A stretch of 45,135 bases of DNA from Spirochaeta lutea (GTDB lineage Bacteria > Spirochaetota > Spirochaetia > DSM-27196 > Salinispiraceae): contig NZ_JNUP01000067.1 in NCBI RefSeq assembly GCF_000758165.1, positions 1-45,135 of the forward strand, given 5' to 3'. A model generated the notes under the pieces. It was not told where the DNA came from. It made no database searches and saw only the letters and a program-made list of their open reading frames with translations. The translations under genes were made by a program, and so were the position numbers. Shown here piece by piece: positions 1-45,135 of this stretch (the stretch's first letter is position 1; every line of letters begins with the position of its first letter).

Positions 1-49
1 CTTCAAGGGTGGGGGGAGGTTTGTAAAAAGTTACAGGGTTTTGCGCACT
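1..49. repeat. Right end of the 103-bp inverted-repeat family (cut by window start)
   Basis: The stretch ends in TTTTGCGCACTA, the terminal signature of the dispersed repeat family described at 37687-37789. A TGTAA tract lies at the expected sub-terminal distance. The left half is outside the window, so only one arm can be seen. It lies upstream of the GyrI-like gene. Confidence 0.55.
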
Positions 50-118
50 ATGTATGACATACAGCTGTCGTAGTTCATGGCGTACACTCACCTAAAAGCC
101 AAGACAAGGAGAGTACCA

Positions 119-568
119 ATGGAAATCAAAGACGTACCAGAAACCAAAACCCTGGCAGTGAACCTGACCGTTCCTGCCTCCGGCCTGCCCGAAGCCATCG
201 GCAAGACCTACGCCCAGATCGGCGCATTCATGGGAGCCAAGGGCATCCCAATGACCGGGGCCCCCTACGTACTGTACCGCAATATGGACATGGATGCCCT
301 GGACATCGAAATCGGGTTCCCTGCGGCCCCGGGAAGCGAAGGCGAAGGGGATATTCGGCCCTCGGTAATTCCCGCCGGCCGGGTTGTGACCACGATTCAC
401 CTGGGCCCTTACGGCGAGTTGGAAAAAACCTATACCAAGGTAAGCGAATTCGCCGCACAGAGAAACATCACCTTGAGCCCCTGGATGTACGAGAGCTACC
501 TCAACTCTCCGGAGGATACCCCGCCGGAAGAACTGCAAACCCAGCTCTATTTTCCTATCCAAGGGTGA
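119..568 (+). CDS. GyrI-like small-molecule-binding domain protein
   Basis: A 149-residue stand-alone protein resembling the GyrI/AraC effector-binding family: it starts with a short 'MEIKDVPETKTLAV' strand and later has 'GRVVTTIHLGPYGELEKTY', the pattern typical of these SOUL/GyrI-like domains. Such domains bind hydrophobic or cationic small molecules, either as sensors or as sequestering proteins. No DNA-binding region is fused to it. An in-frame ATG exists at 77, but the ATG at 119 has an AAGGAG ribosome-binding site 6-7 nt upstream (106-111), so I prefer it. It is transcribed alone; the next gene is convergent. The ligand cannot be told from the sequence. Confidence 0.8.
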   Translation: MEIKDVPETKTLAVNLTVPASGLPEAIGKTYAQIGAFMGAKGIPMTGAPYVLYRNMDMDALDIEIGFPAAPGSEGEGDIRPSVIPAGRVVTTIHLGPYGELEKTYTKVSEFAAQRNITLSPWMYESYLNSPEDTPPEELQTQLYFPIQG

Positions 569-637
569 TTTTACTACCCCTGGGCTGTCACCGGCCCGGG
601 GGTTACCTCGGGCCTACCGGATCACCCAAACCCGGGA

Positions 638-2317
638 TCAGAATGGCCCGAAACCGATAACCACCGCCGCTGCTAAAAAGAGGCTAGTAACCAGCAACAT
701 GATTCCCTGAAGCTTGAGGGTCCACCGCAGCCACATAGGGTAGGATACCACGGTGAATCCCAGGGCTATGAGAAGCAGGGCATTGGTCGGGAAGAGCATA
801 TTAGAAAATCCGTCGCCGAAATCAAAGGCCAAAACGGCGGTTTGCCGGGTAATCCCTACCAGCTCAGCCAGGGGAACCAGGATGGGCATCATCAGGAAGG
901 CCTTGGCACTTGCCGACCCAATGAAGAAGTTCATCCCCAGGGTAACCAGATAAATGAGAAACGCTGAGGCTAGAGCCGGAGTCCTACTAATTGTCTGAAC
1001 CGCCATATGGAGGATGGTGTCCATAATCATGCCCTCCACAATGATATGCTTCACCGAATAGGCCATCATGATAAGCAGTACTCCCGGCAGCATATTTACA
1101 ACCCCGCGGAAAAACACCCCAACCATTCTTCCCGGCCCCATGCCCGCAAACAGCCCCCCGCCGATACCGCCGACCAGGAAGAGCAGTCCCATCACCGGAA
1201 AGGCCAGATCGCTCAGGGCGGGAATCTGACCGGAAACCAAAACCAAGAGAACCGCCAGGCCGACGCAGGAGGCGAACCAGTTCAGAGCCCGGGCATGGCC
1301 CCTGGCAGCCGATCCCTCAACAGCCCCGGCTCCGTCCATCCCGGCCTCCGTTACTGGCAGCGCATTGATGCCATCCCGGGCCGGATTGGGGGCCGACCCG
1401 GCACCGGCGATCCCGGTGTCTGCTGCCGGCGACGCCGTGACGCCACCCAGGGGCACATCACCCTGCCCCGACGGGGTTGGGCTGCCCGGGATACTGGCAT
1501 CTCCTCCGCCGGCTCCAGCCTGACCGAGGGGGGATGCTCCCGAGGAAACCCCGGCCAGGGTAATACCCAACCGGGCCCGAAGCTCCTGGTCTTTGGTAAA
1601 GCTGGGTGAACTGGTCGGATCCGCCTCAACCCGCCGGGCATGGCGGCGGACGAACCAGAGGCAGATTCCGTACACTACAATAAAGAAGATGATCCGCAGC
1701 CAAACCCCGGAAAACAAGGGCAGATCGGCAATTTTCTGGGCGACGGCGATGGTGAAGGGGTTTGTGACTGCTGCTGCAAATCCGAAGGCCATGGGCAGCA
1801 AACTCATTCCCAATCCGGTCAGGCTGTCCCAGCCCAGGGATAGGGAGAGGGGTACAATGAAGATAATCATGGGTACCATTCCCTCGTAGATCCCCATGAA
1901 GCTTGCCACGGCCATGAACAAAAAGATGAGTACCGAAATAAGGGTATACTTATTCTTCTGAAAGCGTGCAACCAGCCGGCGGATCAGGTCCTCCATGACC
2001 CCGGCTACCTCCAGAATGGTAATGGCTCCGCTTACGAAGATAATAAACAGGATGATGGTAATCAGGGCGATATTACCCTCAAAAAAGAAAATCTCAAAGG
2101 GGGCGGTGAACCAGCGCCAGACCGGGTAGTCGGGCTTTTCCATGGCTTCAAAGGATCCGGGCACCACCAGGGTCCGGCCCTGTTCCACCACCCGGTCGAA
2201 CTCCCCGCTGGGCAGAACGACCGTTAGGATCCCCGAGATAACCATGAGCACCAGAATGATGCCCGCAGACACCAGCAACGATTTGAGTCCGATCTTCAGG
2301 CTGCTTTCCCTCTCCAT
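638..2317 (-). CDS. YfcC-family (DcuC-like) membrane transporter
   Basis: Integral inner-membrane protein of about 559 residues with roughly 11-13 hydrophobic segments. It matches the YfcC / C4-dicarboxylate anaerobic carrier family: an N-terminal 'VLPSGEFDRV' loop after the first helix, then 'GVMEDLIRRLV', 'AAAVTNPFTIAVAQ' and 'FIGSASAKAFLMMPI'. Members are thought to be secondary carriers for dicarboxylates, amino acids or peptides; the substrate here is unknown. The family is usually near 460-500 residues. The extra length is a Gly/Ala/Pro-rich linker of about 90 residues between the two membrane halves (about 1285-1555 in the window). ATG at 2317 and TTG at 2320 share one GGGAGGT ribosome-binding site; I use the ATG. 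The M20 peptidase lies immediately upstream on the same strand, so a peptide or amino-acid link is possible but not shown. Confidence 0.82.
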   Translation of the reverse strand: MERESSLKIGLKSLLVSAGIILVLMVISGILTVVLPSGEFDRVVEQGRTLVVPGSFEAMEKPDYPVWRWFTAPFEIFFFEGNIALITIILFIIFVSGAITILEVAGVMEDLIRRLVARFQKNKYTLISVLIFLFMAVASFMGIYEGMVPMIIFIVPLSLSLGWDSLTGLGMSLLPMAFGFAAAVTNPFTIAVAQKIADLPLFSGVWLRIIFFIVVYGICLWFVRRHARRVEADPTSSPSFTKDQELRARLGITLAGVSSGASPLGQAGAGGGDASIPGSPTPSGQGDVPLGGVTASPAADTGIAGAGSAPNPARDGINALPVTEAGMDGAGAVEGSAARGHARALNWFASCVGLAVLLVLVSGQIPALSDLAFPVMGLLFLVGGIGGGLFAGMGPGRMVGVFFRGVVNMLPGVLLIMMAYSVKHIIVEGMIMDTILHMAVQTISRTPALASAFLIYLVTLGMNFFIGSASAKAFLMMPILVPLAELVGITRQTAVLAFDFGDGFSNMLFPTNALLLIALGFTVVSYPMWLRWTLKLQGIMLLVTSLFLAAAVVIGFGPF

Positions 2318-2395
2318 CAATCCCCTACCTCCCTACTGTATAGGTGTTCCCTCATGTGTCCAGCACGGTACCCTACACTGGATGCGGTGGGGTCA

Positions 2396-3979
2396 TCAAG
2401 AATCAGCCCCGGGGGCAGCGGGGGCAGCCCCGCCGGCAGGGGGGTTGCTGTGGCTCTGGGCGCTCTGGAGTAGTTCCAGATAAAACCGAATCCCCGCCTC
2501 GTAATTTTCCAGGGATATACGCTCGTTATGGCCGTGGATAAGATTCAGCTCAGCCTTACCCAGCTCCATGGGGGCAAAGCGGACGACAGTGTCGGTGAGA
2601 TCGGCATAGTGCCGGGAGTCGGTCTGAGCAGTTACCAAGCTGGGCAGCACCGGTCTGCCGGGAAAGGCTGCTCGGGCGGCCCGGGCAACCCGCTCGTACT
2701 CCCGGGCTTCCCCCTGCCCCTGGGTAACCGGCGAACTGTGGAGGACCCCGGGCTGAAAATCAACCTGAACCCCCAGGCCACGGACCCGCCGGCGAACCTG
2801 CTCCAGGGCCTCCTGGGGTGTCCATCCCGGCAGGAGACGCAGATTTACCACAGCCCTGACCCGGGAGGGCAGCACGTTTTCTGCAGGGCTGCCCTGCAGA
2901 ACCGTCATTGCCAGGGTGGTCCGGACCATACTTACAGCTTCGGGGTTGTTCCTCATGGCCAACACGAACAGGGGCTTGGTAATCCGCAGGTTGGCAAATA
3001 TGAGCCCCAGGGAGAAGGGAACCAGGGGCACCAGGCCCTCAAAAAAAGCCCGTACCGAGGCGGATAATTCGTAGGGAAAGGTATGGGATTCCAGCCGGGA
3101 GAGGGCGCGGCCCAACCGGGCGGCGGCTTGAAACCGGGGCGGCCGGGAGCTATGCCCCGGGGGCTGATCCGCCCAAAGCTCGAGATTCGTGTACCCTTTT
3201 TCTTCGGTACCGAGAAGCACCACCGGGGTTTTGACCCCGGGGATTCCCTCCCGGGCCACTACCAACCCCTCATCGCTCACCAGGGAAAACCTCAAGCCCC
3301 GGCTGCGGAAATGCTCGGCCAGCTGCCTGGCCCCCCTTGTGCCGTTACGCTCCTCATCACCACCGAAGGCGAGATACACATCCCGGTCGAAGGCGGTACC
3401 CCGGGACACCAGGTAATCCCCTGCTTCCAAAATCGCCATGAGGGTGTTTTTCGTATCCAGGGTTCCCCGGCCATGAACAAAGCCCTGGGCGATGCGTCCG
3501 GAAAAGGGCTCGTCGTCCCAAAACTCAGCCTCTACCGGAACCACATCGTAGTGGGCGAGGAGGAGCATGGGAAGGGGTGCCGGGTCGCGGTTCCCGTCTT
3601 TGTCTCGGTGTTGGGGTGATTCGACTGCCTGCCGACCCGAAGCAGCGTCCCGAGGTATCCGGATATACCAGCCGAAGGGCCCCAGACTGGTGAAGGTACC
3701 CAGAGCCGCCAGATGGGGGAACTGCTCCTGAACCATGGCTTGAAAATCCAGAAGGGCCCGTTCCATCTCCGGAAAACCGCCGCCTTCGGGCGGGGTTACC
3801 GTGGGCAGGGCTATGGCCCGGGAGAAGCGCTGGGCGTACCCCGGGCGCAGATCACCGGGAAGATCCGCCGGCCGGCCCGGCGGTAGGTCCGGACCCGAGG
3901 CCCGGAGAATGAGGGTGCGGATGATCATGAAGACAATGAGCAGAGCCAGGAGGAATCCCGGGATGAGCAATACAATCAT
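2396..3979 (-). CDS. Membrane-anchored M20-family metallopeptidase (PM20D1/CPS1-like)
   Basis: Zinc-dependent M20 carboxypeptidase or N-acyl-amino-acid hydrolase. One N-terminal transmembrane helix (residues about 3-24) probably anchors the catalytic domain outside the cytoplasmic membrane. Metal-site motifs in order are LLLAHYDVVP (His), GRGTLDTK (bridging Asp), GGDEERNG (catalytic and ligand Glu), LVSDEG (Asp) and a C-terminal GHNERI (His). Length and order fit the PM20D1/CPS1 branch. Just before the first motif is an extra hydrophilic loop (coding about 3570-3650) that contains AVESPQ, shared with the flavoprotein at 17755. TTG at 3985 or ATG at 3979 could start the protein; neither has a Shine-Dalgarno sequence. 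A TATACT box ends 5 nt before the ATG, suggesting a leaderless mRNA. It is divergent from the gene at 4057. Confidence 0.88.
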   Translation of the reverse strand: MIVLLIPGFLLALLIVFMIIRTLILRASGPDLPPGRPADLPGDLRPGYAQRFSRAIALPTVTPPEGGGFPEMERALLDFQAMVQEQFPHLAALGTFTSLGPFGWYIRIPRDAASGRQAVESPQHRDKDGNRDPAPLPMLLLAHYDVVPVEAEFWDDEPFSGRIAQGFVHGRGTLDTKNTLMAILEAGDYLVSRGTAFDRDVYLAFGGDEERNGTRGARQLAEHFRSRGLRFSLVSDEGLVVAREGIPGVKTPVVLLGTEEKGYTNLELWADQPPGHSSRPPRFQAAARLGRALSRLESHTFPYELSASVRAFFEGLVPLVPFSLGLIFANLRITKPLFVLAMRNNPEAVSMVRTTLAMTVLQGSPAENVLPSRVRAVVNLRLLPGWTPQEALEQVRRRVRGLGVQVDFQPGVLHSSPVTQGQGEAREYERVARAARAAFPGRPVLPSLVTAQTDSRHYADLTDTVVRFAPMELGKAELNLIHGHNERISLENYEAGIRFYLELLQSAQSHSNPPAGGAAPAAPGADS

Positions 3980-4056
3980 ACCCAAGTATAAATGGATAGC
4001 CCCGGGGTTGGTAGCCTATCTTGCCTTGGGAGGGAAAAAGCGGTATCTATGGTGGC
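3980..4056. promoter_or_regulatory. Divergent, probably leaderless promoters of the M20 peptidase and Tiki/ChaN-like genes
   Basis: Minus strand: TATACT (complement of 3985-3990) lies 5 nt before the ATG at 3979. Plus strand: TTGCCT (4021-4026), a 17-nt spacer, TATCTA (4044-4049), then 7 nt to the ATG at 4057. Neither gene has a Shine-Dalgarno sequence at the usual distance. Transcription starting about 7 nt after each -10 box would begin at or next to the start codon. Box positions are read directly; promoter activity is inferred. Confidence 0.45.
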
Positions 4057-5217
4057 ATGAAATCCCAGAAACCCACAGTACGAACCCTCATCACCGCTGC
4101 TCTCATGGTAGTAATTGCTGCCGGCTGCGCCTCCGGTCCGGACCGGAAGGAGCTACAGACGGTAATCGAAGATGCGGCCCAGGTATTTGAGCAAGGAGGT
4201 CTGCCCCCGGGGCTGGTGAACCGGATATCCCGGGCCCAGGTTACCCTTCTGGGCGAAACCCACTACGTCCAAGAACACCAGGAGATGCTGGTGGCCCTGT
4301 TTCCCGAGCTGCAACGGGCAGGATACCGGCAACTCGGGGTGGAATCCATGCAGGCCTTCGGTTGGATTTTGGATGATTATGTACGGGGCAGTCGGGATGA
4401 TTATCCCCAGGGCCTCGCGCCCCTGGATTCCTTCTGGATCGAGGGCCTGCGGGATTTTAACGCCCCCCTGGCGCGAGAGGATCAAATCGGGGTGTTCTGC
4501 TTCGATATGAACCACTGGTCGGATAGTTTTCAGCAGTCCCTGCTCGCCATGAGCCGGGAGCTGGATCATCCGGAGCTGAAACGGTATGCCGGAGAAATCC
4601 TGCTCCTGGATCCCGGCAGTACCGGGTACCGCAGGGCATTGGAATCACTCTACACCCTGGAACTATCCGACCCTTGGATGGAGCGCCTGACTCGCATGGT
4701 GGAGATCGAAGAGCAGAGTATCGGATTGCGGGATTCCATGAAGGATAGCGCCCGGGAGGCTCTGATTATCCGCCTGGTGGAAGAGCAGCTGGATGCCGGA
4801 ACGGGCAAGGTGGTGGTTAATACCGGGATGTTCCATGCCCAGCGGCAGGTGTTTATGGGAACGATCCGGCGGCGCCTGGGTACCGTCCTGGATGAGCGGT
4901 ACGACCAGAATCCTGATGCGCTGTTTTCCCTGGCGGTCTTCGGCTTTACCGGGGAGCGGCGGAACCGGTTCTACGATACCGAATCCGTGGGCATTACCCC
5001 GCCCTGGCAGCGTAAGGAGAATAACCTGACGCGGCTGTTATGGGAGCTTCCCCGTCGGGGCGAGGGCGGGAACATCTTTATACCCCTGGACGATCCCCTG
5101 TTCCAGGAATCCATGGGGGTTGCCTACAGTTTTGATGAACTCCGGGCCGCTCCGGGTAGGCAGTTTGACGCATACCTGGTTTTTTCCTCCATTAGTGTTC
5201 TCCGGAGTATGCAGTGA
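4057..5217 (+). CDS. Lipoprotein of the Tiki/ChaN/erythromycin-esterase-like superfamily
   Basis: 386-residue exported lipoprotein. The N-terminus MKSQKPTVRTLITAALMVV is followed by a lipobox ending in AAGC, so Cys is expected at about residue 24. The mature part opens its catalytic fold with VTLLGETHYVQEH, a Gly-Glu-x-His motif used by ChaN/Tiki-like haem-binding or protease domains and by erythromycin-esterase-like hydrolases. Later segments LGVESMQ and VVVNTGMFHAQR fit that fold. I cannot choose among the subfamilies or name a substrate. The TTG at 4021 is in frame but would put 12 residues before the signal peptide; ATG 4057 gives a clean signal. The gene's end overlaps possible starts of ccdA, so the two are probably co-transcribed. 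Confidence 0.7.
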   Translation: MKSQKPTVRTLITAALMVVIAAGCASGPDRKELQTVIEDAAQVFEQGGLPPGLVNRISRAQVTLLGETHYVQEHQEMLVALFPELQRAGYRQLGVESMQAFGWILDDYVRGSRDDYPQGLAPLDSFWIEGLRDFNAPLAREDQIGVFCFDMNHWSDSFQQSLLAMSRELDHPELKRYAGEILLLDPGSTGYRRALESLYTLELSDPWMERLTRMVEIEEQSIGLRDSMKDSAREALIIRLVEEQLDAGTGKVVVNTGMFHAQRQVFMGTIRRRLGTVLDERYDQNPDALFSLAVFGFTGERRNRFYDTESVGITPPWQRKENNLTRLLWELPRRGEGGNIFIPLDDPLFQESMGVAYSFDELRAAPGRQFDAYLVFSSISVLRSMQ

Positions 5218-6319
5218 ACGGGGATGTAACGGTTCTCTGGCCTTCGCGGCGGGTCTGGTCAGCTTTGTGAGTCCCTGTGTGCTGCCCCTCATTCCAAGTT
5301 ACCTGTCTATGCTCGGGGCCTGGGTTGCCCGGGGGCCCGGGGAGGGTAGAACCGGTAGCGGGAGGAATGATGGGGCCGGTACCGCTGATGGCGCCGGTTC
5401 CCCGGTCCGGGAGGCCCCTGGAACCGGATGGGGGATCCGGGCTCAGAGTTTGGTGATTACCCTGGGCTTTGTGCTGGGTTTCTCGGGGGTGTTTGTGCTG
5501 CTGGGCCTCGGGGCAGGGTTGGCGTCCGGCCCGGTGGCCGGGCCCCTGTTGTCCCTGGGGGCGGGCATGGTGGTGATCGCCATGGGGCTGCATTATGCCT
5601 TCGGGTTTTTCCGGGGGCTGTACCGGGAGTTCCGCCCGGGGATGTCCTTCCGCCGCTCCCGGGTTCCGGGGAAGGGCAACCAGGACGCTGGGGCCGCGGT
5701 TCAGAATCCCGGCCGGGCGGCGGGGCGGTTTTTTATGGCTATTCCCATGGGGGCGGCCTTCGGGGCGGGCTGGACACCCTGTATCGGTCCGATGCTGGCG
5801 TCGATTCTCGTGGTGGCCGGCTCCTCGGGGGATTGGCAGCAGGGACTGGTGCTCTTGAGTTTTTATTCCCTCGGGTTGGGACTGCCCTTCCTGCTCTTTG
5901 CGGCCGGTGCTGGTACCCCGGGCTTATCCGGGTTGATCGCCGGGTTGCGCCGCCGTTTGGGGGGTATCCAACGGGTGAGCGGCATGGTCCTGATTGCCCT
6001 GGGGGTGTTGATTGCCACCGGGAGGTTTGCCTTGTTGACCGGATGGATTGTTGGAGCCGGATTGGAGCTCGGTCGGTGGGCCGAACAGCATCCCGGAGCT
6101 TCCGGGGTGGTGGGGGCGCTGGTCTGGCTTGGGCTGGGCGGCTGGTTGCTTTGGGCTGGGAGCAGGGCCGCGGGTCCCCGAAAATTACCCAGGCGAAGAA
6201 GAGCAGTCCTCATGGCTGCCCTCGGACTCGCCTTCGCCGTTCCGGGGATACTCAATCTCCTAGGAATCATTTCAGTCCTGGAATGGACCGCAGCCTGGCT
6301 GCAGTTTCAGGGGCTCTAG
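5195..6319 (+). CDS. ccdA: CcdA/DsbD-type thiol-disulfide transmembrane protein
   Basis: Polytopic membrane protein that passes reducing power from cytoplasmic thioredoxin to extracytoplasmic thioredoxin-like proteins. Its first helix reads LAFAAGLVSFVSPCVLPLIP and the paired segment is FGAGWTPCIGPMLASI. These two membrane cysteines (SPC and TPC) are the redox pair of CcdA and the DsbD core. The cytoplasmic or periplasmic loop after helix 1 is enlarged by a Gly/Arg/Pro-rich stretch (about 5326-5450). The start is uncertain: in-frame candidates are TTG 5120, ATG 5135 and GTG 5195, none with a good ribosome site. All lie inside the upstream gene, so coupling is likely. The conserved part begins near 5234. 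Its stop directly abuts the stop of the convergent thioredoxin gene, a plausible redox partner. Confidence 0.83.
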   Translation: MFSGVCSERGCNGSLAFAAGLVSFVSPCVLPLIPSYLSMLGAWVARGPGEGRTGSGRNDGAGTADGAGSPVREAPGTGWGIRAQSLVITLGFVLGFSGVFVLLGLGAGLASGPVAGPLLSLGAGMVVIAMGLHYAFGFFRGLYREFRPGMSFRRSRVPGKGNQDAGAAVQNPGRAAGRFFMAIPMGAAFGAGWTPCIGPMLASILVVAGSSGDWQQGLVLLSFYSLGLGLPFLLFAAGAGTPGLSGLIAGLRRRLGGIQRVSGMVLIALGVLIATGRFALLTGWIVGAGLELGRWAEQHPGASGVVGALVWLGLGGWLLWAGSRAAGPRKLPRRRRAVLMAALGLAFAVPGILNLLGIISVLEWTAAWLQFQGL

Positions 6320-7357
6320 TCAGGGTGCCGGCAGAGACTGGGGTTCCGCCTCCAGAAGGGAATCCAGCCGGGAGGCCAACAGGTTCCGGGAGACGGCCCC
6401 GCTGCGGCGGTAGGTGATGATTCCGGTCTGGTCGATGATCAGGGTTGTGGGAACGGTGCGTACCCCGTACCGGGCCTGTACCGAACCTGAGGTGTCCAGC
6501 CCGTGGGTAAAGGCCGGAGAGAACCGGTCCACAAACTCCTGGACCCCCGCAACACTTGCCTCGCTGGAGGTAAGATTAACCCCCAGGATATGAACCCTAT
6601 CGCCGTATTCTTCTTGGAGTTTCACAAGTTCGGGGAACTCCGCCCGGCAGGGGGGACACCAGGTCGCCCAGAAATTGAGCACCACCGGCTTGCCCCGTAA
6701 GGCTGATACCATAATCTGCCCCCCCAGGGGTTCGATGGTATCCGGAGCGGCGGATATGACCGGGGTATCGCCGAGGCCTGATTCCCGGGGCTCACCCCTC
6801 AGGGCCTGGGGCGAGAAATTCTCAAGGACCGGTAAACTGAAATCATAGGCTTCTTCCCCTACCCGACTGCCGGTTCCCTGTTCCCGGGAGCTGAATAGGC
6901 CCTGTTCGGCCAGCTCCAGGATGCGCATGGTTGGTAATCCCCCCAGAAGAAACACGCCAAGAAAAATCCCCAAAGCCCGGATATCCCGGGGACGTTGTTC
7001 ATCATCCGTTTTCTTTGCCCCCCAGATGCTCCAGGCAAACCACAGTCCGGCACCGCCGAGTCCGAGGATGGTTCCCACTGTCCCCCCGGGCAGGTACAAC
7101 AGGGCCAGGGGTTCTTGGAGGACGGTACCAAGACTAGTGAGCAGGGGAGACAATTTCCACATGACAAGAAAGACGAGTAGTCCGGTTACCAGACGGTCGA
7201 GGAGCCGGCTGGCGGTAACCCCCCGGGCCTGCTTGTCCGGGGCGCCTGGCAGACTGCGGGGGATGAACCGCAACAGGAGAAGGCTGACGGCTCCTGATAC
7301 GATAATGATTAACCCGGTAACCAGATATTCCCGGGGAATATTCAGTAGTTGATCCAT
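6320..7357 (-). CDS. TlpA-type thioredoxin fused to an N-terminal membrane domain
   Basis: 345 residues. The N-terminal half has about four hydrophobic segments (residues about 12-30, 55-75, 85-110, 130-147). The C-terminal half is a TlpA/ResA thioredoxin fold exposed outside the membrane, with the active site NFWATWCPPCRAEF near residue 238 and the cis-proline segment VRTVPTTLIID. It would reduce cysteines of exported proteins, for example apocytochromes, using electrons from CcdA. The convergent neighbour is CcdA, with no bases between the two stop codons. There is no Shine-Dalgarno sequence; TACAAT (complement of 7364-7369) stands 6 nt before the ATG, suggesting a leaderless transcript. 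The fusion to a multi-helix anchor is less common than the single-helix form. Confidence 0.85.
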   Translation of the reverse strand: MDQLLNIPREYLVTGLIIIVSGAVSLLLLRFIPRSLPGAPDKQARGVTASRLLDRLVTGLLVFLVMWKLSPLLTSLGTVLQEPLALLYLPGGTVGTILGLGGAGLWFAWSIWGAKKTDDEQRPRDIRALGIFLGVFLLGGLPTMRILELAEQGLFSSREQGTGSRVGEEAYDFSLPVLENFSPQALRGEPRESGLGDTPVISAAPDTIEPLGGQIMVSALRGKPVVLNFWATWCPPCRAEFPELVKLQEEYGDRVHILGVNLTSSEASVAGVQEFVDRFSPAFTHGLDTSGSVQARYGVRTVPTTLIIDQTGIITYRRSGAVSRNLLASRLDSLLEAEPQSLPAP

Positions 7358-7363
7358 CTAGGT

Positions 7364-7369
7364 ATTGTA
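7364..7369 (-). promoter_or_regulatory. -10 box of the TlpA-type gene, leaderless spacing
   Basis: TACAAT on the minus strand, followed by 6 nt and then the ATG at 7357. The nearest purine-rich tract (GGGAG) is about 15 nt from the start, too far for a normal ribosome-binding site. No convincing -35 is seen. Confidence 0.4.
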
Positions 7370-7476
7370 CACTCCCTCAGCCCGATAGGCCAGTCGTGGA
7401 TTTTGCCCATGGATTCCCCCCGGGAAGGGTATGCGAGGATCTGAGAGTGCGCCCTGCATGAGTCTTCAATCCCAGG

Positions 7477-8379
7477 CTACCTGGTCCGGCGGAACTGGGC
7501 CGGTGTGAGGCCTGCCACAAGACGGAACTGCCGGGAGAAGGTCATGGCATCCGGATACCCGAGATGCCTGGCAATCTCCTTGAGGCTCCAGGTACTGTCC
7601 ATCAACAGCCCCCTGGCCCGGTCCACCCGCTGACGGATCCGGTACTGGGACATGGACATTCCCATGTACCGGGGAAAGATCCGCCGCAGCAGACTGTAGC
7701 TAACCCCCAGCTCCGAGGCTATCTCCTCCAGGCCCAGCACGGCCGTAACCGGGTCGGCCAGGGCCTCGGCGGCCTGCTCCGCCAGGCGCAGGTGGTGGTC
7801 CAGGGTTTCCCGGGCGTATCGCCGCTCCGGCCCTGCCGGACCGGAGGATTGGCCGGTAATCCCCCGGCGCAGCAGGGTAAATACCAGATTTTGGCACTCC
7901 AGGAGGCAAAATCCCAGGTCTCCCGGGGGAGCCTTCTCCAGGTGATCTGCCGCCGCAAGCCACCTCCGGGCCAGGGGTAGATCCAACCCGGGGTACTGCA
8001 CCCGGGAATCCCCGGGCAGAAGATCCAAGGCCCGTAATCCCTGGTACATGGGTGTGCCAAAAGCAACAAAACACTCCAGCCAGGAATGACCGGGTTCCTC
8101 GGAACCATACACCTCCGTGGAATGCAGCTCCCCGGGAACCCGGAAAAAGAGGCTCCCCGGTTCAAGTTCTTCCGAGCCAGAGATGCCACTCCGATAGCTG
8201 CCCCGCCCCCTGAGGAGGTACACCACCCCGAAATGGGGAAACCGAACCCCCAGAGAGCTATCAGCCGGGGTCTTCTGCATGAAACCGCAGCCCAACAGTC
8301 CCGGGCTTGCAAGATCGCCCATGGTTCGGAACACCGGCCGGTGAATATCCAGTTCTGGGGGGATAGTATGGTCCTGCAT
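7477..8379 (-). CDS. AraC-family regulator, probable regulator of lacZ
   Basis: About 300 residues. The N-terminal cupin-like sensor region contains HFGVVYLLRGRGSYR and ELEPGSLFFRVPGELHS, typical of AraC sugar-sensing domains. The C-terminal 100 residues hold two helix-turn-helix motifs: EEIASELGVSYSLLRRIFPR and LKEIARHLGYPDAMTFSRQF, ending in GLTPAQFRRTR. It is divergent from the beta-galactosidase gene with about 90 bp between them, the usual arrangement for a local activator. In-frame ATGs lie at 8385 and 8379; the latter is 6 nt after TATCCT, preceded at 18 nt by TTGTCA, fitting a leaderless start. The open frame continues further upstream to 8526 inside lacZ, but that extension is not AraC-like. 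Confidence 0.85.
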   Translation of the reverse strand: MQDHTIPPELDIHRPVFRTMGDLASPGLLGCGFMQKTPADSSLGVRFPHFGVVYLLRGRGSYRSGISGSEELEPGSLFFRVPGELHSTEVYGSEEPGHSWLECFVAFGTPMYQGLRALDLLPGDSRVQYPGLDLPLARRWLAAADHLEKAPPGDLGFCLLECQNLVFTLLRRGITGQSSGPAGPERRYARETLDHHLRLAEQAAEALADPVTAVLGLEEIASELGVSYSLLRRIFPRYMGMSMSQYRIRQRVDRARGLLMDSTWSLKEIARHLGYPDAMTFSRQFRLVAGLTPAQFRRTR

Positions 8380-8470
8380 AGCCATAGGATAGGTCGGATG
8401 TATCAGTTTTGACAATAGACAGATCAATCTTGCCCATACCCGGATGATGTTTCGGTGGTAAAATAGGATT
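8380..8470. promoter_or_regulatory. Divergent araC-type / lacZ promoter region
   Basis: Minus strand: TTGTCA (complement of 8410-8415), 18 nt, TATCCT (complement of 8386-8391), then 6 nt to the ATG at 8379. Plus strand: TAAAAT (8459-8464), 6 nt, ATG at 8471. No good -35 is at 16-18 nt for lacZ, consistent with a promoter that needs an activator such as the adjacent AraC protein. I could not identify an AraC half-site pair with confidence. Confidence 0.45.
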
Positions 8471-11400
8471 ATGAAAACCCACGAAATCCCCTCCTGGATG
8501 GATCCCAGGCAAACCAGCGCTAACATCCTGCCCTCTCGACCGGCCCTACTGCCCTATCCGGACACAGCCTCCGCCCTGAAAGGCTTGAACGCATCCTGGG
8601 ACGAGCGTCTTGGCCGGGGAGGAGAGAGCCCCATGACCCCCTGGGTCCAATGTCTCGACGGCGTCTGGGACTTCCGGTTTTTCTCCCAGGCTGAATCGGC
8701 CTTCGCCGCCATTGGCACTCCCGATCTCCGTAATCCCCAGGGCAAGATCCAGGTACCGGGGGTCTGGACCATGCAGGGCTGGGACCACCCCTGGTACACC
8801 AATGTCATTATGCCCTTCCCCCATAAACCGCCCCGGGTGCCGGATCACAATCCCACAGGGTTGTACCACAAGCGGGTTAGCATTCCCGAGAACTGGCGGG
8901 GCCGCCGGGTGGTTCTGCGGCTGGGAGCAGCCGAGAGCTGCGCCTACGTGTACCTCAACGGGAGCTTCATCGGCATGACCAAGGACAGTCGGCTGGCTGC
9001 CGAGTTTGAACTTCCCGATGCCCAACCCGGCGACCACAGCCTGGAGATACTGGTGCTGCGCTGGAGCGACGGCAGCTTCATCGAAGACCAGGACCAGTGG
9101 TGGATGGGAGGGATTCACCGGAGCGTGTACCTGTACTCCACGGACCGGGTCTACCTTCAGGATGTGTTTGTTTCAGGGGATTTTAACGCCGATCAGGCCA
9201 CAGGGTTACTCACCCTGCAGGTAAGCCTTCAGGGAAGCGCCGCCGCCTCCAGACCTGAGCTGGAGCAGAGGCCCCAAAGCTCCCTGGATCCCTGGCCGGG
9301 CGGCCCCGAGGCCCGGAGCCTTGAACCCGGCTGGAAGCTGGTAGCCCAGATATCCCGAAATCCGGTATACACGGTCCGTGACCCCGAAGAACCCGCCATG
9401 ATGCCCTTGCTCACCCGGCTCATCTCAGGGGAATACCGGGCATCAGGCCACCAGATCAGGGCCGTCGTTCCCATGGATGGTATTGAACCCTGGAGCAGCG
9501 AGCAGCCCAACCGCTACCTCGTCACCCTGAGCCTTCTGGATCCCCGGGGCCGGGTGGTGGAGTGCACCGCCCTGAACACGGGGTTCCGGTCGGTGCGGGT
9601 CCGGGACCGGCAGCTTCTGATCAACGGCAAAGCGGTACTCATGAAGGGGGTAAACCGCCATGAACACCACCCCCGGCTGGGTAAAACCGTGCCCCGGGAG
9701 GATATGATTCGAGACATCCGCTTATTGAAGCAGAACAACTTCAATGCCGTCCGTACCAGCCACTATCCCAATACCGAGGAATGGTACGAACTCTGCGACC
9801 GCTACGGCATCTACCTGGTGGACGAGGCGAACATAGAATCCCACCACTACTATGACCAGCTCTGCCGTGAACCGGACTGGGCAGCCGCCTTCCTTGACAG
9901 GGCCGTCCGGATGGTCCAGCGGGATAAGAATCACCCCAGCATCATCCTCTGGAGCCTGGGCAACGAGAGCGGCGACGGCCCCCATCACCGGGCTATGGCC
10001 GCCTGGATCCGCTCCTACGACCCGAGCCGGCCCATCCAGTACGAGGGATCAGTCCGCCAAGAATGGGGACAGGGTCCCTTTGACTTTTCCCGGGGCAGGG
10101 ATGTAACGGAGATTATCTGCCCCATGTACCCCACCATCGCCGAAATCATCCAATGGGCCCAACATCCCCCCCAGGGAGAACACCGCCCCTTGATTATGTG
10201 CGAGTTCAGCCACGCTATGGGCAATTCCAATGGCAGCTTCGCAGACTACTGGAAGGCCGTGAAGGCCTATCCCGGTCTTCAGGGGGGATTCATATGGGAC
10301 TGGATCGACCAGGGCATCGAGGTGGACGGCCCGGGGCGTACCATCCTGGGGGTGGCCGCCTACAAGCCCGGCCACCCCTCCCTCGGGACCGAAGCCTCCG
10401 AGCAAGGCAGGTCGCCTACCCGCCACTACGCCTACGGGGGAGATTTCGGCGACAGCCCCAACGACCTGAGCTTCTGCCTGAACGGGATTGTCTGGCCCGA
10501 CGGCACCCCCCATCCCGCCATGGATGAAATCAAGTCATGCTTCCAGCCCCTGGACATCCAGATCATCCACCGCCCTCAGGCCTCCCCCGCGCCCCTGGAA
10601 TGCCGGATTACCAGCCGATACGATTTTGTCCCGACGAAAAACCTCGGCCTCGAACTCAGCGCCCTGTTGGATGCAACCCCTCTGGGAACCAGCCTCCAGC
10701 CCCTTCCCTCCCTTACCCCGGGGCAGAGCCTGGCGGTATGCCCCGACCTCCCCCAGCCCCTTGCCCTGGCCCTGAAAGAAACCCTGGCCCCGGGGTCTCC
10801 GGGCATCCGGGGAGAACTGGTGGTGACCGCCCGGATTGTCACCCTCCAGGATGAGGAATGGGCCCCCCGGGGCCATGTCATCGCCCAGAATCAAACCAGC
10901 CACGGCCGCTGGCAGGGGCTGGAATCCCAGGAGAACCGGAACATATCTGACTCCGGGGATGCCCGGTATTCCGCCCCTCCCGGGGATGCTCCAAGCCGCA
11001 TCCCCGCCGGAGCCCCCGGTGTAAACAGCCCGGACGCCCCCGGCACCACCTTACCGCCGGTCTGGCCCCTGCTGGGACTGCCCTGCCCGGTTATCTGGCG
11101 GGCTCCCACGGAGAACGATACCTTTAAGGCCATTCCTGACGGTCAACCCGCAGCCCTGGCGGACTGGCTGGCCTGGGGCCTAGATACCGCCCTGGCAGAA
11201 TCCGCTCCGCCCCAGGAGCCCTCCCCCGAGCACCTGGGTTCCGGCCCTTGGAACTACCAAACCACCGTCGCCGGGGTGGACGTGGTGTTGACAACCCAAC
11301 CGTTGTCCCGGGGATTCCGGCTGCATGCTGTGTTTACCGTTCCCCCGGACCGGCCCCGGCTGCCACGCCTGGGAATACACCTCCTCCTATCCCCGGAATT

Positions 11401-12103
11401 TCGCCATGCCACCTGGTACGGTCGCGGCCCTGGCGAGGGCTACCCGGACCGTCGGCAATCCACCCTCTTGGGGGTTTACCGCAGCTCGGTCCAGGACATG
11501 TACCAACCCTACATTGTTCCCCAGGAACACGGCCACCTCCAAGACCTGCGCTGGCTGGAACTGAGTACCGGGCCCGGGACGCCGTCTTCCGCCGGACCCG
11601 GCGGTTCCCTGGGTTCGACCGGTTCTTTCGGTTCTTCCGGACCCGCCGGTTCCCTGGGCTCCGCTGATCCCGCCGGTTCTTTCGGGCCTACCCGACCCGG
11701 CGGTTCCCTGGATTCGACCGGTTCTGTCGGTTCTTCCGGACCCGGCGGTTCTTTCGGTTCCGCCGGAAGGGCAGAGGGGGAAACTCCGGCCCGTTCGGGG
11801 TCGGGCAGGAGGATTCTGGTTTCCCGGGCATGGGAATCACCCCAGAATTCCGAAAATTCCCAGGAAGGTTTCTCGGCAAACATCAGCTTGTTTTCCCTGA
11901 GGGACCTCACCGAGGCGCGGCATACCTGGGATCTCCCTGCCCTGGGACCGGACGCACCGGTCCACCTGATTCTGGATGCGGCCCACCGGGGATTAGGAAC
12001 CGCCACCTGCGGGCCGGATGTGCTGCCCGAGTATGAAATCGCTCCCGGCATCCACCGGCTGGACGTGGACATTATCCTGGACGATGCCGCCCCGGAGGAG
12101 TGA
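8471..12103 (+). CDS. lacZ: GH2 beta-galactosidase (LacZ type), enlarged
   Basis: 1210 residues against about 1024 for E. coli LacZ. Domains run in LacZ order: sugar-binding jelly roll (about 60-240), immunoglobulin-like domain, TIM barrel (about 385-690), second Ig-like domain and C-terminal beta-sandwich. The barrel contains GVNRHEHHPRLGKTVPREDM and NFNAVRTSHYPN. The acid/base Glu is E499 in LGNESGDGPHH and the nucleophile is E578 in MCEFSHAMGNSNG; their 79-residue spacing is close to that of E. coli (E461/E537). There is no signal peptide, so it hydrolyses imported beta-galactosides in the cytoplasm. The extra length is Gly/Ser/Pro-rich insertions, the largest (11575-11790) built from tandem DNA repeats. 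An ESPQN segment near 11834 shares a 15-base word with the flavoprotein gene at 17755. The transcript may be leaderless (TAAAAT 6 nt before ATG). Confidence 0.95.
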   Translation: MKTHEIPSWMDPRQTSANILPSRPALLPYPDTASALKGLNASWDERLGRGGESPMTPWVQCLDGVWDFRFFSQAESAFAAIGTPDLRNPQGKIQVPGVWTMQGWDHPWYTNVIMPFPHKPPRVPDHNPTGLYHKRVSIPENWRGRRVVLRLGAAESCAYVYLNGSFIGMTKDSRLAAEFELPDAQPGDHSLEILVLRWSDGSFIEDQDQWWMGGIHRSVYLYSTDRVYLQDVFVSGDFNADQATGLLTLQVSLQGSAAASRPELEQRPQSSLDPWPGGPEARSLEPGWKLVAQISRNPVYTVRDPEEPAMMPLLTRLISGEYRASGHQIRAVVPMDGIEPWSSEQPNRYLVTLSLLDPRGRVVECTALNTGFRSVRVRDRQLLINGKAVLMKGVNRHEHHPRLGKTVPREDMIRDIRLLKQNNFNAVRTSHYPNTEEWYELCDRYGIYLVDEANIESHHYYDQLCREPDWAAAFLDRAVRMVQRDKNHPSIILWSLGNESGDGPHHRAMAAWIRSYDPSRPIQYEGSVRQEWGQGPFDFSRGRDVTEIICPMYPTIAEIIQWAQHPPQGEHRPLIMCEFSHAMGNSNGSFADYWKAVKAYPGLQGGFIWDWIDQGIEVDGPGRTILGVAAYKPGHPSLGTEASEQGRSPTRHYAYGGDFGDSPNDLSFCLNGIVWPDGTPHPAMDEIKSCFQPLDIQIIHRPQASPAPLECRITSRYDFVPTKNLGLELSALLDATPLGTSLQPLPSLTPGQSLAVCPDLPQPLALALKETLAPGSPGIRGELVVTARIVTLQDEEWAPRGHVIAQNQTSHGRWQGLESQENRNISDSGDARYSAPPGDAPSRIPAGAPGVNSPDAPGTTLPPVWPLLGLPCPVIWRAPTENDTFKAIPDGQPAALADWLAWGLDTALAESAPPQEPSPEHLGSGPWNYQTTVAGVDVVLTTQPLSRGFRLHAVFTVPPDRPRLPRLGIHLLLSPEFRHATWYGRGPGEGYPDRRQSTLLGVYRSSVQDMYQPYIVPQEHGHLQDLRWLELSTGPGTPSSAGPGGSLGSTGSFGSSGPAGSLGSADPAGSFGPTRPGGSLDSTGSVGSSGPGGSFGSAGRAEGETPARSGSGRRILVSRAWESPQNSENSQEGFSANISLFSLRDLTEARHTWDLPALGPDAPVHLILDAAHRGLGTATCGPDVLPEYEIAPGIHRLDVDIILDDAAPEE
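11582..11772 (+). repeat. In-frame tandem repeat inside lacZ
   Basis: A Gly/Ser/Pro-coding stretch made of repeated GGTTCC/TTCGGTTCT words. A block of about 58 bp at 11595 recurs at 11694 with about 55 matches, an offset of exactly 99 bp (33 codons), so reading frame is kept. It encodes units such as GGSLGSTGSFGSSGPAG. It lies in the C-terminal sandwich domain, probably as a surface loop. Confidence 0.85.
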
Positions 12104-12250
12104 GAGCATTCCGGGGGCAGCCGGACCCTCTGGATGGAACTGAGTGAGCCTGAATGTCCGTATAAACCTGTCGGGATCCAAAAAACCAGGGTCTCTAGGC
12201 GGCAAGTGTCGTGGATGAAACCTCCCGAGCCCCCGGAACGGGCACCCGCC

Positions 12251-12288
12251 CCGGGTATACTCTGGGGTCGCCGCCGGGTATACTCTGG
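12251..12288 (+). promoter_or_regulatory. Duplicated TATACT promoter element before the MATE gene
   Basis: A perfect 15-bp direct repeat, CCGGGTATACTCTGG, occurs at 12251-12265 and 12274-12288, 23 bp apart. Each copy holds a TATACT -10-like hexamer (12256-12261 and 12279-12284). The second ends 7 nt before the ATG at 12292, matching the leaderless pattern. No clear -35 or ribosome site is seen. Confidence 0.45.
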
Positions 12289-12291
12289 CGG

Positions 12292-13653
12292 ATGAAACGA
12301 ATATTCCGTTTAGGACTTCCCCTGCTCTTCGGCCAGCTGACCTTCTACATGCACCAAATCGCCGACAGCGCCATGCTCGGCCACTACGGTCAAGGCAGCC
12401 TGGAGCTGGGTGCAGTGGGGATCGCCGGGTTATTCACCTGGATTCTGAACACCTTTCTTTGGCCCCTCTCTTCGGGGGTTCAGGCCATTACGGCCCGGCG
12501 GTTCGGCCGCCAGGACCTTCAAAACCCCGGCAGCCAGCACCACACCGGGGAAGCCCTGGACAACGGCATCATCACCGCCCTGTATTCGGCTGCCCTGGCC
12601 CTGGTGGTAAGCTTCTCCGCCCGGCCCATCCTTACCCCCCTGATCCGCGATCCCCGTATTCTGGAACTCACCCTCCAGTACATCGCTATTATGCGCCTTT
12701 CGCTCCTGCCCTCGGGGCTGTTTTTCGTGCTTCAGGGGTTCTTCAGCGCCATTAACCGTACCCGGTACGTCATGTACTCGGGCATCCTCAGCAATACCCT
12801 GAACATTCTCCTGAACTGGATCTTCATCTTCGGCAATCTTGGGCTTCCGGCCATGGGCATCCGCGGGGCTGCCCTGGGAACCGTCCTTGCCAACCTGGTG
12901 AGTATGGTGTTTTTGGGGGTGATTCTCATGCGCCGGGGCTACAACCGCAGTTACCGGCTCTTCACATTCCGGCATCTGACCCCCAAACTCCAGCGGGATA
13001 TCATCGCCGTCGCCCTTCCCCCGGGAATCCAAAATATCATCGCCCTGGGGATTTTCATGGTTTACCAGACCATCATCGAGGACTACTCCACGGTCTATCT
13101 GGCCGCCACCCATTCCCTCTTTTCCTTCATGCGCCTGAACAAAACCGTCATCGGCGGCTTCGCCCGGTCAGCCTCCATCCTGGTGGGTAACGCCTTGGGC
13201 CGGAACGATAAGGCCGAGGCAGCCCATCTCGGCCGGCAGGCCGGGCTGCTGGGTACCCTCATCGCCCTGGGGGTGGCAGGCCTGGCCCTTCTCTGCCGGG
13301 GATTCATTGCCAAGTTTTTCACCAATGATCCAGCAACCCAGGCGGCCATCACCCAGGCCGTGCTGTTCTTCTCCGGATTTTACTTCGCCGAATCCATCGG
13401 CTATACCTTCGAGATGATCTTCACCGCCAACGGGTACGGCCGTTGGGTGCTCTTCAGCGAAGCCACGACCAACCTGGTGTTCATCCTCGGTGCAACCCTG
13501 CTGGCCCGGCATTTCTTCCCCGGACAGATACACCTGGCCTGGCTCAGTTTCGGGCTCTACCAGCTCAGCCACGCCCTGCTCATGGTAGCGGGCTATCTGC
13601 GCCGCCGCTGGCTGCATGTGGAGGTGGATTCGGCAGCGGCAGAGATCCCCTAG
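12292..13653 (+). CDS. MATE-family multidrug/metabolite exporter
   Basis: 453-residue inner-membrane protein with 12 hydrophobic segments in two six-helix halves, the size and layout of MATE transporters (NorM/DinF superfamily). Recognisable segments are GLPLLFGQLTFYMHQIADSA with the family's small-residue first helix, LQGFFSAINRTRYVM in half one, and FARSASILVGNALGRNDKAE in half two. It would extrude cationic or metabolic compounds in exchange for Na+ or H+. An in-frame GTG at 12211 would add 27 low-complexity residues (GTGTRPGYTLGSPPG), which I judge untranslated because they arise from the duplicated promoter element. It follows lacZ on the same strand but has its own upstream region. Confidence 0.88.
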   Translation: MKRIFRLGLPLLFGQLTFYMHQIADSAMLGHYGQGSLELGAVGIAGLFTWILNTFLWPLSSGVQAITARRFGRQDLQNPGSQHHTGEALDNGIITALYSAALALVVSFSARPILTPLIRDPRILELTLQYIAIMRLSLLPSGLFFVLQGFFSAINRTRYVMYSGILSNTLNILLNWIFIFGNLGLPAMGIRGAALGTVLANLVSMVFLGVILMRRGYNRSYRLFTFRHLTPKLQRDIIAVALPPGIQNIIALGIFMVYQTIIEDYSTVYLAATHSLFSFMRLNKTVIGGFARSASILVGNALGRNDKAEAAHLGRQAGLLGTLIALGVAGLALLCRGFIAKFFTNDPATQAAITQAVLFFSGFYFAESIGYTFEMIFTANGYGRWVLFSEATTNLVFILGATLLARHFFPGQIHLAWLSFGLYQLSHALLMVAGYLRRRWLHVEVDSAAAEIP

Positions 13654-13687
13654 ACCAGAATTCCTGGGTTCCATCCGTTGGTTTTAT

Positions 13688-13790
13688 AGTGTGCAAAAGC
13701 TTATAACCTACCCTAGGTGTAGCGTAATTCTCGGACACACCTCACAGATATAGTGGTGAATGGGGGATTTCTTACAACCTTTTGCGCACT
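13688..13790. repeat. 103-bp inverted repeat copy (AGTGTGCAAAA ... TTTTGCGCACT)
   Basis: The left tip AGTGTGCAAAAGCTTATAACC pairs with the right tip TTACAACCTTTTGCGCACT. It is exactly 103 bp, and TA borders the GTG...CAC core on both sides (TATA at left, CTAT at right). It sits between the MATE gene and the convergent lipoprotein gene. The interior differs from the copies at 37687 and 39912, so it may represent a sub-family. Confidence 0.75.
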
Positions 13791-13794
13791 ATTC

Positions 13795-13820
13795 AAAAAA
13801 AACCGGCCCCGTGAGGGGCG
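13795..13820 (-). terminator. Rho-independent terminator of the split lipoprotein gene
   Basis: On the minus strand GCCCC-TCAC-GGGGC (13806-13819) is followed closely by eight T (13795-13802). It lies about 55 bp past the second stop codon (13874), not the first (14111), which indicates that the gene originally ended at 13874. Confidence 0.75.
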
Positions 13821-13873
13821 CTGTATAGCTGCCCCCCCAGGACCGGGTCTTGTTTGAGTTATACCCAGGCTTC

Positions 13874-14956
13874 CTACCAGAATACCTGCCGTATGCCGCT
13901 GGCATTCGAGTCGTAGGTACTGCTGGTCTTCCCCGGGGTTACGGTGAAGGTGCTCCAGCCCGAGGGCCAATCGGTCAGGGTGAATGAAATCTTATAGATA
14001 TTCTCGTAGGTTGTACTCGGGTTTCCGATTTCAGCCATGGTCGCGGTACTCAGGTCGGACCTGCGATACTCCAAGGCTTCGTTGGAGTTATCCGAAGTGA
14101 TTTTAAACCATTAGGCCAGGCTCGGAGCCGTAAAGGCAAGGGTCAGGGTATCACCTGATCGGGAGTGTCCCAGGGCTCGAATCCTATCGAAGAGCTCCAT
14201 GGTTTTGGTTTCGGTAACAGAGTTCAGTACGGTTCCGGCGGCATCCAGAGCCTCCACCTTGATGGAAGTTGTCCGGCCATCCTTGTTATAGGTTACCCCG
14301 TTGTCATCCACATAGGTGAGACCGAGATTATAGGTCAGGGTAAAGGAACCATCATCATTTTTCGCCAGGTAGGTATAGGTTTCGTCAATGGGTCCGTCAC
14401 CGAAGGTTCCCCCGGCATTGAACTTGACGAACTCGCTCTGACCTTCATATTTCAGAGAGACCTGGAACTTCGATACCGCTGTTGCATCCCCCTTCAGATC
14501 CCAGGTTACCTCGACACCGTTCCATGCGGTTGATGTGGGAAGTCCATCGGGTAAACTGATGGAAACAGAATCGATTCCGGGTGACGGCTCGGGGAACACC
14601 GCTGATGCAAACTCAAAGGAAGGAACATCGGCGTAGTAGCTCTCCCCGGTCAGCTTATACTCTACATGGAAGTAGTAGGTTGTACCCGGAGTGCCCTCGC
14701 TGTACACCATGGTAGTACCGCTGGTAGATCCAATACTCTCTCTACCGCTCTCGCTTGCCGATTCGGAGACAAACACCGTGTATTCATCGGCATCTTCCAT
14801 GGCATCCCAGGAGACGGTAATAAAATCAACACTGTTCGCTACCGCCTTAACACCGGTAATAGGATCGGGATCCGAACCGAAGAGTCCGCATCCCACCATC
14901 GCCAGTACAAGGAGTACTGTCACAGCCCCTTGTCCCAAAGTTTTAAGAATTCTCAT
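13874..14956 (-). pseudogene. Fibronectin-III-like lipoprotein interrupted by an in-frame TAA
   Basis: Starts at ATG 14956 with a perfect GGAGGT ribosome site (14961-14966). The signal peptide ends in the lipobox AMVGCG, so Cys would be lipidated. Residues about 30-115 resemble a fibronectin type III repeat (ITVSWDAMEDADEYTVFVSE, then GTTYYFHVEY). After 281 residues, ending LAFTAPSLA, there is a TAA at 14111-14113. The same frame then continues without interruption for 78 more codons (WFKITSDNSNEALEY ... GIRQVFW) to TAG at 13874, followed by a terminator. The post-stop part has the same composition and style. So either a recent nonsense mutation, a sequencing error or read-through splits one gene of about 360 codons. 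Its role is unknown; probably a surface or periplasmic binding lipoprotein. Confidence 0.75.
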
Positions 14957-15053
14957 TGTAACCTCCAAGAAACGTTCTGGTTTCATGGTGATTCACTGAA
15001 CCTTAAAACTTCCTTAACTTTCCGGTATTTTTATTTTCTCTAAAGGTATCTGT

Positions 15054-15079
15054 AGTGCGCAAAAGCAATTGGGGAACCC
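15054..15079. repeat. Left tip of the inverted-repeat family (partial)
   Basis: TAGTGCGCAAAAGCAATTG matches the TA-bordered left tip of the 103-bp repeats, but no right tip follows at the expected distance. It lies downstream of the reductase gene at 15139 and upstream of the lipoprotein gene at 14956. Confidence 0.4.
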
Positions 15080-15138
15080 CGGGACCTTCCTAGGCAGTAC
15101 CTGTAAACGTCATGGACCATCCATAGATCCGTCTCATC

Positions 15139-15675
15139 CTAGGTCACTGAATAATACTCGAAGATCACCCCGGAACCGTAGACGGTACAGTTTTCAAGGT
15201 TCGCAGGCTGTTCTTTGCCCAGGGTGTGGAACAGCGGGATCCCATCTCCAAATAAGACGGGGTTCCTCTTCAGTATCAGGCGGTCTATGAGGCCGTGTTC
15301 TAAGAGATAGGCTGCCAGCGTACCGCCTCCGCAGAGGTAGATGTCTAACCCCTCTTGATCCTTCAGGTTGGCTAGGAAGGTACTTACATCCTGGGACACC
15401 ACCTCGATTTGAGGGTGATCGAAGGCTCCTATGGTGCTTGATATGACATATTGTTTCATATGCCCGTACATGGGCACCGGCTGGCCCTTCCTCAGGCCGA
15501 ATTGATACGCGAATTCATAGGTGGACCGGCCCATCAGCACGGTATCATAGTTTCTCAGGGAATCAATGTAGGGCTGAATATGATCTCCCTCTCCTAAAAA
15601 ACCGTCAACCGAACCATCCGGCTTTGCTATGAAATTATCCACCGACACCGCAATATAGTAATCAAGTTTCCTCAT
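15139..15675 (-). CDS. RibD-C/dihydrofolate-reductase-like protein (YyaP/YwjB type)
   Basis: 178-residue single-domain cytoplasmic protein. Start MRKLDYYIAVSVDNFIAKPDG is the usual beginning of the RibD C-terminal / DHFR-fold family, and NYDTVLMGRSTYEFA and DIYLCGGGTLAAYLLEHGLID are the NADPH-binding and closing motifs. Members reduce small heterocycles with NADPH; the natural substrate of this branch is mostly unknown, and it is not the housekeeping DHFR. AAAGGAG lies 7 nt before the ATG at 15675. It is on the same strand as the AraC gene upstream, but a 195-bp gap holding a repeat tip separates them. Confidence 0.85.
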   Translation of the reverse strand: MRKLDYYIAVSVDNFIAKPDGSVDGFLGEGDHIQPYIDSLRNYDTVLMGRSTYEFAYQFGLRKGQPVPMYGHMKQYVISSTIGAFDHPQIEVVSQDVSTFLANLKDQEGLDIYLCGGGTLAAYLLEHGLIDRLILKRNPVLFGDGIPLFHTLGKEQPANLENCTVYGSGVIFEYYSVT

Positions 15676-15789
15676 GGCATACTCCTTTGTTTTAGGAGTA
15701 CTATGACCGGGAATCCTGGGGATGTATTGTAAAAAATTTAACCTGGCTGATTTACGGAGCCCCGAATAACACCGGATGGTACAATATCC

Positions 15790-15834
15790 CCGGTGTTCCG
15801 GTCTAGGGAATCTTTACAACCTTTTGCGCACTAT
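15790..15834. repeat. Right end of the inverted-repeat family
   Basis: TTTACAACCTTTTGCGCACTA at 15813-15833 is identical to the right tips at 13790 and 37789 over the last 16 bases. If the element were 103 bp it would start near 15730, where a weak TTGTAAAAAATTTAAC is found but no GTGCGC tip. I therefore support only the right arm. Confidence 0.55.
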
Positions 15835-15870
15835 CTAATCATTCCGTAATATCCGAATACCCTCTGGAAC

Positions 15871-16695
15871 CTACAGCTCAGGCAGATTAAAACCATGCCT
15901 TGGATCCTGGGCTGAGTAGGCGGAGGGCAAAATCCCGGAAAACTGGGTAAACTCCTTGATAAAGTGGGCCTGATCAAAGTAATCCACCCCATCCATACCC
16001 ACAAAGCGGGTACTGCCGGCAGCCCCCAGACCCTCAATGGTTTTGGTAAATCTAAATAGCCGGGCATAAAGCTTTGGGGCCACTCCGACCACTGTTTTAA
16101 ACCGGGAAATAAAAGCCGGATGGCTGATAGGTAGATGTTCAACAATACTACCGATGGATTGACCCTTATGAATTTCCTTGAGTGCATGAAAGATCATCTC
16201 ATTGGTGTACTCAATCTTCCGTATTGCTCCGAGGAGAAACAGTTCGACAATCCGCATCTTATCAAATGCCGTTCTCCCACAACTGATCTTCTCTTGCAGA
16301 ACATCGAAACCATGGACTGAAACATCGGACATCGGGGTATGCCTGTCAGTAAAATGATCAGCCGGTATCCGAAAAAGGGTATATAGGGCCCCAGGCCAGA
16401 ATACTACTGTCAAGAGTTTTGAGCTGCGGGCTGTATTGATGGAGAAGGGACGGCTGTTCAGGCCGCTTACCATGCCGGGAGACATGTTCGTGAACCTTTT
16501 CTGACCTTGATACCGAACCTCATAGGGATTTTCAGAATAGTCTATATTAATCTCGGAGTACGTATTCGAAAGAATCCGCTCGGAAGCGTGCGGGGGGTTA
16601 TAGCCATCATAGGTCCAGATGCTCTGAACGAATTGAGAAACAGGATATGCCGGTCGATAGATGAATAACGGCCCTTCCTGTTCATCTGGAGCCAT
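15871..16695 (-). CDS. AraC-family transcriptional regulator
   Basis: 274 residues. The N-terminal region (RPAYPVSQFVQSIWTYDGY ... VVFWPGALYTLF) resembles the DUF6597-type sensor domain. The C-terminal third is an AraC DNA-binding domain: SIGSIVEHLPISHPAFISRF as first helix-turn-helix and YFDQAHFIKEFTQFSGILPSAY as second. The start ATG overlaps the stop of the upstream lipase gene in TAATG, so translation is coupled and both are made together. Codon use looks less GC-rich than neighbouring genes. The target is unknown; a likely guess is its own operon. Confidence 0.82.
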   Translation of the reverse strand: MAPDEQEGPLFIYRPAYPVSQFVQSIWTYDGYNPPHASERILSNTYSEINIDYSENPYEVRYQGQKRFTNMSPGMVSGLNSRPFSINTARSSKLLTVVFWPGALYTLFRIPADHFTDRHTPMSDVSVHGFDVLQEKISCGRTAFDKMRIVELFLLGAIRKIEYTNEMIFHALKEIHKGQSIGSIVEHLPISHPAFISRFKTVVGVAPKLYARLFRFTKTIEGLGAAGSTRFVGMDGVDYFDQAHFIKEFTQFSGILPSAYSAQDPRHGFNLPEL

Positions 16696-17636
16696 TAATC
16701 AGCTCCCGGGCCGGTCAGGTGTTTTTCCAGCCAGAGAAGCACATCCGCATACACCTCTTGATTGTTGGTCTCGTTGAGCACCTCGTGGCGGGCCTGATCG
16801 TAGAGGGTCACCTCAACATCATGGACTCCCCGGGCACGCAGCCGGGAAGCCACTTGGAGAACCCCCTTCCCCCGGGCGCCCACGGGATCCATCCTTCCGG
16901 CGATGAAGTACAGGGGCAGATTCTTGGGCACAGAATCGAAAAACTGCCGGGAGTTCACCAGGCTGAGCCCTCCCAGGAGGTCAGAGAAAAACTGGGATGT
17001 GCAGACAAAGCCGCAACGGGGATCATTGATGTAGCGGTCCACCTGTCCGGAATCCCGGGTAAGCCAATCAAACTTGGTCCGTGCCGGCTCAAAGGGCTTG
17101 TTGTAGCTTCCGAAGCTCAGACGATCCATGAGGGTACTGATATGCCGGGGTCCCTTGCGGCGGATTTCTGCAGAGGCAATCCTTCGGCCCACCCAGCCGC
17201 CAACCCCCGGATTGCCTGCGGTTCCGGAGAGAATACAGCCCGCCAGATGGTGAGCGTAGTCCATGATGTAGGTCCTGGCTATGAATGAACCCATGGAATG
17301 GCCGAATAGAATCAAGGGAACCCCGGGGTAGCGGCTTTGAGCATCCCTGGTTACCCTCAGCATATCATCCACCACCAAAGACCATCCCTGGCGTGGGGCG
17401 AAGAATCCCAAATCCTTCTCCGTCTGGGCGGTTCGGCCGTGACCGCGGTGGTCATGGGCAAAGACAGCATAGCCGTGATCCACCAGGAACCGGGCAAAAT
17501 CCTCGTAACGGGCGGAGTGTTCCGCCATACCGTGGCTTATCTGCACCAAAGCCTTTGGCTGCTCCAGGGGAGCCCACATGGTTCCATGGATGGTAGCCCC
17601 GTCCTTGGCGGTAATTGTGTAGTGCTGGTGGTTCAT
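16695..17636 (-). CDS. Alpha/beta hydrolase, monoacylglycerol lipase / lysophospholipase type
   Basis: 313 residues of the PldB/monoglyceride-lipase type (Hydrolase_4). Key segments are VQISHGMAEHSARYEDFARF (oxyanion hole), FAHDHRGHGRTAQ, nucleophile Ser in LFGHSMGSFIARTY, Asp in FIAGRMDPVGARG and His in YDQARHEVLNETN. It cleaves fatty acyl esters from monoglycerides or lysophospholipids in the cytoplasm; there is no signal peptide. An open frame extends far upstream of ATG 17636, but only this ATG has a strong GGGAGGAG ribosome site at 5-nt spacing and gives the normal family length. The middle gene of a same-strand run: BaiN-like flavoprotein, lipase, AraC. Confidence 0.9.
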   Translation of the reverse strand: MNHQHYTITAKDGATIHGTMWAPLEQPKALVQISHGMAEHSARYEDFARFLVDHGYAVFAHDHRGHGRTAQTEKDLGFFAPRQGWSLVVDDMLRVTRDAQSRYPGVPLILFGHSMGSFIARTYIMDYAHHLAGCILSGTAGNPGVGGWVGRRIASAEIRRKGPRHISTLMDRLSFGSYNKPFEPARTKFDWLTRDSGQVDRYINDPRCGFVCTSQFFSDLLGGLSLVNSRQFFDSVPKNLPLYFIAGRMDPVGARGKGVLQVASRLRARGVHDVEVTLYDQARHEVLNETNNQEVYADVLLWLEKHLTGPGAD

Positions 17637-17754
17637 AGACTCCTCCCCGAGCCAGTATATGCCCGGTCGGACCGGCTGTCCAATGGATTCAAACCCCAAG
17701 ACACTCCTCCTCCAGCCCCTCCATCCGTCACCGCCGTCGACTCTTCGGGATGCT

Positions 17755-19086
17755 TCAGGCCATCCCAGCTGCCCGCTCCCCGGCCCGCCATCCCGTGGAC
17801 CAGCAGATCTGCAGGCTGAATCCCCCGCTGGGCCGGTCGAAATCCAGAATATCCCCGGCAAGCAACAATCCCGGCACCACGCTGCTCTCCATGGTTTTAA
17901 AATCCACCTGCTCCAGATCGACCCCGCCCCGGGACACAATAGCCTTATCGGCGCCCAAATGTCCTCGGTAGGTCAATCGAAGACCATGACACCCCTGGGC
18001 CAGACGGCGACGCTCCTCCCGGGAAAGCTCGCTACACCGCCGATCCTTGGGCAGCCCGGCCTGCAGACAAACCCTGTTCGCCACCTTGGGCGGCAGCAGC
18101 TCTGCCATGACCGTGGCCACCAGCCGCTTTCCACCCTGCTCACACCCCTGCCGAAGGGTGGCGTCGGTCCGGCTCCAATCCTCACCGGGCAGGAGATCCA
18201 GTTCTAGATACAGGGTTTTTCCATTCTGGGGTGATTCGACTGCTTCCCGGCCTCCTGCTTTGAGAGATTTTGGGAGCGGCGCGGCCTCGCGGACCTGAGC
18301 CGCTAATTCCTTTATCTCGGCACTGGCGTTGAGAATAAGCGGCCCGGAAAGCCCGAAATGCGTAAACAGCAGCTTGCCTCTGGCGGTATGCAGCCCCCTG
18401 CCGTCGGGCCCCCGCACCGTAAGCCCCGCATCCGGAAAGGATATGCCCATGAGATCTGCGGTCCAGGACTCCCGGGTGGTTACCGGCACGAGAATAGGTT
18501 CGGGATGATGGATACGGTGCCCCAGATGCTCCAGCCATGGGATGGCATCCCCGGTGGATCCGGTTTCAGGGCGGGCGAATCCCCCGGTAGCAAGAACAAC
18601 CCAGGGGGCGTAAAACTGCCGCTCCCCGGAGCACTGTACCACCAGACCGGAACCCTTGGCGGGAGGCTGTAATCCCTGAACAGGGGTGGAGGTCATAACC
18701 TGCACGCCGCTGCGTTTCATGTATTCTACCAGGGCATTCAGCACCGAATCCGCACGGTCGTCTGCCGGAAAGGCCCGCCCCTCAGCTTCCACCTTGGTCG
18801 GCACGTTCGAATCCCTTAAAAAGCCGAGCATATCCTGGGGACCGAAGCCTGCAAAAACCGAGTACAGCCGCCGTCCCTGCCGGCCGTAACTCCCCACCAG
18901 AGAATGCAGATCGGGTTGAAGGTTGGTGACATTACACCGTCCGCCCCCGGTGAGCAGCAGCTTGCGTCCGAGACTGCGGTTTTTCTCCAGCAAGAGCACC
19001 CGGCCTCCCAGCTCCCCGGCCCGGGCAGCTGCCATCATGCCCGCAGGCCCCCCGCCGATAACAATGCAATCAAAATCAGTATTCAC
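17755..19086 (-). CDS. BaiN/HI0933-family FAD-dependent oxidoreductase
   Basis: 443 residues. N-terminal FAD-binding Rossmann motif DCIVIGGGPAGMMAAARAGE, then KKNRSLG-type 'LLLEKNRSLGRKLLLTGGGR' with the family hallmark GGGRCNVTN, and a C-terminal FAD loop LLLAGDILDFDRPSGGFSLQ with the final helix region GWRAGERAAG. This family is annotated as NAD(P)/FAD-dependent oxidoreductase; BaiN reduces unsaturated bile-acid intermediates, and the role here is unknown. Before the LDLLPGEDW strand there is an extra loop SLKAGGREAVESPQNGK, whose DNA shares 17 identical bases with the M20 peptidase gene. The start is GTG with no Shine-Dalgarno; TACAGT lies 6 nt upstream, a leaderless arrangement. Confidence 0.87.
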   Translation of the reverse strand: MNTDFDCIVIGGGPAGMMAAARAGELGGRVLLLEKNRSLGRKLLLTGGGRCNVTNLQPDLHSLVGSYGRQGRRLYSVFAGFGPQDMLGFLRDSNVPTKVEAEGRAFPADDRADSVLNALVEYMKRSGVQVMTSTPVQGLQPPAKGSGLVVQCSGERQFYAPWVVLATGGFARPETGSTGDAIPWLEHLGHRIHHPEPILVPVTTRESWTADLMGISFPDAGLTVRGPDGRGLHTARGKLLFTHFGLSGPLILNASAEIKELAAQVREAAPLPKSLKAGGREAVESPQNGKTLYLELDLLPGEDWSRTDATLRQGCEQGGKRLVATVMAELLPPKVANRVCLQAGLPKDRRCSELSREERRRLAQGCHGLRLTYRGHLGADKAIVSRGGVDLEQVDFKTMESSVVPGLLLAGDILDFDRPSGGFSLQICWSTGWRAGERAAGMA

Positions 19087-19122
19087 CGGGCAACTGTACT
19101 ACGCCTGTCCGGGAGATTCCAA
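19087..19122 (-). promoter_or_regulatory. Leaderless promoter of the BaiN-like gene
   Basis: Minus strand: TTGGAA (complement of 19117-19122), 18 nt, TACAGT (complement of 19093-19098), 6 nt, GTG start at 19086. No ribosome-binding site is present between the -10 box and the start. Confidence 0.45.
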
Positions 19123-19187
19123 GAGACCCACGGTCGGAAATCAGGTAAAGACCAGCCCCATGGATTGATACAAAAAAAACAAGAATT

Positions 19188-19202
19188 TTAAGGTTACCTT
19201 AA
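19188..19202. promoter_or_regulatory. TTAAGGT/ACCTTAA dyad upstream of the Big-domain lipoprotein
   Basis: TTAAGGTTACCTTAA is a perfect 7+1+7 inverted repeat 44 bp before the ATG at 19246. It could be an operator. A related but imperfect TTAAGG...TTAAGG arrangement lies upstream of the lipoprotein at 14956 (minus strand, about 15002-15020). No clear -35/-10 pair was identified. Confidence 0.35.
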
Positions 19203-19245
19203 GATTGGCCGGCCTATCCTGAAAAAAACGCTATAAGGAGATTCT

Positions 19246-20199
19246 ATGAAACGATTCAAATTAACTGTTATTATTGGATTGGTTATATTGTCCCTGGTCA
19301 GCCTGGTTGGCTGCGACGGACTCTTCGGCCCCGAGCCGGTAATCAATAAATTCGAGGCAGACGGATACACCTACGGAGTAACGGTTAAAGTGGGCTTAGG
19401 AAAGAGCCAGGCCTTTAACGTCCGGGGCAGTATTTCCGGCGACGGCGCGGGAACCCTGGAAATTCTCGCCGATGAAACCGTGTTAGCAACCCGGGAAGTT
19501 GAAGGCGAGTTCGATATTTCCCAGTGGTCTGTGAAGTTCGATGAAGCAGGAAGCTTCAAGGTAAAAGCCCGATTAACTACCACCGAGGGAAAGGAATCCG
19601 ACAGCGGAGAGGTAACTGTTCAGGTGACTGAGGTTTCCGTTGACGCTGTTTATGCAGATCCCTACGTTGTGGCGGAAATCGGGGACACCGTCAGGCTGAA
19701 TGTTATCGTAAATCCCATTACCGCCTCAAACCGTGACGTCACCTATACCAGCGACAAGACCAGTGTGGTAGCCATCGAAGGCGGAAAACCCGTTGCAAAG
19801 GCAGCAGGCATCGCGAATATTACTGTTACCACGGCTGACGGAGGAAAGACCGCCACCGCCAAGGTGTATGTCTGCCCCTCGGATGAGTATCCAGTCTCCG
19901 TTTACTCCTCCGACTCAACCACCAATGACATAACCCTGGGGTGGAACGACCGGACCACCTACGTTTTTGCCATGACCGAAACAGGCAGCGTGAATATAGC
20001 CTACGACGGCGATACCCACGGTCTGGATTACGAGATTGCACCCTATACCAGTCCTTACAGCTACGAGAAGGACAGTACGATTCCTAAGTATTCCACTACC
20101 GAAGCAACAAACTTGGATGCCGGGATCTACTACCTGACCATCCGGAGAACCACCACCCCGACGGGAGATCTTCCCTTCGAGATTTACCTGTACGACTAA
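19246..20199 (+). CDS. Lipoprotein with bacterial Ig-like (Big_2-type) domain
   Basis: 317 residues. Signal peptide MKRFKLTVIIGLVILSLVSL followed by lipobox LVGCDG, so it is lipid-anchored. Residues about 30-125 form one beta-rich domain with a SGEVTVQVTEV ending. Residues about 128-205 look like a Big_2 domain: EIGDTVRLNVIVNPITASN, VTYTSDKTSVVAIEGG, KAAGIANITVTTADG. The C-terminal 110 residues are rich in Thr/Ser/Tyr, like exported carbohydrate- or cell-contact proteins. TAAGGAG lies 7 nt before the ATG. It is monocistronic with a strong terminator. Function unknown. Confidence 0.85.
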   Translation: MKRFKLTVIIGLVILSLVSLVGCDGLFGPEPVINKFEADGYTYGVTVKVGLGKSQAFNVRGSISGDGAGTLEILADETVLATREVEGEFDISQWSVKFDEAGSFKVKARLTTTEGKESDSGEVTVQVTEVSVDAVYADPYVVAEIGDTVRLNVIVNPITASNRDVTYTSDKTSVVAIEGGKPVAKAAGIANITVTTADGGKTATAKVYVCPSDEYPVSVYSSDSTTNDITLGWNDRTTYVFAMTETGSVNIAYDGDTHGLDYEIAPYTSPYSYEKDSTIPKYSTTEATNLDAGIYYLTIRRTTTPTGDLPFEIYLYD

Positions 20200-20225
20200 G
20201 ATCAGGTACCGATGATGGCTTTCCC

Positions 20226-20257
20226 AGCGTCCGGCATAATGCCGGACGCTTTTTATT
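20226..20257 (+). terminator. Rho-independent terminator after the Big-domain lipoprotein
   Basis: A perfect 11-bp stem AGCGTCCGGCA / TGCCGGACGCT with a TAA loop, followed by TTTTATTT, 27 bp after the stop codon. It is the cleanest terminator in the window. Confidence 0.93.
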
Positions 20258-20415
20258 TGCCGAAAACCCGACGGTTATTTACGAGTCTCCGGTAATTCTT
20301 GGGAAGGAGCGCAACCCCCTGCGGTACGGGATTCTTCCCGGCCCGCAACCCTGTTTCGCATCCTGCCTATGGCTTTCCTGACCGATCTACTACTACACTT
20401 ACAGAAGGAGGTTCC

Positions 20416-21420
20416 GTGCATTCCGAACAGACCCTATTAGATATTATCCACCTTCAAAGCGCCATAGTCCGCCGGGGCTTCGATCTGACCGAGGTTATGG
20501 ATACAGCGGTACAGGGCGTCCTGGGCCTGGTGAACGCCGAGGGGGCTGTCATTGAACTGGCTGATGATACCAGCATGATTTACCGGGCCGTCGCAGGCAC
20601 CGCTAACCGCTCCCTGGGGCTACGAATTCCCCGGATAGGCAGTCTTTCGGGGCGCACTATGGACGAAGGGGTGCCGGCGATCTGTCAGGATTCGGAGGTC
20701 GATCCCCGGGTAGACCGGGAGGCGTGCCGCCTGGTGGGATTACGGTCCATGATCCTCATTCCCCTGCTGCACGGCAGTAAGCCCGTGGGGGTACTCAAAG
20801 CCTATTCGGCTAGGCCCCACCGTTTTTCAGATTCGGATGTGGAGGTACTCACCCTCATCTCCGAGATGGTCGGTTCAATCATCCATTTTGCCACCTCCCA
20901 GGATCACCAGGATCTACTGTACAAGGCGACCCACGATTATCTGACCGGGGTGTTTAACCGCTCAGAGTTCATGGACCGGCTGCGCCGTGAAATCACCCTA
21001 AATCAGACAAAACCCAAGGGGAAACACCGCGATTTTGGGATCATTATTGCAGATATGGATGGCCTCAAGCAGGTGAACGATACCCACGGCCACTTGGCAG
21101 GAGATGCACTGATCCGGGAGTTTGCCCACCGCTGTCAGAGCGTGCTGAGTAAATCCGATACCCTCGCTCGGCTGGGGGGTGATGAGTTCGCCTTCCTCCT
21201 AAGCCCCCTGGGTTCGCCCCGTGATATGATGGCGGTACTTGGGGACCTTCGGAGGGTTCTTGAGCCGCCGGTTATCTGGCAAGACCTCGAACTGGGACTG
21301 TCCACCAGTTTTGGCGCCAGTAGGTTTCCCCGGGACGGTGAGCAGATATCCGAACTTCTTGAGGCCGCAGATTTCCGGATGTACCGGCGTAAGCGCGGCA
21401 AGGGCGGAGAGCCCCGATAA
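20416..21420 (+). CDS. GAF-GGDEF diguanylate cyclase
   Basis: 334 residues, cytoplasmic. Residues about 20-160 form a GAF sensor domain (FDLTEVMDTAVQGVLGLVNA ... MILIPLLHGSKPVGVLKAYS). Residues about 170-330 form the GGDEF domain: DYLTGVFNRSEFMDRL, IIADMDGLKQVNDTHGH and the intact signature ARLGGDEFAFLL (GGDEF at 254-258). It should synthesise cyclic di-GMP from GTP in response to a GAF ligand. The RxxD inhibitory site usually found five residues before GGDEF is absent (SDTLA), so product inhibition may be weak. GTG 20416 has AAGGAGG at 5-nt spacing and is chosen over an upstream in-frame ATG at 20299, which codes an unlikely Pro/Cys-rich leader. Confidence 0.92.
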   Translation: MHSEQTLLDIIHLQSAIVRRGFDLTEVMDTAVQGVLGLVNAEGAVIELADDTSMIYRAVAGTANRSLGLRIPRIGSLSGRTMDEGVPAICQDSEVDPRVDREACRLVGLRSMILIPLLHGSKPVGVLKAYSARPHRFSDSDVEVLTLISEMVGSIIHFATSQDHQDLLYKATHDYLTGVFNRSEFMDRLRREITLNQTKPKGKHRDFGIIIADMDGLKQVNDTHGHLAGDALIREFAHRCQSVLSKSDTLARLGGDEFAFLLSPLGSPRDMMAVLGDLRRVLEPPVIWQDLELGLSTSFGASRFPRDGEQISELLEAADFRMYRRKRGKGGEPR

Positions 21421-21429
21421 GCCATCGAT

Positions 21430-21530
21430 TGTGCGCGAAAGGTTGTACCGTTGCACCCCGGCGACACCATCCATAGGCGGACTTATAGGTTGTCCTGCCA
21501 TATAGTGTCGTTTACAACCGTTTACGCACT
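21430..21530 (-). repeat. Inverted repeat copy, about 101 bp, reverse orientation
   Basis: TTGTGCGCGAAAGGTTGTACC at left and TTTACAACCGTTTACGCACTA at right. Its left sub-terminal part (GTTGCACCCCGGCGACACCAT) is the reverse complement of the right part of the 37687 copy, so it is the same element inverted. It lies between two convergent genes (diguanylate cyclase and acetyltransferase). Confidence 0.8.
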
Positions 21531-21540
21531 ACTTACGCCA

Positions 21541-22536
21541 TCAGATCCGGCTGGCGTAGTCTTGGTTTAGGGATTCGGCTTCCCATGAAATGATGACCTC
21601 CAGCTCCCAATGGTAGGTGGGCGTTTCCTGGGCACAGGCGAACCCCAGGCTGCTGTAAAATGCCTGATCACCCCCGAGCATTCCCCGGCACCGGGGATCA
21701 AGAGCCAGTACCCGCCGGGACGCCTCCCGGATGAGGGCCGAGCCAAGTCCTCGGCGGCGGTTCCACCAGGTAACCCCCATGGGTTCCAGCTCGCAATAGG
21801 GAAGCCGGGAATCGTACCAAATTGTTGCCATGGCAACCGGACGGCGGTACTCATCAAGGATGCAGATATCTAGATCGGGTCGGTAATGGGCCATCCGCCG
21901 CAGGTCCTCAAAGGCCTGTCCTCCGAACTTACAGGCATGTGAATCACCCTGATACCCGAAGGAATGACGGTGAACCAGAGCAAGATCAGCCGCCGTGGTG
22001 TTCCTGCCGTCGGCAAAGCTGTAGCCGGGAGGTAGCTGGGGCGGTTTTTGAAGATCCGATGGCGGAATAACATCGAAGGGCAGAACCAAAGAGCGGCAGC
22101 CCCAATCGTTTTTTGAAAACCCGGTCGAATTCGCCATGTCCGCCAGGGTCCAGTTCCAGGGGGGGATATGCAAATCCACATACCTCGTGCGGCCATCGGA
22201 CTTTACCCCGGCTCCGTAGGTCTTGGCGAACCGTATCATCTCCTGGACCAACTCAGCATCCTCTGCCCTCTGGGGAGAATCGAAGAAAAAGAAGGTCTCT
22301 CCGCTGTGAACCCCCTCGTTACAAATTGCGGCCACAATAGCCCCATTGTGGCGGTAGAGGCCGATACTCTGTTCCCAGGCGTGGCGGTGGCCGGTAAAGC
22401 CCGGATGCAGCCCGGCGGAGAACTCCAGGCGGCTGAGGCCGAAGCTCGGTGCCGGATCCCAACGGTAGGAAGCCAGGACTAATTCCTTGAGCTCGGGATA
22501 ATCTGCGGGGTTGTAAAAGCTGAACTGGTATTTCAA
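21541..22536 (-). CDS. GNAT-family N-acetyltransferase
   Basis: 331 residues, probably two GNAT-like halves of which the C-terminal one is the better conserved: PVAMATIWYDSRLPYCELEP, then the acetyl-CoA pyrophosphate loop VTWWNRRRGLGSALIREASR (R/Q-x-x-G-x-G/A type RRGLGS) and GGDQAFYSSLGFA. It transfers an acetyl group from acetyl-CoA to an unknown amine. The start is TTG 22536 with AAGGAGG 5 nt upstream. The region around 22270 encodes FFFFDSPQRAED. It stands alone, convergent with the diguanylate cyclase gene. Confidence 0.85.
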   Translation of the reverse strand: MKYQFSFYNPADYPELKELVLASYRWDPAPSFGLSRLEFSAGLHPGFTGHRHAWEQSIGLYRHNGAIVAAICNEGVHSGETFFFFDSPQRAEDAELVQEMIRFAKTYGAGVKSDGRTRYVDLHIPPWNWTLADMANSTGFSKNDWGCRSLVLPFDVIPPSDLQKPPQLPPGYSFADGRNTTAADLALVHRHSFGYQGDSHACKFGGQAFEDLRRMAHYRPDLDICILDEYRRPVAMATIWYDSRLPYCELEPMGVTWWNRRRGLGSALIREASRRVLALDPRCRGMLGGDQAFYSSLGFACAQETPTYHWELEVIISWEAESLNQDYASRI

Positions 22537-22891
22537 TGGATCCTCCTTCGATCCTTGGCCGCGCCTGGTTTGGAGCAGCGGGGTAACGCTCCAGCATCAC
22601 CTTCCGATATCAGACGCCGGGGTAGCGTCAGAGGGTGGAACCGGTGCAACTTTTTGTGCACTCGGGTACTCGTTGCTGCACAAAAATGCTCTGAAGCAAA
22701 CCGGTTTAGCAGGACCGGCGCGGAGCCCGTTCATTTTTACCCCGGGAGTAGAGGTTCTACCCGGGAATAGAACCCCCGGCGCCAGAATCCGTCTGATCGC
22801 GTACACCCTAAAAGCCTGCCCTCAATTCTACCCCGGGAATTGTTCTTTCGTCTATTAATTATCCATTTCCCAGTGCGCACTGGGTAGCAGG
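22537..22891. other. Gene-free interval with several palindromes
   Basis: 355 bp without a supported gene. It contains a degenerate right-arm-like GTGCAACTTTTTGTGCACT (22644-22662), a GTTCTA...TAGAAC dyad (22754-22773) around CCCGGGAA, several CCCGGG words, and the perfect palindrome at 22869-22884. The upstream promoter of the acetyltransferase (minus strand) must lie near 22537-22600 but no good boxes are seen. Confidence 0.5.
22869..22884. repeat. Perfect 16-bp palindrome containing fused repeat tips
   Basis: CCCAGTGCGCACTGGG is a perfect palindrome. Its centre AGTGCGCACT equals the left tip AGTGCGC overlapping the right tip GCGCACT of the 103-bp family. It lies just downstream of the epimerase stop codon (22892). 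Confidence 0.6.
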
Positions 22892-23869
22892 TTAATCGCC
22901 CCGCTGGGCCCGCCACATCCGGTACCACTCCAGGGTACTAGCTACCCCTTCCTGCAGACTCACGGGAACAAACCCGAACTCCCTTTCGAAATCCTCCCCG
23001 GACACCAGGTACGCCTCCTGCTTCTGGTACATCATCTCCAGGAGCTCCCGGACCTGGGGATTTACAAGCCCCAACAACCTCAGCATCCCTGTGGGAAGCC
23101 TACCAATGGTAGACCGGCTCCCGGCCTGCTTCCGAAACTCCAGGGCTACATCCCTGGTGGTGGTCTTCTCCCGATGAGCCACAATCCAGGCCTTCCCGTG
23201 GGCCCTGGGCGACCGGACTGCTAAAACCAGGGCCCGCCCGAAATCTCCGGCATAGGTGTAGCTATGCAGGGCATCGGGGTCGCCCATGAGGGAAACCCGC
23301 TTAGACTGAATCAGGGGATTCAGAAAATAATCGGTGCCAAACACGCTCTGGCCGGTAGCCCCGGGACCGTAGTAATCCGATCCCCTGATACTCGTCCACA
23401 CCAGCCCGTCTTCGGCCTGGGCCCGGAGCAGCTGCTCATGCAGCTCCTGACGTATCCGGCCCTTTCGGGTCGGGGGATCCACCGGGGTCTGGAGGGTGAT
23501 GGGCGAAACACCCCGGGCATACATGTATAGGTTCTCCGTCAGCCCAAGGACAGCCTTCTGCTCCAGGGCTGCGGCAATTACATTGGTCTGCATGGGGGGG
23601 AGCAGTTCCGCCCATTGGTGATACAACGGGTTTGCACAGTGGTAGATATGGCTCGCCCCCTGAGCGGCAGCCCGAACCTGCCCGGGATCCAGGGCATCCC
23701 CCTGGACAACCTCCACATCTGCAGCCGTCCAAGGAGCCATAACCAGAGCCCGAGGGGCGTCCAAAGTCCCGGTCCGGTTCACCACCCGCACCCTCTTGCC
23801 GTCTTCCAACAACGCCCGGGCTGTAAACAGTCCCAAGGGTCCCGTACCGAATATTGTATGAAGTTCCAT
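22892..23869 (-). CDS. NAD(P)-dependent epimerase/dehydratase-like SDR
   Basis: 325 residues of the extended/atypical short-chain dehydrogenase group. N-terminal dinucleotide loop LHTIFGTGPLGLFTARALLE (GxGxxG type), VVQGDALDPGQVRAAAQGAS, then WTSIRGSDYYGPGAT and YTYAGDFGRALVLAVRS as in NAD-dependent epimerases. The classical YxxxK is not obvious, so the reaction is uncertain. ATG 23869 with AAAGGAG is preferred over a longer in-frame start at 23959. It is divergent from a TetR regulator, sharing a control region with two copies of one operator, so its expression is almost certainly governed by that regulator. Confidence 0.85.
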   Translation of the reverse strand: MELHTIFGTGPLGLFTARALLEDGKRVRVVNRTGTLDAPRALVMAPWTAADVEVVQGDALDPGQVRAAAQGASHIYHCANPLYHQWAELLPPMQTNVIAAALEQKAVLGLTENLYMYARGVSPITLQTPVDPPTRKGRIRQELHEQLLRAQAEDGLVWTSIRGSDYYGPGATGQSVFGTDYFLNPLIQSKRVSLMGDPDALHSYTYAGDFGRALVLAVRSPRAHGKAWIVAHREKTTTRDVALEFRKQAGSRSTIGRLPTGMLRLLGLVNPQVRELLEMMYQKQEAYLVSGEDFEREFGFVPVSLQEGVASTLEWYRMWRAQRGD

Positions 23870-23967
23870 TTCATTTACTCCTTTGTTTAGGGTGATTCCA
23901 ACGTCTCTTCCTCCGGCAGCCCCTGCCGTCACCCTCCCCGGCACATCGCTCCCGTCCACTCATTAAT

Positions 23968-24041
23968 GTTGGCACTGCCAACTTTACTGAAGTATACCCC
24001 TCAATGTAGGCAGCGTCAACATCTTCTGATACAATCAGACC
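23968..24041. promoter_or_regulatory. Divergent promoter with two TetR-type operators
   Basis: Operator 1, GTTGGCACTGCCAAC (23968-23982), is a perfect 7+1+7 dyad. Operator 2, GTAGGCAGCGTCAAC (24006-24020), is an imperfect version, centres 38 bp apart. Minus strand promoter for the epimerase: TTGACG (complement of 24014-24019), 17 nt, TATACT (complement of 23991-23996). Plus strand for tetR: TAGGCA (24007-24012), 17 nt, TACAAT (24030-24035), 6 nt, ATG at 24042. Operator 2 covers both -35 elements; operator 1 lies across the expected epimerase start site. This suggests simultaneous repression of both genes. Confidence 0.72.
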
Positions 24042-24632
24042 ATGAATCAGCCCTACCACCATGGCAATCTCGGCGAAGCCCTCATCAACCGGGGTCTGGA
24101 GCAACTTGAAGAACACGGCTTGGACTCCTTGAGCCTCCGCGGCTTGGCGGATCAGATTGGGGTCTCAAAAACCGCCCCCTACCGCCACTTTAAGACCAAG
24201 CACGATCTGCTTACCGCCCTGGCTGCCGAGGGCTACCAGCGCTTCGCCGATATGCTGGAAGAACAGGAACGCCGGCTTTCCGGAGAGAACGCCAACAGCT
24301 TGCTGGAGGGGCTCTACACCGCCTACGGCCACTTTGCCCAGGGGCAACCGGAACTCTACCGGTTGATGTTTTCCCGCTTGGGAAACAGCCTGCATTCCGA
24401 ACGATGCAAACTCAACGCCCAGCGGGCCTTTTCCGTGGTTCTCCGGATGGCCGCCCAGCTCGAACCCCAGAGGGCGGATCCCCGGAGCCTGGCCGTCAGC
24501 CTCTTCGCCAATCTCCACGGATGGGTCATGATCCTCATGGACGACCTCATACCCCCCGAGGCTGGAGCAACCTGGGATAGCTGGACCCGCTTTGCCCGGC
24601 TTCCCCAGGTTTTTACCCCGGAAGACGGCTGA
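24042..24632 (+). CDS. TetR-family regulator with WHG-type C-terminal domain
   Basis: 196 residues. The start MNQPYHHGNLGEALINRGLE and helix-turn-helix LSLRGLADQIGVSKTAPYRHF (about 30-50) are typical of the TetR branch that carries a WHG (TetR_C_33-like) ligand domain; the matching SLFANLHGWVMILMDDL segment is near residues 153-169. It probably represses itself and the divergent epimerase gene until a small molecule binds. No Shine-Dalgarno sequence; TACAAT is 6 nt upstream of the ATG, so the mRNA is likely leaderless. Confidence 0.9.
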   Translation: MNQPYHHGNLGEALINRGLEQLEEHGLDSLSLRGLADQIGVSKTAPYRHFKTKHDLLTALAAEGYQRFADMLEEQERRLSGENANSLLEGLYTAYGHFAQGQPELYRLMFSRLGNSLHSERCKLNAQRAFSVVLRMAAQLEPQRADPRSLAVSLFANLHGWVMILMDDLIPPEAGATWDSWTRFARLPQVFTPEDG

Positions 24633-24713
24633 CCCGAACCGCACGCCCTCGGCCCTCGGGCCCGTTTGACCTTGAAACGGGTACCCTCAGCCGGGCTTGG
24701 ACCACATCATCCC

Positions 24714-24755
24714 TTGACAGCATCATCCCGATATACTATTTTGTTGCGTACGCAA
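24714..24755 (+). promoter_or_regulatory. Promoter and MarR-type operator of the NmrA-MarR-NmrA operon
   Basis: TTGACA (24714-24719), 17 nt, TATTTT (24737-24742), directly followed by the perfect palindrome TTGCGTACGCAA (24744-24755), itself within TGTTGCGTACGCAATA. TTGC-N4-GCAA dyads are a common MarR-family site. Its place right after the -10 box would block initiation. A MarR gene is the second gene of this operon. Confidence 0.65.
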
Positions 24756-24821
24756 TAATTTAGACTACCGGCCTCCCGGGTAATAACATCCCCAGGGAAG
24801 GCCGCAAACAACGAGGGTACT

Positions 24822-25682
24822 ATGAACGGACGAGTGTTAGTAACCGGTGCCACGGGTACCGTCGGCAGGGAGGTTGTAGCCCACCTTCAAAAGCGTGGTG
24901 AGACGGTTATTGCCGCCCACGGCAGGAGCGGTCCTTCCCCGGATCAGGAGAATCTCATCTACCGGCGATTCGATTTTACCGATGCCAGCACCTGGGAGGC
25001 CTGCCTCGAGGGGGTTGACCGGGTATTCCTCATGCGACCGCCCCACATCTCGAATATTACGCGTGATATGTATCCCTTCATCCGGTGTATCCAGTCCCGG
25101 GCTATTTCCCAAGTGATTTTCCTGTCCGTCCAGGGTGCTGAGAATAATCCCTTCGTTCCCCACCATACCGTGGAACAATACATCCAGAAATTGGGGATTC
25201 CCTACACCTTTGTGAGACCCAGTTTTTTTATGCAGAATCTGACTACCACCCACCTGCCGGAGATCCGGGATGAGAGACGGATTTTCGTCCCCGCAGGTAC
25301 GGGTAAAACGAGTTTTATTGATGCCCGGGACATCGGAGAACTCGTTGCCCGGCTGTTCAGCCATCCCCGGCATATCGGTCAGGGGTACAACGTCACGGGA
25401 GATACCAGCTATTCCTACGGGGAGATTGCGGACCATCTCACTGCGGGCCTGGGCGTGCCTGTTACCTTTACCCATCCGAATCCCCTGGAGTTCCTATTCT
25501 ACCATCTCAAAAAACGGCGGAAGCTTGCTATGATATTCGTTATGTATGCCCTATACTCGGTAGTCAGGAGCGGCAGGGGTAATATTACGACCGCCACCAC
25601 CCGAGAGCTTCTTGATCGCGCGCCGCGCAGCCTGGAGGATTTTATCCAGGACCACAAGCACATCCTGGGAGGTATTACGTGA
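24822..25682 (+). CDS. NmrA-like NAD(P)-binding protein
   Basis: 286 residues. Rossmann start RVLVTGATGTVGREVVAHLQ (TGATGxVG as in NmrA/quinone-oxidoreductase 2 proteins), RRFDFTDASTWEACLEGVDR, then VFLMRPPHISN and SFIDARDIGELVARL, all typical of NmrA-like SDRs that lack the Tyr-Lys catalytic pair. Such proteins act as redox sensors or NADPH-dependent quinone reductases. GAGGGT lies a few nt before the ATG. Its TGA overlaps the GTG of the MarR gene by four bases (GTGA), so they are translationally coupled. The promoter at 24714 probably drives all three genes. Confidence 0.87.
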   Translation: MNGRVLVTGATGTVGREVVAHLQKRGETVIAAHGRSGPSPDQENLIYRRFDFTDASTWEACLEGVDRVFLMRPPHISNITRDMYPFIRCIQSRAISQVIFLSVQGAENNPFVPHHTVEQYIQKLGIPYTFVRPSFFMQNLTTTHLPEIRDERRIFVPAGTGKTSFIDARDIGELVARLFSHPRHIGQGYNVTGDTSYSYGEIADHLTAGLGVPVTFTHPNPLEFLFYHLKKRRKLAMIFVMYALYSVVRSGRGNITTATTRELLDRAPRSLEDFIQDHKHILGGIT

Positions 25683-26128
25683 AGGACATTGCTGAAGGCC
25701 GGTTCGGACTGTACATTTCCGTCATCAACCGGGCGGCCCAGAGCTTCTTCTACCACCGCCTCAAAGGCCTCGGCATCGGACCGGGACAACAGGCCTACCT
25801 CCTATCTCTGATGCCTGGAGAAACCATTGTACAGGAGGAGTTGGCGAAACGGCTCCGGGTGGACAGGGGAAATGTCACCCGCGCGGTTCAGGCCTTGGAA
25901 TCCGCCGGCTTCATCTCCCGATCCCGCTCACACACCGACCGACGGGCCTGGAACATCACCCTTACAGAGCAGGGAATACGAACCCGAGGGGTTGTGGAGA
26001 CTATCGCCAGGCAATGGATAGAAAAACTCCGGAACCCGCTGTCTGACCAGGAATGGAACACCCTAGAACAAACACTACAAACTATCGCTGAGTCCTTAGA
26101 CGGGACACAGGAGGAATACCATGATTAG
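25679..26128 (+). CDS. MarR-family regulator
   Basis: 149 residues with a winged helix: LAKRLRVDRGNVTRAVQALE as recognition part and the wing ISRSRSHTDRRAWNITLTEQG, which is the DxR-x-x-x-LT pattern of MarR proteins. GGAGGT precedes the GTG start, which overlaps the first NmrA stop. It ends by an 8-base overlap with the next ATG (ATGATTAG). It is the probable repressor for the TTGCGTACGCAA site at 24744, giving feedback control of its own operon. One would expect an oxidant, quinone or phenolic inducer from the neighbours; there is no evident conserved Cys sensor. Confidence 0.9.
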   Translation: MKDIAEGRFGLYISVINRAAQSFFYHRLKGLGIGPGQQAYLLSLMPGETIVQEELAKRLRVDRGNVTRAVQALESAGFISRSRSHTDRRAWNITLTEQGIRTRGVVETIARQWIEKLRNPLSDQEWNTLEQTLQTIAESLDGTQEEYHD

Positions 26129-27227
26129 CATTTTCGGAGCCACGGGCAATACCGGCTCAGAGGTCGCCAGGCATCTGAGCCGGGCAGGCCATTCAATACG
26201 AATCGTAAGCCGCGACGCCGGGAAGGCCCAGGCCTTGCAACAAAGCCTAACCTCCCCGGTGGAACACCCCCCCGGGGAGGGCTCACCGAAGAGGGAAACC
26301 CCGGCTGCAGCTACCCCAAGGGATGGTGCCCCGGGTTCGGTGGAAGTATGTATTTGGAACCCAGAAAAACCCGAGGACTTCCTGGCAGCCCTGGACGGCG
26401 CCAGATCTGCCTACTTCATGTGCCCTGTGGGTCTGAAAGACGGCAGCCTGTTTGCATTCCGGGATTCCTACTCCAAGAACTTCGCCTGGGCCGCCAGGAA
26501 GCAGAACCTGGATCAGGTGGTTCAGCTGAGTAGTTTCGGAGCCCACCTGCCCAGGAATTCCGGAGTCCTGGAGGGCCTATTTCAGGCAGAACAGAATCTC
26601 GCCGGCTGCGCACAGCGGGTCCGTATTCTCCGGCCCGGTTACTTCTGGCAGAACTTCAGATCCAATGTCCAGGGTGTGATGGAACGGAACTTTTTAGGGG
26701 GCTACCCCTTGGAGGCCCAAACCAGGCTGTACTTTGCCGACACCCGGGATATCGGGGCTCATGCCGCCGCATTGCTCCAAGAAAACTCCCCGGCGGATCC
26801 CCCGGGCACCCCGGGCACTCAGAAATCACCGGAAGCTCAGAGTACCCCGGCTTCCCCTGCTTCCCCGGCTTACCCGGCTTACCCGGCTTACCCGGCTTCC
26901 CCGGGCACTCCGGGCACTCCGGAAATTTACTCAGTCTACCATCCCCAGGTCTACAGCTTCGAGGAAATCGGCCAGGCCCTGGCAGCCGCCCTGAATAAAC
27001 CCCACCTCACCTGGACCAACCTGGGGTACCAAGCCGCCCGGGACTTCATGGCCACCCAATCTACCCCTCAAGATTTGATCGATAATTTTATTGCCTTTTT
27101 CAGGGCAATTAACGAGGGACGGGCCTCAGAAACCCTGGAAGACTACCCGGTTTTAGAATGTTCCCGGGGATTACAAGACTTTGTGTCTTGGTTCACTCAG
27201 CTATGCTACACTACCCCTGAAGCCTAA
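26121..27227 (+). CDS. Second NmrA-like NAD(P)-binding protein with repeat-rich insert
   Basis: 368 residues. MISIFGATGNTGSEVARHLS is a clear NmrA-like Rossmann start (GATGNTG), followed by VQLSSFGAHLP, VRILRPGYFWQNFRSNVQG and YFADTRDIGAHAAALL, matching the upstream homologue at 24822 but only distantly. Two insertions distinguish it: a Pro/Gly-rich loop after strand 2 (about 26255-26345) and a tandem Pro-Ala-Tyr/Pro-Ala-Ser stretch (26793-26925) near the C-terminal third. It overlaps the MarR gene by 8 bases. The two NmrA proteins may form a pair or act on different substrates; nothing in the sequence decides this. Confidence 0.85.
   Translation: MISIFGATGNTGSEVARHLSRAGHSIRIVSRDAGKAQALQQSLTSPVEHPPGEGSPKRETPAAATPRDGAPGSVEVCIWNPEKPEDFLAALDGARSAYFMCPVGLKDGSLFAFRDSYSKNFAWAARKQNLDQVVQLSSFGAHLPRNSGVLEGLFQAEQNLAGCAQRVRILRPGYFWQNFRSNVQGVMERNFLGGYPLEAQTRLYFADTRDIGAHAAALLQENSPADPPGTPGTQKSPEAQSTPASPASPAYPAYPAYPASPGTPGTPEIYSVYHPQVYSFEEIGQALAAALNKPHLTWTNLGYQAARDFMATQSTPQDLIDNFIAFFRAINEGRASETLEDYPVLECSRGLQDFVSWFTQLCYTTPEA
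26793..26925 (+). repeat. Pro-rich microrepeat inside the second NmrA-like gene
   Basis: Tandem nine-base units close to CCGGCTTAC / CCGGCTTCC plus duplicated GGCACTCCG words, encoding PASPAYPAYPAYPASPGTPG. The unit length is a multiple of three, so changes in copy number would keep the frame. Confidence 0.85.
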
Positions 27228-27244
27228 GCAAAGGAGCACCAGCC

Positions 27245-28306
27245 ATGGCAGAATCAGTTACCAAGAGGTTCGGCATCCTCACCGCCGGAGGGGATTGCCC
27301 GGGATTGAACCCCGCGATCCGGGGTATCTGCAAAGCCGCCCACCTGGAATACGGTATGGAAATTATCGGGATTGAAGAGGGGTACCGTGGTTTGGTGGAA
27401 GGCCGTGGCAGACTGCTCCAGCCCAGGGACTTCTCGGGTATCATTCATAAGGGGGGTACAATCCTGGGAACCAGCAGAGAGCGTCCCTTCAAAGACCCCG
27501 TGAAGGTCGATATGATGATCGACAACTACCGGAAATGGAATCTGGACTGCCTGGTCGTATTGGGGGGAAACGGCAGCCAGAAACGTGCCCATTGGCTCGC
27601 CGAACAGGGACTGAATGTTATCGGCCTTCCCAAAACCATCGACAATGATGTAGTGGGAACCGATATGACCTTCGGGTTTCACAGCGCCCTGGATGTGGCA
27701 ACCGATGCTGTAGACCGGCTGCACACCACCGCCCAGAGCCACCGTCGGGTCCTCATTGCGGAGATCATGGGTAACGAGGCAGGCTGGCTCACCCTCTACT
27801 CCGGTATTGCCGGCGGCGCAGATGTCATCCTCATACCGGAACTATTCTACGACATCGATATCATCCGGAACCACATAAACCGCAGACTCTCAAAACCCGG
27901 CGGATTCTCGGTGATCGCCATCGCCGAGGGCGCACGAAGCCGGGATCAGAAGGATCTTTCTAAAAAAGATGTAAAAAAACTCAGAGCCCAGGGCCTGAGC
28001 TCCGGTGTTCAGCTGGCTGCGGCCCTCAACGAGCGAGAGGGGGTGGAGGCCCGAGTCAGTATTCTCGGGTACCTCCAGAGGGGAGGATCCCCGGTTCCCT
28101 ACGACCGGGTACTGGCAACCCAGTTCGGCACCAAGGGAGCCGAACTCCTGGCCCGGGGTGATTACGGTAAGATGGTGGCCCTCCAGGGCCAGGACATTAC
28201 CGCCATTCCCCTGGCCGAAACAGCCGGAAAGACAAAGTACGTCCCCGTAGAGGAGTTAGCCATCCGCTCCGCCAAGGCAGCGGGGACCTGCTTCGGGATG
28301 GAGTAG
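27245..28306 (+). CDS. 6-phosphofructokinase (Lys-124 type, ATP- or PPi-dependent unclear)
   Basis: 353 residues. Phosphorylates fructose 6-phosphate in glycolysis. Motifs: FGILTAGGDCPGLNPAIR (phosphate donor loop), SRERPF, VLGGNGSQK (107-113), LPKTIDNDVVGTD (129-140) with catalytic Asp133, EIMGNEAGWLTLYSG and LGYLQRGGSPVPYDR. The E. coli enzyme has GGDGS and PGTIDND. Here Gly104-equivalent is kept (favouring ATP), the 124-equivalent is Lys (as in PPi and mixed groups), and the Mg-binding Asp103-equivalent is Asn. Donor preference therefore cannot be settled by inspection. AAGGAG precedes the ATG. It follows the NmrA gene by 17 bp and may be co-transcribed. Confidence 0.92.
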   Translation: MAESVTKRFGILTAGGDCPGLNPAIRGICKAAHLEYGMEIIGIEEGYRGLVEGRGRLLQPRDFSGIIHKGGTILGTSRERPFKDPVKVDMMIDNYRKWNLDCLVVLGGNGSQKRAHWLAEQGLNVIGLPKTIDNDVVGTDMTFGFHSALDVATDAVDRLHTTAQSHRRVLIAEIMGNEAGWLTLYSGIAGGADVILIPELFYDIDIIRNHINRRLSKPGGFSVIAIAEGARSRDQKDLSKKDVKKLRAQGLSSGVQLAAALNEREGVEARVSILGYLQRGGSPVPYDRVLATQFGTKGAELLARGDYGKMVALQGQDITAIPLAETAGKTKYVPVEELAIRSAKAAGTCFGME

Positions 28307-28402
28307 GCAGCAAGAATGGGGAGATACTGCCGAGGGTTCCGCCGATACCCGAGCCTTTGGCCCTGTAATGCCAGTGCCAGCAGTTTTCGCAGTTCTTTCC
28401 TT

Positions 28403-28426
28403 AGTGCGCAAGCGTTTGTAAACCGC
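28403..28426. repeat. Left tip of the inverted-repeat family (partial)
   Basis: TTAGTGCGCAAGCGTTTGTAAAC resembles the left tip of the 37687 copy, including the downstream TGTAAAC. No right tip follows. It lies between two convergent genes. Confidence 0.45.
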
Positions 28427-28486
28427 ACCGGACGCCCGACCACCCCGGCAACCGTCAAGACCCGCCGGCCGTCTCCGGGTCGACCG

Positions 28487-29278
28487 CTACTCCAGAACCC
28501 CCCGATGCACCACCGACCCCGATGCCTGACACGCGGGCATAATCGTCAGTTCCGAAATCTGGACGTGTTCCGGCCGGGTTGCCACGTAGAGGACCGCGTC
28601 GGCCACATCTCCGGGCGAAAGGGGCACGAGCTGCTCATACACCTTTTTGGCCCGGGCCTCATCCCCATGGAACCGGACCTTGGAGAAATCGGTCTCCACC
28701 AGCCCAGGCTGAATGGTACACACCCGCAAACGGGTATTCACCGTATCGATGCGAAGCCCATCCTGGACCATCCGCACCCCGGCCTTTGTGGCGCAGTACA
28801 CCCCGCCCTTGGCGTAGGCAGCCATACCCGCCGTACTCCCCAGGGCGATGACGAGGGGCGCAGGTGAATCGGCCAGCATGAAGGGCACCAGATACCGGGT
28901 GGCCCATAAGAGCCCCTTGAGATTGGTATCAATCATCTGATCCCAGTCATCCACATCGCCCTCATGAACCGCATCCAGACCCCTGGCAAGTCCTGCATTG
29001 TTCACCAGAATATCCAGGGACAGACCCTCGGCAGATAGGATTTCGCCGACCTCCCGGGATGCCTCCTTAACCTGGTCGTGGCGCTGCATATCCACCTGTT
29101 TGGTCCAGACCCGGCAGCCCAAGCGAACCTGTAAATCCTCGGCCAGAACCGTTAGCTCGCCGCCGCTTCGGGACCACAGGATTAGATTGGCGCCACCCTC
29201 GGCCATCACCTGCACCACTGCCCGGCCGATCCCTCGACTTGCTCCGGTTACCAAAACATTCTTTCCTTCCAACATCAT
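28487..29278 (-). CDS. Short-chain dehydrogenase/reductase (YdfG-like)
   Basis: 263 residues, classical SDR. Cofactor loop NVLVTGASRGIGRAVVQVMA (TGxxxGIG; Arg after Ser favours NADP), NNAGLAR, catalytic Ser in IALGSTAGMAA, and YCATKAGV with the Tyr-x-x-x-Lys pair; then PGLVETDFSKVRFHGD and ATRPEHVQISELTIMP, close to the YdfG 3-hydroxy-acid dehydrogenase group. Tandem ATGs at 29278/29275 follow AAAGGAGAG. It is the third gene of a same-strand run with a B12-radical SAM protein 31 bp upstream and ornithine decarboxylase before that. Confidence 0.9.
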   Translation of the reverse strand: MMLEGKNVLVTGASRGIGRAVVQVMAEGGANLILWSRSGGELTVLAEDLQVRLGCRVWTKQVDMQRHDQVKEASREVGEILSAEGLSLDILVNNAGLARGLDAVHEGDVDDWDQMIDTNLKGLLWATRYLVPFMLADSPAPLVIALGSTAGMAAYAKGGVYCATKAGVRMVQDGLRIDTVNTRLRVCTIQPGLVETDFSKVRFHGDEARAKKVYEQLVPLSPGDVADAVLYVATRPEHVQISELTIMPACQASGSVVHRGVLE

Positions 29279-29309
29279 AGGCTCTCTCCTTTCCTGCCCT
29301 CCGTCCCCA

Positions 29310-30785
29310 TCACCCGGGGTATGTTGCCAGTAATGCCCGGAGCTCCGATGCATCAATGCCCCAGGTGCGGCCCAACCGGTTGTATAGATACTCGCTTAGA
29401 GCCAGAAACCGGTAAAAGGCTCCTTCTTTAGGGGGATTCAAACGCCCGACCTCTTCGGGGTACCGCCCCCGGTTGACCACTAATTCCCAGAATTTCGCAG
29501 CAACCTTCATTTTATCCATTGTATCCCGGTTCATGGCCCCTGTCTGCATAATCTCATAGGGCGGATCGGGGTTAAAGACCATTCCCCAGGGGCCGTCATG
29601 ACGGTGCAGGGTCGTACCCGGCAGGGCCTTTAGTACCCCCAGTTGGATCTCTCCGGGCTGGAGCTGCCAGAGGCGGTCGAATCCCCTGGCGAAACTTTCC
29701 AGATCCTCCCCGGGTAACCCGATAATCAAATCTGCATGGATCACCGCACCGGTTTGCTCGGATAGGAAGGCCAGATTATCCAGGGTCCGGGGCTGATCCT
29801 GTTTCCGGTTAATCCGGGCAGCTACCGCATTATTCAGGGTCTGAATACCGACCTCCAGACGAAGGGTACCGGGGGGAAAGGCTGCGATGGGCTCCCGGAG
29901 TTCCTGGGGCAGCCGATCAGGGACCACCTCAAACTGCACGTAGGCCCCCTCCCGGGGATTACCGAGGAAGAGCTCCCTGAAAAACGTCAGGGTCCGGCGT
30001 GCCCGGTCCAGATCCAGATTAAAGGTGCGGTCGATCACCTTAAAATACCGGCCGCCCCGCTCATATAAGCGGGTAACCTGATCTAACACCGGTTTCAAGG
30101 GAAACTCTCGGACCCTGCCCTGGACACTCGAGAGGCAAAACTCGCAGGAAAACGGGCAGCCCCGGCTGGTTTCGATATACATGAGCCGGTTAGAAAGGTC
30201 CCGATCCTCCAAAAACCCGTAGGGAAGCTCCAGGTGAGCCGGATCGGGCTGCCGGGCCTGGATAACCCTCAGATGCCCGGTCCGTCGGGGAACGGATTCC
30301 GATCCCGACACCAGTCCCGGATCTGGCGAACCATGAGGTCCGGGTATCCCAAGGAGCTCCCGGCAGAGCCGGGGAAACACCTCCTCCCCCTCTCCCCGAA
30401 CCAGCACATGGGCCCGGGTAAACAGGGGATGGTCATCGGGAAGGTAACTCGCCTCGGGGCCGCCCACCACAAGCCACGCCTGGGGCAGATCCTGTGCCAG
30501 GCGTTCCAGGAGCTCCCGGCTCTCCCGGTGATTCCAGATGCTTACCGACACCCCCACAATGCTGGGATTCAACCCTGCGATAAACCGAGCTAATTCGGGA
30601 ATACCCAGCCGCCGGGTACCCTCGGCGATGCAGCTTCGGCCACGCAAATCACCCAGGTTCGCATAGAGGCTGCGAAGTCCCAGGGAGGCATGAATGTAGC
30701 CCGCATTGACGGCGGTTAGGACAATCTCCGGGTTCTGGGTATTTCCCGTGACGGGAACGGGACCGTGCCGCGACGGAGCAGCCAT
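29310..30785 (-). CDS. B12-binding radical SAM protein (DUF4080-type)
   Basis: 491 residues. Residues about 18-140 form a cobalamin-binding domain (VLTAVNAGYIHASLGLRSLY, IVGVSVSIWNHRES, WLVVGGPEASYLPDDHP). Residues about 195-400 are a radical SAM barrel with the cluster motif ETSRGCPFSCEFC (C210, C214, C217), and VGIQTLNNAVAARINRKQ. The C-terminal part (NRGRYPEEVGRLNPPKEGAFYR) matches the DUF4080 tail. Proteins of this type methylate or rearrange unreactive carbons or RNA; the substrate here is unknown. The ATG lies 3 nt after the ornithine decarboxylase stop, with no room for a promoter, so the two are one transcript. Confidence 0.9.
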   Translation of the reverse strand: MAAPSRHGPVPVTGNTQNPEIVLTAVNAGYIHASLGLRSLYANLGDLRGRSCIAEGTRRLGIPELARFIAGLNPSIVGVSVSIWNHRESRELLERLAQDLPQAWLVVGGPEASYLPDDHPLFTRAHVLVRGEGEEVFPRLCRELLGIPGPHGSPDPGLVSGSESVPRRTGHLRVIQARQPDPAHLELPYGFLEDRDLSNRLMYIETSRGCPFSCEFCLSSVQGRVREFPLKPVLDQVTRLYERGGRYFKVIDRTFNLDLDRARRTLTFFRELFLGNPREGAYVQFEVVPDRLPQELREPIAAFPPGTLRLEVGIQTLNNAVAARINRKQDQPRTLDNLAFLSEQTGAVIHADLIIGLPGEDLESFARGFDRLWQLQPGEIQLGVLKALPGTTLHRHDGPWGMVFNPDPPYEIMQTGAMNRDTMDKMKVAAKFWELVVNRGRYPEEVGRLNPPKEGAFYRFLALSEYLYNRLGRTWGIDASELRALLATYPG

Positions 30786-30788
30786 ACC

Positions 30789-31961
30789 CTAGAGGTAGTA
30801 GGCTTTCAAGGGCGGAAATCCGTTAAACTCTATGGCACTGTAGGTGGTGGTGTAGGCCCCTGCGGAGAGCCAGTACAACCGGTCACCGGCTGCAAGATTA
30901 AGGGGGAGGCTGTATTTATAGTTTTCATAGAGTATATCAGCACTGTCGCAGGTAGGGCCGGCGAGGATCACCTCCTCGGTCTCCCCAGTCTTATCGGTGT
31001 AGATGGGAAACTTAATAGCCTCATCCATGGTCTCAATGAGTCCGCCGAACTTGCCGATATCGGTGTACACCCAGCGGTTAAGGGCGGTACGGCCCTTGCG
31101 GCTGATGAGAACCACTTCACTAACCAGAACCCCGGCATTGGAGATAAGGGAACGCCCGGGTTCGAGGATAATCTCCGGCAGATCATCACCAAAATCCTCC
31201 CGGAGAAACCGGGTAATCTCTGATGCATAGGTTGAGAGTTCATTCGTCTTGGTGATGTAGTTCGCAGGAAAGCCGCCTCCCATGTTGATCATTCTCAGAT
31301 TGATGCCGTCCTCATCCCGGAGGCGCTCAAAGATGTAGGCTACCTTACCAATGGCAGCGTCCCAGGCGCCGATATCCCGCTGCTGGCTGCCCACATGAAA
31401 GCTGATTCCGTAGGGATCCAGGCCGAGGTCCCGGGCCAGAATGACCAGATCCATGGCCATATCGCTCTGGCAGCCGAATTTCCGGGAGAGGGGCCAGTCG
31501 GCGGTGGCTATTCCCTCGGTAAGAATCCGTACGTATACCTTGGAGCCCGGAGCCGCTTGAGCCAGGTTCCGCAGATCCGCCTCGCTATCGGTGGCGAACA
31601 TACGGATTCCCTGCTCGTAGAAGTAGCGGATATCCTTGGCCTTTTTAATGGTATTCCCGAAGCTGATCCGATCGGGAGAGACCCCCAGGGCCAGAACCTT
31701 GTCCAACTCGTACCGGGATGCAATATCGAAGTTGCAGCCCCGGTCCCGGAGCAGGGTGAGAATCTCCGGGGCAGGATTCGCCTTTACCGCATAATACACC
31801 TTGGCATAGGGAAACCCTGCCATGAGGTCATCTAATTGGCGGAGTACTGTAGAAGTATCCACCACGAGGCAGGGGGTCTCCAGGGTATCCGCATAGGCCT
31901 TTATGCGGCTGAAGGTTTGTGAATCGTAGTAATCAGAAATGTCGAGGTCGGTACTATGCAT
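30789..31961 (-). CDS. Ornithine/lysine decarboxylase, fold III (Orn/DAP/Arg decarboxylase 2 family)
   Basis: 390 residues, the usual bacterial size. PLP lysine K60 in VYYAVKANP, then SRYELDKVLALG, SFGNTIKK, HVGSQQRDI, GGGFPANY, EPGRSLISNAG, and the active-site cysteine C338 in GPTCDSADIL. CDSAD together with HVGSQ indicates the ornithine/lysine decarboxylase branch rather than diaminopimelate decarboxylase. It makes putrescine or cadaverine in the cytoplasm. The frame is open upstream to 32102, but ATG 31961 has GGGAGGG at about 4 nt and gives the normal length. First gene of the operon with the radical SAM and SDR genes. Confidence 0.92.
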   Translation of the reverse strand: MHSTDLDISDYYDSQTFSRIKAYADTLETPCLVVDTSTVLRQLDDLMAGFPYAKVYYAVKANPAPEILTLLRDRGCNFDIASRYELDKVLALGVSPDRISFGNTIKKAKDIRYFYEQGIRMFATDSEADLRNLAQAAPGSKVYVRILTEGIATADWPLSRKFGCQSDMAMDLVILARDLGLDPYGISFHVGSQQRDIGAWDAAIGKVAYIFERLRDEDGINLRMINMGGGFPANYITKTNELSTYASEITRFLREDFGDDLPEIILEPGRSLISNAGVLVSEVVLISRKGRTALNRWVYTDIGKFGGLIETMDEAIKFPIYTDKTGETEEVILAGPTCDSADILYENYKYSLPLNLAAGDRLYWLSAGAYTTTYSAIEFNGFPPLKAYYL

Positions 31962-32304
31962 CCAACCCTCCCAGTCATTAGTGTACCGAAGGGGAAACAC
32001 CCAGCCTCGGGAAGGCAACAATATTTCCGGTGGCGCCCCTTGGTCAAGTAGAAAATCGGTAATACCGATGAGCCTATTACAAAATTCATCTGCAATTGGC
32101 ATGGGTAAGAATGAGGAAAAAGTAACTCATTTCGTGGAAATGATTTACTTACATTGGTCCCGCACATGGTGCCGGCAAACTGAGCGTTCCCTGAACCTCG
32201 GGTTCCACCGGCCGGTGCTGGAACAACCCCTTACAGCGGCAGCGATGGTGCGACGGCCCGGGACAGGTATTCTCCAAGAAGAGCACCTTGCAGGGACGTT
32301 AGAA
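31962..32304. other. Gene-free interval upstream of the decarboxylase operon
   Basis: 343 bp between the esterase stop and the decarboxylase start, both on the minus strand. The part 31962-32150 is noticeably AT-richer than its surroundings and should hold the operon promoter, though no clean -35/-10 pair was found. A near-perfect dyad, GTTCCACCGG/CCGGTGCTGGAAC (32202-32224), could be the end-of-gene hairpin of the esterase but lacks a T tract. GAATCACCC (32302-32310) overlaps the esterase stop. Confidence 0.45.
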
Positions 32305-33300
32305 TCACCCTACCACAGAACTGAGAAATTGCAACTGGGCACTGAAGTGATGGCTGCCGCCACCTTCATGGTCGTTGTAGGGATACTCGACCATCTGCTT
32401 CGACCCGGCCCATGTATTGAAGGCAGCGAACACCGTGGAGGGAGGACAGATGGTATCCATGAGACCGACGGAAAAGAGGGCCGGCACGGCTGCCTGGGCG
32501 GCGAAATGCAGTCCATCGAAATACGACAGGGTTTCAAAGGCCTGGTCAATCCGGTTGCGGTGGGTAACGCAGAACCGCCGGATCTCCCCGTAGGGATCGG
32601 TATCCACCAGCCCCACAGCACGCTGGAAATTACAGAGAAAGGGTACATCCGGCATAGCTCCCCGGGGCTGGTCAACATCTCGCGGCAGCCCGCAGAGGGC
32701 GGCGAGGCCCGCGGCAGCGATGGCGATTCCCCCGCCCTGGCTTCCTCCTCCTACCACAAGACGCCGGGAATCCGCCCCAGGAGCCCGGGCGGCGGCTTCC
32801 AGAGCCAGCAGCGCATCGGTGAATACCCGGCGGTAGTAGTAGTCAGCCGGGTTCAGAATGCCCCGGGTCATAAATCCGGGAATTTGAGGACTCCCGCTCC
32901 CGCCGTCAAGATCGGGGGTGTCGCCCTGGCTCCACACCGACCCTTGTCCACGGGTATCCATCACAAAGACCCCGTAGCCGGCTGCGGGATAGCGCAGATG
33001 GTCCACCGGCAGGGAGCGCCCGCCCCCGTAGCCCACGTAACTCACCACCACCGGCAGGTTCTCCCGGTTCTTCGGCCGGATGTACCAGGCCTTGATGCTC
33101 TGGCCGGCGAAGCCGGAGAAGGACACGTCGTATACATCCAGGAGGGGGAAGCCCCACTCCTGGGGTTCGAATTGGGGATCCCGGGCAAGGGACCGGGATT
33201 CGGCGATGGTATTCTTCCAGAAGCTGTCAAAATTGCCGGGTTTGGGAATGCTGGGTTTGTACACCCGAAGTTCGTCTAGGGGTAGGTCAAAATATGCCAT
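32305..33300 (-). CDS. Acetyl xylan esterase / cephalosporin-C deacetylase (CE7)
   Basis: 331 residues, matching the AXE1/CE7 family in length. MAYFDLPLDELRVYKPSIPK is the typical start. Further motifs: DTRGQGSVWSQGDTPD (family RGQ), nucleophile Ser in VVGGGSQGGGIAIA, Asp in SVGLMDTICPPSTVFAA, and His in YPYNDHEGGGSHH. It removes acetyl groups from xylo-oligosaccharides or other acetylated sugars in the cytoplasm, since no signal peptide is present. AAAGGAT precedes the ATG. It fits with the cellulase and beta-galactosidase of this region as part of plant-polysaccharide use. Confidence 0.93.
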   Translation of the reverse strand: MAYFDLPLDELRVYKPSIPKPGNFDSFWKNTIAESRSLARDPQFEPQEWGFPLLDVYDVSFSGFAGQSIKAWYIRPKNRENLPVVVSYVGYGGGRSLPVDHLRYPAAGYGVFVMDTRGQGSVWSQGDTPDLDGGSGSPQIPGFMTRGILNPADYYYRRVFTDALLALEAAARAPGADSRRLVVGGGSQGGGIAIAAAGLAALCGLPRDVDQPRGAMPDVPFLCNFQRAVGLVDTDPYGEIRRFCVTHRNRIDQAFETLSYFDGLHFAAQAAVPALFSVGLMDTICPPSTVFAAFNTWAGSKQMVEYPYNDHEGGGSHHFSAQLQFLSSVVG

Positions 33301-33448
33301 AGCTGATTCATCCTTTCAGTTAGTAGTGCCCGAACAAGCTGCCGCGGGTTTGATTAAGTTCCGGGGTATCCCTCGGCTTGCCCTTCCAGGACCGGAAAAA
33401 GGAAGCCGAGGACGTGGATTCCCGGACACTAATCCAGGGCATCCGGGT

Positions 33449-35215
33449 CTAGGGCGCTTTGATGACGCCGAACCGGTCGAAGGGGAACACCCGGAACCCC
33501 GACCAACCCACCAGGTTTTCCGTGGGAACCGACCGCGGTCCAATAAGGGTGGTGTAGGTCATGGAGTAGGGATCGAATTCATCCACGGGTGCGTCGTGGT
33601 AGGTACCGTGCCGGGCGTCTATGGAGTTGAGGCGGTTATCACCCATGTAGAAGTATTGTCCCTGAGCCAGCACCTCCTGTTCCCCGGGGAAGGGGGGGAA
33701 GTTCCGCAGGTAGAAATAGGACAGGTATCGCAGGTACTCGTTGAGACTGGCGATGACCTCCCTACGCAGGCTGCTTACCTCGTTTTCTCCGGTCAGGGCA
33801 GCCAGGTTTGCCGAAAGCAGCCGGGCCAGATCGGTTTTGATCAGAAGATTCAACGCCCGGGAGGTACGGTAAAACCGGGAGTCCCCGGCGTAGGTACTGG
33901 GCTGTTCAAGGAACTGCAGGAAGGTATCCAGGGCCCCGCTGTCCGAAGCCATGGCCATGGCGATGTCTAAATCCTGGGAGAATACATTCAGATCGCTGAA
34001 GTACCCGGGTCCGGCCTGCACAATGGTACGGGCGACGGGAGCCACCTGTTCGGCGAAGCCATGGTGTATCCGCAGATTCTGGATCCGTTCCGCCAGGGTA
34101 CGGATCCGGTCGGCTAACAGGTAGGTTTCCCGAAGCTGGGCTTGGTATTCCTCATCGACCCACAGTCCTTCGAGTCTCTGGTCCAGGCGGGTTAAGAGCC
34201 GGCGGGTCTGGGCATCCATGGGGAAATCCTGAATCCGCTCCTGGACATCCTCGGGTAACTCATAGAGATCCGGCAGGTCCTGGGCATTGAAGTTCTCCAG
34301 GGGCTGCCACTGCCCCCCTGGAACCTTGCGGTACACCACCTGGTTTGCCATTTCCAGGCTCTCCCCGGGTACCCCGATGAGGCGTTTTACCAGGGGGTCG
34401 GATTTAATCTGGCCTGAGTCATCGTATTTATCGATGAGCACCCCGGTAAAGGTCAGCATGTAGACCACATCGCTGAGGAGCTTTTTCGCCTCTGCGGCGG
34501 GGCTCTGGTCGTACCGGGGGTTCCGGACGACGACGATATCCCCCCGTTTCGGCTGACGCAGTCGGGGCAGACCGAAATTAGTGACCGGAAGTTTCGGCCC
34601 CTCGGTAATTTTAATGACGAAGGGCCGGTCATTGACCAAGAAGGTGGGCACCATGGATTCAGTAGGAACCATGTAAAGCTGGAAGATGAAAATATTGATA
34701 AAAATCACCATAACCCCGGCGTCCAGGAGAGCATCAAGCCAGGAAAAGGCTCGGGCTCCGAACCGGGCGATGGGGTGTTTCAGGGATTTTACATACTCGT
34801 CTTCGGCGATCATTCCCAGGGATTCGAGGGTCTTCGGCCGGCTGGTATGCCATTTGATGGCCAGGAGAAGAATCATTGCCAGATACAATTGGATGGAGAT
34901 CAGGGTGAACCGGAATCCTCCCAGCTGTTCGCCCAGCCCCACGGCTATCGATCCATGGAGCAGGTAGTAGGCGATAATGGCCAGGGTTAGGAGGGTGTTT
35001 ATCAGGATGGTAACTCCCCGGTACTTACCCAGGACTACCATCCAGGGAAAGAAGAGGCTTATTCCCAGGAGGGCAAAGGCGGGGAAGCCGCTGATCCCCA
35101 GGTAGGGGATGTTCAAAAAGAATAACAGCAGACTGTTTACGGTAAGGATTGCCAGCATGAGGGCAGCGCTGCTGCGCCGGCGGTCTTCGCGGATGTACTC
35201 GAGTAATGACGCCAT
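33449..35215 (-). CDS. lepB: Signal peptidase I with large insertion
   Basis: 588 residues, against about 200-325 in most bacteria. Four N-terminal hydrophobic helices (about 17-121) and a fifth at 165-182 precede the catalytic part. Motifs: box B VPTESMVPT with nucleophile S187, RGDIVVVRNP, box D VKRLIGVPGES with general-base K277, and box E YFYMGDNRLNSIDAR near residue 530. Between boxes D and E are about 240 residues instead of a few tens, rich in Leu, Glu, Gln and Arg and probably helical. It removes signal peptides of exported proteins at the outer face of the membrane. No Shine-Dalgarno sequence is seen; TATACC is 9 nt before the ATG. Confidence 0.93.
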   Translation of the reverse strand: MASLLEYIREDRRRSSAALMLAILTVNSLLLFFLNIPYLGISGFPAFALLGISLFFPWMVVLGKYRGVTILINTLLTLAIIAYYLLHGSIAVGLGEQLGGFRFTLISIQLYLAMILLLAIKWHTSRPKTLESLGMIAEDEYVKSLKHPIARFGARAFSWLDALLDAGVMVIFINIFIFQLYMVPTESMVPTFLVNDRPFVIKITEGPKLPVTNFGLPRLRQPKRGDIVVVRNPRYDQSPAAEAKKLLSDVVYMLTFTGVLIDKYDDSGQIKSDPLVKRLIGVPGESLEMANQVVYRKVPGGQWQPLENFNAQDLPDLYELPEDVQERIQDFPMDAQTRRLLTRLDQRLEGLWVDEEYQAQLRETYLLADRIRTLAERIQNLRIHHGFAEQVAPVARTIVQAGPGYFSDLNVFSQDLDIAMAMASDSGALDTFLQFLEQPSTYAGDSRFYRTSRALNLLIKTDLARLLSANLAALTGENEVSSLRREVIASLNEYLRYLSYFYLRNFPPFPGEQEVLAQGQYFYMGDNRLNSIDARHGTYHDAPVDEFDPYSMTYTTLIGPRSVPTENLVGWSGFRVFPFDRFGVIKAP

Positions 35216-35274
35216 GGGGGGTATGGTATAGCACTAGGGGGGTATTCACAATATCCGGGGATTGGATTTTGCAT

Positions 35275-35305
35275 AAAAACGGCCCCGGGGTTGGATCCCG
35301 GGGCC
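35275..35305 (-). terminator. Rho-independent terminator of the GH5 cellulase gene
   Basis: Minus strand stem GGCCCCGGG / CCCGGGGCC with a 7-nt loop, then GTTTTT. It lies about 70 bp after the GH5 stop codon and just before lepB's promoter. Confidence 0.82.
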
Positions 35306-35377
35306 GGGGGCCTGGTTAGGCCGAGGCCTTTGGGTGGGCGGGGCATGAAAATCACCCCAGAATCCCCTCAAAGGCTG

Positions 35378-37621
35378 TTAGCGAAAGGTCACATTGTCGT
35401 AGAGCACCTTGCCGCGGTAGTCGCTCTCCAATCCGATGGTAATCAGAATGAGGTTCCGCATTACGGCATCCGGAGCGAAGCTTGCCCCGGTATTGGCCGT
35501 CAGGTCGAAGGTCAGGCTGTACTTTCGCAGCCCCTGGCCGGCGGGGGTCCAGGTCTGATCATCCAGGATTTGGGGACTCAGCTGGAACCAGTAGCCGTGT
35601 TGGGGCGATTGAATGACCGGTTGAACCTGGAGGGTTCCCTGGGCGTCCTGATCTTCGATGTAGATGTCCAGACTCAGGCTGGAATACTCGGCTGCAGGGA
35701 GATTCACCCAGGAGGAACTGATCCGCGGGGCGGCGTTCCAGGGATCCTCGGGGCCAGGAATGGACCAGGCGTATGAGTATCCCAGGGCAGGTGTTTCAGC
35801 GGGGTAGATCCGGGGGATTACCTGGGCGGGACTATCCTCGGTTACCGTCCAGCCTTGGCGGGTCTGGTCGTCGAAGGTCCAGGGCAGGCCGGAGAATTCG
35901 CCCAGGGGCGCCGGAGGTTCCTGGGCCGGAGCAGACTCTCCACCGCCCTGAGTTTTTGCCAGGGCCACGCCGCCGTCTCCGGTGGAGGTGGTCTGAACAG
36001 CTACGGAATCAACGATCACCCGGCCTTCGTAGCCGCTGCCGGTGCCGACGAGGATGAGCTGGAGATGCTTCAGTTCCGTTCCTTCTTCAGCGGAATAGGG
36101 TACGTCAATCTGGTAGGCCAGGTAGCCGTTACCCAGGTCTTCTCCCTCTCCGTAATTGATCTTTACCGCAGGGAGCTGGGTCCACCATGACGGGGGATAC
36201 TGCATGATTACGTTCAGCTCCAGTGGTGCCTGGACGGTCTTGCCCTTCTCCAGGAGCAGCCGGACACCAACGGAATCTCCCTGGTCGATGATCTTGTTTG
36301 TATCGCCGATGCGCAGCCGCGGCGCTGTTGACCAGGCATCCGACACGGCCTGGGTACTCCAGGCGTACTGGTACCCTGCGCCTTGGGCTTCCCCGGCGTT
36401 CAGAACTCCCAGCTCCGGTTTTACCGGACTGTCTTCGGCAATGTGCCAGCCCTCCAGCTCACCGGATTCGAAGTCCCAGGAATGGATCGCCTGGCGATAG
36501 ACCGGGGGTTCTTCTCCCCGGATCCGGGACCGGACAAAGGCTCCGCTCACCGAGAGCTGATCCTCCGGCCAGTAGCGGTAGCCGTCGGGATGGACGGCCT
36601 CGGGTACCAAGGGAGTCTCCTCCTGGAGGATTACCGATTCGCCTTGTTCCTCGTCGTACACCTGAATCAGGGCTTTAAAGGCCGCACTGGTTTCGTTTTT
36701 ATTTGCCAGGGACCAGTTAACCCAGCTGATTCCCCGCTGATCGAAGAAGTCCAGCCATTCCTGGGCCTTGGTTATGTAGGGTCCGCCGGTGCCGCTGGCC
36801 TGACTTGTACCCCACTCGGAGCTGAATACCGGAGCGCCCAGTTCCAGGGCCTTATCAACCTTATCTCGGAGCTCCTGGCCGTGGGTTCCAGAGTAAAAAT
36901 GGATGGCATACATCAGATTTTCACCCTCAACCGGATCGGCTGCAGCAATATCCACATCCTGGCTCCAGGTTCCCGAACCGATAAGGATGATATTATCCGG
37001 ATCGTTCGCCCGGATGACATCTACCATCTTTTCAGCATAGGGTTTGAGATCCTCGGACCAGCTCAGATCGCCGTTGGGTTCGTTCATGATCTCGTAGATG
37101 ACATGGGGGTAAGCCCCGTAGTCCCGGGAGATTTCATCGAAGAAATCCTCAGCCCCGGCATATATGGGATCGTTGGGATTGCCCGGGGTCAGAACATGCC
37201 AGTCTACAATGATGTACACGCCCCGCTGGATCGCCAATTCTATCCCCTGGCGGACCAGATCCTTGAGCTCGGGATGTTCGCTGTATCCGCCCTCTCCCAC
37301 GTACAGGGCAAGCCTGAGCACGTTGCTTTGCCAGTCGTAGACCAGGGCGTCAAAGGCATGGGGATTTACAACCCCGCCATACCACTGCAGGCCCATGGTA
37401 CTCATGCCCTTGAGTTGTACCGCCTGGCCGTCCTGGCCGCTAAGCTGGGTCCCGATTATCTGGAGCTGCCCGAAGGGAGCCTCCTGGGCGCCGGCTATCT
37501 GCACCCCCGAAGAGCCCTCTCCTCCCCCAGCCGCGGTGGCGCATCCCCCCAGAAGCACCGCCAGTACCAGAACCAATCCCAGACCGATCCCCCGGGGGGA
37601 CCGTGTTGCCGATTGAATCAT
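35378..37621 (-). CDS. Surface lipoprotein cellulase: GH5 plus two CBM17/28-like modules
   Basis: 747 residues. Signal peptide with lipobox VLLGGC (Cys27), so the enzyme is lipid-anchored rather than secreted. GH5 catalytic domain (about 50-345; subfamily-2-like opening VQLKGMSTMGLQWYGG): acid/base E181 in IYEIMNEPNG and nucleophile E269 in VFSSEWGTS. Two homologous beta-sandwich modules follow: about 390-560 (SWDFESGELEGWHIAEDSP, YQYAWST) and about 590-747 (WTFDDQTRQGWTVTEDSP, YSYAWSI), each with a DAWSTAPR/DPWNAAPR motif as in CBM17/28. They bind amorphous cellulose chains. It hydrolyses beta-1,4-glucans at the cell surface. Ribosome site TAAGGAGGT is 7 nt from the ATG. Spirochaete cellulases with CBM anchoring are known; this lipoprotein form keeps products near the cell. 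Confidence 0.95.
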   Translation of the reverse strand: MIQSATRSPRGIGLGLVLVLAVLLGGCATAAGGGEGSSGVQIAGAQEAPFGQLQIIGTQLSGQDGQAVQLKGMSTMGLQWYGGVVNPHAFDALVYDWQSNVLRLALYVGEGGYSEHPELKDLVRQGIELAIQRGVYIIVDWHVLTPGNPNDPIYAGAEDFFDEISRDYGAYPHVIYEIMNEPNGDLSWSEDLKPYAEKMVDVIRANDPDNIILIGSGTWSQDVDIAAADPVEGENLMYAIHFYSGTHGQELRDKVDKALELGAPVFSSEWGTSQASGTGGPYITKAQEWLDFFDQRGISWVNWSLANKNETSAAFKALIQVYDEEQGESVILQEETPLVPEAVHPDGYRYWPEDQLSVSGAFVRSRIRGEEPPVYRQAIHSWDFESGELEGWHIAEDSPVKPELGVLNAGEAQGAGYQYAWSTQAVSDAWSTAPRLRIGDTNKIIDQGDSVGVRLLLEKGKTVQAPLELNVIMQYPPSWWTQLPAVKINYGEGEDLGNGYLAYQIDVPYSAEEGTELKHLQLILVGTGSGYEGRVIVDSVAVQTTSTGDGGVALAKTQGGGESAPAQEPPAPLGEFSGLPWTFDDQTRQGWTVTEDSPAQVIPRIYPAETPALGYSYAWSIPGPEDPWNAAPRISSSWVNLPAAEYSSLSLDIYIEDQDAQGTLQVQPVIQSPQHGYWFQLSPQILDDQTWTPAGQGLRKYSLTFDLTANTGASFAPDAVMRNLILITIGLESDYRGKVLYDNVTFR

Positions 37622-37686
37622 CGTTCTACCTCCTTACATTTCCCGGTCCACTGTTGCGAACCGGTTTATAACCACAAGAAAAACGT

Positions 37687-37789
37687 AGTGCGCAAATGGT
37701 TGTAAACGACACCACATATAGCGGAGCCACCGATAATTCCACCCAGGGGTGGTGTCGCCGGGGTGCAATGGTACAACCTTTTGCGCACT
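37687..37789 (+). repeat. Reference copy of the 103-bp inverted repeat
   Basis: Left tip AGTGCGCAAATGGTTGTA and right tip TACAACCTTTTGCGCACT match 17 of 18 positions when inverted. Inner arms also pair: CGACACCAC (37707-37715) with GTGGTGTCG (37749-37757). Left border is TA; right border is TC. The right half (GGTGTCGCCGGGGTGCAATG) is shared with copies at 39912, 21430 (inverted) and 40432. It lies between two genes and encodes nothing recognisable. Confidence 0.88.
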
Positions 37790-37815
37790 CTACAAGAAAA
37801 ACGGAACCTGGTGTT

Positions 37816-37840
37816 GGTGCGCAAAAGAATGTAAAGAACG
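37816..37840. repeat. Left tip of the inverted-repeat family (partial)
   Basis: GGTGCGCAAAAGAATGTAAAG is a left tip lying only 26 bp after the end of the reference copy, so two elements are adjacent here. No right tip is found before the downstream gene end at 37911. Confidence 0.45.
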
Positions 37841-37910
37841 CTAGGTATAGCCCCCATTGAAGGGGGCCACGCTACAAGAAGGGTCGTTAGCACCGGAGTC
37901 CGGGGACCCC

Positions 37911-38918
37911 CTAGGGCAACACCGACCCCGTTACGGCCCGGAGCATGGTTTCCAGATCGCCGTAGGCCCGCTCAAGACTGGTAGCGCCGTCGGACCTCCC
38001 CTGGAGGGCACGATACAGGGCCCGGTACTCATCCTCATACCCCCCGCCGTCGCTGTAATCGAAGATCTGTCCGTTGTGATGGAGAACGCCGTCTTTCACA
38101 AGCACCGAACCCCCGTCTCCCAAAACCCGGAGCTCATTCCGGTTCTCGCCCCCGGCACTGAAGGCCATATGCAGGTACCCCGAAAGGGGCGGAATTCCGC
38201 CCCGCCCCCGGGAGGTAAACAGGGCCGACAGACCGTCAGTCCGACCGATGGCCGGGTTAACCCGGGTGGTCACCGCGCCGCGGACATCTAAATCACCAAA
38301 AACATCCCGCAGAGCGGCAATATTATGCACCCCTGCATCGGTCACAAAACCGCCCTCGTACTGATGATTGATGCGCCAGCTGGTTTGGGCGTATTTATTT
38401 TCTTTGATGATGATTTTCTGCCAGGCCCGCCATTCCACATGGAAGGGGGTTCCAATGACACCGCTCTCCACCAAGGCTGCCAGCTCGCGGTACACCCGGC
38501 GGTAGCGGAAATTCTCCGCGACCATGGCGACCTGCCCGGGATGGTTCCCCGCCAGTTCTAAGATGTTCCGGGCCGAGTCCAGGGTGTGGGCCAGGGGCTT
38601 TTCCAAAAACAGGTGTTTCCCCGCTCCAAGCACCAAACCGGCGGCCTCTTCGTTCCGCTCTACGGGCAGCATGACCACCACCACATCAACATCCCGCTGA
38701 TTGACGAACTCCCGGGTATCGGTATGCACCCCCACGGGGCTGCCGTATTCGGACTCAAGCAGAGCCGCCATGGACTCGGCCTTCCCGGGGGTGTGATTAC
38801 AGACCCGGGTAACTCGGAACTCGTCTTTTAACGCCTTGATTGCCGGCCAGTGCAGATCCCTGGCGGCTATGCCGCAGCCCAAGAGGCCCAAACGAACCGG
38901 TGACTGAATTGTACTCAT
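37911..38918 (-). CDS. Gfo/Idh/MocA-family oxidoreductase
   Basis: 335 residues. N-terminal Rossmann domain RLGLLGCGIAARDLHWPAIK, then VDVVVVMLPVERNEEAA and the family signature GKHLFLEKPLAHTL (EKP). The C-terminal alpha/beta domain contains GGFVTDAGVHNIAALRDVFG, where Asp and His of DxGxH are the usual catalytic residues. It is an NAD(P)-dependent sugar or inositol dehydrogenase; the substrate is not clear. AAGGAG precedes ATG 38918. A 289-bp gap holding the repeats separates it from the cellulase gene downstream. Confidence 0.92.
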   Translation of the reverse strand: MSTIQSPVRLGLLGCGIAARDLHWPAIKALKDEFRVTRVCNHTPGKAESMAALLESEYGSPVGVHTDTREFVNQRDVDVVVVMLPVERNEEAAGLVLGAGKHLFLEKPLAHTLDSARNILELAGNHPGQVAMVAENFRYRRVYRELAALVESGVIGTPFHVEWRAWQKIIIKENKYAQTSWRINHQYEGGFVTDAGVHNIAALRDVFGDLDVRGAVTTRVNPAIGRTDGLSALFTSRGRGGIPPLSGYLHMAFSAGGENRNELRVLGDGGSVLVKDGVLHHNGQIFDYSDGGGYEDEYRALYRALQGRSDGATSLERAYGDLETMLRAVTGSVLP

Positions 38919-39082
38919 GAAAATCTCCTTGGGAGCCCCGCCTGGGAGGAACCGTTCCCGGGAAACATCAGAGCCCCTTACTTAGTTGTATCAAGCAACT
39001 TTCTACTTGTCAAAGTTTTTGTTGGAAAATCGTACAAACCTCAGGGCAGGCGGCATTTCATGCCATACGACGTCCCGGTCCG

Positions 39083-39880
39083 TCAGAACGCCAGAGCCTC
39101 TCCGTCCTCGGGAATCCTTACCCGCTGCTCCAGCCCCTGGTCTTCCAGGAGCCGCCGCAGTCCCGAACGGCTCAGCCTGCAGTGATCGATGGCGTCCATG
39201 TGATTTGCCACCACCGTTCCCCGGGAAATCCGCACCAGGTCTACAATCTCCTGCTCATCCATGAGCACCGGGGATCCGACATCAAAACGCGCCACCCCCG
39301 TTGCCGCCACGATGATATCGGGCTGAACCTCTCTGATAAAATCCCGGATCCGGGGGGTTAACACCGAATCTCCCATGAGATACAGACTCGGTTCCCCTGG
39401 CATGGAGATAAAATACCCCACACCGTGCTCCATGAGGAATCTCATGAAGCCCCGGGCATGCAGGGCGGGTACCGTCCGGATCCGCCCTCCGAACCAGGCC
39501 TGGTCCTCCATGGTCTTGGGACCCACCATCCGGCAGTCCAGCCCCCTCTTTGCCAGAAAACCTGCGTCCCGGGGGGAGCAGTACACCGGCAGGTTCCCGG
39601 CACGCAGAAAGGCGGTTCCCCGGGAGTCCAAATGATCCACATGTCCTTTGCGGCAATGGGTTATCAGGGCTGCGCTGATCCGGGGTTTAAGGGATTCAAA
39701 CGCCCCAGGCACGGGCACCAGGGGGTTCTTCCGGGGAATCCCGGTTCCCCGGCCCTGGGAATCCTTCCCATAGAGGAACCGGGGAAGGGTCCCCGGGGAT
39801 GCGAGCATGGGATCTACGAGAATATGCTGATCACCCCCCTGGATAACCAGGGTGGCATTACGGATCTGATGAATAGTCAT
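39083..39880 (-). CDS. UlaG-like metallo-beta-lactamase-fold hydrolase
   Basis: 265 residues. Starts MTIHQIRNATLVIQGGDQHI and ILVDPML, as in the UlaG/YtnP-like branch whose strands begin with a short 'I.H...' motif. The metal motif is THCRKGHVDHLDSRG, in which HxHxDH has become H-(4)-HVDHLD; further ligands probably His in PALHARGFM, Asp in YLMGDSVLTP and His in VVANHMDAIDH. It acts on an unknown lactone or phosphodiester in the cytoplasm. AAGGAGG lies before the ATG. It is divergent from the MerR gene at 40082, with a repeat copy between them. Confidence 0.85.
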   Translation of the reverse strand: MTIHQIRNATLVIQGGDQHILVDPMLASPGTLPRFLYGKDSQGRGTGIPRKNPLVPVPGAFESLKPRISAALITHCRKGHVDHLDSRGTAFLRAGNLPVYCSPRDAGFLAKRGLDCRMVGPKTMEDQAWFGGRIRTVPALHARGFMRFLMEHGVGYFISMPGEPSLYLMGDSVLTPRIRDFIREVQPDIIVAATGVARFDVGSPVLMDEQEIVDLVRISRGTVVANHMDAIDHCRLSRSGLRRLLEDQGLEQRVRIPEDGEALAF

Positions 39881-39911
39881 ACGTCCTCCTTAGGGTAGAA
39901 TTACTCTCTTT

Positions 39912-40014
39912 GTGTGCAAACGGTTGTAACCTACACCGGATACAGCGCCGCAACCGAGAAACCTACCCTTTGGTGGTGTCGCCGGGATGCAACGGTACAA
40001 CTGTTTGCGCACTA
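39912..40014 (+). repeat. 103-bp inverted repeat copy
   Basis: TGTGTGCAAACGGTTGTAACC at left and GGTACAACTGTTTGCGCACTA at right, exactly 103 bp. It shares GGTGGTGTCGCCGGGATGCAA with the reference copy (37687) in the same orientation. It fills most of the interval between the divergent hydrolase and merR-type genes, so their promoters must lie at its edges or inside it. Confidence 0.85.
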
Positions 40015-40043
40015 TAAATCACCCTAAGAAAAACGCTACACTA

Positions 40044-40056
40044 TGGAGTAACTCCA
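40044..40056. promoter_or_regulatory. TGGAGTAACTCCA dyad upstream of the MerR gene
   Basis: A perfect 6+1+6 inverted repeat 26 bp before the GTG start at 40082. MerR proteins bind dyads of this size between promoter boxes, so autoregulation is plausible. I see no convincing -35/-10 pair around it. Confidence 0.45.
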
Positions 40057-40081
40057 CAGGCAAGCCCGAAAGGAAAAAAAT

Positions 40082-40432
40082 GTGAAGGTTTCAGAGGTAG
40101 AACAGCAGACAGGGGTTAGCCGGGACACCCTCCGGTACTATGAACGGGAGGGGCTCATAAGCCCGCCGCCGCGCAATACATCGGGATTCCGCAACTATAC
40201 CCATGCCATCATTGACGAGATACGGTTCATCCGGCAGGCGAAGGACCTGGGATTTTCCCTGGATCAGATCCGCCGGGCCCGGGAGACCCTGGAGGCCCAG
40301 GGCCGGCTTTGCCCGGAATTCAGCAGGGAGCTTGAATCCCGCCGAGATTTTTTTACCCAACGCATCCGTCAGGACCAGGACAGGCTTCAGACCATCCAGC
40401 GCCTGTTAACCCGGATCTTACCCCGGGACTAG
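40082..40432 (+). CDS. MerR-family regulator
   Basis: 116 residues. The N-terminal winged helix VSEVEQQTGVSRDTLRYYEREGLI is the classical MerR recognition region. A wing (NTSGFRNYTHAIIDEIRFI) and the coiled-coil dimer helix (RRDFFTQRIRQDQDRLQTIQ) follow. There is no large effector domain and only one Cys (LCPEF), so metal sensing by a Cys cluster is unlikely; it resembles small redox- or aldehyde-responsive MerR proteins. GTG start with an AAAGGA tract. Its stop codon is the first part of a repeat end. The target is perhaps the divergent metallo-hydrolase gene. Confidence 0.9.
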   Translation: MKVSEVEQQTGVSRDTLRYYEREGLISPPPRNTSGFRNYTHAIIDEIRFIRQAKDLGFSLDQIRRARETLEAQGRLCPEFSRELESRRDFFTQRIRQDQDRLQTIQRLLTRILPRD

Positions 40433-40471
40433 GTGTCTCCGGGATGCGACGTTACACGCCTTTACGCACCA
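40432..40471 (+). repeat. Right half of the inverted-repeat family
   Basis: GGTGTCTCCGGGATGCGACG followed by TTACACGCCTTTACGCACC corresponds to the right 40 bp of the copies at 37687 and 39912. The preceding left half is replaced by coding sequence, and the MerR stop codon touches its start, so the element end may have shaped the gene's 3' end. Confidence 0.6.
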
Positions 40472-40478
40472 AGCACCC

Positions 40479-41285
40479 TTACTCACCGGCCCCTAGGCTC
40501 CGAAACCAGGCACCGGCCTGACCCACCTCTGTCATAGAGAACCGGTGGCCGGCCTCAGCCCACCGGACCTGAAGATCGGCACCGGCTTCTTCCAACCGGG
40601 CAATAAGGCTCCTGGTAGATTCGGGAGGGATCATGGTGTCCCGGGTACCCGCGGCAATGTAGACCGGCTTGCCCCCCAGATCGGGACGGGTCTCCGGTTC
40701 CAGGGGAAGCATGGGCCGCAGCAGCACCGCCCCGGCCAACAACCCCGGGTATAGGAGCAGCATGGCCGCTGCCATATTCGCCCCGTTGGAAAACCCCAGG
40801 GCGAACAAAGAGCCCGGTTCAATACCGTGCACCTCTCTCAGTTGTACCAGGAAATCAGCCAACTCCCCTGCCCGGCGCCGAATATCCTCCTGGTCCAGTA
40901 CCCCCTCGGCATGCCGGGCGAACCAGCGGTTCAAAGCCCCCTCGGGGGCTCGTCCCCGGGGACTCACCAGGGTGCTCCCGGGAGCAACGAAGCCCCCTAA
41001 ATCCAGGAGATCGTACTCATCTCCTCCGGTACCATGAAGCAGAACCAGGGCCGGGGGCTTCCGGTTCGTGCCGGCTCGGGCTTCGTTGGTACGGGCATTT
41101 CTTGATCGGTCCTCGTTACTTCCGACCTCGCTGGTTCGGGCGTTGCCGGCTCGGGCTTCCCGCGGGGAATACGGGGGATTTTGCCCCGGGGATTCTCGCT
41201 GACCTGCAATTCCGGTCCCGGGTTCGCGGATGACATAGGTGAACCCTGCTAGTTCCCGGGACTCTTGGGTGACTTCATCCCTCAT
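40479..41285 (-). CDS. mhqD: MhqD-like alpha/beta hydrolase (phospholipase/carboxylesterase family)
   Basis: 268 residues. After a 70-residue N-terminal extension come ALVLLHGTGGDEYDLLDLGG (family HGTGGxE), nucleophile Ser in LFALGFSNGANMAAAML, Asp in IAAGTRDTMIPPEST and His in RWAEAGHRFSM. This is the MhqD/YodD-type esterase seen next to ring-cleaving dioxygenase MhqO in quinone-resistance operons. The start region holds a repeat-rich insert (RAGNARTSEVG ... NEARAGTN) not expected in the family. AGGAGG precedes ATG 41285. Only 13 nt separate it from the mhqO-like stop, so both are co-transcribed. Gene name given by analogy with Bacillus. Confidence 0.85.
   Translation of the reverse strand: MRDEVTQESRELAGFTYVIREPGTGIAGQRESPGQNPPYSPREARAGNARTSEVGSNEDRSRNARTNEARAGTNRKPPALVLLHGTGGDEYDLLDLGGFVAPGSTLVSPRGRAPEGALNRWFARHAEGVLDQEDIRRRAGELADFLVQLREVHGIEPGSLFALGFSNGANMAAAMLLLYPGLLAGAVLLRPMLPLEPETRPDLGGKPVYIAAGTRDTMIPPESTRSLIARLEEAGADLQVRWAEAGHRFSMTEVGQAGAWFRSLGAGE
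41069..41159. repeat. Imperfect direct repeat inside the mhqD-like gene
   Basis: TGCCGGCTCGGGCTTC occurs at 41069-41084 and 41144-41159, 75 bp (25 codons) apart, with similar words between. It encodes EARAG...ARTNEARAG in the N-terminal extension of the esterase. Frame is conserved. Confidence 0.75.
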
Positions 41286-41298
41286 AGGAACCTCCTGA

Positions 41299-42291
41299 TT
41301 ATGTGCGGCTGCCGGCTGTTCGAGCCTGCTCAAGGTCTATGGCGGGCAAGGCCTGCTCTATAGCCCCACGTTGATCCTCATACCAGGGGGGAAGAATCAG
41401 CGTTTCTCCCAGATGCTCCATGTCCTCATCCACCCCGAAGCCCGGCCCATCGGTGGCGACCTCGCATAAGGCACCTGAGGGTTCCCGTACATACACGGAT
41501 TTGAACCAGAACCGGTCGATGACTCCGGAACTCTGTCCTCCGGCCCGGTGAATCTGCTGCTCTACCAAGAGCTCGGTTTGATCATCAGGAACCCTGAAGG
41601 CCACATGGTGTACCGCCCCGGTCCCCCAGGTTCCCCGGGGGGCTTGGGGATCCAGAACCAGATCGATACGCTGGCCACCCGCGGCCTCGCCCACCCCGAG
41701 CCGGTGCCGGTTACCCTGGCGGCCCAGGGAGCGGAACCCTAGGGCCCGGGATAAAAACTCCCGGGAAGCCTCTTCATCCCGCACCGTCAGGGAAACCGAC
41801 CCAAGAGCCCGAATCTGGTGCTCCCCGGGCACCGGTGATTCACCCCAGGAATCAAAGACAAAATCCGGATAGGTCTCGGTCTCCGTCAGAGAAAGGTTCA
41901 AGCCATGGGGATCCCGGAAGGGTAGCACCTTCTCACCGAACCGCTCCTGGATCTCATCAACCCTCACTCGGGAGCGGGTAAGGTGATTCGTCCACCACTC
42001 CAGACTCCCCGGGGGCACAACAAAACTGACCTCCCCCCAAACCGACGCCCCCTCCCGTCGAGGAGCCATGGAGGGCCACGGAAAAAAAGTCAGATCCGTA
42101 CCAGGGTTCCCCCCGCCGTCGGCAAAAAAGAAGTGGTAGGTATCAGGCACGTCCTGATTGATCGACCGCTTAACCAACCGCAGCCCCATAACCCCCACAT
42201 AAAAATCCAAATTCTCCTGGGGATCTCCGGCAATCGCCGTAATATGGTGTATCCCCCCCACTGCAAGGGGCGCCACTTCGTTCTGTTTCAT
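41299..42291 (-). CDS. mhqO: MhqO-like VOC-family ring-cleaving dioxygenase
   Basis: 330 residues with two vicinal-oxygen-chelate (glyoxalase-fold) halves. The first begins VGGIHHITAIAGDPQENLDF (metal His in GIHHIT), followed by FADGGGNPGTDLTFFPWP. The second has TGAVHHVAFRVPDDQTELLV (metal His) and YVREPSGALCEVATDGPGF (metal Glu). This arrangement is that of MhqO/LinE-like hydroquinone dioxygenases. It cleaves hydroquinone-type rings, with the MhqD-like esterase next to it handling the product. ATG 42291 has GGGAGGAA upstream. In Bacillus the operon answers to the MarR protein MhqR; no regulator gene is adjacent here. Confidence 0.9.
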   Translation of the reverse strand: MKQNEVAPLAVGGIHHITAIAGDPQENLDFYVGVMGLRLVKRSINQDVPDTYHFFFADGGGNPGTDLTFFPWPSMAPRREGASVWGEVSFVVPPGSLEWWTNHLTRSRVRVDEIQERFGEKVLPFRDPHGLNLSLTETETYPDFVFDSWGESPVPGEHQIRALGSVSLTVRDEEASREFLSRALGFRSLGRQGNRHRLGVGEAAGGQRIDLVLDPQAPRGTWGTGAVHHVAFRVPDDQTELLVEQQIHRAGGQSSGVIDRFWFKSVYVREPSGALCEVATDGPGFGVDEDMEHLGETLILPPWYEDQRGAIEQALPAIDLEQARTAGSRT

Positions 42292-42733
42292 AGGTTCCTC
42301 CCGGCAGCGCATCCGCTCAGGTATGTTACCCTCCCCAAATTGACGGGAAGCCTGGGCCAGCATGAGCCTGCCTCATAACGTTCTTCCAAAATGCGCAACT
42401 AAATGATAAGCATCCCGAATACACCGGGGTCGTTCCGTATCTATCCGGATAGTGTTTCCAGAAAACAGGCTGCCGCAATTCTGCGCACTCGACGAATCTT
42501 ACTACAAGATCCGTTTTATCATAAAAATAGTCAACTTTTTAAGGGGATTCCACTGCCCGTACAACCCCTTACCCGGCATGCTTTCCTCTCTAGATGCAGC
42601 GGCTCCATCCCCGCTGGGATGTGCTACATCTCCATAGGAATAGGCTGTTTACGCAATAACCTGACTTATTTAGTTTGATTTTCCTAACCATCGATCTTAG
42701 GATTAGTTCTTAATAATTTCTTTGGAGGTAGTA
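42292..42733. other. Divergent intergenic region between mhqO-like and DUF1566 lipoprotein genes
   Basis: 442 bp without a supported gene. It holds one repeat copy (42390-42489). From about 42490 to 42733 the sequence becomes AT-rich and must carry the lipoprotein promoter; CTTAGGATTAGTTCTTAA near 42693-42710 is loosely similar to sites before the other lipoproteins. No terminator is expected here as both genes are transcribed outward. Confidence 0.45.
42390..42489. repeat. Diverged inverted repeat copy, about 100 bp
   Basis: Left tip AATGCGCAAC and right tip TTCTGCGCACT bound 100 bp. The interior differs from other copies but has its own dyad CTATCCGGATAG (42441-42452). It is more decayed than the copies at 37687 and 39912. 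Confidence 0.55.
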
Positions 42734-43321
42734 ATGATCAGACGGAAACTAGGTTTTGGTATCGTAACGGCATGTATAGTAATCGGGCTGACAGGCTGCG
42801 ACATTCTCGGCCTTGGCGGCTCTGCTCCAAATACCTACAGCGCCGGCGATACCGGACCGGCTGGCGGAATAATAGTATTTGTTGATACATCGAACGACTA
42901 TGACTTCGATTATTTGGAAGCCGCCCCGGCTGCTCTGGATGACGAATATCCCTGGGGTGCACAAATCAGTACCAGTGGGCTGGACGACGGTATCGGCTCG
43001 GGACAGGCCAACACCACCATTATCATAGAAACCCAGGATGATGACAAAGCAGGCCTTTCAAGCTATGCGGCCAAGGCGGCGGATAACCATAGCACCGGTG
43101 GCTTTTCGGATTGGTTCCTACCATCCTATCAGGAACTACAGCTCCTATACACGTACAGGAGTTCCCTAAACCTGGGGGGATCCAGCGATTACTACTGGGC
43201 TTCATCCCAATTCAGCCAGACTCTGGGGGATGCGGTTCGTTTTGATAAGTTCAACGGTGAGGTAAATCCACAAAAAACCGTAACAGCTCCAGTTTGGCCC
43301 ATGAGAGCCTTCTCGGAATAA
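42734..43321 (+). CDS. DUF1566/Lcl-like lipoprotein
   Basis: 195 residues. Signal peptide then lipobox GLTGCD. The mature part begins with YSAGDTGPAGGIIVFVD and LEAAPAALDD, continues with GLDDGIGSGQANT, ADNHSTGGFSDWFLPSYQEL and DYYWASSQ, and ends PVWPMRAF. These are the hallmarks of the DUF1566 / Lcl C-terminal family, abundant as surface proteins in spirochaetes and with C-type-lectin-like features. The role is probably surface binding. GGAGGT lies 5 nt before ATG 42734. It has no co-directional partner. Confidence 0.88.
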   Translation: MIRRKLGFGIVTACIVIGLTGCDILGLGGSAPNTYSAGDTGPAGGIIVFVDTSNDYDFDYLEAAPAALDDEYPWGAQISTSGLDDGIGSGQANTTIIIETQDDDKAGLSSYAAKAADNHSTGGFSDWFLPSYQELQLLYTYRSSLNLGGSSDYYWASSQFSQTLGDAVRFDKFNGEVNPQKTVTAPVWPMRAFSE

Positions 43322-43530
43322 GAATGCGGGATGTGACCCATCCCCTGCGGACACCCCATGCAGGGCAATACCGCCCCATGGGATCCCGCCCGGTACCATG
43401 ATACTTGGCTGCCGGGCAGACCTTTCCCGGCGGCTTGCCACTACACAACCTGCTTGCCCATACATCCGAGATTACTGCGCAAACCGCTCCATCGGGTCGC
43501 TACTCCGTGGCCCGCCGCATCCCAAGTGAA

Positions 43531-43613
43531 CCGAAAATACGGTATACGGTGAGGGCCGGAAAGCCCGAACGCACCGCCGGCACGGATGCCGGCTGCGTAT
43601 ACCGCATTTTCGG
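43531..43613. repeat. Long inverted repeat with 18-bp arms
   Basis: CCGAAAATACGGTATACG (43531-43548) pairs with CGTATACCGCATTTTCGG (43596-43613), 17 of 18. Inside, GCCGGCA / TGCCGGC (43576-43592 region) forms a second stem. The loop arrangement resembles a folded recombination site or a large bidirectional hairpin. There is no T tract. Confidence 0.7.
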
Positions 43614-43684
43614 TTTAAGCCCGCAGCCACGATGGCGGAGGGCTGGGCTTGGGTTCGGCGGGCTGTACTCGAAGATTTGGAAAT

Positions 43685-43751
43685 CGCAGAATAGCCGCTT
43701 GAACTTGATTCGCGCCTAAAGCGCTCACAAGTTAAGCGGGGGCATTCTGCG
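43685..43751. repeat. 67-bp imperfect palindrome with a bulged base
   Basis: Outer arms CGCAGAAT / ATTCTGCG are perfect. Inner arms CCGCTTGAACTTG (43695-43707) and CAAGTTAAGCGG (43728-43739) pair fully except for one extra G at 43701. An asymmetric bulge and a GTTAAGC (GTTRRRY-type) word recall integron attC sites, but the box order is not canonical and no integrase is seen. Confidence 0.6.
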
Positions 43752-43794
43752 GGGTGGTTGCAGTCGGGATAAATCGCTGGCAGCCAGTAACGAG

Positions 43795-44754
43795 CTACCA
43801 GAAGCGATCAAGTTTCATCAGTTCGAATTCGTCCCGATCCCGATTGTAGGATAGGACATACAGGGTCCCTTCAGGGGTTACGGTGAATTGGGACCGTGCG
43901 GTTTCAGCTACATTTTCTGCCAACATTTCGGAAACTAATTCACCCCCGGATGTTAATACAACGATTGAGTTAGAATAATTCCAATATGAATTATCATCAG
44001 CATCCCAGCCAATAAACGATCCTTGGTCAGCTCTTTTTTGCCATATTTCTGCTGGACTGCGTGTATTCCAATGATACAGCGAAAAACTGTCCCCATACGG
44101 AGCCACAAGCCTTCCGTTCCAGAATATGTAGCCATCCTCATCGACGGTAAACTCTTCAGTGCCATCATAGTCTTCTTTCAGGAATCGGATCGTCTGATCG
44201 GGGTTTCGATATTCGAACCGACCAGCGAAATTTTTACCAGTGTAGAAACTGTGGTATTGAGGACGACCGCCAGAATCGGGAAACTGGGAAAGGATCAAAT
44301 CTCCCGCAAAAATCATGCTCCGATAGTAAGTCGAATAGTCAGTCGTGAAATAGCCAGTCCGAAAGTTCCCCAGACTCAACACATCGTAATTGTCCAAACC
44401 ATAGAGTCGAAAATTGCCGCCAGTCTCCAGCATAAGTAACATTTTCCCATTGGTAAGCAATTGCTCACCTACTGAAACACCTTCTTCAAGTGTTCCCCAG
44501 ACTGGTCCAGGAATTGTAAAATGCATCAATCGACCCGCCCAATAGTCGGCAACATAGAATACACCGTTCAGTTCCAGAAACCCTCTGGGCGTTGACGGAT
44601 TTGGACCCATTCCCTCAAAACTACTGTATTGAAGCTGCCCTGATCCTGATCCGTTTGGAATGCGTATCAACACTTCAAACCGCACCGGATCAATCGCAAG
44701 AATCTGGCTTACTACCATGAAAAACAGAACAACACCCGAAAAGACCCTTTTCAT
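43795..44754 (-). CDS. Exported protein of unknown function, possible beta-propeller
   Basis: 319 residues. Signal peptide MKRVFSGVVLFFMVVSQILA with a likely cleavage after ILA. The mature protein has repeated short strand motifs such as FYVADYWAGRLMHF, NFRLYGLDNYDVLSLG, GYIFWNGRLVAPYG and GTLYVLSYNRDRDE, giving the look of a beta-propeller made of weak repeats. I do not recognise the family. GC content is lower than in the rest of the window (roughly 45-48% by eye). Its ATG overlaps the upstream gene's stop in TAATG, so translation is coupled. Probably acquired, or in a region of different composition. Confidence 0.75.
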   Translation of the reverse strand: MKRVFSGVVLFFMVVSQILAIDPVRFEVLIRIPNGSGSGQLQYSSFEGMGPNPSTPRGFLELNGVFYVADYWAGRLMHFTIPGPVWGTLEEGVSVGEQLLTNGKMLLMLETGGNFRLYGLDNYDVLSLGNFRTGYFTTDYSTYYRSMIFAGDLILSQFPDSGGRPQYHSFYTGKNFAGRFEYRNPDQTIRFLKEDYDGTEEFTVDEDGYIFWNGRLVAPYGDSFSLYHWNTRSPAEIWQKRADQGSFIGWDADDNSYWNYSNSIVVLTSGGELVSEMLAENVAETARSQFTVTPEGTLYVLSYNRDRDEFELMKLDRFW

Positions 44755-45135
44755 TAATTTACCCCCGTTGTCTTCAGCCGAACGATCCGCCAGGTGTCAT
44801 TTTCGTAGTTAGCAAGCGTCTGTGAAGAACCTTCGGAATTTGGATCGCTTACAAATGCAATCGTTCCCTTGTAATACGCCTCAATCAACCGAATATCCCC
44901 TGGGCCTACAGACCCATCCACATTCCGCTTCACGTCTTGCACAATCGCGATGTGCCGACCTTCGTTTTCATCATTCAAGGTATAAAGAATGTCACCGGGT
45001 TTGATGAGTGTATAAAGAGTTTGATCAATGGGATTAGCACCAACCTTCCCAACAATCAACTCCGCATGCGTTCCGCGTCCAGCCTTGAGCGTCGCATCGG
45101 CGGCAATCCACGGATAGGTTCGGTACGCTCCTTCG
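44754..45135 (-). CDS. Partial gene, possible NlpC/P60- or CHAP-like domain
   Basis: The frame stays open to the window edge, so the 5' part is missing; 126 codons are visible. The C-terminal portion contains IKPGDILYTLNDENEGRHIAIVQDVKR, where a PGD turn and a His in RHIAIV are reminiscent of NlpC/P60 or CHAP cysteine hydrolases, in which the Cys would lie further upstream (not in the window). Sequence before this, YPWIAADATLKAGRGTHAE, also fits an amidase-like fold. The similarity is weak and I give it as a possibility. Low GC like the following gene. A start at the internal TTG (45059) is unlikely. Confidence 0.6.
   Translation of the reverse strand, partial: EGAYRTYPWIAADATLKAGRGTHAELIVGKVGANPIDQTLYTLIKPGDILYTLNDENEGRHIAIVQDVKRNVDGSVGPGDIRLIEAYYKGTIAFVSDPNSEGSSQTLANYENDTWRIVRLKTTGVN

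Follow-up and report, generated by a model that had tools for sequence, protein, structure and literature searches.

The dispersed inverted repeats of the window, the whole 45,135-nt stretch analysed here (positions 1-45135 of contig C64), are copies of a real MITE family: non-autonomous 109-bp elements with IS ends and no gene. This family has very probably been mobilised in trans by an IS of the same genome that encodes a transposase with a zinc-ribbon N-terminus. A non-autonomous MITE had been proposed in an earlier note on this DNA, and we retain that reading because of the copy number, the fixed length, the inverted repeats, the target duplication, the intergenic spread and a co-resident IS that shares the ends. 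The same note assigned the element to the IS630/Tc1-mariner type with a TA duplication, and that part of the proposal had to be abandoned.

Copies, unit and target duplication

The genome is a 3.53-Mb draft in 69 contigs, in the whole of which the 17-nt tip has 341 matches with at most two mismatches, while the reversed control has none. Copy-level statistics come from 1.17 Mb read as stretches (about one third of the genome), and the remainder was searched only. A family profile identifies 122 loci at E<1e-3 and, on the reversed sequence, a single match of E 5.8. Extrapolation from the densities in three contigs that were read out at length gives about 250-290 MITE copies genome-wide, of which about 245 would be nearly complete. 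Within the window, the tip AGTGCGCAAA is matched 14 times with no more than one mismatch, against 1.37 expected. The core delimited by TGCGCA...TGCGCA measures 99 bp in 78 of 111 paired copies of the 1.17 Mb and 100 bp in another 15; a 99-bp core corresponds to 103 bp from AGTG to CACT. Both observations on which the earlier note had staked the family, further copies elsewhere in the genome and a clustering of lengths near 103 bp, were thus made.

The MITE unit consists of a core of some 65 nt framed by a 19-nt inverted repeat, AGTGCGCAAAAGGTTGTAA, beyond which each end carries three variable bases; conservation in the arm consensus is 85-99% at most positions. At 109 bp it falls within the 50-600 bp usual for bacterial MITEs and has no coding capacity for a transposase. 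The nearest relative of any copy is at most about 97% identical, and most of the amplification is therefore not recent.

Nine base pairs of duplicated target define the limits of this unit. When left and right flanks of 102 copies were compared, a single identity diagonal appeared, which covers nine positions and begins three bases beyond AGTG/CACT; the element must therefore be 109 bp long, including its 3-nt tips. The duplication is perfect (9/9) in 14 of the 102 copies and reaches at least 7/9 in 46, compared with 0.02 and about 1.2 copies, respectively, under shuffled pairing. Its consensus in the best copies is TAANNNTTA-like. No empty sites were recovered by joining flanks in the sequence examined, and no genome from the genus itself turned up among the relatives. 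In 89% of ends a T precedes AGTG and an A follows CACT, and these two bases had been taken for a TA duplication. They are the innermost base of the 3-nt tip (mostly not-A, purine, T) and lie inside the element, the real duplication being 9 bp long and situated 3 nt further out.

The near-complete copies reported at 13688-13790, 21430-21530, 37687-37789 and 39912-40014 are recovered by the profile with 56-109 bits on the better strand, these copies being among its training sequences. The best preserved lies at 37684..37792 on the plus strand (109 bp with tips CGT and CTA, E=1e-31), between two identical 9-bp target duplications, CAAGAAAAA, at 37675..37683 and 37793..37801 (plus strand). The copy at 21427..21533 (E=3e-23) is on the minus strand, inverted relative to the former as had been described; it sits between convergent ORFs and keeps 8/9 of its 9-bp duplication (TAAGCCATC/TACGCCATC). 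In two further 109-bp copies on the plus strand the duplication has decayed. One, at 13685..13793 with its 3-nt tips (profile 13686-13792, E=2e-15), lies between convergent ORFs and has flanks agreeing at 1/9 positions; the other, at 39909..40017 (E=5e-25), lies between the divergent ORFs 39083-39880 (-) and 40082-40432 (+) and has flanks agreeing at 6/9.

Most of the single arms listed earlier are also partial copies, all on the plus strand. Those at 37816 and 40432-40471 correspond, at E<1e-3, to a degraded lone left arm at 37815..37851 (E=3.6e-4) and to a right part at 40409..40470 (E=4.8e-4) that overlaps the end of the MerR-like ORF 40082-40432. Those at 15790-15834 and 28403 are weak (E 0.002-0.005): a lone right arm at 15805..15834 (E=0.0019) and a lone left arm at 28401..28432 (E=0.0054), the latter within the mechanical ORF 28316-28867. 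The list lacked one partial copy with a single end, at 22593..22662 (plus strand, E=6e-4). Two entries found no support: the supposed copy at 42390-42489 gave no profile match even with filters off and its flanks agree at 4/9, and the arm at 15054 scores 4.5 bits.

The likely parent IS

The segment at 1-49, also listed as an arm, belongs to something larger than a MITE. Contigs C1, C22 and C35 open with these same 49 bases, and positions 1..52 (minus strand) form the 5' end of a longer multicopy IS, with the inverted repeat AGTGCGCAAAACCCTGTAACTTTTT and a 3-nt tip, that is also met at other contig ends. By analogy with 21 aligned IS ends, the adjoining positions 53..61 would be its 9-bp target duplication, TATGACATA, the partner end being unassembled. 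Contig C64 begins inside the IS that we propose as parent of the MITE.

This IS is a TAGTGCGC-ended multicopy element whose copies break the assembly, so that it is read at contig ends through two end sequences, AGTGCGCAAAACCCTGTAACTTTTTACAAACC and AGTGCGCAAAAGCCTGTAACTTTTTTGTGCC. All 21 such ends (eleven 5' and ten 3') carry AGTGCGCAAAA(G/C)CCTGTAACTTTTT and the same kind of 3-nt tip as the MITE, and the 9-mers beside them have the WAANNNTTW preference, or TAANNNTTA-like composition, of MITE targets. One 5' and one 3' end have a perfect 9-mer, TAACGATTT, in common, as expected for the two sides of one insertion. The sequence shared by MITE and IS amounts to only about 24 nt. The nearly identical ends, the tip layout and the target preference make this IS, from its sequence, the likely parent of the MITE.

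The 3' end of the IS encodes a protein C-terminus with 36-48% identity to intact 380- and 405-aa proteins of G002, a relative within the bacterial family whose genome is complete. In the genome studied here the IS is seen only as ends and as the last 48-86 transposase residues, and many short contigs read N; since it was never assembled whole, we infer that an intact transposase is present. An IS of the kind that the earlier note had suggested looking for is present here in many copies with nearly the same ends, and an intact homologous IS in the relative G002.

At the start of L079 (contig C60) and the end of L268 (contig C68), IS copies are inserted into another IS end and beside a degraded MITE arm, a preferred target, TGTAACTTTTT, being present within the inverted repeat. 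The contig ends of C68 and C46, a nested IS/MITE insertion, have a 9-mer in common, but their joined flanks rebuild no recognisable MITE. Elsewhere in the genome, open frames of 2073 aa (L206, C35) and 1128 aa (L214, C50) reach contig ends and apparently encode large repetitive proteins.

The transposase matched no Pfam family. In NCBIfam, IS1 and ISL3 matches below cut-off fall at its zinc-ribbon N-terminus, and hhalign aligned this N-terminus with IS1 InsA (E=1.1e-5, probability 82%). The catalytic domain did not match IS1 InsB in a single-sequence comparison, which is a weak one. Candidates for a D...D...E triad (DGFES, TDxH, RETV-like) are common to three full-length homologues, and a DDE catalytic domain is probable. 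The parent IS is left unclassified here; its N-terminus is IS1/ISL3-like and its catalytic type is presumptive. Searches of plasmids, phages, viral contigs and the PDB found nothing for this transposase. Among other transposase families, IS1 (PF03400, DDE_Tnp_IS1) is absent from the genome and DDE_Tnp_1 is represented by one partial IS5-like remnant only, which lacks MITE ends. ISLre2 (PF06782) and IS903-like (PF13737) models had no genome match, but the controls were silent too, so that absence is not shown for these two.

G002 carries the intact 380-aa transposase in four copies and the 405-aa one in eight. The IS encoding the latter is about 1.4 kb long, has inverted repeats and tips AGTGCACCAAAGCTTGTAA (compared with AGTGCGCAAAAGGTTGTAA in the MITE), and is flanked, in two of its eight copies, by perfect 9-bp duplications placed exactly three bases beyond AGTG. 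Many MITEs of 131 and 141/142 bp in G002 bear the tips of this IS, with a duplication that is mostly unrecognisable (best 7/9). G001 and G003, from a second genus, contain tip-bounded elements of 93-145 bp whose duplications are mostly decayed. Judged by their ends, IS-type termini and MITEs of this kind are found in at least three genera within the family. The exact 19-mer of the genome studied here was not found in the 60 relatives searched; the exact 18-mer had three single matches in unrelated taxa among 84,980 named genomes, which is chance level, and none in viral contigs. G002 also holds a second IS, at loci L219, L226, L230 and L232, with the homologous 380-aa transposase and other ends (CGCCCCAAACAATGTGGAA), for which no clear duplication was found.

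In a plausible course of transposition, the IS would first supply its transposase, a protein of some 380-405 aa that has a zinc ribbon at its N-terminus and probably a DDE catalytic domain. This protein would bind to the IS at its inverted repeat, AGTGCGCAAAAGSYTGTAA, and in trans to the corresponding repeat of the MITE, and would cut three bases outside the repeat. The element would then be joined to a 9-bp staggered cut at a TAANNNTTA-like site, with repair duplicating the site, and selection against insertions in genes would leave most copies between genes. Both the mobilisation of the MITE by this IS and the individual steps of catalysis are inferences.

The tips may hold a clue to how the ends are processed. 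Between IS copies, 36% of 5' and 62% of 3' tip positions are different, compared with about 1% of positions in the adjacent 25-26 nt. For MITE pairs chosen for core similarity, differences affect about 41% of the two outer tip bases, 15% of held-out core sites, and about 68% of duplication or unrelated flank positions. Tips are shared more often by similar than by dissimilar copies (0.40-0.47 vs 0.12-0.14), so that inheritance and replacement both contribute to them. A mutual-information test found no dependence of the tip on the partner end or the target flank as its source. Taken together, this suggests that the outer tip bases are partly rewritten during transposition, and tips that change so fast in the interval separating the inverted repeat from the duplication point to an unusual, testable step in end processing. 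That the parent represents an undescribed IS family, defined by a 380-410-aa zinc-ribbon DDE-like transposase without a Pfam model and by three end bases that change far faster than the element, can be put forward only tentatively.

Alternative origins of the family

Derivation from an IS630/Tc1-mariner element that duplicates TA, as first proposed, has almost no probability left. Its attraction lay in the conserved T and A at the ends, and the 9-bp duplication lying 3 nt outside AGTG/CACT was counted as already refuting the TA reading. Moreover, the IS630 model (PF13358/DDE_3) found no transposase in this genome, whereas control genomes did match, and the IS with MITE-type ends has another transposase, of the zinc-ribbon kind. 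There is a very slight chance that IS256-family elements resident in this genome mobilised the MITE instead. Transposases of IS256 type are numerous in it, one type being present in at least 13 identical copies, and IS256 elements generate 8-9-bp target duplications. The MITE tip, however, bounds none of the IS256 transposase loci examined here, and a related IS256 element of G007 has the ends GGTAGTGTCAAATATC and flanks with 8-bp repeats. A third view, also very unlikely though less so, is that the repeats are palindromes of REP/BIME type that depend on a RAYT/Y1 transposase for their movement, or that they form a family of functional RNAs or terminators. Folded as RNA, MITE copies score well (z -2.4 to -4.6), but such foldability is expected from the inverted repeats alone; no Rfam family reached threshold in the window. 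The 9-bp target duplications also argue against it, as Y1 transposases are not known to make them.

Genomic position was weighed as well. MITE midpoints fall outside mechanical ORFs of at least 100 aa in 109 of 122 copies, even though such ORFs make up 87% of the sequence, so the statement that all copies are intergenic applies to most of them, the other 13 having their midpoints inside ORFs. Gaps between convergent ORFs are mildly enriched (34 of 95 copies vs 25% of intergenic bases, p=0.014), as a terminator family might be, but promoter avoidance alone would yield this bias. Single copies may secondarily be used as terminators. A selfish element, kept where it is least harmful, remains the simplest reading of the MITE family.

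As to the IS256 elements themselves, the multicopy type (a 420-aa frame with identical scores) lies mostly at contig ends, for example at L139 and L141-L149, and is found on contigs C22, C38, C43-C46, C52, C57, C60, C63, C66, C67 and C69. Two further IS256 types occur in the genome, together with a single degraded copy. Beside an IS256 transposase at L138 (C39), a minus-strand ORF looks reverse-transcriptase-like by eye, a possible group II intron. The G007 element, at loci L151 and L171, is 1341 bp long with ends GGTAGTGTCAAATATCTTGCGCAAA and 8-bp flank repeats.

Comparison with known elements

The MITE itself is an ordinary kind of element; its parent is unusual. This study adds a high-copy MITE family and connects it with the IS that is its likely parent. 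The connection extends over three genera belonging to one bacterial family, and tip variant and MITE lengths are particular to each genus. The study also corrects a plausible TA/IS630 assignment, and indicates that a flanking duplication must be measured across many copies.

Correia elements, RUP and similar IS630-type MITEs are about 100 bp long, intergenic and high in copy number, with TA duplications and IS630 transposases. The present family resembles them in size, location and abundance, and differs in its 9-bp duplication and in that an IS630 transposase was not found. IS1 elements produce 8-9-bp duplications, and the parent transposase may resemble InsA in its zinc-ribbon/HTH N-terminus. 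Unlike IS1, it has no detectable InsB match, DDE_Tnp_IS1 is absent, its 380-410 aa lie in one frame and the ends are different.

QMITE2 of Coxiella has inverted repeats of 23-29 bp, 7-9-bp duplications and a core of 113-145 bp (PMC10969869). It is similar to our family in its inverted repeats and duplication size, and differs in its longer core and in having no link to the IS described here. A further parallel in organisation may be drawn with MITEAba12 and ISAba12 of Acinetobacter, where a MITE of 111-114 bp generates 9-bp duplications that are kept in about 40% of copies (PMC6382973). In both systems a short MITE is tied to a co-resident IS by terminal repeats and 9-bp duplications. ISAba12 tips, however, have another sequence (GGCTTTGTTGC...; PMC6382973), and the family described here is distinguished by hundreds of copies in one genome, by another transposase and by 3-nt variable tips between repeat and duplication.
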